A stretch of 64,000 nucleotides of DNA from Hyphomonadaceae bacterium (lineage in GTDB: Bacteria; Pseudomonadota; Alphaproteobacteria; Caulobacterales; Aquidulcibacteraceae): assembly GCA_019753175.1 (NCBI GenBank), contig JAIELK010000010.1, positions 124,001 to 188,000 on the forward strand, read 5' to 3'. The position numbers and the translations under genes are program-made. The notes under the pieces are model-generated. The model did not search any database. It saw nothing but the letters and a program-made list of their open reading frames with translations, and was not told the DNA's origin. Shown in pieces: positions 1 to 64,000 of the stretch. Position 1 is the stretch's first letter, and every line of letters begins with the position of its first letter.

Positions 1-1103
1 TCAGCCACGCGCTTGACCAACGCCAGGCTCAGGAAAAAGAAGCAGGAGAACGCCAACAGCCAATCGCTCGCGGGAAAGCCGGTCGCGACGCCGCCGAGCA
101 CGATGCGCGTGGTGTAGAGGCCTGCCAACACGAACACATCGGTCAAGGCGATTTTTTTGAGCGCAAACGTGTAGAGCGTGGTTGCCGCAAGATAGAGCAA
201 GGTGAGCCAAAGAACATTAGCCAGAACCGACAACCCAATTCCTGCCGCAGCAAGAGCCATCGCCGCCGCCATTCCAAGCGCCGGCGAGAGCGCACCGGCC
301 GCGAACGGACGGTTCCGCTTGGTGGGATGGCGACGGTCGGCATCGATATCGGCCGCGTCGTTCAGCAGATAAACGGCGGATGCGGTCAAAGAGAGCGCCC
401 AGAACGCGATGCCTGCCGCTGTCCACGCTTCGAACGACATCCATCCCTGTCCGGCCATCATGGGCACGAACACGAGCACGTTCTTGGCCCATTGCTGAGG
501 CCGTACCGCACGGGCGAGCGCCCCAATTGGATTGCGCTGGCGGGGGAACACCCGCTCAATCGCGAATTTCTCCGACGCGCGCGCAAGCGTGCCGCTCGAC
601 GCGTTGACCACCACGGCGCCTGCGGCCCTGCGCCATACCTTGATGTCCGCCGCTTCGTTTCCAGCGTAGACAAACCCGTTCGGAAACGCCTCCGCCAGGC
701 GTTGTGCTTTCCGCATGCTCTTCAGATTGGTCACGCCATCGGAAGTGAATACGGCGTCGAACACGCCCAGGTGCTCGGACACGGACTCAGCCATCCGACG
801 ATCGGTCGCCGTCGCGAGCACGATTGTTCGCCCCCGGTCGCGTTCGCTTCGGAGCCAAACCACCACGCGCTCGTCATAAGGCAAATGAGCGGCGTCCACT
901 GTCGTGAACTCTGCGACCCGCGCCTTGGCATGCGCGCGCCCGCGCAACAACCAGGCCGCGAGCGCGAAAACCCTCAAGGGTGAGGCGAATAAGAGCTTTA
1001 GAATTCCCTCGAAAAAGAGGTCCGTTCGGATCAATGTGCCATCGAGATCCACTGCAAGCGGGAGCGCCTCGGCATTATTCGATTTCAGCTGGATCGCGCT
1101 CAC
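1..1103 (-). CDS. HAD-UbiA fusion prenyltransferase, 3' end beyond window
   Basis: Reads leftward off the window edge; 367 residues are visible. The N-terminal part is a HAD-like phosphatase domain: DLDGTL at residues 19-24 is motif I, and a GNEAADI segment near residue 150 is the acidic motif IV. From about residue 185 a UbiA-type membrane domain follows, starting with a RPQQWAKN segment and carrying the Asp-rich motif NDAADIDADR, then HPTKRNRP. In the family this motif binds Mg-prenyl diphosphate. HAD-UbiA fusions are usually annotated as decaprenyl-phosphate phosphoribosyltransferase-like, acting on a polyprenyl phosphate at the inner membrane; the substrate here is inferred. The GTG start at 1103 was chosen because a GGGAGA stands about seven bases upstream and it precedes the HAD motif. 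Divergent from the flavoprotein at 1198. Confidence 0.8.
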   Translation of the reverse strand, partial: MSAIQLKSNNAEALPLAVDLDGTLIRTDLFFEGILKLLFASPLRVFALAAWLLRGRAHAKARVAEFTTVDAAHLPYDERVVVWLRSERDRGRTIVLATATDRRMAESVSEHLGVFDAVFTSDGVTNLKSMRKAQRLAEAFPNGFVYAGNEAADIKVWRRAAGAVVVNASSGTLARASEKFAIERVFPRQRNPIGALARAVRPQQWAKNVLVFVPMMAGQGWMSFEAWTAAGIAFWALSLTASAVYLLNDAADIDADRRHPTKRNRPFAAGALSPALGMAAAMALAAAGIGLSVLANVLWLTLLYLAATTLYTFALKKIALTDVFVLAGLYTTRIVLGGVATGFPASDWLLAFSCFFFLSLALVKRVA

Positions 1104-1197
1104 GCCCCGATCTCCCAACGCGCTATCAAGGCGGCCCGACATTGAAAAGCAAGCCCGGACAGCCGACAATCCACGCTGTTTGGGCGGAGAGGCCACG

Positions 1198-2841
1198 GTG
1201 TACGACGTCGTCATTATCGGCGGAGGCCATAACGGCTTGACCTGCGCGGCTTACTTGGCCGCGGCGGGCCTTAAGGTCGTTGTCCTGGAGCGGAGATCGG
1301 TTGTCGGCGGCGCGGCGGTGACGGAGGAATTTCACCCCGGGTTCCGCAACTCCGTCGCTTCGTACACCGTGTCGCTGCTGAACCCGAAAGTGATTGCCGA
1401 TCTCGAGCTTCATCGGCACGGCTTGAAAATCGTAGAACGCAAGGTTTCCAACTTCCTCCCGCTCTCAAGTCGCGAGAGCTTGCGGTCCGGCCCTGGCCTC
1501 ACGCAAGCGGAAGTGGCTCGCTTCTCGCCGCGCGACGCAGCGCGATTGCCGGACTACGAACGTCGGCTGGAGGCCATTGCCGATGTCGTACGCGCGCTGC
1601 TCTTGCGGTCTCCGCCGAATCTTGTCGAGCGAGGCTTGGTCGCAGCTATCGAGGAGGCCATACGCGCAGCCCAGCTCAGCGGCGAACTTAACAAACTAGA
1701 TCTCACCGCCAAGCGCGATCTGCTTGATCTCTTCACCAAATCCGCCGGCGATTGGCTCGACTATTGGTTCGAGTCCGAACCCATCAAGGCCTTGTTCGGT
1801 TTCGACTCGATCGTCGGCAATTTCGCGAGCCCGTACACGCCTGGCAGCGCCTACGTGCTGCTGCATCATGTATTCGGCGAAGTGAACGGCAACAAAGGAC
1901 TATGGGGTCACGCGATCGGCGGCATGGGCGCCATCACGCAAGCCATGGCGGCGTGCTGTCGCGAGCGCGGCGTCGACATCCGCACAGACGCCGCAGTCAA
2001 GGAGGTGGTTGTCGAGCGGGCGCAAACCCGCGCTGCAGGCGCCGTGGTGAGGGAAGATCCAGTTGCTTCGGGACTCACTCTTGAGAATGGCGAAACCGTG
2101 CGCGCCAGAGCGATTGTCTCCAACCTCAACCCGAAACTTCTGTTCGAGCGGCTTGTGCCGCGGGCGCCGCAACCCGCCGATTTCCAAGAGCGGATTGCGC
2201 GCTACAAGTGCGGCTCGGGCACGTTTCGCATGAACGTCGCGCTGAGCGAGCTGCCGCGGTTCACCTGCATGCCGGAACCTGGCGACCATCTTACCGGCGG
2301 GATCATCATAGCGCCGTCGCTCGCCTACATGGACCGCGCCTATCAAGACGCGCGCGCGCATGGCTGGTCGCGCGATCCGATCGTCGAGTTGCTGATCCCC
2401 TCGACACTCGACGACACGCTCGCCCCGCCCGGCAAACACGTCGCCAGCCTCTTCTGTCAGCATGTGCAGCCAGTGCTCAGCGATGGGCGGTCGTGGGACG
2501 ACCACAAAGACGAGGTCGCCGATTTGATGATCGCTACCGTCGAAAAGTACGCGCCGGGCTTTGCGGCTTCGGTGCTTGGCCGCCAGGTCCTGTCGCCGCT
2601 CGACCTCGAGCGCACTTTCGGCCTGGTCAACGGCGACATCATGCATGGCGCCCTATCACTGGATCAGCTGTTTTCGGCGCGCCCGGTGCTCGGCCACGGC
2701 GACTATCGGACGCCGATCGCGGCGCTGTACCAATGCGGCTCAGGCACCCACCCGGGCGGCGGCGTCACCGGCGCGCCCGGCCACAACGCCGCCCGCGTCA
2801 TCGCTCGCGACTTCCGGACCGGCCGCCTCAAACGCGCTTGA
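1198..2841 (+). CDS. FAD-dependent oxidoreductase, PYROXD2/phytoene desaturase-like
   Basis: 547-residue flavoprotein. Residues 3-14 form a Rossmann dinucleotide-binding strand ending in GGGHNG, and the C-terminus carries the matching FAD-contact segment GTHPGGGVTGAPGHNAA. These flank the amine-oxidase/carotenoid-desaturase fold of the PYROXD2 family, about 530-580 residues long. True carotenoid desaturases are close relatives, but no crt gene is nearby, so the substrate is unknown. The GTG start at 1198 has a GGAGAGG five bases upstream and begins directly at the Rossmann fold; the frame is open farther upstream, but that part overlaps the divergent prenyltransferase and looks non-coding. 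The next gene follows after 45 bases. Confidence 0.8.
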   Translation: MYDVVIIGGGHNGLTCAAYLAAAGLKVVVLERRSVVGGAAVTEEFHPGFRNSVASYTVSLLNPKVIADLELHRHGLKIVERKVSNFLPLSSRESLRSGPGLTQAEVARFSPRDAARLPDYERRLEAIADVVRALLLRSPPNLVERGLVAAIEEAIRAAQLSGELNKLDLTAKRDLLDLFTKSAGDWLDYWFESEPIKALFGFDSIVGNFASPYTPGSAYVLLHHVFGEVNGNKGLWGHAIGGMGAITQAMAACCRERGVDIRTDAAVKEVVVERAQTRAAGAVVREDPVASGLTLENGETVRARAIVSNLNPKLLFERLVPRAPQPADFQERIARYKCGSGTFRMNVALSELPRFTCMPEPGDHLTGGIIIAPSLAYMDRAYQDARAHGWSRDPIVELLIPSTLDDTLAPPGKHVASLFCQHVQPVLSDGRSWDDHKDEVADLMIATVEKYAPGFAASVLGRQVLSPLDLERTFGLVNGDIMHGALSLDQLFSARPVLGHGDYRTPIAALYQCGSGTHPGGGVTGAPGHNAARVIARDFRTGRLKRA

Positions 2842-2886
2842 GCCCAATCAACTGGTTGTTGCCTAATCTCTGTCAACAGCAGGCCA

Positions 2887-3354
2887 ATGGAAGAGGTTCC
2901 GCTCACGCAATTAGCGCTCAATCTCAGCGCCGCCACGGGCATGGTCGCGCTGACCACGCTCATGCACTTCTTTGGTCTTCTGGCGCTGACCTGGGTGATG
3001 GGACGCGCACACGTCCGGCTGAAGACCCATCAGGGCCTGTGGCGCCAAGCTGGCATGATCCTGCTTGTCGTCTTCGGGATTTTCGCTCTGCATACGACGC
3101 AGATCTGGACCTATGCCCTCTTGTACAGGCTGCTCGGCGAGTTTCACACGTTCGAGCAAGCGCTCTATTTTTCTACCGTCACCTTTTCGACCGTTGGTTA
3201 CGGGGACCTCACCTTGTCGGTGAATTGGCGCCTGCTGGGCGCGATCGAGGCGGCGAACGGCCTCGTGCTGATTGCCTGGTCGACCGCCTTCCTGCTCACC
3301 ACAACAACCCGGTTACGCCTGCTGGAGCACGACTGGCTTGAGCGACGGGATTAG
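2887..3354 (+). CDS. Small two-TM potassium channel (Ion_trans_2)
   Basis: 155 residues. Hydrophobic helices lie at about 17-38, 55-72 and 120-140, with the pore loop between the last two. The selectivity filter TVGYGD is at residues 102-107, the K+-channel signature, followed by a short gate helix rich in Leu and Ala. There is no RCK/TrkA nucleotide-binding domain, so this is a minimal channel subunit presumably working as a tetramer in the inner membrane. It ends five bases before the stop of the convergent ABC transporter. Confidence 0.85.
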   Translation: MEEVPLTQLALNLSAATGMVALTTLMHFFGLLALTWVMGRAHVRLKTHQGLWRQAGMILLVVFGIFALHTTQIWTYALLYRLLGEFHTFEQALYFSTVTFSTVGYGDLTLSVNWRLLGAIEAANGLVLIAWSTAFLLTTTTRLRLLEHDWLERRD

Positions 3355-3359
3355 CGCTC

Positions 3360-5195
3360 TTACTCCGCCGCCACCGTCTCGGGCTGCTCCGCTTGGCGGC
3401 GCCACATGCTGGCATAGAGGCCATCGCGGGCGATAAGCTGGGTGTGCGTGCCGCGTTCAGCGATACGCCCTTCCTCGAGCACGACAATCTGATCCGCCGA
3501 GTGGACAGTGGATAGGCGGTGCGCCACCACGATGGTCGTGCGTCCGCGCGACGCCTCTTCGAGCGCATCCTGCACTTCCGCTTCCGTGACGCTGTCAAGA
3601 GAGGACGTCGCTTCGTCGAGGATGAGAATACGCGGATCCTTCAAGATCACCCGTGCAATGCCGACCCGTTGCTTCTCGCCCCCGGACAATTTCAGCCCGC
3701 GCTCGCCCACGCGCGTTTCCCAGCCCTGCGGCAGACGCTCGATGAAGGTCAGCAACTGCGCGCGGCGCGCCGCCTGCTCCAACTCGGCTTGGCTCGCATC
3801 GGGCCTGCCGTAGCCGATATTGTAGCGGATCGTGTCGTTGAACAGCACGACGTCTTGCGGCACCAGTCCAAGCACCGAACGGAGGCTCGACTGCGTCACC
3901 GCGCGCAAATCCTGGCCATCGATCAGCACACGTCCGCCGCTTGGATCGTAGAAGCGGAACAGCAGTTTCAAAACCGTGGACTTGCCGGCGCCGGATGGGC
4001 CGACAATCGCCGTCGTTTTGCCGGGAGGGGCAATGAAGGAAACGCCGTCGAGGCCGCGATCCCGGCCTTCGTGCGCAAAGCTGACGGCATCGAAGATGAC
4101 CTCGCCCGCACTCGCGCGAAGCGGTTTTGCGTTCGGCGCGTCGGCAACGTCCGGCGCCTCGTCCAGCAGCACGAACATCTTCTCCATATCAATCGAGGTC
4201 TGCTTGATCTCTCGATACGCGAAGCCGAGGATGTTCAGCGGCGCATAGAGATTGGTCATGATCAAGATGACTGCGGTGATATCGCCCGGCCCCATTTCGC
4301 CGCGAGCGATCACGACGCCCGCCATCAGCACCATGCCGACGAGGCCCACGTTCATGATCAGCCCTTGCGCCATGTTGAGCAGCGCAAGCGAGGTGTTGGA
4401 ACGGACGGCGGCGTTGGCGTAGGAGGCCAGCGCACGGTCGTAGCGCTCGCTTTCGCGCGCCTCTGCGGCGAAGCTCTTCACCGTCTCGAAGTTGAGGAGC
4501 GAATCGACGGCGCGACCCGCCGCCTCCGTGTCCGCCTCGTTCATCTCCCGCCGATGGCGCAAGCGCCACTCGGTCACTCCAAACGTCGCCCAAGCGTAGA
4601 TGAGGACGGTTGCCGCCGCGACCAGCGAGAACCCCCAGCCGTACGCGAAGCCGAGCACCGCCGCCGCCAGCAACAGCTCAACGACTGTCGGTGCGATGTT
4701 GAAGGCGAGGAAGCGCAGCAGAAAATCAATGGCGCGAACGCCGCGCTCAATGGTGCGGTACACCGATCCCGTGCGCTTGCCCTGATGGAACCGAACCGAG
4801 AGCGAGTGGACGTGCGCGAACACGCGGGTGCCGGCACGGCGTTGCGCCTCTTCGCTGATCGGCTGGAAGATGGCGTCGCGGATCTGCGGTCCGGCGGTTG
4901 AGGCGAAGCGGAGGGCAGCCCAAAAACCGGCCAAGCCCATGAAAGCCGGCAACGCCCCTTGGGCATCGCCCTGCGAGAGTTTGTTGATGCCGTCGGCAAG
5001 CACGAGTGGCGAGAACACCGCCAGCACCTTGCCCGCCAAGGTCAGGATCAGCGCCGCCCCGATCCGGAGCCTGTAGCCCGGCCCCCTCAGCCCGCCGACA
5101 AGGGCCAGAAGGCGTACGATTGTCCGCAGCAGAGAGGGCGAGGCATCATCTGCAGGTTCCGCTTTGGAAACAGGTCTTCCCTCGCCGCGCGCCAT
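3360..5195 (-). CDS. ATM1-type ABC exporter (fused permease-ATPase)
   Basis: 611-residue half-transporter. Residues 40-330 hold a six-helix type I exporter membrane domain; residues 360-600 hold the ATPase with Walker A GPSGAGKST (399-407), signature LSGGEKQR (503-510) and Walker B ILILDEAT (523-530). The opening of the membrane domain, the YNIGYGRPDAS segment after the Q-loop and the overall length match the ATM1/HMT family, which works as a homodimer exporting glutathione-linked sulfur or metal species from the cytoplasm. The family call is firm, the substrate inferred. Only 58 bases separate its ATG from the divergent LOG gene. Confidence 0.85.
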   Translation of the reverse strand: MARGEGRPVSKAEPADDASPSLLRTIVRLLALVGGLRGPGYRLRIGAALILTLAGKVLAVFSPLVLADGINKLSQGDAQGALPAFMGLAGFWAALRFASTAGPQIRDAIFQPISEEAQRRAGTRVFAHVHSLSVRFHQGKRTGSVYRTIERGVRAIDFLLRFLAFNIAPTVVELLLAAAVLGFAYGWGFSLVAAATVLIYAWATFGVTEWRLRHRREMNEADTEAAGRAVDSLLNFETVKSFAAEARESERYDRALASYANAAVRSNTSLALLNMAQGLIMNVGLVGMVLMAGVVIARGEMGPGDITAVILIMTNLYAPLNILGFAYREIKQTSIDMEKMFVLLDEAPDVADAPNAKPLRASAGEVIFDAVSFAHEGRDRGLDGVSFIAPPGKTTAIVGPSGAGKSTVLKLLFRFYDPSGGRVLIDGQDLRAVTQSSLRSVLGLVPQDVVLFNDTIRYNIGYGRPDASQAELEQAARRAQLLTFIERLPQGWETRVGERGLKLSGGEKQRVGIARVILKDPRILILDEATSSLDSVTEAEVQDALEEASRGRTTIVVAHRLSTVHSADQIVVLEEGRIAERGTHTQLIARDGLYASMWRRQAEQPETVAAE

Positions 5196-5253
5196 GAGGC
5201 GGACTTAAGGCGCATAGTGTATCCCCGCAATGGCGCCATGATGGCTATACTGG

Positions 5254-5838
5254 ATGATCGACATGCCCGATTCCCATCCACCCCCCGCGCTCCGGTCGGT
5301 CTGCGTCTATTGCGGTTCGTCGGAAACGACACGCTCGGAGTACCTCGACCTGGCGACGCGGTTCGGGCGAGAACTGGCGCAGCGGCGGATACGCCTCGTT
5401 TATGGCGGTGGGGCCGTGGGCCTCATGGGCCGGTGTGCGCGCGCCGCACACGAAGCTGGCGGCGACGTCCTCGGTGTCATGCCGCGTTTTCTGGAGCGGC
5501 GCGAAATCGTCTACGAAGCGGTGCCGCATCGCATGGTCGACACCATGCACGAACGCAAGTTCATCATGTTCGAGGAATCCGAGGCCTTCGTCGTGCTGCC
5601 TGGCGGCATCGGCACCCTGGAGGAAGCGGTCGAGACGCTCTCATGGGCGCGGCTCGGCCTTCACCGCAAACCAGTCGTCTTCCTGTCCGAGGACGACTTC
5701 TGGTCGCCGTTCTTCCACCTCATCCAGCACACGGTAGAGGCACAGCTGACCCCCGCCAGCTTCATGGACTCCGTCGTCAACGTGCATTCCATCGAAGCTT
5801 GCTTCGCGGCCCTGGAAGCTCGCACTACGACTGCGTGA
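5254..5838 (+). CDS. LOG family nucleotide phosphoribohydrolase (TIGR00730)
   Basis: 194 residues with the Rossmann-like LOG fold. Seen: GGGAVGLMG at 51-59 and the catalytic PGGIGTLEE at residues 116-124, preceded by ERK (100-102), the Arg/Glu pair that hydrolyses the N-glycosidic bond of 5'-monophosphate nucleosides. The family releases adenine-type bases from (isopentenyl-)AMP; in bacteria without cytokinin signalling it is thought to serve purine salvage or tRNA turnover. A second ATG lies three codons in (5263) and cannot be excluded. The msrB gene follows after 35 bases in the same direction. Confidence 0.85.
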   Translation: MIDMPDSHPPPALRSVCVYCGSSETTRSEYLDLATRFGRELAQRRIRLVYGGGAVGLMGRCARAAHEAGGDVLGVMPRFLERREIVYEAVPHRMVDTMHERKFIMFEESEAFVVLPGGIGTLEEAVETLSWARLGLHRKPVVFLSEDDFWSPFFHLIQHTVEAQLTPASFMDSVVNVHSIEACFAALEARTTTA

Positions 5839-5873
5839 AACCGGTAACGCCGTTTCTGCGTATAGGTTTGCGC

Positions 5874-6386
5874 ATGACCATCTCCCGCCGCGCCTTGTTT
5901 CTCACCGCCGCACTGCTGCCGCTCGCCGGGTGTTCCGCGCGTGGACAAGAACGCGCCGTCATCGACACCGCCGCCAACCATGAGCGGTTCGCGGACTCGC
6001 CGTGGCGCCGCCTTAGCGAGGCGGAGTGGCGCGCGCGCCTCGACCCGCTTGCGTTCCGTGTGCTGCGCCAGGAGGCGACTGAGCGCGCTGGCACGAGCGC
6101 GCTGAACGCTGAACGCGGGCGTGGGACTTACGTGTGCGCAGGCTGCGGTTTGGACCTCTTCCGTTCGGAGTGGAAGTTCGACTCAGGAACGGGTTGGCCA
6201 AGCTTTTTCCGCGTGATCGAAACCAATATCGGCGCCAAGCAGGACTTCCTATTGTTTACGCCGCGCACCGAGTACCATTGCGCCCGGTGCCTCGGACACC
6301 AAGGCCACGTCTTCGACGACGGCCCGAGGCCGACCGGCCTACGCTATTGCAACAACGGCGCGGCCCTCAGATTCGTGGCGGCGTAA
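5874..6386 (+). CDS. msrB: Peptide-methionine (R)-S-oxide reductase, lipoprotein form
   Basis: 170 residues. The leader MTISRRALFL... ends in lipobox LAGC (Cys20), so the mature enzyme is predicted to be lipid-anchored in the periplasm. The SelR domain runs from about residue 45 to 168. Four zinc cysteines form two CxxC pairs (88/91 and 136/139), and the catalytic cysteine is Cys159 in RYCNNGAALRF. It repairs methionine-R-sulfoxide in exported proteins. The ATG at 5874 is chosen because everything upstream in the open frame overlaps the LOG gene and the signal peptide begins exactly here. Confidence 0.92.
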   Translation: MTISRRALFLTAALLPLAGCSARGQERAVIDTAANHERFADSPWRRLSEAEWRARLDPLAFRVLRQEATERAGTSALNAERGRGTYVCAGCGLDLFRSEWKFDSGTGWPSFFRVIETNIGAKQDFLLFTPRTEYHCARCLGHQGHVFDDGPRPTGLRYCNNGAALRFVAA

Positions 6387-6445
6387 CCTGTAAGAAACTT
6401 CAGCCCTGCACGACTATGGGGGCATGCAAACGCGGGCGGCTCAGG

Positions 6446-6580
6446 ATGCCACGGCTGCTTGTGGGCTTTGCCTCGCTCGCCCTGATCGCTTTGGTGTTCG
6501 CCGCGATTTGGTGGCTCAATGCAAATGCGGCAAAGAAACTCGACGCTGAGATTGCCGCGCTAGACCGGCTTCGCACCTAA
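6446..6580 (+). CDS. Small single-TM protein, 44 residues
   Basis: A short frame with one strongly hydrophobic helix (about residues 4-23, rich in Leu, Ala, Val and ending in two Trp) followed by a charged amphipathic tail (KKLDAEIAALDRLRT). An alternative ATG at 6416 would add ten residues. Its stop TAA overlaps the stop of convergent gltX in a four-base CTAA, the arrangement used by seven other convergent pairs in this window, which argues that it is a genuine gene. No function can be assigned. Confidence 0.5.
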   Translation: MPRLLVGFASLALIALVFAAIWWLNANAAKKLDAEIAALDRLRT

Positions 6581-7914
6581 GCGGTCTCACCCCGCAGACG
6601 TTTCCGCGCCCGCTCTTCTCCTATCAAGGGGAAGAGCGCGGCCATCTCCGGCCCATGATCAAGGCCTGTGAGTGCTTGGCGCAAGGGCATGAACAGAGCC
6701 CTGCCTTTGGCTCCGGTTTTCTCCTTCACCGCGGTTGCGAAAGCTGACCACGTGCCTTCATCGTAGGACCCGCTTGGCAAGAGATCGGCGGCGGCGCGCG
6801 CAAACGCAGCATCCGGTACAAACGGCTCAATCGGACCATCGACGATGTGCGCCCACTGCCGCGCTTCGGGTAGCAACGAAATGTTTGCTCGCACGGCATT
6901 CCAGAAGGCTTCGCCGCGATCGGCTTCAAGCTTCGCTAGACGTTGCTGGACGGCCGCGTAGGGGAGCGTGTGCAGCAACGAAGCGTTCACACGCTTGAGT
7001 TCCTCCGGGTCGAAGCGCGCCGGCGCGCGCCCGATCTTCTCGAAGCTGAATTCAGCCGCCAGCGCCGCAATGCTGTCACGCGGTTCGACGGGATCCGAAG
7101 TACCGATCTTGGCCAGATGCGAAAGCACCGCCATCGCCTCATGACCCTCCGCTGCAAGCTCGCCCACCGACAACGACCCCAAGCGCTTCGACAACGCGCC
7201 GCCATCAGCGCCGACGAGCAACGGAAAATGCCCGAACAGCGGAACGGGCCCGCCCAACGCCTCAAAAATCTCGATCTGCACGCCAGAATTGGTGACGTGA
7301 TCCTCGCCGCGTATGATGTGGGTGATCTTGAAGTCGATGTCGTCGACCACGGAGGGCAGCGTGTAGAGAAAGGCGCCGTCTTCGCGGATCAGCACCGGAT
7401 CCGACAACGAAGCGGTGTCGATCGATTGTGGTCCGCGCACCAAGTCGTGCCAATCCTTGCGCCCGCCCGAGAGCTTGAAGCGCCAGTGCGGCTTGCGACC
7501 TTCCGCCTCCAAGTTTGCGCGCTGCTCGTTCGTGAGCTTGAGCGCAGCGCGGTCGTAGATTGGCGGCTTGCCGGTCGCCTGCGCGATCTTGCGTTTGCGG
7601 TCGAGTTCTTCTTCGGTCTCGTAAGCGGGATAGAGCTGGCCCGACTGCTTTAACTTCGAGGCCGCCGCTTCGTAAGCCTCGAAACGATGCGATTGGTTTG
7701 CCTTGTCCTGCCAGGTCAGACCAAGCCACGCGAGATCGTCTTCGATGCCTTGTTCGTATTCCTTGGTCGAGCGCGCGAGATCGGTATCGTCGATTCGCAG
7801 CAGCACCTGCCCGCCCTCACGGATCGCGAAGAGCCAGTTCAATAGCGCGGTGCGGATGTTGCCGACATGCAGCCTTCCCGTTGGGGAAGGTGCGAAGCGG
7901 AGGCGGATGGACAT
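6577..7914 (-). CDS. gltX: Glutamate--tRNA ligase
   Basis: 445 residues, class I aminoacyl-tRNA synthetase. The HIGH motif is HVGN (residues 16-19) within FAPSPTGRLHVGN, and the KMSKS equivalent is LSKRL (241-245). The glutamate-specific segments IDDTDLARS and IIRGEDHVTNSGVQ are present. The cysteine that normally starts the zinc-binding insert (YPCYET-like) is Ala here (YPAYET), as in zinc-less GluRS. Alphaproteobacteria often carry two GluRS copies that share tRNA-Glu and tRNA-Gln charging; this window does not tell which this is. The start was moved 23 codons downstream of the longest frame, to the Met that begins the catalytic fold. Confidence 0.92.
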   Translation of the reverse strand: MSIRLRFAPSPTGRLHVGNIRTALLNWLFAIREGGQVLLRIDDTDLARSTKEYEQGIEDDLAWLGLTWQDKANQSHRFEAYEAAASKLKQSGQLYPAYETEEELDRKRKIAQATGKPPIYDRAALKLTNEQRANLEAEGRKPHWRFKLSGGRKDWHDLVRGPQSIDTASLSDPVLIREDGAFLYTLPSVVDDIDFKITHIIRGEDHVTNSGVQIEIFEALGGPVPLFGHFPLLVGADGGALSKRLGSLSVGELAAEGHEAMAVLSHLAKIGTSDPVEPRDSIAALAAEFSFEKIGRAPARFDPEELKRVNASLLHTLPYAAVQQRLAKLEADRGEAFWNAVRANISLLPEARQWAHIVDGPIEPFVPDAAFARAAADLLPSGSYDEGTWSAFATAVKEKTGAKGRALFMPLRQALTGLDHGPEMAALFPLIGEERARKRLRGETA

Positions 7915-8012
7915 TCGGTTAGACTCGGGAAAACAGAACCGCGCCTTATGCGGCCACGCGGCCACTTCGTCCAGCTTGGACAAGCGCTCCGCCCGCTTCT
8001 AGGGTGCGGCCC

Positions 8013-9017
8013 ATGAGCATTGCCAGTCGAGAAATCCGCCTCAAGAGCCGCCCGGTCGGCCTGCCTGTCGCCGACAACTTCCAAGTCGCTTCCACCACCG
8101 TTCCCGCACCCAGGGCCGGCGAGGTGCTGGTGCGCAATCTGTGGATGTCCGTCGATCCATACATGCGCGGGCGCATGTATGACCGCCAGAGCTATGTGCC
8201 GCCCTTCCAGATCGGCGAGCCGTTGCAGGGTGGCGCGATCGGCCGCGTGGAGGCCTCCAACCACCCCGACTTCAAATCCGGCGACCTGGTCGAGAGCATG
8301 AATGGCTGGCGCGAGGCGTTCGTCAGCGTGCCCGGGGCATTGCAGAAATTGCCCAACGAAAACGTGCCTCCGCAAGCCTATTTGGGCGTGCTCGGCATGC
8401 CCGGTCTGACCGCCTATTCGGGGCTCGCACGCATCGGCGAACCCAAATCCGGCGAGACGGTTTTCGTCTCCGGTGCGGGCGGCGCGGTTGGCTCGATCGT
8501 CTGCCAGATCGCAAAACTGCGCGGCTGCCGCGTTGTCGCTTCCGCAGGCAGCGACGAGAAGCTCGACTGGCTCAAGTCGCTCGGGATCGACGCGGCGGTA
8601 AACTACAAAACCTGCGGCAATCTTCTCGACGCCGTGCAAGCAGCCGCCCCCAAAGGCATCGACATCTACTTCGACAACGTCGGCGGAGACCATCTTGAGG
8701 TGGCGCTTGAACTCGCGCGCCCATTCGCGCGTTTCGTCGAGTGCGGCATGATTTCAGCCTACAACGACACCCAACCGAAGCCGGGGCCGCGCAACATCAT
8801 CTATGTGGTCGGCAAGAGCATCAAGATGCAGGGGTTTATCGTCATGAACTATTGGGACATGCGCGATCAATTCCGCACCGAGATGGCGCAGTGGATCAAG
8901 GACGGCTCGATCAAGTGGCAGGAAACCGTCGAGCACGGGATCGAGAACGCGCCGAAAGCGTTTCTGTCGCTGTTTAGCGGCGGCAATGTCGGCAAGATGC
9001 TGGTGAAGCTCGACTGA
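8013..9017 (+). CDS. NADP-dependent MDR-family reductase
   Basis: 334 residues. The substrate-binding domain begins IRLKSRPVGLP, with the DPYMRGRMYD segment typical of the prostaglandin reductase / CurA / leukotriene B4 dehydrogenase branch of the medium-chain dehydrogenases. The Rossmann motif AGGAVGS lies near residues 155-161, followed by GSDEKLDWLKSLGIDAAVNYK. Zinc ligands are absent, so it is a zinc-independent NADPH reductase of activated C=C bonds, presumably enones or enals. ATG at 8013 is preferred over GTG at 8004. The next gene starts one base after its stop. Confidence 0.85.
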   Translation: MSIASREIRLKSRPVGLPVADNFQVASTTVPAPRAGEVLVRNLWMSVDPYMRGRMYDRQSYVPPFQIGEPLQGGAIGRVEASNHPDFKSGDLVESMNGWREAFVSVPGALQKLPNENVPPQAYLGVLGMPGLTAYSGLARIGEPKSGETVFVSGAGGAVGSIVCQIAKLRGCRVVASAGSDEKLDWLKSLGIDAAVNYKTCGNLLDAVQAAAPKGIDIYFDNVGGDHLEVALELARPFARFVECGMISAYNDTQPKPGPRNIIYVVGKSIKMQGFIVMNYWDMRDQFRTEMAQWIKDGSIKWQETVEHGIENAPKAFLSLFSGGNVGKMLVKLD

Positions 9018-9018
9018 G

Positions 9019-9909
9019 ATGAGCGTTCGTCTGTTCCAGGCCTACGTGATGGTGGATTGGAGCGCCGCGTCAAAGCCCGCGACCGGCGCCGACTCCATTT
9101 GGATTGGGGTGTTAAAGCGGAACGTGCGCTTTCAGATGGCGTTCGAAGCGCACAATCCAGCGACGCGCGCCGAGGCGGAGAGGCTGTTGAACGGCCTGCT
9201 GGACGACCTGAAGCGCAAAAGCGAACGCGCGCTTGTCGGTTTCGATTTTCCTCTCGGTTTTCCGCGAGGCGCGGCGGCGGCCTTGAAACTGGGCGAACCA
9301 CCGTGGCGTGCGATGTTCGACTTCATCGGCAAGGAAGTGAAGGACAAGCCGGACAACACTAACAACCGCTTCCAGGTCGGCGCGAAGATGAACCGGCTGA
9401 TGACCGGCGAAGCCTTTCCGTTCTGGGGCGCGCCCGCGCGCGATGAGCAGACCATGCTCTCCGCCAAGCGACCGCGCGAGCACCACGAAAACGACATCCC
9501 CGAATTTCGCCTTGCCGAGCAAGCGATCAAGGGCGCTTCCTCGATCTGGAAACTGTACTATCAAGGCTCGGTCGGCGGCCAGGCGCTGACCGGGCTTCCT
9601 GTGGTCGGGCGTTTACACGCGCAGCGCAACGTCAAACTCTGGCCGTTTGAGACCGGCTGGAGGCCGCTTTCCCCCGCTGACGCCGCCGTCGCCGACGCTG
9701 TGTTTGCCGAAATCTATCCTGCCATGTTCGCGGTCAAGCCCGCCGCCGGAGAAGTGAAGGACCAGGCACAAGTGCGCGGCGCCTGCGAGCGTTTCAACGC
9801 ACTCGACGAAAAGGGCCAGCTCGGCGCACTGTTCGGCCCTGCGAAAGACGATCCGCGCCGAGAAACGGTTGAGCGAGAGGAAGGCTGGATCCTGGGCGCT
9901 TTGCCCTAA
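9019..9909 (+). CDS. Conserved protein of unknown function, DUF429-like motif
   Basis: 296 residues, no membrane segment or signal peptide. The N-terminus reads VMVDWSAASKP, and a second block is LVGFDFPLGFPRGAA; an Asp-bearing strand followed by a GxDxPLG loop resembles RNase H-fold DUF429 proteins. A third block is NNRFQVGAKMNR, and the central region is Trp/Phe rich (FPFWGAP, WKLYYQG). It begins one base after the reductase stop, so the two are probably translated together, and overlaps the convergent MATE gene by four bases. I do not recognise a reaction; the DUF429 resemblance rests on motif reading only. Confidence 0.6.
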   Translation: MSVRLFQAYVMVDWSAASKPATGADSIWIGVLKRNVRFQMAFEAHNPATRAEAERLLNGLLDDLKRKSERALVGFDFPLGFPRGAAAALKLGEPPWRAMFDFIGKEVKDKPDNTNNRFQVGAKMNRLMTGEAFPFWGAPARDEQTMLSAKRPREHHENDIPEFRLAEQAIKGASSIWKLYYQGSVGGQALTGLPVVGRLHAQRNVKLWPFETGWRPLSPADAAVADAVFAEIYPAMFAVKPAAGEVKDQAQVRGACERFNALDEKGQLGALFGPAKDDPRRETVEREEGWILGALP

Positions 9910-11240
9910 ACGGATGGTGCCGGAACCGCCGTCGCAGGCGCTCGCGCCAGCACGATCCAGCGCAAAATCAAGATCGACGCGGAGAGCACGCTTGCCCAGA
10001 AGATTGCGAACAGCAAGCCGGCCACGCCCATGCCCTGATGCTCCGCAAGCCAGTAACCGAGCACGGGCATGACGATCAGGTACGACAGGATATGGCTAAA
10101 TGTCGGGAACCAGTTGTCGCCGCGCGCGCGCAGGGCCGAAGCTATCACGACTTGCGCGCCATCAGGCTGAAGCGCGAGCGCCGAGATCCAAGTCAGCGAT
10201 GCGATCAGCGCCGCCAACGCTACATCCACCGTGTAGGCTTTGCCTATGGGGACGGCAAAGACAACGATGAGGACGCCGGCGATAACCATCGCGACGGCAT
10301 TGATGCCGATCGCGGTCCAGCCTGCGCGCGCCGCATCGCCTGGCGCTTGACGCCCAATCGCTTCCGACACCAGCACCGCTGCGGCTGCAGCGACGCCCAG
10401 CGCCACCATGAACACGAACGCCATGAGGTTGAGTATGATCTGATAAGCCGAGACGACGTCGGCGCCGATGCGCCCGGCAATCACCGTCATCGCAGAGAAA
10501 GCTCCGGCTTCGACCGCCTGGCTCACCGCCGCGGCGATGCCGACGCCAAGCAGCGCGCGATACGACGGGCCGTCCGCGCGGAAGTTCCGCACACCGTAGA
10601 GCGGCGCGTCCTTCAACAAGACGATGCACGCGAGCACCACCACCGCCAGGAACACGCGCGCGCATACTGTCGCCCACGCCGATCCGATCGCGCCGTGGTC
10701 GGGCACCCAGAGCAGATTCAGAGCTAGATTGAGCGCGTTCGCCGCCCACATGATGGCAGTCGAGATGCCGGGCTTCTTGATAGCCTCAAGGAAAAACGTG
10801 CCGGCGACATAGACGAGATGCAGCGGCACCGAGAGCGCAAGCACCATCATCACCGGCGCAGCGGGGACCGCCAAGCTTCGGTCGATGCCGAACGCGGTGA
10901 ACAAATTGATCCCGCCGATCCACATTGCCAGGCATGACAAGACGCCCGCGACAAGCGCCAAGACCAAACCGCGCCGGAGCACTACCCCCGCCGTTCCCGG
11001 CTTTTTCTCGCCGATTGCACGCGCGGTGACGACTTGAACGCCCTGCAATAAGCCTATGCCCGCCACCAAAAACACAGCGGTCGGCGCCCAGCCTAGCGCC
11101 TGGTGCGGCAATTCATCCGGCGCTAGCTGACCCACGACCACAACATCGACAATCGCCATGCCGATAATGCCGAGGCGTGCGAGCGCCACCGGGCCGGCCA
11201 GCCGTAGCGTGTCGACAACGTAGGGGCGCGTTGCGGTCAT
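9906..11240 (-). CDS. MATE-family multidrug/Na+ antiporter
   Basis: 444 residues, almost wholly hydrophobic, with about twelve membrane helices in two homologous halves. The N-terminal half opens RLAGPVALARLGIIGMAIVDVVVVGQLAP, and the block GLLQGVQVVTARAIGEKKPGTAGVVLRRGL is the MATE loop after helix 2. The second half contains VSQAVEAGAFSAMTVIAGRIG. NorM-type members exchange drugs or metabolites for Na+ or H+ at the inner membrane. It lies 42 bases downstream of the membrane protein at 11283-12137 and may share its transcript. Confidence 0.85.
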   Translation of the reverse strand: MTATRPYVVDTLRLAGPVALARLGIIGMAIVDVVVVGQLAPDELPHQALGWAPTAVFLVAGIGLLQGVQVVTARAIGEKKPGTAGVVLRRGLVLALVAGVLSCLAMWIGGINLFTAFGIDRSLAVPAAPVMMVLALSVPLHLVYVAGTFFLEAIKKPGISTAIMWAANALNLALNLLWVPDHGAIGSAWATVCARVFLAVVVLACIVLLKDAPLYGVRNFRADGPSYRALLGVGIAAAVSQAVEAGAFSAMTVIAGRIGADVVSAYQIILNLMAFVFMVALGVAAAAAVLVSEAIGRQAPGDAARAGWTAIGINAVAMVIAGVLIVVFAVPIGKAYTVDVALAALIASLTWISALALQPDGAQVVIASALRARGDNWFPTFSHILSYLIVMPVLGYWLAEHQGMGVAGLLFAIFWASVLSASILILRWIVLARAPATAVPAPSV

Positions 11241-11282
11241 GGGAGCGGAGCGTCTAGCCGAAGCCGGCGAGTCGGTCGAGCC

Positions 11283-12137
11283 TCAGGCGGCCGGCTGCTG
11301 CACCAGGGGCTTGAGCGAACGATACATCGCCGCTGACAGCCCCGCTTCGAGTGACGAGAACAGCGCCAAATTGAGAAACGCCGCGACGAATACGTACAGC
11401 AGGAAGAGTGGTTCGCCCGCCTGTGTCGTCGCCGGCGCCATGGCGTTTACGCCGATTGCCATGCCGAAGAGATAGCCCACAGCGCCAGCGAAAACATTGG
11501 CGGGCAATAGCAACAGCAATCGAGCGCCTGCGATTTTCAACATGGCGCCTTTCGTCCAGCTCCACGTTTCGAACGTCAAAATGCGCCGGGCGTCGACGCT
11601 CGCCGGCGCCGCCAGATAGAGGCGCGACGTGATCAGCAGCACCAGCGTCCCATAGCCCAAGATCAGTCCGAGCAGCAGCGCGGGATTCGATTCCGCGAAC
11701 CGCGTCATCACCGCCATCACCGCCTCCTGGTCGGCGCCGGCCTGCTCAAGCTCGCTCATGTATGGCGCCATCGGGCCCGCAAGCAGGACGCCGAACACAG
11801 GGATCGAGATCACAAAGATCACGATAAATAGAAAGAACGCGATCACCGCCATCGCCGCCCATACCCGGACGCCATCGCCGGCAAGCCTGGCGCCCACTGC
11901 CGCCGGGCCGAAGAGCGCCGCAGCGGTCAACGCCGCGTACACGAATGCCTGCGCCAAGCCCATCGCCAGGTTAAGCGGGAAAGCAAGCGCGGGGACGGAA
12001 AGCACCCCCACCGTCAGGACTGTTATGAGCACGGCCCCGATCGCTGAGGCAGTCGCCACAAATCGCAGGTTCTCGCGCACGTAGCGTAACGCTGCCCCGA
12101 CGGTGTCGTTGATCAAGAGCCGATCAGCCGCAGCCAT
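11283..12137 (-). CDS. Polytopic membrane protein of unknown function
   Basis: 284 residues with about six membrane segments, including a very hydrophobic pair near residues 85-120 ([20 protein letters not shown]). A loop after the fourth helix reads [21 protein letters not shown]; this basic/Trp-bearing connector before a helix recurs in alphaproteobacterial DUF-type membrane proteins, but I cannot name the family. The ATG at 12137 is used because GGGGA lies ten bases upstream; eight more codons are open above it. The MATE exporter follows on the same strand. Confidence 0.6.
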
Positions 12138-12222
12138 TCGCTGTTCCCCATTGGTCTTCACAAGGCCTTTGCCCAGCAGGGAAGGCCTTGAAGGTCCAAT
12201 CCCGGCGCGTCAAGAGAAGCGC

Positions 12223-13620
12223 ATGAAACCTGTTCACGTTGTCGGCGCGGGACTCGCCGGCTCGGAGGCCGCTTGGGCGCTGGCCCAAGCCGGCGTCGCG
12301 GTGGTGCTGCACGAAATGCGCCCAACGCGCATGACCGATGCACACAAGACCGACAAGTTCGCGGAATTGGTGTGCTCCAACTCTTTTCGATCAGACGATT
12401 GGCGCAGCAATGCCGTCGGACTGCTCCACGCTGAGTTACGCCGCGCCAACTCGCTTGTAATGCGCTGCGGCGACGCGGCGCAGGTGCCGGCGGGCAGCGC
12501 CCTCGCCGTCGACCGCGACGTCTTTGCCGGCGCCGTGACCGCTGCGCTCCAGGACCACCCCCTCATCAGTATCGACCGAATGGAGGTGCGATCGCTCAAC
12601 GCCCTTCTGAACGACGCTGAAGACAGCACGATCTTCTGTACTGGCCCGCTGACGTCGCCCGCTCTGGCCGACTCTGTCCGCACTCTCACGGGCGAGGACT
12701 CACTGGCGTTCTTTGACGCCATCGCGCCGATTGTCTTTGCCGATTCCATCGATTTCGAGGTCGCATGGAAGCAATCACGGTACGACAAGGAAGGTCCCGG
12801 AGGAGACAAAGCGGCCTACATCAATTGCCCAATGGATCAGCGGCAATACGAAGGCTTTGTCGCCGCACTGCTTGCTGGCCCAAAGACCGAGTTTCGCGAG
12901 TGGGAAAAGAACACGCCGTATTTCGAGGGCTGTTTGCCGATCGAAGTCATGGCTGAACGGGGAATGGATACGCTGCGCTTTGGCCCAATGAAGCCCGTCG
13001 GCCTGTCAGACCCGCGCACCGGCGCGCGCCCGTATGCCGTTGTCCAGCTGCGCCAGGACAACAAGCTCGGCACGCTCTTCAATATGGTTGGTTTCCAGAC
13101 CAAGCTGAAGTACGCCGCCCAAGAGCACGTGTTTCGGATGATCCCTGGCCTTGAGAATGCACGGTTCGCAAGGCTCGGCGGCATTCACCGCAACACTTTC
13201 ATCAACTCGCCCAAGCTTTTGGACGAGACGCTGCGGCTCAAAGCTGAACCTCGAGTGCGCTTTGCAGGCCAGGTCACGGGCGTTGAAGGCTATGTCGAGA
13301 GCGCGGCGATGGGCCTGCTTGCGGGCCGCTTCGCGGCGGCCGAGCGAACCGGCGCGCCGCTCGCGCCACCACCGGCTGAAACGGCGCTTGGGGCCTTGCT
13401 CGCACATGTCACTGGCGGGCACATCGCCGATGGCGGGGGATCGTTCCAACCGATGAATGTCAATTTCGGACTGTTTCCAGCAATCGACGCACCAACCCAC
13501 GACGGCGCCGGCAAGCGTCTCAAGGGGGAAGAGCGCGGCCGCGCTAAGAGACTTGCGCTAGCAGAGCGCGCGCTGTCTCGGCTGGAGCACTGGCTTGGCC
13601 CAAGCATGCCGAGTTGGTAA
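12223..13620 (+). CDS. trmFO: Methylenetetrahydrofolate--tRNA-(uracil-5-)-methyltransferase
   Basis: 465 residues. The FAD-binding N-terminus is [18 protein letters not shown], and the family-diagnostic [11 protein letters not shown] follows, with catalytic-region Cys51. TrmFO uses methylenetetrahydrofolate and FADH2 to make ribothymidine-54 in the T-loop of tRNA. Additional family blocks are [27 protein letters not shown] and NVNFGLFP near the C-terminus. ATG at 12223 starts at the Rossmann strand; 40 open codons above are rejected. cysD follows after 10 bases. Both tRNAs in this window carry the TTC substrate sequence of the T-loop. Confidence 0.95.
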
Positions 13621-13630
13621 GGGGACGCCC

Positions 13631-14545
13631 ATGCTCGAACGAACGCCGCGCCTCACGCACCTTCAGCGCCTGGAAGCGGAGTCCATCCATATCATGCGCG
13701 AGGTCGTGGCCGAAGCGGAGCGCCCGGTCATGCTGTATTCGGTCGGAAAAGACAGCGCCGTCATGCTGCATGTGGCGATGAAGGCGTTTCATCCGGGGCC
13801 GCCGCCCTTTCCACTCTTGCATGTCGACACGACTTGGAAGTTTCGCGCGATGTATGAAATGCGCGAACGCATGACCAAGGACACCGGCGTTGAACTCCTC
13901 ATCCACCGCAACCCGGAATGCCTCGAAAAGGGAATAAATCCCTTTGACCATGGCTCCGCGCTCCATACCGATATGTGGAAGACGCAAGGGTTAAAGCAAG
14001 CGCTCGACAAATACGGTTTTGATGCTGCGTTCGGCGGCGCAAGGCGCGACGAAGAAAAGAGCCGCGCCAAAGAGCGCATCTTTTCATTCCGCTCAGCCAG
14101 TCATCGATGGGATCCGAAAAACCAACGCCCCGAACTCTGGCGGCTCTACAATGCGCGGAAGCACACCGGGGAATCGATCCGCGTGTTCCCGTTGTCGAAC
14201 TGGACCGAACTCGACATCTGGCAATACATCCACCTTGAAAGCATCCCGATTGTGCCGCTGTACTTGGCGGCGCCACGCCCCGTTGTGGAACGCAACGGCG
14301 TGCTGATCATGGTCGACGACGATCGTATGCCGCTCAAAGCGGGTGAAAAACCCATGGTGAAGAAAGTTCGGTTCAGGACGCTTGGGTGCTACCCGCTGTC
14401 GGGCGCCATCGAGAGCGAAGCGGACACCCTTACGGCTATCATTCAGGAAATGCTGATCGCCGCCGCGAGCGAACGGCAGGGGCGGGTCATCGATCACGAT
14501 CAAGCGGCGTCGATGGAAAAGAAGAAACAGGATGGTTACTTCTGA
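13631..14545 (+). CDS. cysD: Sulfate adenylyltransferase subunit 2
   Basis: 304 residues, PP-loop ATP pyrophosphatase fold with SVGKDS at 37-42. The segments [25 protein letters not shown] and [10 protein letters not shown] are CysD signatures. With CysN it makes adenosine 5'-phosphosulfate from sulfate and ATP, the first step of assimilatory sulfate reduction. The start has an AAGGGG about ten bases upstream. Its stop TGA overlaps the ATG of cysNC by one base (TGATG), implying coupled translation of the heterodimer. Confidence 0.95.
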
Positions 14546-16446
14546 TGGCGCATGCGTCCGCCCTTATCGCCAAAGACATCGACGCTTACCTGCGTCAGCA
14601 TCAACACAAATCGTTGCTGCGTTTCATCACGTGCGGCAGCGTCGATGACGGAAAGTCGACCCTGATTGGCCGGCTGCTCTATGACTCCAAGCTGATCTTT
14701 GAGGATCATCTCGCGGCTCTCCACGCGGACTCCAAGGCCGTAGGCACGCAAGGCGGGGCGCTGGACTTCGCGCTGCTCGTTGATGGCCTTGCCGCCGAAC
14801 GCGAGCAAGGCATCACCATTGACGTTGCCTATCGGTTTTTCACGACCGACAAGCGGAAGTTCATCGTCGCCGACACGCCAGGCCATGAGCACTACACCCG
14901 CAACATGATCACGGGCGCTTCAACCGCCGATCTTGCGGTCATCCTTATTGACGCCCGTAAAGGTGTGCTCACGCAGACGCGACGACACTCCTATCTCGTT
15001 GCGCTGATGGGCATCAAGCACGTCGTGCTCGCGGTGAACAAGATGGACCTCGTCGAGTGGTCGCAAGACATCTTTGACGCGATTGTTCAAGAGTATGCCG
15101 ACTTCGCCGCCCAGGTCGGCATCAGCGACTGCGTCGCGATACCTGTCTCCGGGTTGAACGGCGACAACATCGTGAGCGCCAGCCGTGCGGCGCCTTGGTA
15201 TCGAGGCCTCGCTCTGTTACCACACCTCGAAGGCGTCGAGATCGACGATATGCGGCGCGCAGACGGCCCCCTGCGCATCCCCGTGCAATGGGTGAACCGA
15301 CCGAACCAGAGTTTTCGAGGCTATGCGGGGTTGATTGCCTCCGGCCGAGTCAGACCTGGCGACGCCGTCCGCATCGCGCCATCCGGGCGCACATCCAACG
15401 TGGCGCGCATCGTCACCAAGGACGGCGACCTCCCCGAGGCCGTCGCCGGACAATCGGTGACCTTGACGCTCGCGGACGAGATTGACTGCTCCCGCGGCGA
15501 CATGATCGTTGCCACTGAGGCGGCGCCAGAAATCGCCGATCAATTCGAGACGACCATCATCTGGATGGCGGAAGAGAACGCCTTCCCGGGGCGACCGTAC
15601 TGGTTGAAGGTCGGCACAGCGCTGGTTTCCGCGCAGATCACCGACATCAAGTACAAGGTCAACGTCAACACCTTGGAGCACCTCGCCGCCAAGACGCTCG
15701 ATCTCAACGAGATCGCCGTGTGCAACATCAGCCTCGACAGGCCGATTGCCTTCGACCCATATGTCGTCAACCAGGATACAGGCGGCTTCGTGCTCATCGA
15801 CAAGATGAGCAACGCGACTGTCGGCGCAGGACTCATTCGCTTCGCTCTTCGGCGCGCTCAGAACGTTCACTGGCAGGCGATCGACGTCACGCGCGAAGCA
15901 CGTGCACAGCTCAAGAACCAGCGCCCGGCGGTGTTGTGGTTCACCGGCCTCTCAGGCGCGGGCAAGTCCACCATCGCCAACCTCGTCGATAAAAAATTGC
16001 ACTCGCTCGGACGGCACACCGCGTTGCTCGATGGCGACAATATTCGTCACGGTCTCAACCGCGACCTTGGCTTTACCGAAGCGGACCGTGTTGAAAACAT
16101 CCGCCGCGTTGCCGAGGTCGCCAAGCTCATGGCCGACACGGGACTGATCGTGCTGGTGTCCTTCATTTCGCCATACCGTGCTGAACGCGACATGGCGCGC
16201 AGCATGCTGGCGCCCGGAGAGTTCTACGAAATCTTCGTGGACACGCCGCTTGCGGAAGCGGAGCGCAGGGACGCGAAGGGCCTTTACAAGAAAGCGCGGG
16301 CTGGCCAGCTCAAGAACTTCACCGGCGTCGACAGCCCCTACGAGGCGCCCGAGCATCCGGAACTGCGCATCGACACCATGCGTCTGACGCCTGAAGCGGC
16401 AGCGGAGGAGATCGTTTCGACTCTGCTCCGCGCGGCCGACGGCTAG
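14545..16446 (+). CDS. cysNC: Bifunctional sulfate adenylyltransferase subunit 1 / APS kinase
   Basis: 633 residues. Residues 25-440 are an EF-Tu-like GTPase (CysN): P-loop GSVDDGKST (31-39), DTPGHEH and NKMD, with the following beta-barrels. Residues 458-633 are APS kinase (CysC): P-loop GLSGAGKST (468-476), [15 protein letters not shown], and the [10 protein letters not shown] segment with Ser542, which is phosphorylated in relatives. The fusion couples GTP-driven APS synthesis to PAPS formation, common in alphaproteobacteria. Its TAG overlaps the stop of the convergent acyl-CoA dehydrogenase within CTAG. Confidence 0.95.
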
Positions 16447-17585
16447 GCGCCGCGCTTCATCATCTCGCGGGCGATGATCAAGCGTTGAATTTCACTCGTG
16501 CCCTCGTAAAGGCGGAAGATTCTGACGTCGCGGTAGAAGCGCTCGATGCCGTAATCCGCCACGTAGCCTGCACCCCCGAAAATCTGGACGGCGCGATCGG
16601 CGACGCGTCCGACCATCTCCGATGCAAAAAGTTTCGCACATGATGCATCCATGGTGACATCCTCACCCGCGTCGCGCTTGCGGGCCGCCTCAAGCACCAT
16701 GGCGCGCGCCGCGTTGGCTTCCGCGCGGCTGTCGGCCAGCATGGCCTGGATCATCTGGAAGGACGCTATGGGCTGCCCGAATTGCTTGCGCTCGGCGGCG
16801 TAGCGCACGCTCTCTTCGATCAGCCGCTCCGCCACTCCAACACAGACGGCGCCAATGTGAAGCCGCCCGCGGTCGAGCACTTGCATCGCCACACGGAAGC
16901 CCTGACCCTCCTCGCCCAGCCGGTTGTCCGCCGGCACACGCACTTGATCGAAGTTGACGTCACAGATGTGAGCGCCTTGCTGACCCATCTTCTTTTCGGG
17001 TTTCCCGATCGATATCCCCGGCAGATCGCTTGGCGCTAGAAAGGCGCTGACGCCGCTCGCACCCTTCACGCTTGCGTCCGTGCGCGCCATGACCGTGAAC
17101 AGCGAAGCCCGGTTGGCATTGGTGATATACCGCTTGCCGCCAGTAAGCACATAATGATCGCCAACGCGTTCGGCCCTGGTCCTTACCGACCCAGAATCAG
17201 AACCCGCCTCCGGTTCAGTGAGCGCAAAGGACGTGACCACTTCGCCAGATGCGATGCCGGGCAGCCAACGCCGCTTCTGCGCCTCGGTTCCGAACATGAC
17301 CAAACCTTGGCTGCCAATCCCGACATTGGTGCCGAAGGCGGAGCGAAACGCCGGCGAGCAGCGGCAGAACTCGAAGATCACCCGGCATTCCGCCTCCATG
17401 GAGAGACCGAGGCCGCCGTACTCCTCGGGGATAGAGAGTCCGAAGAGCCCAAGGGCGCGCATCTCCGCCAGCGCGTCCGCCGGCACAGCGTCTTCCTCCG
17501 CCACTTTGGTTTCCAGTGGGATCAGCCGCTCGTTGACGAAGCGGCGGATGGCGGCGAGCAGAGGCTCAAGCAGTTCATTGTCCAT
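16443..17585 (-). CDS. Acyl-CoA dehydrogenase
   Basis: 380 residues, standard length. Seen: [11 protein letters not shown], the FAD-binding [16 protein letters not shown] and ITNANRA blocks, and the C-terminal [12 protein letters not shown] with catalytic Glu361. It oxidises acyl-CoA to the 2-enoyl-CoA, passing electrons to ETF. The start was set at the Met before [12 protein letters not shown], 12 codons inside the open frame. The lipoprotein gene at 17640-18257 lies 54 bases upstream on the same strand. Substrate chain length cannot be read from sequence. Confidence 0.88.
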
Positions 17586-17639
17586 AGACCCAGTATCGGG
17601 CGATAGCCGGCGTTGTCGCAAGGCGCCGCGAGGTGAGCG

Positions 17640-18257
17640 TCAGCAGACTTGCCTTTGGGCAAGGCGCGTCATGCGCCGCGGTTCGCACGCGACCGTTCGG
17701 ACTTCGGTCTCGATCATCCGTGGCGCGCCGCTCAGGCGGTCGCGCGCCATACCTGTGACGGCGCGCAGGTCTTGCTCGCTCAACCGCCACAAGCGCGCCG
17801 TTGCCTGAGCCCCCTCAATGTCCATTTCCCAGATGCCCAGATAAACCGCTTCGCCTGGCCCCACCGCGAAGGCTGGCCGCTCCGGCCCCACGACCAACCC
17901 GTGCGCCACATAGCTCACCGCGTTCTCGCGTAGCGTCGCGTAGGCGCTATCGAGCGCGTACGTCCCTGGGCTCACACGCAGCACCTCAAACTCACCGGGA
18001 ATGCCATCAAGGCGGAGGCTCGTGCTGGAATGCGTCCGCGCGTCGATCGATCGCGCGTCGTCATAGTCCTCGAAGCGCCCGTCTGGACCTAAACGCCTCC
18101 ACAACAAGGAATAACGCGGGTCACGATGATCCTCGGTTTCGGCGACGCCGACAATGACCAGAGCATCGGGCGACTGGCCGACCCGGAAGCGTTGGTCCTC
18201 GCTGGCCGCGCACTGGGCTACAGCCAAAGCACCCAATATCGCCGCCACTAATCGCAT
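17640..18257 (-). CDS. Exported protein of unknown function
   Basis: 205 residues. Begins MRLVAAILGALAVAQCAAS, a signal peptide; Cys16 could be a lipid site, but Gln at the -1 position makes the lipobox atypical, so signal peptidase I cleavage is equally possible. The mature part is soluble and beta-rich, with PGEFEVLRVSPGTYALDSAYATL and VGPGEAVYLGIWEMD, reminiscent of small surface or periplasmic beta-sandwich proteins. I cannot assign a family. The longer open frame upstream is rejected because the signal peptide starts here and the extra part overlaps the divergent promoter region. Confidence 0.6.
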   Translation of the reverse strand: MRLVAAILGALAVAQCAASEDQRFRVGQSPDALVIVGVAETEDHRDPRYSLLWRRLGPDGRFEDYDDARSIDARTHSSTSLRLDGIPGEFEVLRVSPGTYALDSAYATLRENAVSYVAHGLVVGPERPAFAVGPGEAVYLGIWEMDIEGAQATARLWRLSEQDLRAVTGMARDRLSGAPRMIETEVRTVACEPRRMTRLAQRQVC

Positions 18258-18312
18258 GCCCCGCCTCGCGCGCCATACTACATAGACGCTAGGTGGCACG
18301 GGAGGAAATAGG

Positions 18313-18765
18313 ATGGAAGACACGGTCGGCGGTCCAAAAGTGTTGCAGGAAGGCGCCTTCGCCGGCTGGATGACGTGGAGCAGCGGCGCCGATCCTTACG
18401 AAACCTCCATCGGGCCATTTGTTTTCCGCGACGTCGACGGGCGTGTCAGCGCCGCGTTCCTACCGCGGCGCGAACACTTGAATGGGGGCGGCGCTGTTCA
18501 CGGCGGGGCGCTGATGAGCTTCGCCGATTTCACTCTTTTTGCAATTGCTTACAGGAGGTTGGTCAATGTGCATGCGGTCACGCTGACCTGCAATTGCGAG
18601 TTCTTGGGGGCCGGCGCTCCAGGTCAGATCATCGAAGCCGACGGCGAGGTTTTGAGAGAGACCGGATCGTTCTTGTTTGTCCGCGGCGTTGCGCGACAAG
18701 TTGACCGACCCCTTCTTGCATTTTCCGGAACGCTTAAGAAATTGTCCCCAACGCCGCGCGCCTGA
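18313..18765 (+). CDS. Hotdog-fold thioesterase, PaaI-like
   Basis: 150 residues. The block LNGGGAVHGGALMSFADFTLFAIA contains the HGG loop and helix of the PaaI/YbgC hotdog superfamily; the strand TLTCNCEFLGAGAPGQIIEADGEVLRETGS follows in the usual order. Members hydrolyse acyl- or aryl-CoA thioesters as tetramers. A strong GGGAGGAAATAGG ribosome site precedes the ATG. The 55-base gap to the divergent exported protein must hold both promoters. Confidence 0.85.
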   Translation: MEDTVGGPKVLQEGAFAGWMTWSSGADPYETSIGPFVFRDVDGRVSAAFLPRREHLNGGGAVHGGALMSFADFTLFAIAYRRLVNVHAVTLTCNCEFLGAGAPGQIIEADGEVLRETGSFLFVRGVARQVDRPLLAFSGTLKKLSPTPRA

Positions 18766-18800
18766 GTTATGTCGTTGCGGCGCACTCTGAGGAACTTCGC

Positions 18801-19604
18801 ATGTTGCGTCCATCTGGACCGAGCTACGATCTGCGGGCCGCAATGTCGCACGAACTTCGCGACGCCTCGGCCGCCCTCGCGGACGCCAATCAGGATCCGC
18901 GCGCCTTGCATCGATGCCGCGTGCACGTGAAGCGCGCACGGGCTCTCGCGCGTGCTGGGCATGCGTGTGCGCCAGGGCTTTCGGCGGTGTTCAACGATAC
19001 GGCGCGCTCCCTGATGCATCAGCTTGCGCCGGCGCGCGACCTCTCGGCACTCGGCGAGGCGGCGCGCAAGACCGCGCAACGCCTGGGCGGCAAGCGCGCT
19101 CAAGCGCTCAATGAAGCCGCAGCGCAACTCGACGCGGAACGCGATGCATTCGAGCCGCTTGATCTGGACTCCGCCCAAGCAGGACTGAAGGACTTGCTCG
19201 CCCTGGCGATGGTTTGGCCAGAAGCGTCCCCACGCCAGATCAAACGCGGCATAGAGCGAATAGTCCGCAGGGCGCGCGACGCCTACGCGATCGGTCGATC
19301 AGCCAAGCAAACAGAAGCGCGCCACGAGTGGCGCAAACGCGCGAAGGATCGCCACTATGCAGCTTTGCTGATGGGCGATGCTTGGCCCGGGCGCAGGCGG
19401 CGCAAACTGAGCATGCGCCTGGGTGACGTGCTGGGGGAAGAGCGCGACCTAAGCCTGCTCATACAGCGTATGAAGCACGCGCCCGACCCATTTGGGCAAG
19501 GCAAGTGCGCCAAACGCACGCTCACAGCGCTGAAAAAGCGTCGCAAGCAGCTTGCGCGCCGCGCGGAATCGATCGGCGCCCGCCTGCACGCCCAGGATTC
19601 CTAG
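18801..19604 (+). CDS. CHAD domain protein (polyphosphate-associated)
   Basis: 267 residues, highly basic and alpha-helical. The conserved histidine motif is LHRCRVHVKRAR (about 36-47), and the second CHAD repeat begins EARHEWRKRAKDRHYAALL (about 174-192). CHAD domains bind inorganic polyphosphate through Arg/Lys faces. The CYTH triphosphatase domain that frequently accompanies CHAD is absent, so this is a stand-alone binder. It overlaps the convergent GST by CTAG. Confidence 0.85.
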   Translation: MLRPSGPSYDLRAAMSHELRDASAALADANQDPRALHRCRVHVKRARALARAGHACAPGLSAVFNDTARSLMHQLAPARDLSALGEAARKTAQRLGGKRAQALNEAAAQLDAERDAFEPLDLDSAQAGLKDLLALAMVWPEASPRQIKRGIERIVRRARDAYAIGRSAKQTEARHEWRKRAKDRHYAALLMGDAWPGRRRRKLSMRLGDVLGEERDLSLLIQRMKHAPDPFGQGKCAKRTLTALKKRRKQLARRAESIGARLHAQDS

Positions 19605-20221
19605 GCGGCGACTTTCCCAGCAGGCCGATCGGCGATCGCTTCGCGCCAGCGTTTCAGATGCGGCAGATCCTCTCCTGGACGCCAACGCATCATTTTCGCG
19701 AAGTCGAGGCCGCACACCGCGGTGATGTCGGCGATCGTGAAGCGATCGCCGGCGATCCAAATCCGGTCCGCCAGAATGGTGTCGAACCACTTCGCCAGCC
19801 GCATCGCTTGCTTCTGGTAATAGGCGGCGATCTCCGGCGTCTGCTCACGTTCAACGGCAGCCAGATGCGGACTGCCGTGCCGAACCCACATCATCAGCGG
19901 CAGTGTGAACAAGAGCTCAGCGCGGCGGTCCCACATCTCGATCTCCGCGCGCTCCCAGGCGTCTCGTCCCAGAAGGCTTGGTTCGGGGTAGATCGACTCT
20001 AGATAAGAGCAGATCGCGCGGCTCTCCGTCAGCGTTCGACCGTCGTCCAGCTCCAGCGTCGGCACCTGGGCAAGCGGGCTCTTCGTGCGAAACGCGGGAT
20101 CACGATGCTCGCCCTTCTGTAGGTCGAGCCGGATCACCTCGATGTCGACAATCGCTTTCTCCGCCAGGAACATGGTCACGCGGCGAGGATTGGGCGCGTA
20201 TGGCGCACTGTAGAGCTTCAT
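19601..20221 (-). CDS. Glutathione S-transferase family protein
   Basis: 206 residues. N-terminal thioredoxin-like domain starts KLYSAPYAPNPRRVTMFLAEK and includes the cis-Pro segment QVPTLELDDGRTLTES with the TES glutathione-contact loop; an all-helical C-terminal domain contains GDRFTIADITAVCGLDF, the N-capping box. The Ser/Tyr at the active helix resembles beta/zeta classes, but the substrate is unknown. It starts six bases after the stop of the nucleoside transporter and is probably co-transcribed with it. Confidence 0.88.
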   Translation of the reverse strand: MKLYSAPYAPNPRRVTMFLAEKAIVDIEVIRLDLQKGEHRDPAFRTKSPLAQVPTLELDDGRTLTESRAICSYLESIYPEPSLLGRDAWERAEIEMWDRRAELLFTLPLMMWVRHGSPHLAAVEREQTPEIAAYYQKQAMRLAKWFDTILADRIWIAGDRFTIADITAVCGLDFAKMMRWRPGEDLPHLKRWREAIADRPAGKVAA

Positions 20222-20227
20222 GGGACC

Positions 20228-21565
20228 TCAGAACATGCTAGCGGGCAATGCGGCAACCACAGATGCAGTCATCAAGGTCGCCATGAAGCCCGGCAGCAGC
20301 GACTTCCAAGCCAGCGCGAAGATCTCGGCCTTTCGGTTCGGCATCAACACGGTCATGCCGCCGGTCATGATGCCGACTGACGCCACGTTGGCGAAACCGC
20401 AGATAGCGTACGTGAGGATCATGCGACTGCGTTCGCTGATCGCGTCCTGCGGCAGCGCGCCGAGATCGATGTAGGCGATGAACTCGGTGAGGAAGAGCTT
20501 CGTGCCGAGGATCGCGCCGCCTTCTTGGGCGTCCGCCCACGGCAAACCGATCCCCCAAGCGACAGGCGCAAACGCATACCCGAAAATGCGCTGGAGCGTC
20601 AGCAGCTCCCCATCCACCGGCCCGGCGATGGCCAGCAGGTTGTTGATGATCCACACGAAGGCCACGAACACGATCAGGAACGCCGCGACATTGACGGCTA
20701 CCATCACGCCGTCCTGAACGCCGCGCGTGACCGCGTCCATTGAGCTTTCGTATTTGAGGTCGATGCCCGGCTCGAGATGTGCGCCACCCCGCTCCTCTGG
20801 GATCATGATGCGCGCCAGCAATATCCCGGCGGGCGCCGAGATGATCGAGGCGACCAACACGTGTCCCGCGGCGTTGGTTAGTGTCGGCTGCAGGATCACC
20901 GCGTACGCGACCATGGTTGATCCGGCGACCGTCGCCAGCCCCACCACCATCATCAGGAAGAGCTCCGAGCGCGTCAGCCGATCGAGATAGGCGCGAATGA
21001 CGATCGGCGACTCGACCATGCCCATGAAGATGTTGGCGGCGACGGCAAGCGCGGAAGGTCCAGTCAGCCCCATGGTGCGCTGGAACAGAAATCCAAACCC
21101 TTGGGTGACCCACTTTAGGATTTTCCAGTGCCAGAGCAGCGCAGAAAGCGCTGAGATCACCAGGATCAAGGGCAGGACGCGAAACCCAAAGATGAACGGG
21201 GGCGGGGCGTTCTCAGGCAGCCGGGCGTATGGCTGCTCGCCGCCGCCGAGATAGCCGAACACGAACTGAGTGCCCTGGTCCGTGGCTCGTGCGAGGCCGT
21301 CGACAGCCGCCGTCACTCCGTTCAGCACCGCCTGCGCGTTGGGCACTGCGAAGAGGGCCAAGACGAGACCAGCCTGAAGCCCAAGCGCGCCAAGGGTCAG
21401 AAAAAAGGGAAATCTTCGTTTGTTCTCTGAAAACAGCCACGCAATGAGGAGAATGACGACAAGCGCGCCAAGGCTGCGCGCGTTATCCGGTGCATAAGCC
21501 AAACCCCAACTCCCCCTGCGAATGACAGAGGCTAATGCCGGCTCCGCACCCGCGCAACGTCTCAT
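20228..21565 (-). CDS. NupC-type concentrative nucleoside transporter
   Basis: Up to 445 residues; start uncertain because the first 25 residues look atypical and the usual family N-terminus (a hydrophobic helix ending in LFSENKRRF) begins near residue 30. Family blocks seen: FGYLGGGEQPYA, GMVESPIVIRAYL, GLATVAGSTMVAYA and ICGFANVASVGIMTGGM. CNT proteins import nucleosides with Na+ or H+ as homotrimers. About ten membrane segments. Precedes the GST gene; 117 bases separate it from the divergent gene at 21683, and nothing recognisable lies in that gap. Confidence 0.85.
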   Translation of the reverse strand: MRRCAGAEPALASVIRRGSWGLAYAPDNARSLGALVVILLIAWLFSENKRRFPFFLTLGALGLQAGLVLALFAVPNAQAVLNGVTAAVDGLARATDQGTQFVFGYLGGGEQPYARLPENAPPPFIFGFRVLPLILVISALSALLWHWKILKWVTQGFGFLFQRTMGLTGPSALAVAANIFMGMVESPIVIRAYLDRLTRSELFLMMVVGLATVAGSTMVAYAVILQPTLTNAAGHVLVASIISAPAGILLARIMIPEERGGAHLEPGIDLKYESSMDAVTRGVQDGVMVAVNVAAFLIVFVAFVWIINNLLAIAGPVDGELLTLQRIFGYAFAPVAWGIGLPWADAQEGGAILGTKLFLTEFIAYIDLGALPQDAISERSRMILTYAICGFANVASVGIMTGGMTVLMPNRKAEIFALAWKSLLPGFMATLMTASVVAALPASMF

Positions 21566-21682
21566 TTGCTCAGAAAATCAGTGGGATGAAAGGCTCGCAA
21601 GGCGTCCGCGTATTGATGTGGAAGGCAGCTTTGCGGATTTTTTCTGGGCGGCGGCGCCCCGCCCCGGCTAGTTTATGGACCA

Positions 21683-23635
21683 ATGCTGGTGCTCGCGATC
21701 CTCTTGGCGCTTCAGACGGCGGCGGCCGTAGTCGGCTTCGCCTATTTGTGGCGCCGGCTGCGAAGGAACGAGGCCGAAATCGCCCGGTTGAACGAGCAGC
21801 TGGACGCCATGCGCAGCGCACCCAAGGCGCGCTACGCAAGCGAGGCGTCCGCCGGACCCTCGCCCACCGTTGTCAAGCTGCCCGGTGCGGCTGCGGGATC
21901 CAAGCAGGCTCGTCAGCACATGCGTGCGCCATCGCGTGAGATGATTGGCGGTCTGGTGCTGGCAGTCTTGGCCGCAGCGCCATCGCTGGGGCTTGCGCTT
22001 GGGGTCGATCCAAGTTGGGTCGTCGGGTTTGGCGTTTTGGCAGGTGCGGCCATGATTGCCGCCGCCTTCGACAAGCGCTGGGCCGCCGCAGCTTGGCCCG
22101 CGGTCATCACTGTTGCAGTCTGGAGCGCCCTCGCGTTCGCGCTGGAGGTCGATCTGCGCGCGCCTGCGGCCGCACTCTGCATCGCCGGAGTAACCGGTGT
22201 TGTCTATGCGCGGTGGCGAACACTCACGCCAGGCGGCGCCATGGCGCTCCTAGCCGCCTTGGTTCTGCTCTTCATCGGCGCCCAGCAAGGCATGATCAGC
22301 GCTCATGGCGCTGCCTTTGCAATCGTCGTAGCGAGCGCCGCTGTCGCGGGCGCTCAGGTACGAGCCGAGCCGTTGCATCTCGGCGCGTTCGCGGCGGCGC
22401 TCGCGGGCCTTTTCGTTCTCACCGGTCAGAACATCGCCGCAGTGTGGTTCACGCCGATTTCCGCATGGATGGGCGCCCTGTTCTTCGCCGTTGCCGCGGT
22501 GCGCGTCCCCGGCGCCGGCTCGCGCGGCGCAACGTTGGCGATGACCGGCATCGTCGCGCCGCTGCTCGCCGTTGGCATGCTGCACCGCGCCAACCATGCG
22601 TTGGCCGAACCCTGGACAGCGGGTCTCGGCTTCCTCACGGTCGCCCTGCTTGCCTCGGCGCTCCTCGCGGCGACGTGGCGGCGCGCGCCCTTCGCCAAGC
22701 TGGGCTTGACCCCTTGGCTGCTGGGGCTTGGCGCCTTCACCGCGTTTGCGCTCGCCGCAGGTCTGCTGTCCGTAACGGGATTGGCGACCATGGCGTTCGG
22801 CGCGTTGGCGGTTGGTCTTCTAGCGCTCGACAAGCGCTGGCCAGCGGCGCTGTGGAGGTTGCTGGCGTTTCTGGCGGGGCTTTTCTCGATTGGCCACGCG
22901 CTTGAAAACGCACGCGCCACGCTGACCGAAATCGTGCCTATCGCTCCGCTGTTTGCCGTGTTGGCGGGGCCAGCGGCGGGGGCGGTACTTTACGGCGTCG
23001 CAGCACGTCTGGCGGCGCGTTCCAATGTGCCCAAACCGATTACAGGAAGCGTACTCGAAGCAACGAGTTTCGCGCTCGCAATGCTCGCTGCTCATGTGGT
23101 CTTGCGTCTCGTGAGCTCAGGCGGAGCGCCGATGCTGGAGCCCATCGGCTTCTTTGAGGCGTGCGCACATATCAGCGTATGGCTGTTCGCGGCATTGCTT
23201 GTGGCTGCCCGCTCCGACCACGCGGCGAGAACGACCTCGGCGCAGGTGCTCAGTCTTGCCGGGTTGTCGGCGATTTCGTTGTCCGCAATCTTGTGGTTCA
23301 CGCCTTATTGGGTGGAGCGAACAAGCGCAGCCGAGTGGCATCCAGCGCTCGGGTTCTTACTGCTCAGCGTATTGTGCTGGTCGCACTGGGCATTGTGGCG
23401 CGGAAGGGCTGACGATACGCCAACGCGCGCCTCGCTTGCAGCGGCCGGCGCCACCATGGCGGGCGCCGCGGTGCTGTGGCTCATGGGCGTCGACGCCATT
23501 CCTCCCTGGGGGAAGGCGACACTCTCCGGCCTTGCTATTACCGCCGCGATTGCGCTGAACTTCGCACCTGGCGTCGTCGCCGGCGCGCACGACATTCGCC
23601 GCTTCACACGCCGATCCGACATGGCGATGCGTTAG
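21683..23635 (+). CDS. Large polytopic membrane protein, DUF2339-like
   Basis: 650 residues. Begins with one membrane helix, then a short coiled stretch (RRLRRNEAEIARLNEQLDAM) and a Pro/Ala/Ser-rich linker to about residue 85; the remainder is a continuous array of roughly 18-20 short hydrophobic helices. This layout (helix, coiled coil, linker, many helices) is that of DUF2339 proteins of Gram-negative bacteria, whose function is unknown. Composition is Ala/Leu/Gly-dominated with few charged residues. Stops within TTAG shared with the convergent lytic transglycosylase. Confidence 0.65.
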   Translation: MLVLAILLALQTAAAVVGFAYLWRRLRRNEAEIARLNEQLDAMRSAPKARYASEASAGPSPTVVKLPGAAAGSKQARQHMRAPSREMIGGLVLAVLAAAPSLGLALGVDPSWVVGFGVLAGAAMIAAAFDKRWAAAAWPAVITVAVWSALAFALEVDLRAPAAALCIAGVTGVVYARWRTLTPGGAMALLAALVLLFIGAQQGMISAHGAAFAIVVASAAVAGAQVRAEPLHLGAFAAALAGLFVLTGQNIAAVWFTPISAWMGALFFAVAAVRVPGAGSRGATLAMTGIVAPLLAVGMLHRANHALAEPWTAGLGFLTVALLASALLAATWRRAPFAKLGLTPWLLGLGAFTAFALAAGLLSVTGLATMAFGALAVGLLALDKRWPAALWRLLAFLAGLFSIGHALENARATLTEIVPIAPLFAVLAGPAAGAVLYGVAARLAARSNVPKPITGSVLEATSFALAMLAAHVVLRLVSSGGAPMLEPIGFFEACAHISVWLFAALLVAARSDHAARTTSAQVLSLAGLSAISLSAILWFTPYWVERTSAAEWHPALGFLLLSVLCWSHWALWRGRADDTPTRASLAAAGATMAGAAVLWLMGVDAIPPWGKATLSGLAITAAIALNFAPGVVAGAHDIRRFTRRSDMAMR

Positions 23636-24396
23636 CGCTCAGAAAAGCGGGCATAGACGGACAGCGCATCACGTGTGTCGCGCCGATCCTCTTCATTGTT
23701 TCGGAGCAGCGGCAACAGCGCGAACGTAAACAGCGCCTCGGCCAGTGCGGGCGACAACGGCGACGGCGCATCATCACCTCTGCGCTCGACTTCGCCACGC
23801 CCTGCGATCGAAGCGCCCGCATCAAGCGATAGGCGATCAAGCAGGCCTTGGGCCGAGCGTGCTTGCCCATTGGCGTAGAAAAGGCCGCGATTGGCCAAAG
23901 CCTCGCGCGGGAACAGCGCGCTGGCGTCTGGCGCACCATGCGCGGCGGCTTCGATCAACCGCACAGCACCCCCCGACCCCATCACGTGTGCTGCGTACAA
24001 CTCGCCCGCACTTGGCGGGCGTCCGAGACGGGCTTGCAGTGTCTGAGCGTTTTCGCGCGCCAGTTCACCGGCCATGCGCGCGGAGAGTTCCGGATCGTTG
24101 CGGAGCGCCAGGATGTTGCGCCGTGTCGTGGGGTCCGCTCCTGCCCGCAACGCAGCAGCTTCGTTGGCGAGACCGTGCGACGGCCCATGCCGCCGCACCA
24201 TGTCGAGCCACGTGCTCTCGATAAACTGAAAGAGCCCCGTCGCGCTTGACGTGCCAGCGCGCGCGGTCGGGTTGAACGCGCTTTCGCGACGCGCCGTTTC
24301 CACCAGCAAAGAGAAATCCACGCCTGTCGCGTCCGCCGCGCGCCGAATGGCGGCGCGAACTCCATCCGACGATAGGGGCGCGAGCGGGTCGCTCAT
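23632..24396 (-). CDS. Lytic transglycosylase, SLT domain
   Basis: 254 residues. The catalytic segment is LLVETARRESAFNPTARAGTSSATGLFQFIESTW (about 30-63): Glu in RRES is the expected general acid and the ATGLFQF block is the SLT signature. LYAAHVMGSGGA is the third family block. No clear signal peptide is visible, so export would need another route, or the enzyme may be phage-like or flagellum-associated; this is unresolved. It starts 23 bases after the PepSY gene, the last member of the long leftward run. Confidence 0.8.
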   Translation of the reverse strand: MSDPLAPLSSDGVRAAIRRAADATGVDFSLLVETARRESAFNPTARAGTSSATGLFQFIESTWLDMVRRHGPSHGLANEAAALRAGADPTTRRNILALRNDPELSARMAGELARENAQTLQARLGRPPSAGELYAAHVMGSGGAVRLIEAAAHGAPDASALFPREALANRGLFYANGQARSAQGLLDRLSLDAGASIAGRGEVERRGDDAPSPLSPALAEALFTFALLPLLRNNEEDRRDTRDALSVYARFSER

Positions 24397-24419
24397 AAGC
24401 GCGCCCTGAGCTGGTGCGG

Positions 24420-25115
24420 TTAACGTTTTGTGAATCGCAATCGATAGGGAAACAGAACGAATCCCGCGATCACAACAATGAGGCTGATGAGGCTCGCGGC
24501 AACCAGCAGTCCATTGTTGAAATCTTCGTGGTCACGCCAATCCATGATGTGCAACGCCCAGAGCGCGTCGTAGGCGCGCCAGAGATCGGAGCGGCGCGCC
24601 GTTACGCGACCGGTATCGGCGGCCACAAACACGGCCAGCCCCTCAGCGTCCTCGAAGGCGATGCGCCAAGCCGGCAACGCGCCGCGATATTCGGGGCTCT
24701 CTTGCGTAACCAGCGTAGCGCTTCGGATTGCCGGGGCGTCCGCCACGTAGGTGGACGCAATGGCGCGTGCGCTGGCTTCGTCGAGCGGCGATAGCAGCCG
24801 CCGCGTTGCAACATCGATCAGCATTGGCGCGCGGTCAGCGAACTCCACGATCGCCAACGCCTCACCCCGCACACCGCGTTCGTAAGCAATGCGCGACGGC
24901 GGCTCCGGGAAGAACGCCGCCAACTCGGCCGGCGCGGGGAGCTCCCTGGGGTCAAGCGGCGTGACCGCTGCTTCAGCGATGCGATGCTCGCTGCGCACCC
25001 GTTCGATCGGGTAGAGCGCGAAGAATAGGCCCGAAGTCACCCAGAACAGCACTTGCACGCCAACGACCAACGCCAGCCATTTGTGCAGCCAGGATGCGGC
25101 GGCGGCGATGCGCAT
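24420..25115 (-). CDS. PepSY-associated membrane protein
   Basis: 231 residues. One membrane helix at about 8-35 (HKWLALVVGVQVLFWVTSGLFFAL), a large periplasmic portion containing PepSY-like beta segments (PAWRIAFEDAEGLAVFVAADTGRVTAR), then WALHIMDWRDHEDFNNGLL and a second helix at the C-terminus. This HxxD-bearing topology matches PepSY-TM proteins, which in characterised cases accompany flavin or haem electron transfer to siderophores. The ATG is embedded in the stop of the upstream acyl-CoA dehydrogenase (TAATG), hence the start choice. Confidence 0.75.
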   Translation of the reverse strand: MRIAAAASWLHKWLALVVGVQVLFWVTSGLFFALYPIERVRSEHRIAEAAVTPLDPRELPAPAELAAFFPEPPSRIAYERGVRGEALAIVEFADRAPMLIDVATRRLLSPLDEASARAIASTYVADAPAIRSATLVTQESPEYRGALPAWRIAFEDAEGLAVFVAADTGRVTARRSDLWRAYDALWALHIMDWRDHEDFNNGLLVAASLISLIVVIAGFVLFPYRLRFTKR

Positions 25116-26287
25116 TAATAGCTCTTCGGCAAGCCGAGCACCCGCTCGGCGATGTAGTTGAGGATCATTTCGCGAGACACCGGCGCGATACGCGCGATCA
25201 TCGCTTCGCGAAAATAGCGCTCGACGAAGTATTCCTTGGCATAGCCCATGCCGCCATGCACGAGCACGGACGTCTCGCACGCTCTAAATCCTGCTTCGGC
25301 GCCGAGATATTTCGCGGCGTTCGCTTCCGCGCCGCAATCGCGTCCAGAATCGTAGAGCGCCGCCGCTTTGAACGTCAGCAAGTCTGCCGCTTCGAGTTCG
25401 GCCCACGCTCTTGCGAGCGGATGCTGAATGCCTTGATTTTGGCCGATCGGGCGGCCAAACACGATGCGCTCCTTCGCATACTGCGCCGCCCGCTTCAGCG
25501 CCGCTCGTCCGAGACCAATCGCTTCGGCGGCAAACAAGACGCGCTCGGGATTGAGGCCGCTAAGCAAGATTTTGAATCCAGCGCCTTCTTCGCCAATCAA
25601 TTCAGCATCGGAAACCTCAAGGTCTTCGATGAAAAGCGTGTTGCACTCGACGGCCTTGCGGCCCATTTTGGGGATCGGATTGGCCTCGATCCTTGTGCGA
25701 TCGAAATCCGCATAGAAGAGCGAGAGGCCGTCCGTGGGGCGCCTGACTTGATCCTTCGGCGTCGTGCGCGCGATGATCAGAATCTTGTTGGCGCGCTGTG
25801 CGTTCGTCGTCCAGATTTTTCGTCCGCGAATGCGATAGCCGCGATTGGTGCGTTCGGCCCGCGTCTCCAAGCTTGCCGTGTCGAGGCCGCTGTTTGGTTC
25901 GGTCACGGCGAAGCACGCCTTGTCGGTCCCATCGATCGCGGGCGGCAGGAAACGCTGCTGCTGTTCGGGCGTGCCGAACTTCACGATCGGCATGAGCCCG
26001 AAGATGTTGAGGTGAATCGCGCTGGCGCCGGAAAAGCCTGCACCAGACGCCGCCACTGTCTGCATCATCAGCGCAGCTTCGGTGAGCCCGAGCCCTGCGC
26101 CGCCGACGCTTTCCGGCATGGCGACGCCCAACCATCCGCCCGCGGCGACATCAGCCACAAACTGCTCGGGAAAGTCGCCGCTTTCGTCGGTCTTCAGCCA
26201 GTAGTGGTCGTCATACTTCGAGCAGATCTTCTCGATCGCTTCTTTGATCGCACTTTGTGCTTCCGTGGGTTCGATTCCGATCGTCAT
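25115..26287 (-). CDS. Acyl-CoA dehydrogenase, FadE-like branch
   Basis: 390 residues. FAD-binding blocks CFAVTEPNSGLDT and KIWTTNAQRA are present, and the C-terminus reads ARIAPVSREMILNYIAERVLGLPKSY. The position that holds the YEGT glutamate in most acyl-CoA dehydrogenases is APVS here, so the base is probably the Glu in NPERVLFAAEAIG, as in isovaleryl-CoA and long-chain enzymes. Its ATG overlaps the stop of the amine oxidase gene (TGATG), and its stop overlaps the next start. Likely substrate: a branched or long acyl-CoA, inferred only. Confidence 0.85.
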   Translation of the reverse strand: MTIGIEPTEAQSAIKEAIEKICSKYDDHYWLKTDESGDFPEQFVADVAAGGWLGVAMPESVGGAGLGLTEAALMMQTVAASGAGFSGASAIHLNIFGLMPIVKFGTPEQQQRFLPPAIDGTDKACFAVTEPNSGLDTASLETRAERTNRGYRIRGRKIWTTNAQRANKILIIARTTPKDQVRRPTDGLSLFYADFDRTRIEANPIPKMGRKAVECNTLFIEDLEVSDAELIGEEGAGFKILLSGLNPERVLFAAEAIGLGRAALKRAAQYAKERIVFGRPIGQNQGIQHPLARAWAELEAADLLTFKAAALYDSGRDCGAEANAAKYLGAEAGFRACETSVLVHGGMGYAKEYFVERYFREAMIARIAPVSREMILNYIAERVLGLPKSY

Positions 26288-27354
26288 CAGGCTTCAAATC
26301 TCTGCGGCGAGAGCGCCGACCATTCGGGCGGAACGTCCGCGCCAAACACGTAAGCGCTTATGATCTCCGCAGTCACTGGCGCCAAGAGCCAGCCGGCGCG
26401 CGAATGGCCCGCGGCCACAAGCAAGCCATCCCCGGATGGGCCGATCATCGGCCAGCCGTCCGGCGACATGGGCCGGATGCCCGCCCATGCCTTCTCGCCT
26501 TGCTTCACGACGCCCGGCAGCAGCGCTTCCGCCGCCGAGAGCAACTCAACACTCCGCGCGGGCTCCGCGCGGCGATCGTAACGGTCATACTCCAGGGTTG
26601 CGCCCAGGACGACATCCTCGCGGCGCGGGGCGAGGTAGAAACCGGGCGCGCGAAGGGTTCGCTCGAGCGTCCGAGCCACCTCGACCTGAACCAACTGCCC
26701 CTTCGCGGGGCGCACATGCCGCAACGCCGGCGCAGCAGCCGCCAGCTTGGCATTCGCCCAGACGCCTGGCACCAGCACGATCGCGTCCGCTTCGTAAACC
26801 CGCCCATCATGGGTAAGGGCGGCATGAGTCGTGACGTTGGCGATGTCGGTGTGGAAGTCGATCAACACGCCTAGCGCGCGCGCCTCCATCTGCAGACCCG
26901 ATAGAACCCTCAGCGGGTCCGCCACGCCTTCGTCAGTCACATGCACGGCATGGTCCAGCTTGATGTCGAACGGCAACAACCTGCGCACGTCTCGCGCGGA
27001 TGTCCGCTTTGCCGCCCTCCCGAAACGCTCAGCGTTGATGCGCAGCGCCTCGGCGCCGTGCTCATCCCTGCTGACGACGACAGCACCGTCAAACCGCACC
27101 CCGTCCGCCCACGCAGCGCCTTCGCGCTTGCGTCGCCAGAGTTCGAACGACGCCCAGGCCAGCGCGTCATGCGGCGATGCTTGACCTTCCAGCGGAGCGA
27201 GCATTCCCGCCGCCGCCGCCGATGCTATCGGCCCATACGGCGTGGGATGCTCTGGCTCCGCTTCGCACACCGTGACGTGTGCGCCGCCTTGCCTCAGCAC
27301 TATCGCGCACCAGAGACCAACGACACCGCCGCCGACGATGACGACCTTCTTCAT
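26287..27354 (-). CDS. ThiO-like FAD-dependent amine oxidase
   Basis: 355 residues. Rossmann motif VVIVGGGVVGLWCAI at the N-terminus; C-terminal DAO-family segments AWAGIRPMSPDGWPMIGPSGDGLLVAAGHSRAGWLLAPVTAE. The order and length match glycine oxidase ThiO / D-amino acid dehydrogenase (DadA). Glycine oxidase makes the imine used in thiazole synthesis, but no thiamin gene is adjacent, so another small amino acid is possible. The ATG overlaps the stop of the SLOG gene in ATGA. Confidence 0.8.
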   Translation of the reverse strand: MKKVVIVGGGVVGLWCAIVLRQGGAHVTVCEAEPEHPTPYGPIASAAAAGMLAPLEGQASPHDALAWASFELWRRKREGAAWADGVRFDGAVVVSRDEHGAEALRINAERFGRAAKRTSARDVRRLLPFDIKLDHAVHVTDEGVADPLRVLSGLQMEARALGVLIDFHTDIANVTTHAALTHDGRVYEADAIVLVPGVWANAKLAAAAPALRHVRPAKGQLVQVEVARTLERTLRAPGFYLAPRREDVVLGATLEYDRYDRRAEPARSVELLSAAEALLPGVVKQGEKAWAGIRPMSPDGWPMIGPSGDGLLVAAGHSRAGWLLAPVTAEIISAYVFGADVPPEWSALSPQRFEA

Positions 27355-28016
27355 GCCACACGCATTTCAGGGGGACGCGCCGCGCGGCCGAAAGTCCGCG
27401 CCAGGGCTTCGTGCAGCTTACGGCGAAACGTGCCCGCTCGCGGCAAGGGCGCGGGACCAACCAGCACCGTCTTGCCGCCCTGAGCCGGAATCCACAGCAC
27501 CAAACCGCCTTTCTCCAGCATCAGCGCGGCGACCTCCGACGTCCCGCCGGGGCCTTTCGGGGGCAAGCCATTCCAGACGCACAGCAGCAGATCGGCCTTC
27601 TCGATCAAGGCCCGACCGACGGCGGCGTACGGCGCAGCGCCACCACCGCCGACCTTCTCCACCAATTCGTTCGACACCGGCAGGATGCGACGCGAAGCCC
27701 AGAGCAGTCGCTGGTAATGTTCCTTCGACTCCTGATCGGCGAAGTCTTCCTCATATCGCTCCACCGAAAACGGCAACGGCGTCACCAAGCGCCAACCACG
27801 AGCAAGCGCCGCATCAGCAGCGTAGCGATCGGCGCCTTCCGCGATCGCCGAGTGCAGTACGCACCTTGGCGGGCCGTCGGTCGCCTCACGCGCGGCGTGC
27901 TCGGCTGCGTCAATGGCGCTCGCGATCTCGTGTTGGATGCGCGGCCTTTCCGGTTCCGGCAATTGATTGAGTCGATGGCCCGTCACCGCAACAATCAGCG
28001 GACGCGACGCGCTCAT
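27351..28016 (-). CDS. SLOG-superfamily protein, predicted nucleotide sensor or processor
   Basis: 221 residues, no signal peptide or membrane helix. Blocks seen: VAVTGHRLNQL (10-19), LHSAIAEGADRYAADAALARG (54-74), PLPFSVERYEEDF (80-92), then KADLLLCVWNGLPPKGPGGTSEVA (140-162). This is the order of the VTGHR/SAxAEGADR branch of SLOG (Rossmannoid, related to LOG and DprA), which in conflict systems is predicted to bind or cleave nucleotide ligands and is often paired with SLATT or TIR effectors. Here the partner is a patatin phospholipase: the ATG lies inside the patatin stop (ATGA), so coupling is direct. Four open codons above this ATG are rejected for that reason. Confidence 0.75.
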   Translation of the reverse strand: MSASRPLIVAVTGHRLNQLPEPERPRIQHEIASAIDAAEHAAREATDGPPRCVLHSAIAEGADRYAADAALARGWRLVTPLPFSVERYEEDFADQESKEHYQRLLWASRRILPVSNELVEKVGGGGAAPYAAVGRALIEKADLLLCVWNGLPPKGPGGTSEVAALMLEKGGLVLWIPAQGGKTVLVGPAPLPRAGTFRRKLHEALARTFGRAARPPEMRVA

Positions 28017-29245
28017 GCAGATCTCCACTCCGGCAGGTCGAACTTCGGATCGGGATAGGCCGCATCGACAAAAGTCCGGCCGAAGCCGACGCCAATCTCA
28101 AACAGCAGCTCCATGTTTTCCTTCCTGCCGTTATCCATGAGGTCGAGCGCATCCAGCGTGTCGACGTCAAGCTCGCGTCCCAACACCCGCTCAAGCGTCG
28201 TCATCGGCGGCGCGGGATCACCGAGCGGCACCGCTCTTGGCTTCACATCGAGCGGCACGTCCATTCGCTGATAGTCGAGCAAGGGGTCGCCGCTGAAGCA
28301 CACGCCGGCCATATCGCCGATCTCGGAATTGATGCGCCACGGCTTTCGCGGGGCGGAGAAGGCCTGCATCATCATCACGCCTTGCACCTGGGTGTCATGA
28401 ACCATGGCGCGCAGCGCATGCACCCCGCGCAGGCCTGGCGGCAGCCCCTGGAACGCTCGGCCATTGACCGTCGGCCGCCGCATGCCCGTCCCGCACGACG
28501 TCATCATCAGATGGTCCGCACCCGGCTTCCAGCCGAAGCGATACGAAGGCTCCAGCGCCAGCATGAACAGCTGCAAACTCGGATTGTTGTTGGCGCCAAC
28601 GGCGCCGTCCACGAAATAGCCCTTCTGCGTCGGCCGGCGCTGTTCGTCGAATGCGATGTCGATGACGACCTCGTCGAAAAAGGTCGGCGCAGCCGCGCTC
28701 GCCAGCACGAGGTCGACCAAACGATAGCTCTTGTTCGGATAGACGTCTGAACCGGGGGGCGGATCGTAGTACAGACCAAGCGGATGGTTGGTCAGCACCC
28801 ATGCAGAGCCGGTATCGATCCGCTTTGTGTGGATAGCAAGGCCCGTGCGCAAATCCTGCGAGCCGAGCGTGCGCTGACCCATGACGCCCTGCAGTGCTTG
28901 CCGGAGCTTACCCGACTCGAACTTGCAGTCGAGGAACAGGCCGTCGCCGGCCTTCCTTCCAAACACCTCGGGCCCGAGCCGCATGTAGAGCGCGATAAGT
29001 TCGTCGACGCTGAGACCCAAGGCAAGGCCGGTGGCGATAATGGCGCCCGTCGACGTACCGCCGATCAGGTCGTAATAATCGCAAAGGCGAAACGCCTCGC
29101 CGACCCCGGAACGGCCACGCAGTTCGTCCTCAAGCGGTTTGAGGAGGCCGAGCGTCAAAATTCCCTTCACCCCACCGCCATCGAGCGAGAGGATGCGCTT
29201 CGGCCCGGTGTCCGGCGACAAGTGCTCATAGAGAGTGCGCGCCAT
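28013..29245 (-). CDS. Patatin-like phospholipase, CapV-like
   Basis: 410 residues, cytoplasmic by sequence. The complete patatin catalytic set is present: oxyanion loop DGGGVKG (22-28), nucleophile GTSTG with Ser65 (63-67), and the dyad Asp213 in VDGAVGANNNPS. The protein has the longer C-terminal extension (residues 290-410) seen in CapV-type and CBASS-associated phospholipases, though that part is not diagnostic. Such enzymes deacylate membrane lipids; CapV does so on binding a cyclic dinucleotide. No CD-NTase occurs in the window; the coupled SLOG gene is the likely partner. Thirty-five bases separate it from the FolC-like gene upstream. Confidence 0.88.
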   Translation of the reverse strand: MARTLYEHLSPDTGPKRILSLDGGGVKGILTLGLLKPLEDELRGRSGVGEAFRLCDYYDLIGGTSTGAIIATGLALGLSVDELIALYMRLGPEVFGRKAGDGLFLDCKFESGKLRQALQGVMGQRTLGSQDLRTGLAIHTKRIDTGSAWVLTNHPLGLYYDPPPGSDVYPNKSYRLVDLVLASAAAPTFFDEVVIDIAFDEQRRPTQKGYFVDGAVGANNNPSLQLFMLALEPSYRFGWKPGADHLMMTSCGTGMRRPTVNGRAFQGLPPGLRGVHALRAMVHDTQVQGVMMMQAFSAPRKPWRINSEIGDMAGVCFSGDPLLDYQRMDVPLDVKPRAVPLGDPAPPMTTLERVLGRELDVDTLDALDLMDNGRKENMELLFEIGVGFGRTFVDAAYPDPKFDLPEWRSA

Positions 29246-29280
29246 GGGGTCCCCCGGGCCCTTCTAGCCATCTCCGCGCA

Positions 29281-30495
29281 TCAAAAGAAGTCCAACGCAG
29301 CAGGGTTCAAGCCCAGATGCGCGGCCTTAAACTCCGAAGCCAAGAAAAATCCGCCTGCAACGAGAATCGCGCCGCTCGGCGCACGCGTTAGAGCGAGCGT
29401 TCGCGCGGCCGCAACGTCTTCTGCAAGCACGATCTCAGCGGTTGGGTTGGCGGCCGCGCAGGCCGCCGCCACAACAGCGGCCGGCGCGCCTTTGTGCCGC
29501 GCCGCCACGCAGATGATCGTCTCAAAGGCCGGCGCCAGTGAGCCGGCGATCGCGGAGACGTCCTTGTCATACGACGCGCCGCACACAAGCAGCGCCTCAC
29601 CCGATCCACGCATAGCCTGAAAGCCAGCGAGCGATGCGGCGACAGCCTGCGGCGTGTGCCCCACATCGATAATCACGAGCGGTTCACCCGGCAGCGCCTC
29701 GAGCCGCCCGGGCCAGCGTGCGGCCGCGAACCCCGCCTCGACCTCTGCATCGTCCAGCCGCGCCGTCGCACGCGCAAGAGCCAGCGCCAGCGCCGCGTTC
29801 TGGCGCTGATGTGCTCCGTGGAGTGGGAGGTCCCCGTCGAACGGCGTTACGCACTGCGCGTTCACGCCGCGCTCGGCGCAATATGACAGGATGCTTGCAC
29901 GTTCACTTGCCGCATCGGGGCCAAAGTAAAGCGCGGCGCCGGGAGGTGCGGCGTCGATTTTGTTGCGGGCAATCTCGGCCAGCGTGTCGCCCAGAAGGTC
30001 GGTATGCTCAAAGTCCAGCGACGTCAGCGCGACCCGCTTGGCTTCGATGAGCCGCACGGGGTCGAGTCGGCCGCCAATGCCCGCTTCCCAAACCGTGTGC
30101 GCGCACCCGCTGGCGGCAAACCAATCGGCGGCCACAAGGAACAAGAACTCAAAGCCGCCCATGTTGGCGCTTTCGCTCGCCGCCGCTGTGGCTTGGACCA
30201 CTCGTTCCCAGTGCCGTTCCAACGCATCATCCGAGATGTCTTCGCCATCGATCCGGAAGCGTTCGTTCAGCCTCAGCATGTGTGGCGATGTGAACAGCCC
30301 GACCGGCCGCGCCGCTCGCTCCAACAACGCTGCCGCCATTGCTGCAGTCGACCCCTTTCCGTTCGAGCCGACGATGACGATGCCTCGTTCGCCGAAGCGC
30401 GTGAGATCGACGCCGAGTTGCGCGGCGATTTTCGGCAGTCGCGGCAAACACGAACCGGCGCCGAACTTTGGGTATGGAACGCGCCAGCGCCTCAT
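29281..30495 (-). CDS. FolC-family Mur ligase-like enzyme
   Basis: 404 residues. FolC-type features: YPKFGAG near the start, P-loop VGSNGKGSTAAM (about 41-52), GLFTSPHMLRLNERFRI, EAGIGGRLDPVR and HGAHQRQNAALALALA, followed by the Mur ligase C-terminal domain. FolC adds glutamate to dihydropteroate/folate. The usual neighbours accD and trpA are absent, and the gene is coupled (ATGA) to an ATP-grasp ligase of cyanophycin-synthetase type, so an amino-acid ligase role outside folate is possible. The start at 30495 was chosen for this overlap. Confidence 0.75.
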   Translation of the reverse strand: MRRWRVPYPKFGAGSCLPRLPKIAAQLGVDLTRFGERGIVIVGSNGKGSTAAMAAALLERAARPVGLFTSPHMLRLNERFRIDGEDISDDALERHWERVVQATAAASESANMGGFEFLFLVAADWFAASGCAHTVWEAGIGGRLDPVRLIEAKRVALTSLDFEHTDLLGDTLAEIARNKIDAAPPGAALYFGPDAASERASILSYCAERGVNAQCVTPFDGDLPLHGAHQRQNAALALALARATARLDDAEVEAGFAAARWPGRLEALPGEPLVIIDVGHTPQAVAASLAGFQAMRGSGEALLVCGASYDKDVSAIAGSLAPAFETIICVAARHKGAPAAVVAAACAAANPTAEIVLAEDVAAARTLALTRAPSGAILVAGGFFLASEFKAAHLGLNPAALDFF

Positions 30496-31442
30496 GAGAG
30501 CGCCGCCTCGAAATTGGCGCGCCAAATAGTCTCAATGAGGTCCCAGCGCCCGTGATCTTCGAGAGTGCCAAACATCGGGTTGGAATTCACCTCGATGACC
30601 ATCGGCGCTTCGCTTACCGGCCAGAACATGTCGACAGCCGCCAACCTGAGACCAAGCGCATCAGCCGCAGCAAGCGCGACCTCCGCCAAGGCGCTGGCGG
30701 CCCCGTCATGAACAGTGGTTGAGCTACCGCCAGCCGATCGGTTCGCAGGCCCAAGCAGCACCGCGCGCTCACCGCGCCCGAGCACGGCCTGCGGCGTCAA
30801 GCGCCAGCCGTTGGCATCGACTGCGCGCAAGCGAACGCTGCAACGTTCGCCATGCAGGCTGAGCGCCAAACCCTCAATCGTGGTTTCGCCGTCACCGACG
30901 AGCTGCGGCAAGCGCTTTTCATAAGAGAACAACGCTTGACCATTCAGCACCACCACGCGGTGCTCTGGCGCCTGCATGTAGGGTTGCACAAGAACCGCGA
31001 AGTGGTCAGTGGCGACCCGATTCAAATAGTCGTCAAACTCTTCAACCGTCTCAATGATCTCTGCGAACAACCCATTCGACGCCGCGATCGGCTTGCAAAA
31101 CAACGGAAAGCGCGCGCGCCGAACGTACGCGCGCGCGTCGGCTGGCTCGCGCCCAGGCGAACGCAGCTCGCGCCAACGATCGCTGGTGAAGAACAGCTCA
31201 CCGCGCAGCGCGGCCACACCGCGTCGATGCAACGCGGCGGCGCAAAACGCCTTATCGCGCGAGAGCGCGGCGGCGCGCGCGTCGTTGAGGCCATAGGGTG
31301 ACCCAGCGCCGGCGGCAAAGATCGCCGAGCGCCCCCCGCCGTCGCGCACCTCGAAGCAATAGCCATCAGCGCCGTCGAGCGACGTGAAACCGTAACCGCA
31401 ACGCGACGCGGTATAGGCTGCGTAGCGCGCGTGCGCGCTCAA
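30492..31442 (-). CDS. ATP-grasp ligase, cyanophycin-synthetase-like
   Basis: 316 residues from a TTG start. ATP-grasp blocks: LSRDKAFCAAALHRRGV, FPLFCKPIAASNGLFAEII, EHRVVVLNGQALFSYEKRLPQLVGDGETTIEGL, GPANRSAGGSSTTVHDGAA and the metal-binding VIEVNSNPMFG. The VGDGxxTI and NxSxGGxxxTV pieces are those of the cyanophycin synthetase / GshAB ATP-grasp domain. The open frame continues through the tRNA-His gene, where the first 15 residues would merely translate tRNA, so the true start is taken at TTG 31442, five bases after the mature tRNA end; an internal start is possible. Confidence 0.7.
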   Translation of the reverse strand: MSAHARYAAYTASRCGYGFTSLDGADGYCFEVRDGGGRSAIFAAGAGSPYGLNDARAAALSRDKAFCAAALHRRGVAALRGELFFTSDRWRELRSPGREPADARAYVRRARFPLFCKPIAASNGLFAEIIETVEEFDDYLNRVATDHFAVLVQPYMQAPEHRVVVLNGQALFSYEKRLPQLVGDGETTIEGLALSLHGERCSVRLRAVDANGWRLTPQAVLGRGERAVLLGPANRSAGGSSTTVHDGAASALAEVALAAADALGLRLAAVDMFWPVSEAPMVIEVNSNPMFGTLEDHGRWDLIETIWRANFEAALS

Positions 31443-31447
31443 AAATG

Positions 31448-31524
31448 TGGTACCGCCTCCAGGGCTCGAACCAGGGACCTCTGGATCCACAATCCAGCGC
31501 TCTAACCAACTGAGCTAAGGCGGC
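31448..31524 (-). tRNA. tRNA-His(GTG), noncanonical acceptor end
   Basis: 77 bases, complete cloverleaf: acceptor GCCGCCT/AGGCGGT, D arm GCTC/GAGC, anticodon arm CTGGA-TTGTGGA-TCCAG with anticodon GTG, T arm CCTGG-TTCGAGC-CCTGG, and encoded CCA. Position 1:72 is a G-U pair, the discriminator is A73, and the base before G1 is T, so the universal G-1:C73 pair is not encoded. This is the rewired tRNA-His known from an alphaproteobacterial clade including Caulobacter. The T stem carries a U-U mismatch at 51:63. Confidence 0.95.
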
Positions 31525-31553
31525 ACATTGCCCCCGGGCTTGCCGGGGCGCGG

Positions 31554-31582
31554 AAGCTAGCGTCAGGCCCCGGCAGAAGCAA
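31554..31582 (-). promoter_or_regulatory. Weak candidate sigma70-like promoter for tRNA-His
   Basis: On the minus strand a TTGCTT (31582-31577), a 17-base spacer and a TAGCTT (31559-31554) would start transcription about 23 bases before the tRNA. The match to the -10 consensus is poor. A GC-rich hairpin (CCCCGG/CCGGGG, 31532-31548) sits between this and the tRNA and may belong to the 3' end of the M48 gene. Confidence 0.3.
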
Positions 31583-31587
31583 GGCGA

Positions 31588-32388
31588 TCAGACCGGCCCC
31601 CAGCCGCGCTGGTTGATGTAGCCGCGAATGCGCTCGATTCGGTTCGCCGGGTCGGGGTGCGTGGACAGAAACTCGGGCGGACGCGAGCCGCCGCCGGCGT
31701 TCATCGCGCTCCAGAACGGGATCGCCTGACGCGGGTCGTACCCAGCTGCCTGCATGTAATTGATGCCTAGGACGTCAGCCTCCGATTCTTGCTCGCGCGA
31801 AAACGGCAAGCTGAGGCCCACCTGGGCGCCGAGCCCCAACGCGGCCATCGCCGCCCGGCTGCTGATCTGCGTTCCGGCGACCTGCAGAGCCGTCTGTGTC
31901 GCCATCTCGCGGCTATATCGCTCGGCGGCATGCCGGCCGGTGACGTGCCCGACCTCGTGCCCGAGCACGGTCGCCATCCAATCGTCGCGCTCTGACATCT
32001 CAAACAGACCGCGGTAGAAACCGACCTTGTTGCCCGGGAGAACGAACGCGTTCTTCTGCGGGCTGTCGAACAATTGGAATTCCCATTGCTGACCGCCGCG
32101 CCCCGCACCCTGCGCCACGCGCAGGCCAACGCGCTCAAGCCGCTGCTGTGCCGAGCGGTTGTTCCATGCGGGGGTCTGCTGTCGGACCTGCGCCCAGGCC
32201 TGCAGCGCCGCTTGGGCCATCTGCTCGTCGCTCACCAGGATAAACTGGCCACGCCCTGTCTCCGGGTTGGTGGTTGTCTCGCACGCCGGCAGCGCCAGGA
32301 GCGCCGCCCCGCCCACCGCGGCGCGCATCAGGTCGCGCCGTTTCCAGCCAGTGGATTGTTCGCGGCTTCCATAGCAGTTCGCGCACAT
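31588..32388 (-). CDS. M48-family metalloprotease, exported lipoprotein
   Basis: 266 residues. N-terminus KRRDLMRAAVGGAALLALPAC combines a twin-arginine-like RR and a lipobox (LPAC), so the enzyme is predicted to be lipid-anchored on the periplasmic side. The zinc site is HEVGH within VLGHEVGHVTGRHAAER, with the third ligand Glu in the SREQESEADVLG segment. The family (YfgC/LoiP/BepA-like) degrades misassembled outer-membrane proteins. The start is fixed by CAGGAG nine bases before the ATG; the longer frame above is rejected. tRNA-His follows directly downstream. Confidence 0.88.
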   Translation of the reverse strand: MCANCYGSREQSTGWKRRDLMRAAVGGAALLALPACETTTNPETGRGQFILVSDEQMAQAALQAWAQVRQQTPAWNNRSAQQRLERVGLRVAQGAGRGGQQWEFQLFDSPQKNAFVLPGNKVGFYRGLFEMSERDDWMATVLGHEVGHVTGRHAAERYSREMATQTALQVAGTQISSRAAMAALGLGAQVGLSLPFSREQESEADVLGINYMQAAGYDPRQAIPFWSAMNAGGGSRPPEFLSTHPDPANRIERIRGYINQRGWGPV

Positions 32389-32489
32389 AGCGGTGGTCTC
32401 CTGATCCCGGCCGACGGCCCAGCCCATGTTAACAACGCAACCGCGCTGCGTCGATCCGAGCGGTGTTGAAGGCCGCACGGTTCCGGGCG

Positions 32490-32518
32490 TGGACAGGCCC
32501 GGACCAGCCCGCTATAAG
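32490..32518 (+). promoter_or_regulatory. sigma70-like promoter of tRNA-Phe
   Basis: TGGACA at 32490-32495, a 17-base spacer, and TATAAG at 32513-32518. Spacing is ideal and both hexamers match consensus in five positions. Transcription would begin near 32525, giving a leader of about 24 bases before the tRNA. Confidence 0.65.
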
Positions 32519-32548
32519 CCCGCTCCCCGTGTCGTCCTGACGGCATGC

Positions 32549-32624
32549 GCCTGGGTAGCTCAGTCGGTAGAGCAGCGGATTGAAAATCCGCGTGTCGCTG
32601 GTTCGATTCCGGCCCCAGGCACCA
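32549..32624 (+). tRNA. tRNA-Phe(GAA)
   Basis: 76 bases: acceptor GCCTGGG/CCCAGGC, D arm GCTC/GAGC, anticodon arm GCGGA-TTGAAAA-TCCGC with anticodon GAA, T arm GCTGG/CCGGC with one G-U pair, discriminator A and encoded CCA. All stems pair. The DUF6445 gene on the other strand ends three bases after the CCA, and no terminator is seen between them. Confidence 0.97.
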
Positions 32625-32627
32625 CTT

Positions 32628-33302
32628 TCAAACCATAAACACAGTGAGGGTAAGCCGGCCGGTCCGGGGATCGGGGTCGAAGGCAAAATCGGGCGCGATG
32701 TCGCCGCTATGCAGATTGCGTCCGCGATAGATAAGCGCGCGATTGAACACCGGCGCCGGCGCAGCGATGCGCTCGAACAGAGGCGTGTCGCCCACATGGT
32801 ACGCCGCGGGCGGGAGGCCGTGCCGACGCACATCGCCCGCCAGTGCGTCGCGATAAGCGGTGAATCGATCGCCGCTGACGGTTTCGAAGCCGGTGCTGCG
32901 ATGGCGATAGAACGACGTGCCGCCATGACGTGGATCGCAAAGATACAGAATCAGCGCCAGCCGACGGGGCTCCATCCCGTCGTAATGCGGAAGACGCTGG
33001 ATCGGCGCGAGCTGCGCGGCTGGCGTGGTCACCAGCGAGTAGCAAGCACTCTCCAGCGACGGCGCTACGTCGAACACCCCCTCACAAAGCGGTCCGAGCG
33101 CCTCCATCAGGGCGGCGGAAACGTCGCCGGGAAGCTCCGCACGAATGCCTGGGTAGTACGGCGTCGTCACCCCGAATGACAGCCTCGCCGCTTGCTCGAT
33201 TAGAGCCTGCGGCCACTCAGCGAAAGAATCGACGATGGCCACCGGCTCGCGTTCGGAGCCCTTTTCCTCGACCGCTACGCGCCAGACTTGCGGGTCAAAC
33301 AT
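32628..33302 (-). CDS. DUF6445-like predicted Fe(II)/2OG oxygenase
   Basis: 224 residues. A double-stranded beta-helix dioxygenase set is visible: His106 and Asp108 in LPHYDG, His198 in NLHSG, and Arg216 in TGRLTLT as the expected 2-oxoglutarate ligand. Supporting text: GGTSFYRHRSTG and YHVGDTPLFERI. Proteins of this family occur with JmjC/cupin-like and tryptophan-halogenase-like genes beside TonB receptors in Caulobacterales and Sphingomonadales; their substrate is unknown. It is divergent from the JmjC/cupin gene (78-base gap) and runs toward tRNA-Phe. Confidence 0.75.
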   Translation of the reverse strand: MFDPQVWRVAVEEKGSEREPVAIVDSFAEWPQALIEQAARLSFGVTTPYYPGIRAELPGDVSAALMEALGPLCEGVFDVAPSLESACYSLVTTPAAQLAPIQRLPHYDGMEPRRLALILYLCDPRHGGTSFYRHRSTGFETVSGDRFTAYRDALAGDVRRHGLPPAAYHVGDTPLFERIAAPAPVFNRALIYRGRNLHSGDIAPDFAFDPDPRTGRLTLTVFMV

Positions 33303-33380
33303 GGTGTCCGTTGGCGCACTATGGGCCGGCGCATCCGTGGGTTATAGAACAGCGGCCGTCTGTGGGAAACGCGTCGCGCC

Positions 33381-34415
33381 ATGCACGATCACGAAATCTG
33401 GAGCCAGGCCAAACGCGTTCGCGTTTGGAACGGCGTCGACCCGGCGATCTTCGAAAATGAGATCAAGCCGCTGGGCCAGCCCGCGCTGCTCAAGGGGCTG
33501 GTAAGCGATTGGCCAATGGTGCGGGCGGGATCGCCTGCAGCGCTATCCGCGCTGATAATAGCGGCGGCCAGCGACAAACCCATCTCTTACTTCGAGGGCG
33601 CGCCCGAACTCGCGGGCCGCTACAACTACAAGCCCGATTTCTCGGGTTTCAACTTCGAGCGGCGAACCGGCCCGTTCGCCGCGTTTCTCGATCGCCTGAT
33701 CGACGAGATCACTGCGCCCTCGCCGCCGTCGCTCTATGCCGGCGCAGTCAACGTACCTGCTCACGCCCCCGCGCTCGAGCAATCTCACGCGATGCCGCTA
33801 CTCGCAGGCGTGGACGAGAGACTGGTGTCGCTCTGGATCGGCAATCGCGGCCGCGCGCCGGCGCATTGGGATTTGGCGCAGAACATTGCCTGCGTTATCG
33901 CCGGCCGGCGACGCTTCACAGTGTTTCCCACCGAGCAGGTCGCGAATCTCTATATTGGCCCGCTCGACGTCACCATCGCCGGCCAGCCGTCGAGTCTCGT
34001 CGATTTCCACGCGCCCGATTTCGATGCGTTCCCGCGCTTTCGCGACGCCATCGCCGCCGCCGAGATCGCTGACCTCGAACCGGGCGACGCGCTCTATTTG
34101 CCGAGCCTCTGGATCCATCACGTCGAGGCGCGCGACCCGTTCGGCGTGATGATGAACTTCTGGTGGCGCGACGGCCCGCCGCATCTGATTACGCCGTTCT
34201 TCACGATGTTGCACGCGCTCCTCACGTTGCGCGGCATGCCGGCGAACGAGCGCCAAGCCTGGCGCGCCATGTTCGACCATTTCATTTTCGAACAGAACGG
34301 CGATCCGTTCGCGCATCTGCCCGAACATGCACGGGGCATATTCGGGGAAATGACGCCAGAGCGGTTGCAGATGGTGCGCGAGCGGCTGCTGCGGACGCTA
34401 CTGCCGCGGGGCTAG
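33381..34415 (+). CDS. JmjC/cupin_8-type predicted dioxygenase
   Basis: 344 residues. The N-terminal region ([17 protein letters not shown]) is typical of cupin_8 / JmjC-like hydroxylases. Iron ligands are read as His162 and Asp164 in [10 protein letters not shown] and His247 in [11 protein letters not shown]. The C-terminal helical part carries [19 protein letters not shown]. Related enzymes hydroxylate protein or peptide side chains with 2-oxoglutarate. Its partner DUF6445 gene is divergent. Stop codon shared as CTAG with convergent edd. Confidence 0.8.
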
Positions 34416-36241
34416 AGCAAGTCGTAGTCTTGAAACGCGCTGCCGCCGCGCTCTGCCGACGCCGCGTGCGTCCGGAAGAGGGAGAACAGCTCCCGCCCGA
34501 CGCCGCGTGCGTTGCCGGCGAGATCGAGCTGTGCAGGCGCGCGCGCGCGCCAGTCTCCGGGAGAGACCACTTCAAGCACCCCCTTGTTGGCGTCGATGCG
34601 AAGCACGTCGCCGTTGCGCACCTTGGCAATCGGCCCGCCCTCGGCCGCTTCCGGCGTGATATGGATCGCGGCAAGCACCTTGCCGCTGGCGCCCGACATG
34701 CGCCCATCGGTAGCGAGCGCCACCTTGAAGCCGCGATCCTGCAATGCGCCCATCAGCGGCATCAGCTTGTGCAGCTCCGGCATGCCGTTGGCGCGCGGCC
34801 CCTGCCCACGCACGACCACGACGCAGTCGCGGTCGAGATCGCCGCGCTTGAACGCACTCTGCACCTCAGCTTGGCTATCGAACACAAGCGCCGGCGCCTC
34901 GACATAGCGCTTGCTCTGTTCGACCGCAGACACCTTCACCACCGCGCGGCCCAGATCGCCTGACATCAGACGTAAACCGCCGTCTGACGAAAACGGCGCG
35001 CGCGCGCCGCGCAGCACGCTCTCATCGGCGCTCGTACGCGGCGACTCGCGCCAAGACAACGCATCCACGGCAAGGACGGGTTCGTGCGTGTACGCGACGA
35101 GGCCCCCTCCCGCGACCGTCAGGGTGTCGGCGTGCACAAGCCCCGCTTCGATCAGCTCGCGCGTCAGAAAGCCCATGCCGCCGGCGGCGTGGAAATGGTT
35201 CACGTCGGCCGAGCCATTGGGATAGATCCGCGTCATCAGGGGCGTGACATGCGAGAGTTCGGCGAAATCGTCCCAGTTGATCTCGATGCCTGCTGCAAGC
35301 GCAATGGCCGGCAGGTGGATGAAGTGATTGGTCGAGCCGCCCGTGGCCATCAGCGCCACCATCGCGTTGACGATCGCGCGTTCATCCACCACGCGTCCGA
35401 TCGGACGATAGTCGTCGCCCAAGCCTGTAATCGACGCGGCGCGCTTGGTCGCGGCGACGGTGATCGCTTCGCGCAACGGTGTGTTGGTGGGCACGAAAGC
35501 CGCGCCCGGCAAGTGAAGCCCCATCATCTCGACCATCACCTGGTTCGAGTTGGCCGTGCCGTAGAACGTGCATGTGCCCGGCGCGTGATAGGATTCCGCT
35601 TCCGCCTTGAGCAATTCTTCGCGCCCGATCTTGCCTTCGGCGAACAATTGGCGGCGCGCGGCCTTCTCCTTGTTCGGCAACCCCGATGGCATCGGCCCGC
35701 CCGGCACAAGGATCGCCGGCAGCCATGGGAAACGCAGCGCCCCAATCAACAAGCCCGGCACGATCTTGTCGCAAATGCCAAGCAGAAGCGCAGCGTCAAA
35801 CGTCGCGTGCGAAAGCGACACTGCGGTCGACAACGCGATCACGTCGCGCGACCACAGAGACAATTCCATCCCAGCAAAGCCTTGCGTGACGCCGTCGCAC
35901 ATCGCCGGCACGCCGCCCGCGACCTGCGCCACCGCACCTGCCTCACGCGCGGCCTTGCGCATGATCTCGGGATAGCGCTCGTAAGGCGCGTGCGCCGAGA
36001 GCATATCATTGTAGGCGGTGACGATGCCGATCGAGGGCCACTTGCCGCCCAGCAGCTGCAGCTTGTCCTGCACCGCACAACCAGCAGACGTGTGCGCCTG
36101 ATTGGCCTCCGCAAGTCGCGTGCGCGCGGGTATGGTCGCGTCGTAGGCGTCGATCAAGTCAAGGTAACGCTGGCGGCGCTTGGCCGAGCGCTCGCGGATG
36201 CGGGCAGTGACTGCTTCGACCGTTGTGTTGAGCGTGCTCAT
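34412..36241 (-). CDS. edd: Phosphogluconate dehydratase
   Basis: 609 residues, IlvD/Edd family. Fe-S and substrate blocks seen: [68 protein letters not shown] and [23 protein letters not shown]; the Asn/Tyr-rich TANSNQ distinguishes Edd from dihydroxyacid dehydratase. It makes 2-keto-3-deoxy-6-phosphogluconate in the Entner-Doudoroff route. The ATG lies in the zwf stop (ATGA), and eda and pgl are not in this window. Confidence 0.95.
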
Positions 36242-37704
36242 TCTGGATCCCACCAGGCACGGGCGTCACGATCCATCATCAGCGCCGACTGCGTCGGCCC
36301 GTTAGACCCTGCCGCATAGCCATATGGTTCACCGCCTGCCCGATCCCAAGCCGCCAGCAGCGCGTCGGCCCAGCCCCAAGCGGCGTCCACTTCGTCGCGT
36401 CGCATGAACAGCGAGAGGTTGCCGCGCACGACATCCATGAGCAGGCGCTCATACGCGTCCGGGTAACGCAGCGTGAAAGCATCGGCGAAGGAAAGGTTCA
36501 GCGGCACAGACTTCACGCGCAACCCGCCCGGCCCCGGCTCCTTGACGTTGAGCCACAGATGCACGCCCTCGTCCGGCTGCAGGCGCATCACCAGCTTGTT
36601 CGGCGCGGCGCCGCCCGCGCCAAAGATCGGCACCGGCGTGTCCTTGAACTGCACCACGATTTCGCTGCGGCGTGCGCTCATTCGCTTGCCGGTGCGCAGA
36701 TAGAACGGCACGCCAGCCCAGCGCCAGTTGTCGACTTCCGCCTTGATCGCGACAAAGGTCTCTGTCTTCGACGGTCGCCCGACCTCTTCGGCATACGCCG
36801 GGGCAGGCTTTCCGGCGATCAGCCCTGCGCGGTACTGGCCGCGTACAGTTTTCTGCGCCGCGTCCGCGGCGCCGACACGCCGCAGCGCAGACAGAACCTT
36901 GAGTTTTTCTGTGCGGATGGCGTCGGCGTCCATCGAGTTTGGCGGCTCCAACGCCACAAGACACAAAAGCTGCAGCAGGTGGTTTTGCACCATGTCGCGC
37001 AGCGCGCCGGACTTGTCGTAGTAGTCGGCACGGCCCTCGACGCCCAATTCCTCCGCCACCGTGATCTGCACGTGATCGATGGTGGCGCGCGACCAGATCG
37101 GCTCGATCAGCATGTTGGCGAAGCGCAGAACCAGCAGGTTTTGAACTGTCTCCTTGCCCAGATAATGATCGATGCGGAACGTGCGGCTTTCGTCGAACAC
37201 CTCGCCCACACCGTCATTGATGGCGCGCGAGGAGGCCAGGTCGCGTCCGATCGGCTTTTCCAGCACGATGCGCGAGGTCGCGGTGGCCAGGCCCGTCTCG
37301 CCGAGCCGCTGCGCGATGGTGACGAAGAGACTGGGCGCCGTCGACAGATAGAAGATGCGGACGTTGTCCTTGCTGTTCTTCAACGCTTGCGTCAGCGGCG
37401 CCCAGTCGAATGCCGGCGCGGATGCGTCGAGCTGTACGTATTCGAGGTGCGCCATGAACTCAGCGCACTTACCCTCATCGACGCAGGCATTCGGCGCGAA
37501 CTTGACACGCGCCTCGTGCACCATGGCGCGAAACGCCGCGGTATCCATGGCCGTGCGCGCGGCGCCGATGATGCGCGACTGCGGCGGAATCTGGCCGTCG
37601 AGGTAGCGATGCAGCAGCGACGGAAACAGCTTGCGCAGCGCCAAGTCGCCGGTCGCGCCGAACACGACCAGATCGAAGGGCGGGACCGGAATGAACTCAG
37701 CCAT
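36238..37704 (-). CDS. zwf: Glucose-6-phosphate dehydrogenase
   Basis: 488 residues. NADP-binding start [21 protein letters not shown] and the active-site block [21 protein letters not shown] with the catalytic His. Supplies 6-phosphogluconolactone to Entner-Doudoroff. It begins six bases after the stop of the halogenase-like gene and couples to edd, so the last steps to pyruvate are wired to a sugar-uptake operon. Alternative use in NADPH supply is not excluded. Confidence 0.95.
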
Positions 37705-37710
37705 ACGTTC

Positions 37711-39219
37711 CTAGTCCTGTCGCGCCGCGCAGTTCGCGGCGATGTAAGCCTCGTGCGTGGGCATAGCGTCGACGGCTCTGTCGATTACCGTGCGAAGATC
37801 GGAGAGGAAGCGGTGAAGATCAGCTTCCGACAGCTGATCGGCCATCGGGTGGTAGCCAACAGGGTCGACTCCTTGACCTAGCATCACCTGCAGCCAGCTT
37901 GCCTCCGTGAACAAGTCCTCCTGCTCGCGATAGATAACGCCGTTGACAGCGAACAGCGCCATCTTGCGCGTGAGTTCCTCGGGTATGCTCATCGTGCGAC
38001 AGTGGGTCCAGAACGGCGAGTCGGCGCGTTCGGTGGCATGGTAGTGCAGAATGATGAAGTCGCGAATGCGCTCGAATTCGAGCCCGCATTGGCGATTGTA
38101 CTCGTCGACCTCGGCCTGATGGATGCCGGTGTGCGGGAAAAGCGCGAGGAGACGGCTGACGCCCGATTGGATCAGGTGGATGCTGGTCGATTCCAGCGGC
38201 TCCAGGAAGCCACTGGCGAGCCCCAGAGCGACTACGTTCTTGTTCCAGAACTTCTTGCGCCGGCCGGTTACGAACTTGATGAGGCGCGGCTCGGCCAAAA
38301 CCTCGCCTTCGAGGTTCGCGAGCAACACTGCGCGGGCTTCATCTTCGCTAATGTGGTCGCTACAAAACACGTGGCCGTTGCCAGTGCGGTGCTGCAAAGG
38401 GATGCGCCATTGCCAGCCCGCTTGATGCGCGATCGACTGGGTGTAGGGGCGCGCCGGCCCCGCGTTCGCCGTCGGAACCGCCCAGGCGCGATTGACCGGC
38501 AGCCAATGCGACCAATCCTGATAGCCGGTCTTTAGCGCGCCTTCGATCAAGAGCCCGCGAAAGCCTGAGCAATCGATGAAAAGGTCGCCGCCGATGACCT
38601 CGCCACGTTCGAGCCGCACGCTCTCGACGAAGCCCGTCTCAGCATTCTGCTCGACGCCGACAATCTTGCCTTCAGTGCGTTTGACGCCGCGCGCCTCCGA
38701 CCACCCACGCAGATACTTGGCGTAGAGCGCCGCATCGAAATGAAAGGCGTGCGCGACGACGCCCGTGCGCGAGCCGATCTCGAACGCAGCGCGGGTAAAC
38801 TTGCGCTTCAGCGCGGCCTGTGCGTTGGCACTATAGGCCCAGAGGTCGGCGAAACCCGGGTCGCGTCGCGCCCGCAGCCAATAGTGATGAAACGGCGTGC
38901 GCCCCAGGGGGACGCCGTTGTCACCGAAGGTGTGGAAATAGTTATGGCCGGGCTTGCGCCAGTTGATGAACTCGATGCCGAGCTTGAACGTCCCCTGCGT
39001 GGCGCGGATGAACTCGTCTTCGTCGATGCCGAGCGCGCCATTATAGGTGCGGATTTGCGGAATGGTGGCTTCACCCACGCCGACAATGCCGATCTCGTCC
39101 GACTCGATGAGATGCACTTCGACGACGCCAGCAAGCAACTTGGCGAGCGCCGCCCCTGCCAGCCAGCCGGCAGTCCCGCCGCCGACGATCACCACTCTTG
39201 CTATTCGCCTGTCGTTCAT
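37711..39219 (-). CDS. Tryptophan 7-halogenase-like flavoprotein (copy 1)
   Basis: 502 residues. FAD site GGGTAG (13-18), GVGEATIPQ (47-55), Lys79 in QGTFKLGIEF (the lysine that forms the haloamine/hypohalite channel in PrnA), GWQWRIP and the EPLESTSIH segment holding the conserved Glu. The halogenase fold and both catalytic residues are intact. Comparable proteins adjacent to TonB receptors in Caulobacterales have been shown for one case (BrvH) to brominate indole; true substrate unknown. Cotranscribed below the TonB receptor, with a hairpin between. Start at the Met preceding NDRRIARV. Confidence 0.85.
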   Translation of the reverse strand: MNDRRIARVVIVGGGTAGWLAGAALAKLLAGVVEVHLIESDEIGIVGVGEATIPQIRTYNGALGIDEDEFIRATQGTFKLGIEFINWRKPGHNYFHTFGDNGVPLGRTPFHHYWLRARRDPGFADLWAYSANAQAALKRKFTRAAFEIGSRTGVVAHAFHFDAALYAKYLRGWSEARGVKRTEGKIVGVEQNAETGFVESVRLERGEVIGGDLFIDCSGFRGLLIEGALKTGYQDWSHWLPVNRAWAVPTANAGPARPYTQSIAHQAGWQWRIPLQHRTGNGHVFCSDHISEDEARAVLLANLEGEVLAEPRLIKFVTGRRKKFWNKNVVALGLASGFLEPLESTSIHLIQSGVSRLLALFPHTGIHQAEVDEYNRQCGLEFERIRDFIILHYHATERADSPFWTHCRTMSIPEELTRKMALFAVNGVIYREQEDLFTEASWLQVMLGQGVDPVGYHPMADQLSEADLHRFLSDLRTVIDRAVDAMPTHEAYIAANCAARQD

Positions 39220-39249
39220 GCCTCGGCCGCTCTCACCTAAACACAAACA

Positions 39250-39278
39250 CGCCCCCGCCGACAGTGTCGACAGGGGCG
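39250..39278 (-). terminator. Hairpin after the TonB receptor gene, attenuator-like
   Basis: On the leftward transcript, 13 consecutive pairs (two of them U-G) close a three-base loop; the RNA after it is U-rich (UGUUUGUGUUU). In the opposite strand the two wobbles would be C-A mismatches, so the structure favours leftward RNA. It lies 22 bases past the TonB receptor stop and 30 bases before the halogenase start, so it could set the receptor above the downstream genes or protect the receptor mRNA end. Confidence 0.6.
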
Positions 39279-39300
39279 CGCAAGGGTCCGAGGAGAAAGT

Positions 39301-42120
39301 CTAGCGTCGATAGCTCACGCCGACCATGTAGGTGGTCCCGTAGCTCTGGTAGTCGCGTACGAGACGGTCATCGCCGCCAAAATACCCGCGGAACGGTTCA
39401 TCCGTTAGGTTGAACGCCTGCAGCTGCATGGCCAACCCGTTCAAGGCGCCATCGTCGAAGCGGTAGCCGATCTGTGCATCGAGGATCGACTCGCCCTCGA
39501 TAAAGCGCAGCTCGCGCCCCGCACCGAAGCCGGTGACTTCCCCGAGGAAGTCGCTGCGGTAGCGATTGCTCACCCGCGCTTCGAAGCCAGCACGTTCGAA
39601 ATAGATCGTGGTGTTGACGACCGTTTCCGACAGACCCGGCAAGGCGCTCCCGGGCGTGTTCGGCGGCTGGATATCGCTGTCGGTTGCCGAGGCGTTGAGG
39701 ACGAAGCCAAATCCTTCGAGCGGCGCTAACAGAATCTCCAATGGGATGTTGGCGGTGAACTCCAAGCCGCGAATGTAACCGCCGCTGCCATTCTGCGGCG
39801 CGCTCGCAAACCCCGAAGTCGTCACTGGATTATCGCCGGCCGGAACCGGGAAACCCGAGAAGTCGTACGGGATCGTCTGGGTGAAGATGTAGCTTTCCAG
39901 CTGCTTGTAGAAGCCAGCCAGAGCGATGTAGCCGTCAGAGTTGTTGAAGTATCGCTCGTAAGAGATATCAAACGAGTTGGCGATCCACGGGCGCAGCAGC
40001 GGGTTGCCCCCGCTTCCGTTCCAATACGATGTGGACGATGTCGGGTTCGGGTTGTTCTCATAGGTGTCGTTGTAGCTAACCTGGAAGCTCGCTCGCATCT
40101 CATCCATGCGCGCTCTCGCCAGAGTCCGCGCAACGCCGATACGAACGAACTGGTTGTCCGCCACCTCGAAAGACAGGTTCATGCTCGGCAGCATTTCGAT
40201 GTACTCATCGCCCTGCTCGACGGTTACCGCCTCGCCTGCATTGTTGACGTCCGGCACCGCCCCATCCGAACTCTGATCGGTATGAACGATCTGCAAACCG
40301 ATATTGCCGGTGACGGGCACGCCGCCAAACGCATGGTCGACGTTCAGTTGGGTGTAGAAGACCGCAACGTTCTCTTCGACTCCCCAGGTTTTGATCAGCA
40401 CGTCCGCGAAAGTGTTCGGCCGGATCAGGTAAGCGCCGCTGTTGTACAGCGCTACCGGATCGTACGTTACCATGCCCGGGATACCAAGGAAGTCGAGCGC
40501 GGTTGATCCTTGCAGCAGGTTCGCCGGGATCGGGACGGTGCACTGGTTGTTCGGCGTGACGCCAGGGCAGTCCAGATCGAGGAAGCTCTCGATGCTGGTC
40601 TTGTCTTTCTCGCGCTGGCTGTAGTTGAAACCGAACTCCCACGAGCTGAACGGGCCATTGTCCATTTGCCGCTCAGCGGTCAGTCGCAGCGCGGTCAGCG
40701 TATCGTCGGTCTGCGGCTCCTTGATGAAGCCCGACTGCCCCCACCCTTGTGGGTCGGTCAACAAGATGAGCGACGGGTCCGCATAGTTGATGTTGGACCC
40801 GAATATGTAACTGCCGTTGCCCGTTGCAAAATCAAGCGTAGCCGTCGCGCCGGCGCCGCCAGGCCCGGTGCCTGAATAGGTCTCGAGATCGAGGTCATTA
40901 CGCTCGACGCTCGAATAGCTGAGATCAGCTTCGGCCGACCAGCGATCGTTGATGTCCCAAGCAAGGTTGGCGCCGATCGCAGCAACGGTGCTCTCGCGCG
41001 TGCGAATGTCGTTGCGCACGACGCCGTCCTGACCGGTGAAGGTACCAGCGGTAATGAGCCCATCTTCGACCGTGTATCCGGTGTTCTGAAGCTGCGCACC
41101 CGACCAAAACAATGGGAACTCAATCCCCTTCAGGTTCTGCTCTTCGTTGAACTCAGAATAAAAAGCGTCCACGCGCAGGCTCACTGCATTCGATGGGCGA
41201 AACTCTATCACGCCCATCGCGGCATCACGCTCGAGTAAGCTGGATTGGACGTATGGCTTCGCACCACCCAAAACGGCGCCAACGAAGGTGTTTGGATTGG
41301 TGATGTCGTCTGCTGGGTTCGCCGGCGTGCCGTTGTCGTCGGTGGAGGTCGATGCACCGGTGAATAGACCGTTGCGCCAATCGAGAAATGCGTCCGGATA
41401 CCCCCACGCCTCAAAGCGCTCGGCTTGCGTCGGCGACGACATCGTGGTCAGGCCGAGCGCCCAGCCCCAACGGCCGTCTTCGCTCTGGTCGATGTAGGAG
41501 CCGGTGATGCGATAACCGGTGTCATCGGTGCCGTTCACCAACGCACCCTGCTCATTCCATTCGTAGCGCGCGTTCAGCGCGACCACGCGCTCGTCTAAGC
41601 TCAGCGGACGCACCGTGCGGAGGTCAGCCGTACCGGCAAGGCCTTGGCCGATCAGCGCTGCCGTGGGCGTCTTGTAGACGACCACCGAACTCAACAATTC
41701 CGACGGATATTGGTCAAACTCCACGCCACGATTATCGCCGGCGCTGACTTGTTCGCGCCCATTCAGCAGCGCGGTCGTGAAATCGGGCGAGAGGCCGCGC
41801 ACCGAAACTTGCTGGCTCCGTCCAAACAGGCGCTGCGCCGTAAGGCCCGGAAGGCGCGACAACGATTCTGCGATCGAGTTGTCGGGCAAACGACCGATTT
41901 CCTCCGCCGTCACCACTTCGACGATGGCGTCGCTCTCGCGCTTGGTTTCGGTCGAGCTGCGCAAGCTGGCGCGGAAGCCGGTGACGATGATCTCTTGCTC
42001 TTCCGCAACGGGTTCCTCCTGGGCCGCCGCCACGCCCGTCGTCGCCGCCAGGGCGAGAACGACACCGCCGGCCACGGACGTCAGAAGCTTCAAACGACGG
42101 CTGTCGAGCCATGAATTCAT
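39301..42120 (-). CDS. TonB-dependent receptor, maltodextrin-type
   Basis: 939 residues. Signal peptide ends near VAAAQ; a TonB-box-like EIIVTG follows, then the plug domain IVEVVTAEEIGRLPDNSIAESLSRLPGL and a 22-strand barrel closing at VGVSYRR. Plug sequence and size match the sugar receptor class of which Caulobacter MalA is the type; the divergent amylase and the LacI operators support malto-oligosaccharide uptake. The ATG at 42120 is preceded by GAGGGA. Outer membrane. Confidence 0.9.
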   Translation of the reverse strand: MNSWLDSRRLKLLTSVAGGVVLALAATTGVAAAQEEPVAEEQEIIVTGFRASLRSSTETKRESDAIVEVVTAEEIGRLPDNSIAESLSRLPGLTAQRLFGRSQQVSVRGLSPDFTTALLNGREQVSAGDNRGVEFDQYPSELLSSVVVYKTPTAALIGQGLAGTADLRTVRPLSLDERVVALNARYEWNEQGALVNGTDDTGYRITGSYIDQSEDGRWGWALGLTTMSSPTQAERFEAWGYPDAFLDWRNGLFTGASTSTDDNGTPANPADDITNPNTFVGAVLGGAKPYVQSSLLERDAAMGVIEFRPSNAVSLRVDAFYSEFNEEQNLKGIEFPLFWSGAQLQNTGYTVEDGLITAGTFTGQDGVVRNDIRTRESTVAAIGANLAWDINDRWSAEADLSYSSVERNDLDLETYSGTGPGGAGATATLDFATGNGSYIFGSNINYADPSLILLTDPQGWGQSGFIKEPQTDDTLTALRLTAERQMDNGPFSSWEFGFNYSQREKDKTSIESFLDLDCPGVTPNNQCTVPIPANLLQGSTALDFLGIPGMVTYDPVALYNSGAYLIRPNTFADVLIKTWGVEENVAVFYTQLNVDHAFGGVPVTGNIGLQIVHTDQSSDGAVPDVNNAGEAVTVEQGDEYIEMLPSMNLSFEVADNQFVRIGVARTLARARMDEMRASFQVSYNDTYENNPNPTSSTSYWNGSGGNPLLRPWIANSFDISYERYFNNSDGYIALAGFYKQLESYIFTQTIPYDFSGFPVPAGDNPVTTSGFASAPQNGSGGYIRGLEFTANIPLEILLAPLEGFGFVLNASATDSDIQPPNTPGSALPGLSETVVNTTIYFERAGFEARVSNRYRSDFLGEVTGFGAGRELRFIEGESILDAQIGYRFDDGALNGLAMQLQAFNLTDEPFRGYFGGDDRLVRDYQSYGTTYMVGVSYRR

Positions 42121-42176
42121 CACGAGATCCCTCCCTAGCCGCCGCACTTTTTGCGCACTCAGCGGTCAAACCGAAT

Positions 42177-42207
42177 AGCAAAATAATGCAAACTGCGGTG
42201 CCGTCAA
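42177..42207 (-). promoter_or_regulatory. Candidate promoter and degenerate operator for the TonB receptor operon
   Basis: Minus-strand TTGACG (42207-42202), 16-base spacer, TATTTT (42185-42180). On the plus strand positions 42177-42190 read AGCAAAATAATGCA, sharing the GCAAA and TGCA parts of the operators at 42300 and 46874; it overlaps the -10. Confidence is limited because the right half-site is weak. Confidence 0.4.
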
Positions 42208-42279
42208 TTGTGGCGAAAACCCCACAGTTTTGTTTCGCAAGCGCGAAGACAATGGCTGTTGTAGGCATATACTAGGTGC

Positions 42280-42313
42280 TTGACACTTCCGCTCGGCAAT
42301 GCAAATTTCTGCA
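42280..42313 (+). promoter_or_regulatory. Promoter and LacI-type operator of the amylase operon
   Basis: Consensus -35 TTGACA at 42280-42285. The operator TGCAAATTTCTGCA at 42300-42313 differs in two positions from the palindrome in front of the lacI gene and covers the expected -10 (about 42302-42308), where a repressor would block RNA polymerase. No better -10 is seen. An additional inverted repeat, TTCGC-AAGC-GCGAA (42234-42247), lies between the divergent promoters and could bind a second regulator. Confidence 0.5.
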
Positions 42314-42359
42314 AACCCGGTGGCCAAAAAGGCATGCCGCGATAGACGAGGGCGGAACG

Positions 42360-44174
42360 ATGTGGCGAAGCGCGTTGTCGGCCGCGTTGGCGGTTGTCGT
42401 TCTCTCGAATCCGGCTGCTGCGCAGGCGCCTGGCGACGCCACGAGCCAGGAAACGCGTCTACCCCAAGACGAAGTGGTCTACTTTCTGCTGCCCGACCGC
42501 TTTGAGAACGGAAATCGCCGGAACGACCGCGGGGGCTTGCGCGGCGACAGGCTGCGCACCGGTTTCGATCCGACCCATAAGGGATTTTACCACGGTGGCG
42601 ACTTGGCGGGACTGCTCAGCCGCCTGGACTACATTCAGGGCTTGGGCGCCACCGCGATCTGGCTAGCGCCAGTCTACGAGAACAAGCCGGTACAAGGTGC
42701 GCCAGGACAGGAATCGGCTGGCTATCATGGGTACTGGATCACCGACTTCACCAACATTGATCCGCATTTCGGCACGCGCGCGGAGTTTCGCCGCTTCGTC
42801 GACGCCGCGCACGCCCGGGGCATGCGCGTCTACATGGACATCATAACCAACCACACCGCCGACGTGATCCAATATCGCGGCTGTCCGATCCAGGCCTGCC
42901 CTTACCGCTCGCGCGCCGACTACCCCTACACGCGCCGCGGCGGCGTCAACGGCGCGCCAATCAATGACGGCTTCCTCGGCGACGGCGATCGTGGTGCGGA
43001 GAATTTTGCGCGGCTCACAAACCCCAATTTCGCCTACGAAACGTACGTGCCGCCGGCGGAGCGCGACGTGAAAACGCCGAGTTGGCTGAACGACCCAATC
43101 TATTACCACAATCGCGGCAACACGACGTTTCGCGGCGAGAGTTCGCAGATGGGCGACTTCGTCGGGCTCGACGATCTCTACACCGAGCATCCGCGCGTCG
43201 TTCAAGGCATGATCGAGATTTACGGCGCCTGGATCGACGAGTTCGGCATCGATGGTTTCCGCATCGACACCGCGCGCCATGTTAATCCCGAGTTCTGGCA
43301 GGCATTCGTGCCGGCGATGCTGGAACGCGCACGCGCGCGCGGCATTGAGCACTTCTACATCTTCGGCGAAGTGTACGACCCCGACCCGGGCAGACTGGCC
43401 CGCTTCACACACGTCGACGGCTTTCCAACAGTGCTCGACTTTGCCTTCCAGTCGGCGGCCTACGACGCCATCGTGCGCGGAACCGGGACAGATCGGCTCA
43501 ACACGCTATTTGAGTCCGACGCGGTTTACCGTGGTGGAGCGGCCACCGCGATGCAGCTGCCCACCTTTCTCGGCAACCATGACATGGGCCGCTTCGCACA
43601 TTTTCTTATGCGTGAAAATCCCGGCATTTCAGACGAGGAGCTGCTTCGGCGCACCATCCTCGGCCACGCTTTCATGATGTTTGCGCGCGGTGTTCCGGTT
43701 ATTTACTACGGCGACGAGCAGGGCTTCACCGGCGACGGCAACGACCAGGACGCGCGCGAGAACATGTTCCCGAGCCGCGTCGCTTCCTACAATGACAACC
43801 GCCTTGTGGGGACGGACGCCACGACCGCAGAGAGCAATTTCGACGCCAACCACCCGATCTATCGCGCCATCGCGCGGATGGCCGAGATTCGCGCAGCTCA
43901 TCCAGCGCTTCGTCGTGGGCGCCAGGTGGTGCGCAATTACATCGAAACGCCGGGCCTGTTCGCCTTCTCCCGCATCCACGAGGGAACGGAAGTGCTCGTC
44001 GTCCTCAACACCGGACGCGAGCCGCTACGCGCCAATGTTGAGGTCGAGCCAACGTCATCGCATTGGCGTTCGCTGCACGGCGCCTGCGCGCCGGCGGCGC
44101 AGGCGCCGGCAAGCTATGCCATCGCGCTCGCGCCATTCGACTACCTAGTTTGCATCGCGGAGCGACCCGCTTGA
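42360..44174 (+). CDS. Exported GH13 alpha-amylase/neopullulanase-like
   Basis: 604 residues with signal peptide MWRSALSAALAVVVLSNPAAAQ. The GH13 barrel carries nucleophile Asp303 (GFRIDTARH), acid Glu337 (FGEVYD) and Asp408 (FLGNHD), plus DIITNHTAD (region I). A cysteine pair (CPIQAC, near residues 175-180) lies in the B domain. Periplasmic or surface hydrolysis of starch fragments to maltodextrin is expected. Start GCGGAACG precedes the ATG. First gene of the right-hand operon; the second follows with a TTGA overlap. Confidence 0.92.
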   Translation: MWRSALSAALAVVVLSNPAAAQAPGDATSQETRLPQDEVVYFLLPDRFENGNRRNDRGGLRGDRLRTGFDPTHKGFYHGGDLAGLLSRLDYIQGLGATAIWLAPVYENKPVQGAPGQESAGYHGYWITDFTNIDPHFGTRAEFRRFVDAAHARGMRVYMDIITNHTADVIQYRGCPIQACPYRSRADYPYTRRGGVNGAPINDGFLGDGDRGAENFARLTNPNFAYETYVPPAERDVKTPSWLNDPIYYHNRGNTTFRGESSQMGDFVGLDDLYTEHPRVVQGMIEIYGAWIDEFGIDGFRIDTARHVNPEFWQAFVPAMLERARARGIEHFYIFGEVYDPDPGRLARFTHVDGFPTVLDFAFQSAAYDAIVRGTGTDRLNTLFESDAVYRGGAATAMQLPTFLGNHDMGRFAHFLMRENPGISDEELLRRTILGHAFMMFARGVPVIYYGDEQGFTGDGNDQDARENMFPSRVASYNDNRLVGTDATTAESNFDANHPIYRAIARMAEIRAAHPALRRGRQVVRNYIETPGLFAFSRIHEGTEVLVVLNTGREPLRANVEVEPTSSHWRSLHGACAPAAQAPASYAIALAPFDYLVCIAERPA

Positions 44175-45799
44175 GCATCGAGACGCTCCCAAGCGCGCAA
44201 GCAATCACGCACGCAGCTTCGGAATGGTGGCGCGGGGCTGTTATCTATCACGTTTACCCGCTCAGTTTCGCGGACTCGAACGACGACGGCTACGGCGACT
44301 TGAGAGGCGTCGCCTCGAAACTCGACTACATCGCCTCCCTCGGCGTCGACGCGATTTGGATTTCACCGTTCTATAAGTCGCCGATGCGGGACTTCGGCTA
44401 CGACGTCTCGGGCTATTGTGACGTCGATCCGACATTCGGCACGCTAGCCGACTTCGACGAACTCATCACCCGCGCCCACAAGCTTGGCTTGAAAGTCATC
44501 GTCGACCAAGTGTACTCCCACACGTCAACCGAGCACCCCTGGTTCCAAGAGAGCCGCCGCGACCGGACCAACGCGAAAGCAGACTGGTACGTCTGGGCCG
44601 ACGCCAAGCCGGATGGTTCGCCGCCAACCAATTGGCAATCGGTGTTCAAGGCCTCGGCTTGGACTTGGGACGCGCGCCGGCGGCAATACTACTTGCACAA
44701 CTTCCAGTCCGATCAGCCGGATTTGAACGTCCACCATCCGCAGGTTCAGGAAGCGTTGCTGGACGTGGCGCGGTTCTGGCTCGACCGCGGCGTCGACGGC
44801 TTCAGGCTCGACGCCGTCAACTTCGCCATGCACGATCCGGACCTGCGCGACAATCCGCCGGTACTCGGGGGAGCGAAGCGACTTCGCCCGTTCGATTTCC
44901 AGCACCACTTCTACAATCAGTCACATCCGGACATCCCAAAGTTTCTGAGCCGCGTACGCCGCCTCACCGAAGAGCGGGGCGCGATCTTTCTGGTGGCGGA
45001 GGTGGGAGGCGAACAGGCCGACGCCGAAATGAAGCTTTACACGCAGGGGTCCGACCGGCTGCACAGCGCCTACGGTTTCCACTACTTGTACGCCGACAAG
45101 CTGACGCCGGCATTAGTGCGTGCGTGCAGCGAAAGCTGGAGCGGCGGCGCGGGTGAAGGCTGGCCATCCTGGGCGTTTTCAAACCACGATGCGCCACGCG
45201 TCGTTTCCCGCTGGGCGAACAACCGCGACGAAGCCGCGTTCGCTAAGCAGGCGCTGCTGCTGCTCATGACCGTTCGCGGCAGTGTCTTCATCTACCAGGG
45301 CGAAGAGCTTGGGTTGCCCCAAGGCGACGTCCCGTTGGAAGCGCTACGCGATCCCGAGGCTATTGCGAACTGGCCGCACACGCTTGGCCGCGATGGCGCA
45401 CGCACGCCAATCCCGTGGCGCGCAAAGGCCGTACATGCCGGCTTCTCAAACACTAAGCCATGGCTGCCGCTGGATCCGACTCACCGCTCACTCGCGGTCG
45501 ACGCGCAGGAGAGCGATGCTGACTCGACGCTTCAGTTTGCACGCAGAGCGATCGCGCTGAGACGTCGCTTCGACGCGCTCCGCACCGGAGCAATGACGCT
45601 GCTCGATGCGGCGGAACCATTATTGGTCTTCACGCGCGGCGAGGCAGATCATGCGCTGCTGTGCGCCTTTAATCTTGGCGCCCGGCCGGCTCGCTGGGCT
45701 TTGCCTCCAGGGTGGGAAACGATCGAAACGGTAAATGCGCCCGCGCCGCTTGCGGGTGAACTGCCAGGGCTCGCGGCCGTGGTGGCGCGGCGCCGGTGA
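44171..45799 (+). CDS. GH13 alpha-glucosidase (cytoplasmic)
   Basis: 542 residues without signal peptide. Catalytic Asp214 (GFRLDAV), Glu277 (LVAEVGG) and Asp340 (FSNHDAP), with DQVYSHTS as region I. Residues 20-60 (WRGAVIYHVYPLSFADSNDDGYGDL) are typical of oligo-1,6-glucosidase / alpha-glucosidase (GH13_23-type). It would cleave imported maltose to glucose. TTG start shares TTGA with the amylase stop; GGAG is eight bases upstream. Confidence 0.9.
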   Translation: MSIETLPSAQAITHAASEWWRGAVIYHVYPLSFADSNDDGYGDLRGVASKLDYIASLGVDAIWISPFYKSPMRDFGYDVSGYCDVDPTFGTLADFDELITRAHKLGLKVIVDQVYSHTSTEHPWFQESRRDRTNAKADWYVWADAKPDGSPPTNWQSVFKASAWTWDARRRQYYLHNFQSDQPDLNVHHPQVQEALLDVARFWLDRGVDGFRLDAVNFAMHDPDLRDNPPVLGGAKRLRPFDFQHHFYNQSHPDIPKFLSRVRRLTEERGAIFLVAEVGGEQADAEMKLYTQGSDRLHSAYGFHYLYADKLTPALVRACSESWSGGAGEGWPSWAFSNHDAPRVVSRWANNRDEAAFAKQALLLLMTVRGSVFIYQGEELGLPQGDVPLEALRDPEAIANWPHTLGRDGARTPIPWRAKAVHAGFSNTKPWLPLDPTHRSLAVDAQESDADSTLQFARRAIALRRRFDALRTGAMTLLDAAEPLLVFTRGEADHALLCAFNLGARPARWALPPGWETIETVNAPAPLAGELPGLAAVVARRR

Positions 45800-45807
45800 T
45801 CTTGCCG

Positions 45808-46860
45808 CTAACCACCGCACGACTCGCGAACGATAAGTTCTGTGGGCAGGCGTTCGGAGCGGCTGCGCATCTTTCCCTCTCCGGCGTCCAACAGCTTGGA
45901 GACCAGCAACCGACCAGCCTTGGTGGTATCCTGCGCGATCGTGCTCAGAGCTGGCGTCGCATAGCGCGCGAAACGCACGTTGTCGAAGCCGATCACCGAA
46001 ACATCCTTTGGCGCCGACATGCCCGCATGACGCAAGGCGCGCACGGCGCCGAGCGCGATGAGGTCGCTTGCTGCGACGATCCCGTCAAAGCTCACATCGT
46101 GCTGGATCAACGCATCGATGGCCGCCTCGGCAGACTCCACCTCGAAATGCGCGGGCACGGTCAACGCCGGATCGGCGGCGAGATTCGCTTGCGAAAGCGC
46201 CTCCAGGTAGCCAGCGTAGCGCTGTGCAGGTTCTGGATCGTCGATGTCGCCAAGGAACACGATGCGCTTGCGCCCGAGGCGCGCCAAATGGGCGGTGGCC
46301 CGCCGCGCGCCACCGACATTGTCGCTGCCAACCGAGCAGTAATCTTGATCAGGGAGCTGCGCGCCCCAGACTACAAATCGGCTTTCGTGCTCTGCCAACT
46401 TGTTGAAGGCGCCGTGCAGTGTGCTCTGGCCGAGAAAAATCACGCCATCCGCGCGCGACGTCGACATCAGAACGGAGAGATCGTTGTACGACGCTGGCGC
46501 AACGTGACTCACCAGCAAGTCGCAATCCCGCTCCCGCGCCGCTTCGGCCAGTCCGGACAGAAGATCCAGGAAGAACGGGTCGCTCAAAATGAACTCTCGC
46601 CCTTGCGCCCGCGGCACGACGATCGCAATGGTCGCCTCCGCACCAATCGGGCCGGCCGGCATGTAGTGACGGAAAGGATAGTTCTGTTCGCGCGCGATCT
46701 TCCAAATGCGCTGCTTTGTTTGCCGATTGATCGCGGGGCTGTCGTTCAGCGCGCGCGAAGCAGTCGAAATCGAGACTCCTGCGAGCCGCGCAACGTCCTC
46801 AAGTGTCGTAGAACGCTTCGTCACGCCGGTCCGCACGCCAATCCTGTTCGTTTGTCCCAC
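45808..46860 (-). CDS. LacI-family repressor of the maltodextrin locus
   Basis: 350 residues. HTH TLEDVARLAGVSISTASRALNDSPAINRQTKQRI (about 19-52) with the hinge helix, then a periplasmic-binding-protein-like effector domain (IVVPRAQGREFI, DGVIFLGQST, GSDNVGGARRATAHLARLGRKRIVFLGD, GFDNVRFARYATPALSTI). A perfect palindrome stands 13 bases before its ATG, suggesting autoregulation. Effector expected to be maltose or a derivative. Convergent with the alpha-glucosidase, with a gap of eight bases. Confidence 0.92.
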   Translation of the reverse strand: MGQTNRIGVRTGVTKRSTTLEDVARLAGVSISTASRALNDSPAINRQTKQRIWKIAREQNYPFRHYMPAGPIGAEATIAIVVPRAQGREFILSDPFFLDLLSGLAEAARERDCDLLVSHVAPASYNDLSVLMSTSRADGVIFLGQSTLHGAFNKLAEHESRFVVWGAQLPDQDYCSVGSDNVGGARRATAHLARLGRKRIVFLGDIDDPEPAQRYAGYLEALSQANLAADPALTVPAHFEVESAEAAIDALIQHDVSFDGIVAASDLIALGAVRALRHAGMSAPKDVSVIGFDNVRFARYATPALSTIAQDTTKAGRLLVSKLLDAGEGKMRSRSERLPTELIVRESCGG

Positions 46861-46873
46861 TTAATGCATCGCC

Positions 46874-46887
46874 TGCAAAGTTTTGCA
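46874..46887. promoter_or_regulatory. LacI-type operator TGCAAA-GT-TTTGCA
   Basis: A perfect six-two-six inverted repeat in the 56-base gap between lacI and the GH97 operon. The same pattern, with two changes, occurs at 42300-42313 in front of the amylase gene. The position is suited to control both directions at once. Confidence 0.6.
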
Positions 46888-46916
46888 AGTGAACGCGCCG
46901 AATGCGGAGCTCAGCC

Positions 46917-48956
46917 ATGATACGACGCATTGTGTTGGCACTGGTGTGCGCATTCGCGCTGCACAGCGTCGCAAACGCGCAGCCGCTCGCTCGCATTGCG
47001 TCACCCGACGGCGCCAATGTCGTTGAGATCGAGATTAATGGCGAAGGTCGCGCCAGTTATCGGGTGGCGCGCAACGGCCATGCGGTCATCGCGCCATCGC
47101 GTTTAGGTTTCTTGCTGGTCGACGCCCCCAAGATCGAACGCAACCTGCGGCTCACAGCGCAGTCAACGCGCCGCTTCGATGAGACCTGGGAGCAGCCCTG
47201 GGGGGAACAACGGCGCATCCGCAACCGCTACAACGAACTGCGGTTCACGCTTACTGAGCAAACTGGCCAGCTTCGGAGCATTGATGTTGTCTTCCGCGTC
47301 TATGATGACGGCATCGGCTTTCGCTACGAATTCCCGGACCAGCCGCCGCTGCGCGATGTGCGCATCTTGAACGAGCTCACCGAATTCAATTTCGCACAAG
47401 CTGGAGAGGCGTTATGGACCCCAGCCCTGCGCTCCAACCGCGAAGAATACCTTTATTACCGCACGCCGATCGAAGAAATTGGCGTTACGCAGACGCCGGT
47501 GACGCTGCGGCTGGATAGCGGCCTCCACCTCTCGATCCATGAAGCCGCGCTCGTCGATTATTCGGGCATGAACTTGATGCGTATCGAGGGCCGCGGGCTC
47601 AATGCCATCCTGACGCCGGGCATTGGCGACGCCGCAGTCGTGCGCCGCGCGCCGTTCCACACGCCATGGCGCACCATCCAGATTTCGGAGAGTGCCGGTG
47701 GGCTCGTCGAGTCACGGCTTATCCTCAATCTAAATGAACCGAACGTCCTCGGCGACGTCTCGTGGTTCGAGCCCGGCAAGTATATCGGCATCTGGTGGCA
47801 GATGCATTTGGGCACTGCGAGCTGGGCGTCCGGCGCGCGTCACGGCGCCACGACCGAGACCGCGCTTCGATATGTCGACTTCGCCGCCCGCAACGGCTTC
47901 AACGGGGTTTTGATCGAGGGTTGGAACATCGGCTGGGACGGCGACTGGTTCGGCAACGGTGAAGAGTTCAACTTCACGCAACCCTATCCGGACTTTGACC
48001 TTGAACGTGTGACTGCTTACGCGCGCGAACGCGGCGTGCGCGTTATTGGGCACCATGAGACGTCCGCCAACGCCGCCCACTACGAAAACCAGATGGAAGC
48101 AGGCTTCGCGCTTTACCAAAGACTCGGCGTGCGCGTGGTGAAAACAGGCTACGTCTCAGATGCCGCCGGCGCGCGCGTTAACGCGGAGGATGGCCACGTG
48201 CGCTTTGCTTGGCACGAAGGCCAGGAGATGGCGCGTCATCATCAACGTGTTGTGGAGACCGCCGCACGCTACCAGATCGCCATCAACCCGCATGAGCCGA
48301 TCAAGGACACTGGCTTGCGGCGCACCTACCCCAATTGGGTGTCGCGCGAAGGCGCGCGGGGCATGGAGTACAATGCCTGGGGAAACCCCTCCAACCCGCC
48401 CGAGCACGAAGCGAACCTCGTATTCACTCGCCTGCTCGCCGGCCCGATGGACTTTACGCCCGGTGTGTTCGGCATGGAGACGCAATCGCCGGAGGGTGTC
48501 GCAACTACGTGGGCAAAACAGCTCGCTCTCTATGTCGTGATCTATTCGCCGATCCAGATGGCTGCGGATTTGCTCGAGAATTACGAGGCCAACCCTGGTC
48601 CGTTCCAGTTCATCCGAGATGTGCCCACTGATTGGGAAGAGACACGGGTCCTAAACGGCGAACTCGGCGACTATGTCACGATCGTGCGCCGCGATCGCAA
48701 CAGCCGCGATTGGTACTTGGGCGCGATCACGGACGAGCAACGCCGCACGCTGTCCGCCCCGCTCTCCTTCTTGCAGCGTGGCGTTCGCTACCGCGCGCAG
48801 ATCTATCGCGATGGGCCAAACGCTGATTATCGCGGCGCTGCGCGTAGCGACATCGTCATCGAGGAGCGTACTGTGACCAGCGCCGACACGCTGACGCTGG
48901 AGCTTGCGCCCGGGGGCGGCCAAGCCATCCGGTTCACGCCCCTGAGACGGCGCTGA
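46917..48956 (+). CDS. GH97 alpha-glucosidase (SusB-like), exported
   Basis: 679 residues. Signal peptide IRRIVLALVCAFALHSVANAQ. Domain order fits GH97: N-terminal beta-super-sandwich (to about 270), catalytic barrel with IGIWWQMHLGTASW, FAARNGFNGVLIEGWNIGWDGDW and the EPIKDTGLRRTYPN region with the expected acid and base Glu, then a C-terminal all-beta domain. Cleaves terminal alpha-1,4-glucose with inversion and calcium. TGATG coupling joins it to the esterase. ATG chosen at the signal peptide, with GGAG eight bases above. Confidence 0.9.
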   Translation: MIRRIVLALVCAFALHSVANAQPLARIASPDGANVVEIEINGEGRASYRVARNGHAVIAPSRLGFLLVDAPKIERNLRLTAQSTRRFDETWEQPWGEQRRIRNRYNELRFTLTEQTGQLRSIDVVFRVYDDGIGFRYEFPDQPPLRDVRILNELTEFNFAQAGEALWTPALRSNREEYLYYRTPIEEIGVTQTPVTLRLDSGLHLSIHEAALVDYSGMNLMRIEGRGLNAILTPGIGDAAVVRRAPFHTPWRTIQISESAGGLVESRLILNLNEPNVLGDVSWFEPGKYIGIWWQMHLGTASWASGARHGATTETALRYVDFAARNGFNGVLIEGWNIGWDGDWFGNGEEFNFTQPYPDFDLERVTAYARERGVRVIGHHETSANAAHYENQMEAGFALYQRLGVRVVKTGYVSDAAGARVNAEDGHVRFAWHEGQEMARHHQRVVETAARYQIAINPHEPIKDTGLRRTYPNWVSREGARGMEYNAWGNPSNPPEHEANLVFTRLLAGPMDFTPGVFGMETQSPEGVATTWAKQLALYVVIYSPIQMAADLLENYEANPGPFQFIRDVPTDWEETRVLNGELGDYVTIVRRDRNSRDWYLGAITDEQRRTLSAPLSFLQRGVRYRAQIYRDGPNADYRGAARSDIVIEERTVTSADTLTLELAPGGGQAIRFTPLRRR

Positions 48957-50227
48957 TGCGCGCGTTGGTCCTTTCCGCCTTACTCACTCTTGCCGCCTGT
49001 ACGACGCCGCAGGCGGACATGGCGCTCGTGACGATACGGGCGCGCGTGCCAACCGATTCCGGCCGCGTCTTTCTCGCCGGCAATCTCCCGGAACTCGGAC
49101 CCTGGCGCGCCGACGGCATGGAAATGCAAGGCGAGGGGCGCGATCGCAGCGTTACGCTTAGCGTTCGAGTTGGCACGTCACTTGAGTACAAGGTCACCCA
49201 AGGCTCATGGGATCGCGAAGGGCTGGGCCCATCGGGCACAGTGATGCCGAACAGCCGCATCGACGTGGACGGCGATGAAGAGGCGACGATCACCATCGTC
49301 GACTGGAAGCATGACATCAACGAATACGTCGCCGACCCTGACGGCGCGGGCGTCATCGGCCAGCTCACCTATTGGCGAGACGTTCGTTCGCCGCTCTTGG
49401 AGCATTCGCGCCACGTCAGCATCTACCTGCCGCCGCAGTACGAGGCGAGTCCGACTGCACGTTTCCCGGTGATTTACGCCCATGACGGGCAGAACCTATT
49501 CGATCCGCGCATCGCCAACACCGGTGTGGACTGGGGCATCGATGAAGCCATGCAGGCGCTTGTCGCCGACGGCGTGATCGAGCCAGCGATTGTCGTCGGT
49601 ATCTGGAGCACGCCTTCGCGGCGGTTGGAGTATGCACCGGCGGGGGTGTTGGCGCGCGTCTCCGAGGATATGCGGCGCGCCGCCGCGGATGAGTTTCCGG
49701 AAGAGTTGCGCGTGGGTGACGCTTACCTTCGTTTTGTCGTCGAGGAGCTGAAGCCGCGCGTCGACGCTGCCTATCGTACGCGCCCCGACCGCGACAGCAC
49801 GTTTCTCATGGGCGCGAGCATGGGGGCCTTGATCTCGGTCTATGGCATGGTCGAGCATCCGGACGTCTTCGGCGGTGCGGCGGGTCTATCCATGCACTGG
49901 CCGGTCGGTGTGAGCGACCGCACGATCGTGGAGCGCCAGGAGACTTGGAGACCGGCGATCGTCGCGGCGTTCACTCGCTACTTCGCCTCGAAGTCCCTCG
50001 ACCCGACTCATCACCGCATCTGGGTCGATCACGGAACAGGATTCCTCGATCACCTTTATGTCCCTTATCAGGAGGCGATGCTGCCGGTGTTGCGCGATCT
50101 GGGTTACGTTGACGGCGTAACACTCCAAGCGCGCGTCTATCCAGGCGCCAATCACAACGAGACGGCTTGGCGGGCGCGGTTGCGCGATCCGCTGACATTT
50201 CTGCTCCGACAACGAGCGGCAGAATAA
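48956..50227 (+). CDS. CBM20-like starch-binding domain fused to esterase-D domain
   Basis: 423 residues, lipoprotein by LAAC (Cys15). Residues 24-112 look like a CBM20: RVFLAGNLPELGPWRADGMEM and the following beta strands with LEYKVTQGSWDREG. Residues 135-415 are an esterase of the D/IroE class: VIYAHDGQNLFD, nucleophile GASMG with Ser288, and ANHNETAW with the catalytic His. A starch-tethered esterase is implied; its ester substrate (acylated glucan, phenolic?) is unknown. Fused CBM20-esterases are uncommon. Confidence 0.8.
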   Translation: MRALVLSALLTLAACTTPQADMALVTIRARVPTDSGRVFLAGNLPELGPWRADGMEMQGEGRDRSVTLSVRVGTSLEYKVTQGSWDREGLGPSGTVMPNSRIDVDGDEEATITIVDWKHDINEYVADPDGAGVIGQLTYWRDVRSPLLEHSRHVSIYLPPQYEASPTARFPVIYAHDGQNLFDPRIANTGVDWGIDEAMQALVADGVIEPAIVVGIWSTPSRRLEYAPAGVLARVSEDMRRAAADEFPEELRVGDAYLRFVVEELKPRVDAAYRTRPDRDSTFLMGASMGALISVYGMVEHPDVFGGAAGLSMHWPVGVSDRTIVERQETWRPAIVAAFTRYFASKSLDPTHHRIWVDHGTGFLDHLYVPYQEAMLPVLRDLGYVDGVTLQARVYPGANHNETAWRARLRDPLTFLLRQRAAE

Positions 50228-50252
50228 AACAAAACAGGTGGGGAGAGAGACA

Positions 50253-51830
50253 ATGGCGACGAAACCGAAGTTGAGCGCGGTCCAGATTTGGAACATGTGC
50301 TTCGGCTTTCTCGGCATCCAGATCGGCTTCGACTTGCAGAACGGCAACGTCAGCCGAATTTTTCAAACGCTCGGCGCGGAAATCGACGCGCTCCCTATTC
50401 TATGGATCGCCGCGCCACTGACCGGACTCTTGGTGCAGCCGATCATCGGCCATCTAAGCGACAAGACCTGGAATAGGCTGGGCCGTCGCAAACCTTACTT
50501 TCTGGTTGGCGCCATTCTCGCCAGCGCTGCTCTCATTGTCATGCCAAATGCACCGGCGCTCTGGATCGCGGCCGGTACGCTCTGGATCATGGATGCGGCG
50601 CTCAACATCACCATGGAGCCGACGCGTGCGCTGGTAGGCGACATGCTGCCCGACCAGCAGCGAACCACCGGTTACGCGATGCAAAGCTACTTCATCGGCG
50701 TAGGCGCAGTATTGGCGGGCCTGCTGCCCTGGGCGTTGACGCAATTCGGTGTCGCCAACACTGCCGCGCCCGGCATCGTGCCGCAAACCGTCCATATCGC
50801 TTTCTACGTGGGTGGGGCGACGCTCTTTGTCGCTGTACTCTGGAGCATCTTGACCACGAAAGAGTACTCGCCAGAACAGATCGCAGCGTTCGAGGCCGCG
50901 CGGATAGCCCAGCTCCCGATATCCGCTCAGGCCGAGGCGGTTGCAGCGCGCAGCGCCAGCGCATTCTTCACTGGAGGACTGATCTGGGTCATGCTGGGGG
51001 CCGCGGTCGGCGCGTTCGTGTACACCGCCCGACTAGACCCGCGCCCGGAAGCGCTCGCGTTTCTTGGCGACGCTGAGTTCCGGCAGGACCTGTATGTGCT
51101 CGCGGGTCTGATCGCCGGGTTTGGCGTCGTGCAGTTCGTCGCCGGCTTCATGCGCAGCGCCAATGCCAACGACAACGGCTTCATGGAAGTGGTCGGCGAT
51201 CTCTTCCGTATGCCTCGCACCATGCGTCAGCTGGCAGTGGTCCAATTCTTCACGTGGTTCGGCCTGTTCGCGATGTGGATCTACGGCACGCCGGCCGTCG
51301 CCGAACACCATTACGGCGCGGCGGACGCCGCAACAGCGGCCTATCAGGAGGCGGGCAATTGGTGGGGCGTCTTAGGTTCGATCCGCAATGGCGTTGCTGC
51401 AATCGGCGCACTGGCGATCATCTGGCTCGCAAGCAAACTTGACCGCCGTGTGCTGCACGCGACCTGCCTTGCACTCGGGGCTGCTGGATTCGCGGCGATG
51501 ATCCTCATCCGCGATCCGAATGCACTGTGGGCGCCAATGGTTGGCGTCGGCGTGGCGTGGGCCGCGATCGTGTCGGTGCCGTACGCCATCCTGGCAGGTT
51601 CGGTGCCGGCGCACAAAATGGGCGTCTATATGGGCATTTTCAACATTTTCATCGTCGTGCCGCAGCTGGTTGCCGCGACCCTGCTCGGCTTCTTGCTGCG
51701 GACGTTCTTTCAAAACGAAGCGATCTGGGCCTTCGCGATCGCCGCCGCCTCGTTCGCGCTCGCCGCGCTGGCGGTGTTGCTGGTTCGCGATGCGCCGGAA
51801 GACGCCTCGCCTGCGCCGCTTGGAGCTTGA
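50253..51830 (+). CDS. MFS oligosaccharide permease (GPH/SucP-like)
   Basis: 525 residues and about 12 helices. Family cues are [40 protein letters not shown], where the DKTW..RRKP loop 2-3 is typical of sucrose/maltose symporters in Caulobacterales, and [14 protein letters not shown] long cytoplasmic central loop (about 200-235) is present. Imports maltose or maltodextrin with H+. GGGGAGAGAG ribosome site. Three bases before the amylase lipoprotein. Confidence 0.88.
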
Positions 51831-51833
51831 CGC

Positions 51834-53216
51834 ATGTTCAGACCCATTCTCATCGCACTGTTCGGCGCGCTTTCGCTTGTCGCCTGCGATCGCCAGGCAG
51901 CCACCGACCCCTACGCGCCGCGTCCCTATGTCGAGCTGACCCATCCCGAGTGGGCGCGCGACGCGGTTATCTACCAGATCAACACGCGCCAGTTCACGCC
52001 GGAAGGCACCTTCAACGCCGCGCGCGCGCAGCTCCCGCGCTTACAAGCACTCGGCGTTGATATCCTTTGGCTGATGCCGATTCACGAGATCGGAGTCCAA
52101 AACCGCAAGGGCACGCTCGGCAGCCCGTACTCGGTCCGCGACTACTACAGCGTCAATCCCGAGTTCGGAACGATGGCCGATTTCCGCGCCTTCGTCGACG
52201 AAGCGCACCAGCTCGGCATGTATGTTATTCTGGACTGGGTCGCCAACCACACGGCCTGGGACAATCCGCTCGTGAGCGAACATCCCGAATGGTATGAGCG
52301 CGACTGGAAGGGCGACTTCCATCCGACGCCCTGGTGGGATTGGTCGGACATCATCGACCTCGACTACGATCAGCCGGGCCTGCGCCGCTACATGACCGAG
52401 GCAATGATCTATTGGGTCCGCGAAGCGGACATTGACGGTTACCGCGCCGACGTCGCCGGGTATGTGCCGCTCGACTTTTGGGAGACCGTTCGACGCGAAC
52501 TGGACGCCATAAAACCGGTATTCATGCTGGCGGAGTTCGACCAACGCGACGTGCACGCGCGCGCTTTCGACGCGACATACGCGTGGGAGTGGAACAATTC
52601 CATGCACGCTCTCGCCATGGGGCGCGCCGATGTTGGCGCGTTGTTCGGCTACTATTCCGGCAACCAGAGCGCCTGGCCGGAAGACGCCTATCGCATGGTC
52701 TATACCAGCAACCACGACCAAAATGCCTGGGACGCCACCGAGTTCGAGCGCTTTGGTCCGGCAGTGCAAGCGGCGATGGTGCTGCAATTCGTGGGCGAAG
52801 GCATTCCCTCGATCTACAACGGTCAGGAAGCGGGTAACGAAGAGCAACTCGAGTTCTTCGAGCGCGAGCCGATCCAATGGCGCGAGCACCCGCACGGCGA
52901 GCTGCTGCGCCGCCTCATCTCGCTGAAGCACGAGACAAGGGCGCTCTGGAACGGGGCGGCTGGCGCGCGCATGATTCCGGTGGTCAACAGCGCGCCAATG
53001 CACGTGTTTAGCTTCGCACGCTTCGATGATCACGGGGGCGTGTTCGCTGTGTTTAACTTCACCGGCCAATCGCAGCGCGTCACCTTTCAGCACAACCTGC
53101 ACCATGGCGATTTTGTCGAATACTTCAGCACCGAGGCGGCGCGCTTTGATGCAGCCACTGAACTCACGCTGCCTGCCTGGTCATATCGCGTTTATGTCAG
53201 GCGTACCCCGCCATGA
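51834..53216 (+). CDS. GH13 alpha-amylase-family lipoprotein
   Basis: 460 residues. Lipobox LVAC (Cys18), so it is probably anchored. GH13 residues: Asp206 (DGYRADVAG), Glu234 (MLAEFDQ) and Asp295 (SNHDQN), region I DWVANHTA. DHPTPWWDWSDI-like loop suggests a trehalose or maltodextrin branch of GH13 rather than classical amylase. Third GH13 in the locus, so each compartment has an enzyme. ATGA overlap with the antiporter gene. Confidence 0.88.
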   Translation: MFRPILIALFGALSLVACDRQAATDPYAPRPYVELTHPEWARDAVIYQINTRQFTPEGTFNAARAQLPRLQALGVDILWLMPIHEIGVQNRKGTLGSPYSVRDYYSVNPEFGTMADFRAFVDEAHQLGMYVILDWVANHTAWDNPLVSEHPEWYERDWKGDFHPTPWWDWSDIIDLDYDQPGLRRYMTEAMIYWVREADIDGYRADVAGYVPLDFWETVRRELDAIKPVFMLAEFDQRDVHARAFDATYAWEWNNSMHALAMGRADVGALFGYYSGNQSAWPEDAYRMVYTSNHDQNAWDATEFERFGPAVQAAMVLQFVGEGIPSIYNGQEAGNEEQLEFFEREPIQWREHPHGELLRRLISLKHETRALWNGAAGARMIPVVNSAPMHVFSFARFDDHGGVFAVFNFTGQSQRVTFQHNLHHGDFVEYFSTEAARFDAATELTLPAWSYRVYVRRTPP

Positions 53217-54490
53217 CGACTTCGATCCACACCAACGAGGAGATTCTCGCGTCCATCCTGGTCCAGATCACAATCGTGATCATGGTGGCGCGTCTTGCCG
53301 GGGTCGCAGCCTCGCGGCTGGGTCAGCCTCGCGCCGTCGGCGAGATTGTCGCCGGCCTGATGCTGGGGCCGTCGTTGTTCGGCTATTTCTTTCCCGCGCT
53401 CTCGGCGGCGATCTTTCCGGCCGACGCTGCACAGACGATGTGGATGCTCTCGCAAATCGGCCTCATCCTGCTGATGTTCCAGATCGGCAGCGAATTCGAG
53501 TTCGGACATCTGCGTAAAGGCGTCAACTCGCGCGCGGTGGCGCTTGTGGCCATCGCTAGCTTGTCGGTCCCGTTCGTCACGGGTTTTCTCATCGGTCGCG
53601 CTGCTGCTCCCATCTTGGCGCCCAACATCGATTCCCTGGCGTTCAGCTTATTTGTGGCTGTCGCCATGGCGATCACCGCAGTGCCCATCTTGGGGCGAAT
53701 ACTTGCCGAGTATGGCCTCACTCGCACGCCCGTTGGTGTGATCGCCATCACCGCGGCGGCAGCCAATGACGTCGTCGGTTGGATCGCGCTGGCGATCATC
53801 GCCGCCATCGTATCCGCCGGCTTCTCCCTCGGCGCTTTTTCGCTGCAGCTTGCCGGGCTACTGCTGCTGATGGTCGCGCTGTGGTTGTTTGGACGGCCGC
53901 TTGCCGCTTGGCTCGTGCAACGATTCCCGTCTTCGAGTGACCAGATCTCTCCTGCGCTGATCGCTGCTGTGGTGGCCCTTATGTTCTTGACTGGGGTCGC
54001 CACCCAAGAGCTCGGCATCTTCACGATCTTTGGCGGGTTCTTGGTCGGTCTGCTGTTCCACCCGCACGTTGCCTTCGTCGACGCATGGCGACGCACAATC
54101 GGCCAGTTCGTGCTCGTGTTCTTTCTGCCGATCTTCTTCACCCTCACCGGGCTGCGGACCAACATGCTGGGCCTCGACACCGCGTCGGAGTGGCTGTGGT
54201 GCGCAGCGTTGTTCGCGGCATCCGTTGCCAGCAAGATCATCCCCGTTTACCTCGCCGCACGCTTCGCCGGACTGCCGCGCCAAGAAGCCGCTGCGCTAGG
54301 TGTGCTGATGAACACGCGCGCGCTGATGGAGTTAATCGTGCTCAATATCGGGCTCAGCATGGGGGTCATTCCCCAAGACGTGTTTACCATGCTGGTAATC
54401 ATGGCCGTTGGCACGACGCTGATGACTGGCCCGTTGCTCAACCTGATCCCTTCTGTCGCGAGGAGCCGAAAGCCGCATGTCCACGCCTGA
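53213..54490 (+). CDS. CPA2-type cation/H+ antiporter
   Basis: 425 residues, 12-13 helices. [24 protein letters not shown] and the ND pair in [14 protein letters not shown] are KefB/NhaS-like. No C-terminal TrkA domain is present, unlike full KefB. Its stop overlaps the start of the halogenase-like gene by 14 bases. Placement in a sugar operon with a Na+:solute symporter suggests it maintains the Na+ gradient; inferred. Confidence 0.85.
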
Positions 54491-55997
54491 AGCCTCCCGC
54501 GCGCTTCAGCACATTCTCATCGTCGGCGGCGGCTCCGCCGGTTGGATGAGCGCTGCGGCGATAGCGCATGCGGTGCGCGGCGGCTGCAAGATCACGGTCG
54601 TCGAGTCTGACGAGATCGGCATTGTTGGCGTCGGCGAGGCCACGATCCCGCCAATCAAGCTCTATAACCACACCCTCGGAATCGACGAGGCTGCCTTCCT
54701 CAGAGCCACGCAGGGCTCGTTCAAACTTGGAATCGAATTCGTCGACTGGGCGCGCCTCGGCAATCGTTACTTTCATCCGTTCGGTAAGTATGGCGTCGAT
54801 TTCGACGCTGCGCCGCTGCACCATCACTGGCTACGCGCCCGAGCGATGGGCGATCACACGCCGTTGCAGGACCTGTGCATGGCCTGGGTCGCGGCGCGGG
54901 ACGACAAATTTGACCGTCCGACGCGCGACCCGCGCCTCATCCAGTCCACATTCGACTACGCTTACCATTTCGACGCCTCACTCTACGCCAAGTTTCTTCG
55001 CGCTTATTGCGAAGAGCGCGGTGTAGTGCGCGCCGAAGGACGCATCGTCTCGGTCAATCAGCACAGCGAGTCCGGGTTCATTCGAAACGTTACACTCGCT
55101 GATGGGCGTGTGTTCGATGCTGATTTCTTCGTCGATTGCTCGGGCTTTCGTGGCCTGTTGATCGAGGACACGCTCAAGACCGGATACGAGGACTGGACTC
55201 ATTGGCTGCCCTGCGACCGCGCTATCGCCGTTCCTTGTACACGCACGACCTCGTTTACGCCCTACACACGCTCGACCGCGCGCACGGCGGGGTGGCAATG
55301 GCGCATTCCACTACAGCATCGGGTTGGCAACGGTCACGTCTATGCCAGCCGCTTCATGGAAGACGATGAAGCCGAGCGCATCTTGCTTGCCAACATTGAG
55401 AACGAACCGCTGGCGCCGCCACGCCGCCTCCGTTTCGTCACCGGGCGGCGCAAGCTGCACTGGCACAAGAACTGCGTCGCCATCGGCCTCGCCTCCGGCT
55501 TTCTCGAACCGCTCGAATCTACGAGCATCCACCTTATCCAAAGCGGCATCGCCCGCTTTCTTGCGCTGTTTCCTGGCCGCGAACCAGACCCGGTCAGCGT
55601 CGCGGAGTACAACCGCTTGACGCAGATTGAGTTTGAGCGCGTGCGCGATTTCATCATCCTGCACTATCACGCGAGTACTCGCGACGATTCAGAGCTCTGG
55701 CGATACACAAGAGCGATGCCAATCCCGGATACGCTTGCCTACAAATTGGAACAATTCAGCGCGGTTGGGAACATCGTCAGCGACGGACTGGAGCTGTTCC
55801 AGAATCCCAGCTGGCTCGCTGTGTTCATTGGTCAGGACATAATCCCGCGTCACTACGCGCCGCTCGTCGATCTTCGTCCGCCCGAAGAGTCCGCACGATA
55901 TCTGGAGAGCCTACGACGCACCATGAACCAAGCGGCGAGCGTCATGCCGTTGCACGAGAAGTTTATCGCCCGAAACTGCAAGGCGCAGGCGATGTGA
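54477..55997 (+). CDS. Tryptophan 7-halogenase-like flavoprotein (copy 2)
   Basis: 506 residues. FAD loop GGGSAG (17-22), GVGEATIPP, Lys83 in [17 protein letters not shown] and EPLESTSIH: the same complete catalytic set as copy 1 at 37711-39219, and clearly homologous along the full length (for instance [16 protein letters not shown] and FIILHYHA). The insertion and C-terminal halves diverge, so the two are old paralogues. Starts inside the antiporter gene. Confidence 0.85.
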
Positions 55998-56018
55998 TCG
56001 AATTGGGGGAGGAGAGTA

Positions 56019-57737
56019 ATGAGCGGATCGGCAGTACAGTTTGGCGCGCTCGACTGGGTCGTGGTGGCGATGTACTTCGTCATTCTTGCCGGCATCGCGC
56101 TCTGGGTCGCGCTTAAGCGGGAGAAGACGACCACCGACTACTTCCTCGCCAGTCGGAACGCCGGGTGGTTCCTGATTGGTACGTCCATCTTCGCTTCCAA
56201 TATCGGCGCCGAACACTTGGTCGGTCTGGCCGGATCCGGGGCCGGCTCAGGTATGGCCTACGCGCATTGGGAGCTGCACTCGTATCTTTGCATCGTACTC
56301 GGTTGGATCTTCGCACCCTTCTATCTGCGCTCGAACGTTTTCACGACACCGGAGTTTCTGGAAAAGCGCTATACACCGGCAACCCGCACGACACTCTCGT
56401 TGATCTTCCTGGTGAGCTACATCCTCACCAAGGCGTCGGTCACGATCTACGCAGGCGCCATCACCATCAAGACTATTCTCGGCTTCGACACCGTGAGTCT
56501 GCCAGGCATCGGCGACGTAGATTTCTTTTGGGTGTCCGCGTTCGCGCTGGTGGTCATAACGGGGCTCTACACTATTGTCGGCGGCATGAAGGCGGTGTTG
56601 TGGACCGAAGGCGTGCAAGCGCCGCTGTTGCTGATCGGGTCGGTGATCATTCTCATCGTTGGCCTCGACCGTGTCGGCGGCATGGACGCGCTGCGCGCCG
56701 CCAACGCCGACACCATCTCGATGTGGCGCCCGCTCTCAACAACCGCGGAAACGCAAGGCTTTCCGAACTTCCTGTTCGACCCCTCCGACACACCATGGCT
56801 CGGGGTGATGCTCGCATCGCCGATCCTCGGGCTCTGGTACTGGTGTACGGACCAATACATTGTCCAACGCATTCTGGCGGCCAAAAATCTCACCGAAGCC
56901 CGTCGCGGCGCGATCTTCGCCGGTTATCTCAAACTCTTTCCGGTGTTCATTTTCCTGATCCCGGGAATGATAGCCGTGACGCTACAGCAGCAGGGCGCGC
57001 CTGGCTTTGCCGAAATGACGAGCCCGGACCAGGCCTTCCCGCTCCTTGCTTCTTATCTGTTGCCTGAAGGGCTGAGGGGTTTGGTGCTCGCTGGCATGCT
57101 GGCGGCGCTGATGTCCTCGCTCGCCTCGCTGTTCAACTCGACGGCGACGTTGTTCACGGTCGACTTCTACAAGCGCGTTCGGCCGCAATCGTCGGAGGCG
57201 CATCTGGTGATGGTTGGACGCGTCGCTACGTTGGTGGTGGTCGGGCTTGGCATCGCCTGGATCCCGATCCTCCTGGAGATCTCCGACGGCCAACTCTACG
57301 CCGCATTGCAACTGGTGCAGGCCTTGATCGCTCCGGCCATCGCGGCGGTGTTCGTGCTGGGAATTGCGTCCAAGTTTGTCTCGCCGATCTCCGGGCTGGT
57401 CGGACTCATCACCGGGTTTGCGGTCGGGATGACTCGGCTCTTCTTGCAGACCAGCCACGACTTCAACGGCGTCACCTATCCCGGCCCAGTGCAGGCGTTC
57501 GTTGATATCAACTGGCTCTACTTTGCCTTCCTCCTGTTCGCGTTCACCTGCCTCGTCATCCTGGTCGTGAGCACCTTCACGCCGAAGGCGGACCCCGCCA
57601 AGATCGTAGGCTTGACCCGCGACACGGTAACGGATGCGCAGCGCGCAGAGGTGAAGGCGAGTTATGGCGCGTGGGACATATTCCACTCCTTCGCCATTCT
57701 CGCAATCATCGCCGGCGTCTATATCACCTTCTGGTAA
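56019..57737 (+). CDS. Sodium:solute symporter (SGLT-like)
   Basis: 572 residues, about 14 helices. TTDYFLASRNAGWFLIGTSIFASNIGAEHLVGLAGSGA is the SSS signature resembling SGLT, with ILGLWYWCTDQYIVQRILAAKNLTEARRGAIFAGYLK in the middle and the FNSTATLFTVDFY segment. Likely imports glucose released by the GH97 enzyme with Na+. GGGGAGGAGAG precedes the ATG. Glucokinase follows by 16 bases. Confidence 0.88.
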   Translation: MSGSAVQFGALDWVVVAMYFVILAGIALWVALKREKTTTDYFLASRNAGWFLIGTSIFASNIGAEHLVGLAGSGAGSGMAYAHWELHSYLCIVLGWIFAPFYLRSNVFTTPEFLEKRYTPATRTTLSLIFLVSYILTKASVTIYAGAITIKTILGFDTVSLPGIGDVDFFWVSAFALVVITGLYTIVGGMKAVLWTEGVQAPLLLIGSVIILIVGLDRVGGMDALRAANADTISMWRPLSTTAETQGFPNFLFDPSDTPWLGVMLASPILGLWYWCTDQYIVQRILAAKNLTEARRGAIFAGYLKLFPVFIFLIPGMIAVTLQQQGAPGFAEMTSPDQAFPLLASYLLPEGLRGLVLAGMLAALMSSLASLFNSTATLFTVDFYKRVRPQSSEAHLVMVGRVATLVVVGLGIAWIPILLEISDGQLYAALQLVQALIAPAIAAVFVLGIASKFVSPISGLVGLITGFAVGMTRLFLQTSHDFNGVTYPGPVQAFVDINWLYFAFLLFAFTCLVILVVSTFTPKADPAKIVGLTRDTVTDAQRAEVKASYGAWDIFHSFAILAIIAGVYITFW

Positions 57738-57753
57738 GGAGGCGCAGCCGCCG

Positions 57754-58731
57754 ATGGAGATCGTCACGGCCGACATCGGCGGCACGCACGCCCGTTTCGC
57801 CATCGCGAAAGCAGGAGCGGGCCGCATCGTGCTGTCTTCGGAAGTCGTGCTGAAGACAGCGCAGCACGCCAGCCTGCAGAGTGCATGGGAAGCCTATGGC
57901 GCTCAACTCGGCCGGCCGCTGCCGCGCGCCGCCGGCATCGCCGTCGCCTGCCCGGTCCAAGGCGACACGCTCAAATTCACCAACAACCCCTGGATCATCC
58001 GCGTGTCGGCGCTTGAGGCGCAGCTCGGACTGGATGAACTTACGCTGATCAACGACTTCGCGGCCGTCGGCCACGCCGTCGCCAATCTGGATGATGGGCA
58101 CTTCCGCCCTCTCTGCGGTCCGCAGGCGTCATTGCCCATCGATGGCGTGATCAGCGTCGTCGGTCCCGGCACCGGCCTCGGCGTCTCGCAGGTCGTGCGC
58201 CACCGCAGCGGTTACGAGGTTATCAGTACGGAAGGCGGCCATATCAGCTTTGCTCCGGTCGACCGGCTTGAGGATCAAATTCTGGCGCACCTTCGCCAAC
58301 GTTATCTGCGCGTGTCAGCCGAACGCATCATATCGGGCCCTGGACTCGCCAATCTCTACGCCGCACTGGCGGCGATCGAGCAGAGGCCCGCGCGCGTCAG
58401 CGATGACAAATCACTGTGGGAGGCAGCGCTCACCGGCAGCGACCAGCTCGCCGCCGCAGCGCTCGAGCGATTCTGTCTCTGTCTGGGCGCCTGCGCAGGC
58501 GACATCGCGTTAGCGCAGGGCGCAAGCGCTGTTGTCATCGCGGGCGGTCTGGGATTGCGTATCGCCGATCACCTGACGCAGGCGGGCTTCTCGCAGCGCT
58601 TCATCGCCAAAGGACGCTTTGAATCGATGATGGCGGCGATGCCTGTGAAGCTCATCACCCATCCCCAACCCGGGCTGTACGGCGCCGCCGCCGCCTATCA
58701 GTGGATGAAGGCGCACCCCAAAACGGTTTAG
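57754..58731 (+). CDS. glk: Glucokinase
   Basis: 325 residues, Glk family (not ROK: the zinc CxCGxxGC is absent). ADIGGTHARFAIA (phosphate-1), INDFAAVGHAVA, GPGTGLGVSQV (phosphate-2) and the C-terminal AAAAYQ. Phosphorylates internal glucose, feeding zwf at 36238. TAAGGAGG before the start. Convergent end shared with the AsmA gene via TTAG. Confidence 0.93.
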   Translation: MEIVTADIGGTHARFAIAKAGAGRIVLSSEVVLKTAQHASLQSAWEAYGAQLGRPLPRAAGIAVACPVQGDTLKFTNNPWIIRVSALEAQLGLDELTLINDFAAVGHAVANLDDGHFRPLCGPQASLPIDGVISVVGPGTGLGVSQVVRHRSGYEVISTEGGHISFAPVDRLEDQILAHLRQRYLRVSAERIISGPGLANLYAALAAIEQRPARVSDDKSLWEAALTGSDQLAAAALERFCLCLGACAGDIALAQGASAVVIAGGLGLRIADHLTQAGFSQRFIAKGRFESMMAAMPVKLITHPQPGLYGAAAAYQWMKAHPKTV

Positions 58732-60689
58732 CCGGCCTGCCGCATCGCCGCACGGGAGCTCGTCTGCACCGCGCGGACGCGCGGCAGTATCTCGCGCTGT
58801 GCTCGGTCATTCATGTCGCTCGCGTAGCTGATCTGCTCCCAGCCGCCGCGCACCGAGAACGGGACGACGATCCCGCCTTGCGGCGAGCGCGGCGCTAGGC
58901 GCATGTCGAGCCTGCGCCCTGGAATGTCGATCACGCCGATGCCTGGGATGCGCAGGTCCGGCGTATTGAAGCTCAAGCTGTCGCTCGCCAAGACGCCATC
59001 GGCAATGGCGAAGTTCGCCGAGAAACCTTGGAATGGGGTGCGCGCATTGGCGGCGATCAGCTCACCGCGCAACGCATTGCGGATGGTGCGCGCCACGCCG
59101 CCAAGATCGACGCCGTGCAGCGTGCCCGATACGACTTCGAGATAGGTTGTGCCGTCGAGCGCGGCGAGCATCTCAGTCTGTGTACGCCCGCGCGTGCGCA
59201 GATTGAGATTGAGTTCGGCGCGCCCCTCGATGTTGCCAAAGTTGATCGCATCAGTGAGGAACGGACGCGCCTGCAAATTGTTGAAGCGGAGTTCCTGCAT
59301 GATGTAGATCGCCGGCTCGCGCGCATCGATTTCGAAGCGGCCGCTGCCCGAACCGCCGTAGAGCGACAGATTGTGCACCGTCGCGGCCATGAAACCGTCG
59401 TTCAGCACCAGGTTGAGCCGAGCGCCATCGACGCGCATACGTTGGAATAGAATCGCCGCAGTAACCAGTTCAAGATCGGCGTTGAACGCCCGCATGCCGC
59501 TGAAATCCATCGCCGCTTCGCTTGGCGCAGCCTGCACGTCGAGCGCGCGTGGCGCCGCTTCCACAACGGCAAGATCTGCAGTTTGTGTCTGCGCAGGCGC
59601 ATCGGCCGCCGCGGCGACTTCAGCCTCTGTGGACGCCGGCGGCGCCTCGCCAGTCAAATAAGGATTGAGGTCGAAGTCGAACAGCTCAAGGCGGCCGCTG
59701 ACATAAGGCTTGCCGCCGCGCTGAGTGAGCACGAAATCCCCGCGCCCGCGCAGGCGATCGACCGCAAAGCCCGCATTGGTGAAGCTGTAGGCGCCATTGC
59801 CGATGTCGAGCCGCCCGTTGACGGCGAATTGTTCGAAACCACTCGTCACTTGCAAGGCTGCGCCTGCCCAACGCGTCAGCTCGCGCAGGTTAGGTCCCCT
59901 CGCCTGAACCGTGCCGGCGAGAGCGCCCGCCGAAGCGGTCGTCTGTCCGCTGAAGTTCGCGTTGAGCAGTTCACTCTCGAACACCAGCGTGATCGGCGTG
60001 ATCTCACCCCTAAGCGCCGCGCCCGGACGCGCCACGGTCAAATCAATGTCGATAGGTCGCTCAACGTAACTCGCCGATCCTCGCACACGCATCGGCTGGT
60101 CCAGCGCATCGAGCGCGGTCCGCAGGTTCACATCCGTGACCGTCCAGCCGCTGCCAATGCGGGCGTCGAAATAACTGATCGCCCCGCCATCGACGCTGAC
60201 CGAGCGCAAGGTCGTCTGACCGAGATCGAAGGTCGGCTCGGGTGGCGGCTGCGGCGCTGGCGCGGGCGGTGTTGGCGGCGTCGCTGGGCGAGCGCCCAGC
60301 ACCCAATTTGGTTGACCCGCGGTGTCGATCTCCAACGCGACCTGGGGTTGGTGCAGTACGAACTGGCGCACCACGATTCGGCGATCGAGAAGCGGCCGCA
60401 GCTCGACGCCGACATGAATGTCGGCCGCCGTCAGAAACGCTGGCGCCCGCCCACCCGGCGTGTTGGCCAGCGAGGCGTCGGCGGCGTGCACGCCCAGCAC
60501 GGGCCAGTAGCTGACCCCCACATTGCCGGCGATGGTGAAATCACGACCGGTTGCGCTTTCCACGGCGCGTTCAATCTCGGCGCGGACGTCGATCCGGGAC
60601 ACGAGGTAGGCCAGGACGCCGGCCCCAACCAGCGCCAGCACCGCCAGCCCGATCAGCGTGAAGACGATCCAACGCACCCAAGCCGGCAT
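58728..60689 (-). CDS. AsmA-family membrane-anchored protein
   Basis: 653 residues. One N-terminal helix (VRWIVFTLIGLAVLALVGAGVLAYLVS) then a long periplasmic chain of beta-strand repeats with a Pro-rich spacer (PATPPTPPAPAPQPPPEP, about 135-152). The C-terminal AsmA block SGTLHGVDLGGVARTIRNALRGE and RIPGIGVIDIPGRRLDMRL are visible. AsmA/TamB-like proteins bridge the periplasm and are linked to lipid transport to the outer membrane. Divergent from the CobW gene (69 bases). Confidence 0.85.
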   Translation of the reverse strand: MPAWVRWIVFTLIGLAVLALVGAGVLAYLVSRIDVRAEIERAVESATGRDFTIAGNVGVSYWPVLGVHAADASLANTPGGRAPAFLTAADIHVGVELRPLLDRRIVVRQFVLHQPQVALEIDTAGQPNWVLGARPATPPTPPAPAPQPPPEPTFDLGQTTLRSVSVDGGAISYFDARIGSGWTVTDVNLRTALDALDQPMRVRGSASYVERPIDIDLTVARPGAALRGEITPITLVFESELLNANFSGQTTASAGALAGTVQARGPNLRELTRWAGAALQVTSGFEQFAVNGRLDIGNGAYSFTNAGFAVDRLRGRGDFVLTQRGGKPYVSGRLELFDFDLNPYLTGEAPPASTEAEVAAAADAPAQTQTADLAVVEAAPRALDVQAAPSEAAMDFSGMRAFNADLELVTAAILFQRMRVDGARLNLVLNDGFMAATVHNLSLYGGSGSGRFEIDAREPAIYIMQELRFNNLQARPFLTDAINFGNIEGRAELNLNLRTRGRTQTEMLAALDGTTYLEVVSGTLHGVDLGGVARTIRNALRGELIAANARTPFQGFSANFAIADGVLASDSLSFNTPDLRIPGIGVIDIPGRRLDMRLAPRSPQGGIVVPFSVRGGWEQISYASDMNDRAQREILPRVRAVQTSSRAAMRQAG

Positions 60690-60758
60690 GAGAGCCTCCC
60701 CAAAAGCCCCGCGAACCTAGCCGGTGGCGCGCCGTCCCGGAATAGCTATCTAGAGCCG

Positions 60759-61799
60759 ATGACTGCTTCTCCCGTCCCCGTCACTGTGCTCACCGGCTTT
60801 CTGGGCGCCGGCAAGACCACCCTCTTGAACCGCATCCTCACCGAGCCGCACGGCAAGAAATACGCCGTCATCGTCAACGAATTCGGCGAGATCGGGATCG
60901 ACAACGATCTGATCGTCGATGCCGATGAAGAAGTGTTCGAGATGAACAATGGCTGCGTCTGCTGCACCGTGCGCGGCGATCTGATCCGCATCATCGAGGG
61001 GCTGATGAAGCGGAAGGGCCGATTTGACGCGATCCTGGTGGAGACCACGGGCCTGGCCAAGCCGGCGCCGGTGGCGCAGACCTTCTTCGTAGACGCCGAT
61101 GTGCGCGCCAAGACCAAACTCGACGCCATCGTCACCGTGGTCGACGCCAAGCATGTGCGCCAGCAATTGCAGAACTCGGAAGAAGCCGCCGAACAGATCG
61201 CCTTCGCCGACGTGATCCTGTTGAACAAGACCGATCTTGTCGGCAAGGACGAGTTGACGGCGATCGAACGCGCCATTCGCGGCGTCAACGCAAGCGCGCG
61301 CTTGCACAAGATGACGCGCGGCGACGTTCCGATCGACGCCATCCTCAATCTCGGCGCCTTCGATCTCGACCGCGTCACCGAGATCGATCCGCACTTCCTG
61401 CCCGATCATGCGTGCGACGATGCCTGCGCGCATCATGATCATGATCACGATCATGACCACGCACACCACGATCATAAGCACGATCACGATCACGTCGCCG
61501 CCTCCGGCATCGCCAGCGTCTCGCTGTCCACCGAAAAGCTGATCAACCCCGAAAAATTGCTGCCCTGGCTCAATGAGCTCACCCAGGCGCGCGGGCCCGA
61601 TATCTTGCGGCTCAAGGGCATTTTCGCATTTCCCGACGAACCGAAACGCTTCGTCGTCCAGGGCGTGCACATGATCGTCGAAGGCGACACCCAGCGCGAC
61701 TGGAAAGACGACGAAAAACGCCTCTCCCGCCTCGTCTTCATCGGCCGCAACCTCGATCGCGAAGAACTTGAACGCGCGTTTCTGCAATGCGCAGCGTGA
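60759..61799 (+). CDS. CobW/COG0523 GTPase with His-rich metal-binding insert
   Basis: 346 residues. P-loop GFLGAGKTT (13-21), NEFGEIGID, CVCC (66-69, the metal motif CxCC), NKTD (156-159). Between residues 217 and 245 lie 13 histidines in HDHDH-type repeats, a zinc-buffering loop; the CobW C-terminal domain follows. COG0523 members deliver zinc (or Co2+) to client proteins when metal is scarce. The His-rich string is encoded by near-tandem CATGATCACGAT repeats. Confidence 0.9.
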   Translation: MTASPVPVTVLTGFLGAGKTTLLNRILTEPHGKKYAVIVNEFGEIGIDNDLIVDADEEVFEMNNGCVCCTVRGDLIRIIEGLMKRKGRFDAILVETTGLAKPAPVAQTFFVDADVRAKTKLDAIVTVVDAKHVRQQLQNSEEAAEQIAFADVILLNKTDLVGKDELTAIERAIRGVNASARLHKMTRGDVPIDAILNLGAFDLDRVTEIDPHFLPDHACDDACAHHDHDHDHDHAHHDHKHDHDHVAASGIASVSLSTEKLINPEKLLPWLNELTQARGPDILRLKGIFAFPDEPKRFVVQGVHMIVEGDTQRDWKDDEKRLSRLVFIGRNLDREELERAFLQCAA

Positions 61800-61818
61800 G
61801 TGCGGGACAGTTAGCGTT

Positions 61819-61939
61819 CCCCCTCCCCCTTGCGGGGAGGGGGCTAGGGGATGAGGGGCGTCCAAACGCGCAGGCGCCGGCTTGTCGGCGCGCCCCTCAT
61901 CCGGCCGCTGCGCGGCCACCTTCTCCGCAAGGGAGAAGG
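61819..61939. repeat. Composite palindromic intergenic repeat
   Basis: Four inverted repeats in one 121-base element: CCCCCTCCCC/GGGGAGGGGG (61819-61843), GATGAGGGGCG/CGCCCCTCATC (61850-61901), GGCCGC/GCGGCC (61903-61917) and CCTTCTCC/GGAGAAGG (61919-61939). The whole looks like the dispersed mosaic repeats of alphaproteobacteria. Its last arm supplies the GGAGAAGGGG ribosome site for the WD40 gene at 61951. No other copy is seen in this window. Confidence 0.75.
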
Positions 61940-61950
61940 GGCGCACCCCC

Positions 61951-62949
61951 ATGACTGCGCATGTGTATCTCAGCGGCCGGCGTCTCGCGCTCGGCGCGGG
62001 CGCAGCGGGCGTGCACTGGATCGGCGATCGAGCGCTGTTTGCACTGAACGACGGCGCGGTGCTGATCGCTGCGCGCGAAGGCGAGACGCAGCGCGTTGCG
62101 GCGCATGCGGGCGTGATCCTGTGCTCTGCGCTGCATCCCGACGGCAAGCGTGTGCTCACTGGCGGCGACGACGGCAAAGTGCTGAGCGTGACGCCAGACG
62201 GGACGGTGCTGACGCTCGCTGAAACACGCAAATGGGTGGATCATCTCGCCGCCAGCGCAGCCTCGGGCGTGATCGTCGCCGGTATCGGCAAAGAAGCGCT
62301 CGTGTTCGCCAAGGATAAGGAGACGCATCGTTTCGCGCATCCCTCCACGATCGGCGGGCTGGCGCTCGACGCCAAAGGACGCCGCCTCGCCGTCAGCCAT
62401 TATGGCGGCGTCACGCTGCGCTATGCGCTCGCCGCCGACGACAAAGGCGTGAGCCTCAAATGGACCGGCTCGCATCTGGGCGTCACCATCTCGCCGGACG
62501 CCGGTTATGTCGTCACCGCCATGCAGGAAAATGCGCTGCACGGCTGGCGTCTGCCGGAGAAAACCGATCTGCGCATGGACGGCTATCCGGCCAAGACGCG
62601 CTCCCTTTCCTGGGACAAGCGCGGCCGCTGGCTCGCGACCTCCGGCGCACAGAGTGCGATCGTCTGGCCGTTCGCCGGCAAGCTCGGCCCGCAAGGCAAG
62701 GCGCCGCTGCAGCCCGGCGCGCGCGACGCTCTGGTCACCGTGGTGGCTTTCCATCCCAGCGAAGAGATTCTCGCCATCGGCTATGCCGACGGCGCAGCGC
62801 TTGTCGTGCGCTTCGGCGACGACATGGGCATGGAACTCGACGAACCCGGCGAAGGCGCGGTGACGGCGCTCGCCTGGAGCGCCGATGGGAAACACATTGC
62901 CATCGGCGATGACGCTGGCCGTGGCGCGATTATCAGCGTTGCGCGCTAG
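61951..62949 (+). CDS. WD40 repeat protein
   Basis: 332 residues, no signal peptide. About six or seven imperfect WD repeats of roughly 40 residues (for instance GVILCSALHPDGKRVLTGGDDGKVLSV, GLALDAKGRRLAVSHYGGVTLRYAL, VVAFHPSEEILAIGYADGAALVV and VTALAWSADGKHIAIGDDAGRGAIIS), fitting one beta-propeller. Adjacent to the zinc GTPase in the same direction and separated by the repeat, so a shared role in metal handling is possible but not shown. Stop in CTAG shared with the convergent LysE. Confidence 0.8.
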   Translation: MTAHVYLSGRRLALGAGAAGVHWIGDRALFALNDGAVLIAAREGETQRVAAHAGVILCSALHPDGKRVLTGGDDGKVLSVTPDGTVLTLAETRKWVDHLAASAASGVIVAGIGKEALVFAKDKETHRFAHPSTIGGLALDAKGRRLAVSHYGGVTLRYALAADDKGVSLKWTGSHLGVTISPDAGYVVTAMQENALHGWRLPEKTDLRMDGYPAKTRSLSWDKRGRWLATSGAQSAIVWPFAGKLGPQGKAPLQPGARDALVTVVAFHPSEEILAIGYADGAALVVRFGDDMGMELDEPGEGAVTALAWSADGKHIAIGDDAGRGAIISVAR

Positions 62950-63587
62950 CGTGTTTGCCAGGCAAGCCAGGCCGCCATCAGGCCGATCGCCACCGCCATG
63001 GCCCGTCGAAAGCGTATCGACACTTCAGGGGATTCTATGAGCGCGCCTGCCCGCGCTGCACCCACCACAATGGCGCTGTGGATGGCAAAGCTGACCAGCA
63101 AATGGACGCCCCCCAGAATGAGAGCCTGCAGCCAGAATGCTGCATGGTCTGGGGCAATGAAACTTGGCAGCAGCGTCACATAGAACACGGCCGCTTTAGG
63201 ATTGAGCAGGTTGGCGGCGAGCCCCCGCCAGAACGGGCGATGATCGAAGCCGCCCGTATGGCCCGGTGATGTCTCACGAGCGCCGCGCCACGCTTCCCAG
63301 GCCAAGTAGAACAGGAAGAGCACCCCGGCCCAGCGCAGCGCCGCAAAGGCGATCGGCGCCGCGAGCACGAACTCGGCAACGCCCACGACTGCGGCAAGCA
63401 TGTAGAGTCCGAGCCCGGCAGTAACGCCCAGCACCGCCTTGAAGCCGGCCGCGCGTCCTTCACTCGCGGACAGCGCGGCGAGATATCCCATGTTGGGCCC
63501 TGGCGTGAGTTCGATCAGGGTCACAGCCGCAAGAAAGGGAAGAATGGCGGCGGGTTCGATCGGCAATCCGTCGGAATGCGCAATCAT
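62946..63587 (-). CDS. LysE/RhtB-type amino acid exporter
   Basis: 213 residues, six helices. ELTPGPNMGYLAALSASEGRAAGFKAVLGVTAGLG is the family signature; FWRGLAANLLNPKAAVFYVTLLPSFI is the second. Exports amino acids or homoserine lactone-like compounds. ATG overlaps the stop of the upstream DUF3137 gene by ATGA. Confidence 0.88.
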   Translation of the reverse strand: MIAHSDGLPIEPAAILPFLAAVTLIELTPGPNMGYLAALSASEGRAAGFKAVLGVTAGLGLYMLAAVVGVAEFVLAAPIAFAALRWAGVLFLFYLAWEAWRGARETSPGHTGGFDHRPFWRGLAANLLNPKAAVFYVTLLPSFIAPDHAAFWLQALILGGVHLLVSFAIHSAIVVGAARAGALIESPEVSIRFRRAMAVAIGLMAAWLAWQTR

Positions 63588-64000
63588 GTCGGACGTTGCG
63601 CCTGCGCCGTCAGCACGTGGTCCATGACACGGACGATGCTGGCGATCTCATCGACGATGCGGCGCGCACGCGCGGGATCGACTAGCGGCTTGAACAGGTC
63701 TCCAGGCTCGAACAAGTCGCCGCCTTCGACCGCGATCAGCATGTCGCCGCCCTCAAAGGCGCAGCGGATGCGCTTGCCGTGCAGGGCTTTCTCCAGCTCG
63801 AGCAGCCGCTCCATCATCACCGGATGGACCAGATAGCGCGCCTCCACCTGGTCGGTGCCCCAGACCTCGAACGTCTTTTCAAACGTTGGATCGACGAGCC
63901 GCACGCGCTCCAACTTCTTGCCGTTGTTCGACCCGCCGCCGAAAGCGTTGAAGACGCCCATGTCGCGCCGCACGATCGTCGTGCCTTCGAAAGCGTGTGG
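63584..64000 (-). CDS. DUF3137-domain protein, 5' end beyond window
   Basis: The visible 138-residue C-terminal part begins PHAFEGTTIVRRDMGVFN and includes RVRLVDPTFEKTFEVWGTDQVEARYLVHPVMMERLLELE and IAVEGGDLFEPGDLFKPL, the C-terminal half of DUF3137. Function unknown; members are membrane-attached. The gene starts to the right of position 64000. The internal Met at 63961 is not taken as the start because upstream codons match the family. Confidence 0.8.
   Translation of the reverse strand, partial: PHAFEGTTIVRRDMGVFNAFGGGSNNGKKLERVRLVDPTFEKTFEVWGTDQVEARYLVHPVMMERLLELEKALHGKRIRCAFEGGDMLIAVEGGDLFEPGDLFKPLVDPARARRIVDEIASIVRVMDHVLTAQAQRPT

What the first reader, a model, noticed from the sequence alone, without database searches (positions are those of the whole stretch)
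27351..29245. Coupled patatin-SLOG pair: candidate nucleotide-gated membrane-lipase module without a cyclase
Seen: an intact patatin (S65/D213 dyad) whose stop overlaps by ATGA the start of a SLOG protein of the VTGHR/SAIAEGADR branch. Known: patatin CapV is a CBASS effector fired by cyclic dinucleotides, and SLOG proteins bind or make nucleotide signals in conflict systems, typically with SLATT or TIR effectors. Inferred: SLOG takes the place of the CD-NTase/sensor and switches the lipase. I do not know of this exact two-gene pairing as a described system. The operon context (metabolic neighbours) also permits a housekeeping lipid or nucleotide role.
Basis: partly seen in the sequence, partly recalled or inferred. 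Interest (0 to 1): 0.72.

Follow-up and report, generated by a model that had tools for sequence, protein, structure and literature searches.

The report
Lipase with swappable signal-sensing partner
In a group of environmental alphaproteobacteria, a membrane-lipid-cutting enzyme related to known anti-virus effectors sits beside a small protein predicted to bind NAD-derived alarm signals, and in close relatives that partner has been repeatedly replaced, at the same spot, by an unrelated protein type recently shown to bind the same signals, which points to a lipase switched by such a signal.

Summary
An intact CapV-like patatin (28013-29245, minus strand; S65/D213) overlaps by ATGA a SLOG-fold gene (27351-28016), which overlaps by ATGA a FAD oxidoreductase (26287-27354). 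The pair is conserved in order in about 15 genomes of at least eight genera and is under purifying selection.

The new result is at the same chromosomal site (FolC-like / X / oxidoreductase). Most genomes of the same genus keep the same patatin (75-80% identical) but carry a RyR-domain protein in the SLOG's place, in two cases with a TIR gene inserted between. SLOG and RyR exclude each other (7 versus 21 genomes, none with both). The state changed at least 4-5 times on trees, including once in another genus. All RyR partners keep residues that match the cyclic-ADPR-binding His/Trp/Asp of a published RyR enzyme. One relative without a partner has a degraded patatin; another shows a deletion scar.

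The best reading is a lipase controlled through an interchangeable receptor (or quencher) of an ADPR-type signal, fixed in the chromosome and not in a defence island. Ligand, direction of control and antiphage role are untested. I found no paper describing the pairing.

The parts
28013..29245 (-). patatin-like phospholipase, 410 aa (P0001), predicted effector
   Evidence: Pfam Patatin 7e-24, NCBIfam CBASS_lipase 8e-32 (110.7 bits, cut-off 200, so below it), PADLOC phospholipase effector 1e-43; best PDB fold match AbCapV with cGAMP
29051..29053 (-). codon of catalytic Ser65 in GTSTG
   Evidence: invariant in 14 aligned relatives
28607..28609 (-). codon of catalytic Asp213 in DGA
   Evidence: invariant in 14 aligned relatives
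28013..28016 (-). ATGA overlap of patatin stop and SLOG start
   Evidence: sequence; same overlap in G169 and G529 of another family
27351..28016 (-). SLOG-fold protein, 221 aa (P0002), predicted receptor or quencher of an ADPR-type signal
   Evidence: AlphaFold pLDDT 91, PDB matches YpsA/DprA/MCP/TRPM2/LOG; invariant GHRLNQL, AEGxDR, GxGGT motifs
27540..27548 (-). GGT loop (residues 157-159), candidate nucleotide-phosphate loop of the SLOG
   Evidence: invariant in 14 relatives; function inferred from the LOG motif PGGxGT
26287..27354 (-). FAD-dependent oxidoreductase (DAO/ThiO-like), third gene, ATGA overlap with SLOG; stable neighbour, probably not part of the module
   Evidence: Pfam DAO 2e-55; stays when patatin and partner are lost (G017)
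29281..30525 (-). FolC/Mur-ligase-like gene: upstream border of the variable slot
   Evidence: Pfam Mur_ligase_C; conserved border in relatives
25115..26287 (-). acyl-CoA dehydrogenase: downstream conserved flank
   Evidence: Pfam, about 90% identical within the genus

Best explanation
The two genes are a lipase effector and its controller. The patatin is an active CapV-type phospholipase. The SLOG protein binds an ADP-ribose-type signal (cyclic ADPR isomers are the best guess) made elsewhere in the cell, most likely by a TIR-domain enzyme, and on binding it changes the lipase's activity, so that membrane lipids are cut only under a stress such as phage infection. The SLOG slot can be taken over by an unrelated RyR-domain protein that recognises the same class of ligand, sometimes together with a TIR gene. 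Shown: the genes, intact motifs, fold of the SLOG, conservation, purifying selection, the repeated SLOG/RyR exchange at one site, TIR insertion, and the decay or loss of the patatin in two genomes without partner. Inferred: the ligand class, that the SLOG senses rather than makes or destroys the signal, direct contact, and the direction of control.
For: Same patatin at the FolC-like/DAO site with SLOG in 7 and RyR in 21 of 30 genomes of the genus, never both (Fisher p 2e-5, not corrected for kinship). At least 5 changes of state on a flanking-gene tree (4 forced by well-supported branches) and 4 on the patatin tree (2 forced); G045 of genus g10 carries RyR where its sister genomes carry SLOG. 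RyR identity: Pfam PF02026 E 1e-5 to 1e-2 in 8 of 8 tested in the genus (below the cut-off), and the family profile's top PDB hits are all ryanodine receptors. His99, Trp102 and Asp131 are invariant in 15 of 15; they fit the HxxW...D pattern of H75/W78/D117 that bind cyclic ADPR isomers in phage RyDEP (PMC13232231; correspondence inferred from the motif). The YpsA-like SLOG clade includes cADPR sensors (PMC9503650), and the SLOG model's best PDB match is YpsA. TIR_2 gene (5e-16) between patatin and RyR in G022; aligned homologue in G024. Family f74 has RyR-TrkA, patatin and SLOG-SLATT side by side, SLOG and RyR there being fused to membrane effectors. G008 has a patatin without partner with GGGAKA, GGSSA and DPEG in place of the conserved motifs and the longest branch; G017 keeps only an ATG CCC AAG ACG CTG scar. 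dN/dS: patatin 0.03-0.22, SLOG 0.04-0.14, FolC-like 0.12-0.21. No SMODS cyclase, 14 TIR domains over cut-off.
Against: No ligand, contact or lipase assay. The site lies in a metabolic neighbourhood, not a defence island. SLOG and RyR proteins both have relatives that cleave signals, so quenching is possible. Two genomes keep a partner without the patatin (G039 SLOG, G002 RyR). The RyR hits are below Pfam's cut-off, and the G045 partner gave no RyR hit in Pfam, only to the family profile. The loss evidence rests on one degraded and one deleted copy. A complex could not be modelled.
Confidence: 0.56

Rival explanations
1. The partner is a signal quencher. The patatin itself binds the nucleotide signal, as CapV and CapE do, and SLOG or RyR destroys or soaks it up to prevent misfiring, like a ring nuclease in type III CRISPR.
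For: Phage RyR proteins hydrolyse or sequester 2'/3'cADPR, and the His/Asp dyad is kept in the partners (PMC13232231). LOG-type SLOGs cleave glycosidic bonds (PMC9503650). The patatin's best PDB match is CapV bound to cGAMP. Partner without patatin is tolerated; patatin without partner decayed.
Against: In another family SLOG and RyR are fused to membrane effectors (SLATT, TrkA), which suits sensing. Sequence matching to CapV covers only the catalytic core. The His that contacts the phosphates in RyDEP appears to be missing in these RyR proteins.
Confidence: 0.22
2. Housekeeping: a constitutive lipid-remodelling lipase with a nucleotide-metabolism partner, no alarm signal involved.
For: Fixed synteny between FolC-like, DAO and acyl-CoA dehydrogenase genes; low dN/dS; vertical inheritance; a paralogue lies between PagL-like and purA genes.
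Against: Repeated exchange of the partner for an unrelated RyR protein, insertion of a TIR gene, and distant relatives set among SLOG-SLATT, RyR-TrkA, TPR-S and TIR genes. Whole-cassette loss in G017.
Confidence: 0.13
3. Toxin-antitoxin-like pair: the partner simply binds and silences the lipase, without any ligand.
For: Small partner overlapping the lipase gene; partner alone tolerated, lipase alone decayed.
Against: Two unrelated folds, both from nucleotide-binding families, filling the same slot is not expected from mere protein binding. The candidate ligand residues of RyR are invariant. Only one or two patatin positions track the partner type, no more than a random-label control can reach.
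Confidence: 0.07

Closest known systems
CBASS with CapV or CapE patatin effector
   Same: Same lipase superfamily and best fold match (AbCapV, CapE); intact Ser/Asp dyad
   Different: No CD-NTase in the locus and no SMODS match in the genome; partner is SLOG or RyR; CBASS lipase NCBIfam cut-off not reached (110.7 of 200 bits)
Thoeris (TIR ThsB plus SLOG- or macro-domain effectors)
   Same: TIR plus a nucleotide-binding receptor plus an effector; in ThsA a SLOG domain senses cyclic ADPR isomers (PMC11204291 abstract; PMC9503650); two relatives here carry TIR at the locus
   Different: Effector is a lipase in a separate gene; no TIR gene at the window's own locus; SLOG alternates with RyR
SLOG-SLATT conflict proteins
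   Same: SLOG sequence homologous to the N-terminus of SLOG-DUF4231/SLATT proteins at about 1e-40; in family f74 such a protein is paired with the patatin
   Different: Window SLOG has no transmembrane SLATT part
Phage RyDEP (RyR-domain cADPR glycosidase)
   Same: The alternative partner has PF02026-type matches and keeps His, Trp and Asp in the same motif
   Different: Bacterial, operonic with a lipase, phosphate-contacting His apparently missing, activity unknown

Membership tests
Patatin-like phospholipase | GGGxxG oxyanion loop, GxSxG Ser and DGx Asp | tested here: met
SLOG superfamily | YpsA/DprA/LOG-type Rossmann-like fold | tested here: met
   AlphaFold pLDDT 91; top PDB fold matches YpsA, DprA, MCP, ShosA; Pfam only sub-threshold YAcAr
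CBASS | CD-NTase (SMODS) gene with the effector | tested here: not met
   no SMODS match in the whole genome, none in the locus
CBASS | effector binds a cyclic dinucleotide | not testable with these tools
   no binding data; sequence match to CapV limited to the catalytic core
Thoeris | TIR NADase gene at the locus | tested here: not met
   absent in the window; present in only 2 relatives; 14 TIR domains elsewhere in the genome
Thoeris | cADPR-isomer receptor domain coupled to an effector | tested here: inconclusive
   SLOG and RyR are of the right families but binding not tested
SLOG-SLATT systems | 2TM SLATT effector with SLOG | tested here: not met
   window SLOG ends after the Rossmann domain
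RyR/R12 (PF02026), for the alternative partner | Pfam cut-off 27.4 bits | tested here: not met
   best 26.0 bits; yet 8 of 8 in the genus give it as best hit, and the family profile's top PDB matches are all ryanodine receptors
Antiphage defence system | protection against phage, or location in a defence island | tested here: inconclusive
   neighbours are metabolic; protection not testable

The most novel reading that the evidence does not exclude
A chromosomally fixed lipase switch in which one effector uses two unrelated, interchangeable receptors (SLOG or RyR) for the same ADPR-type alarm signal, with the TIR signal maker usually supplied in trans: a lipase branch of Thoeris-like signalling not yet described.
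Probability: 0.38. Interest if true: 0.86.

Novelty: new variant of a known kind. Interest (0 to 1): 0.71.

Why it matters
If true, it links three families whose ligands are debated (SLOG, bacterial RyR, TIR products) through one effector and gives a natural swap experiment: two unrelated folds in one slot should bind the same molecule. It would add a phospholipase to the effectors of ADPR-type signals, supply a bacterial counterpart for the old proposal that ryanodine receptors respond to cyclic ADPR, and show a conflict-type module that has become a stable part of the core chromosome.

Tried and rejected
A literature search for SLOG with patatin, SLOG with SLATT and phospholipase, RyR with patatin and TIR, and patatin with TIR domain and phage defense found no description of the pair. 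The SLOG has no tblastn match on plasmids; patatin relatives on rhizobial plasmids lie 2-4 kb from a SLOG-like ORF with other genes between, so they are only suggestive. The patatin-type profile finds few genomes in the class or phylum samples (4 of 385 and 6 of 399 including the own genome), so wide counting was not possible. A search for patatin positions that track the partner type gave only R263K and L151V as near-perfect, within what shuffled labels can reach. Frameshifted SLOG copies in G014 and G028 were set aside as probable assembly errors, because in G014 neighbouring genes are broken too. PADLOC has no model for the SLOG or RyR partners. A sequence profile of the SLOG against PDB sequences gave nothing meaningful, so its assignment rests on the fold.

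Full report
WHAT IS THERE. The two genes lie as described, on the minus strand: patatin 28013-29245 and SLOG 27351-28016, with the patatin's stop inside the SLOG's ATGA. A third gene, a FAD-dependent DAO/ThiO-like oxidoreductase (26287-27354), overlaps the SLOG by ATGA too. Upstream are a FolC/Mur-ligase-like gene and an ATP-grasp gene; downstream is an acyl-CoA dehydrogenase. The genome (3.1 Mb, 40 contigs) falls in the same GTDB genus as a record titled Terricaulis sp. (L042, taken to be the same locus as G014 because match coordinates and contig length agree); other records of close relatives are titled Hyphomonadaceae or Alphaproteobacteria.

IDENTITY OF THE PARTS. The patatin has the full catalytic set, conserved in 14 relatives, and its nearest solved relatives are the CBASS lipases CapV and CapE and plant patatin. 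It reaches 110.7 bits against the NCBIfam CBASS lipase model, whose cut-off is 200, so it is CapV-like but not a CapV. The SLOG protein scores only sub-threshold with Pfam YAcAr. AlphaFold models it confidently (pLDDT 91), and its PDB matches are YpsA, DprA, MCP, ShosA, LOG and the nucleotide-binding region of TRPM2. Its invariant motifs are GHRLNQL, AEGxDR and GxGGT. By profile it is homologous to the N-terminus of SLOG-DUF4231/SLATT proteins. Pfam names SLATT the 'SMODS and SLOG-associating 2TM effector domain'.

CONSERVATION. Patatin-SLOG-DAO in that order is found in about 15 genomes of the family, in at least eight genera. Patatin and SLOG are under stronger purifying selection (dN/dS mostly 0.03-0.14, one pair 0.22 for the patatin) than the FolC-like gene (0.12-0.21); the DAO ranges from 0.06 to 0.24. 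This is not the pattern of a decaying pair or of a fast arms-race gene.

THE PARTNER SWAP. A search of the genus showed the patatin in most genomes but the SLOG in only seven. Reading the site between the FolC-like gene and the DAO in each genome showed why. In the others the same patatin (75-80% identical) is followed, in the SLOG's place, by an unrelated protein of about 212 residues. That protein is RyR-like: PF02026 is the best hit in 8 of 8 tested (E 1e-5 to 1e-2, under the curated cut-off), and a profile of the family finds ryanodine receptors as its first six PDB hits (E 0.005 at best). In G022 and G024 a TIR gene stands between patatin and RyR (TIR_2 5e-16 for G022; the G024 protein aligns closely with it). 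Across 30 genomes, 7 have SLOG, 21 have RyR (some of these as pieces at contig ends), none has both, and two have neither. Genus g10 repeats the pattern: G045 has patatin-RyR where G038, G049 and G052 have patatin-SLOG. On a tree of the flanking genes the state changes at least five times (four forced by well-supported branches), on the patatin tree four times (two forced). SLOG is the only state seen in the outer genera and is probably ancestral (inference).

WHAT HAPPENS WITHOUT A PARTNER. G008 has a patatin but no partner. Its motifs are degraded (GGGAKA for GGGVKG, GGSSA for GTSTG, DPEG for DG) and it has the longest branch in the tree. G017 has neither gene; the gap keeps ATG CCC AAG ACG CTG, the start of a patatin (MPKTL), followed shortly by a stop, which reads as a deletion scar (L014 starts MPKTL). 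The reverse, partner without patatin, is seen with intact partners in G039 (SLOG) and G002 (RyR). This asymmetry suits a harmful lipase that depends on its controller, but the numbers are small.

WIDER RELATIVES. Outside the family this patatin type is rare. Three genomes of family f74 have a RyR-TrkA protein (Pfam-tested in G169 and G722), the patatin and a SLOG-SLATT protein close together; in G169 and G529 the patatin and SLOG genes overlap by ATGA, in G722 the SLOG-SLATT gene is on the opposite strand. Bauldia (L050) has a patatin convergent with a SLOG-DUF4231 protein. G222 and G798 have TPR-S proteins close to the patatin, and G539 has TPR-S and TIR proteins nearby. A Rhizobium plasmid has SLATT, patatin and TPR-S genes in a row with TIR genes close by.

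HOW IT MOST LIKELY WORKS. RyR domains are not known to make signals. A 2026 preprint (PMC13232231) shows that phage RyR proteins bind, and some hydrolyse, 2'cADPR and 3'cADPR through His75, Asp117, Trp78 and His100. The partners here keep the HxxW...EKxxD pattern with His, Trp and Asp invariant in 15 of 15 and seem to lack the second His. SLOG domains of the YpsA-like clade include cADPR sensors (PMC9503650). Two unrelated folds that share a ligand class and fill the same slot suggest an ADPR-type ligand; this is inference. In f74 the same domains are fused to a K+-channel-type TrkA protein and to SLATT membrane parts, which favours sensing over quenching. The signal maker is probably a TIR enzyme in trans: the genome has 14 TIR_2 domains over the cut-off and no SMODS cyclase. 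Which way the partner acts (activating, releasing or quenching) is open.

VERDICT. Observation confirmed; interpretation right in kind, wrong in detail. The general type (nucleotide-signal-controlled patatin) is known from CBASS. The pairing, the exchangeable receptor and the stable chromosomal setting I did not find described in the open-access library searched, which leaves out most subscription journals.

Noticed in passing
own genome, G000 (L161-L168): At least 14 TIR_2 domains above Pfam's cut-off in a 3.1 Mb genome, several next to each other (contig 16).
   Followed up: no
L083:6871-11994 (G000 contig 3): A second, divergent SLOG-DUF4231-SLATT protein (652 aa) next to an oppositely oriented large gene of 1053 aa with an NTPase-like P-loop motif (GEGGAGKT).
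   Followed up: partly
L005:1456-2658 (G000 contig 3): A patatin paralogue (46-48% identical) with no SLOG neighbour, between a PagL-like outer-membrane protein gene and purA; relatives of the genus carry it too.
   Followed up: partly
L169 (G000 contig 19): A TrkA-like protein ending in a RyR domain (PF02026 1.3e-9), i.e. a separate RyR protein in the same genome.
   Followed up: no
window 29281-31490: An ATP-grasp gene overlapping a FolC/Mur-ligase-like gene, with another FolC-like gene elsewhere in the genome (36% identical): possibly a split amino-acid-polymer or peptide ligase pair rather than folate synthesis.
   Followed up: no
L122 and L124: The TIR proteins beside RyR have a second, TIR/ThsB-like region in their C-terminal half (PADLOC ThsB 3e-6 over residues 215-278 of the L124 protein).
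   Followed up: partly
L101, L102, L103 (Sinorhizobium plasmids): A small SLOG-like ORF, a TraG-type coupling protein and this patatin type lie within about 5 kb, followed in L101 by an ankyrin-STAND protein.
   Followed up: partly
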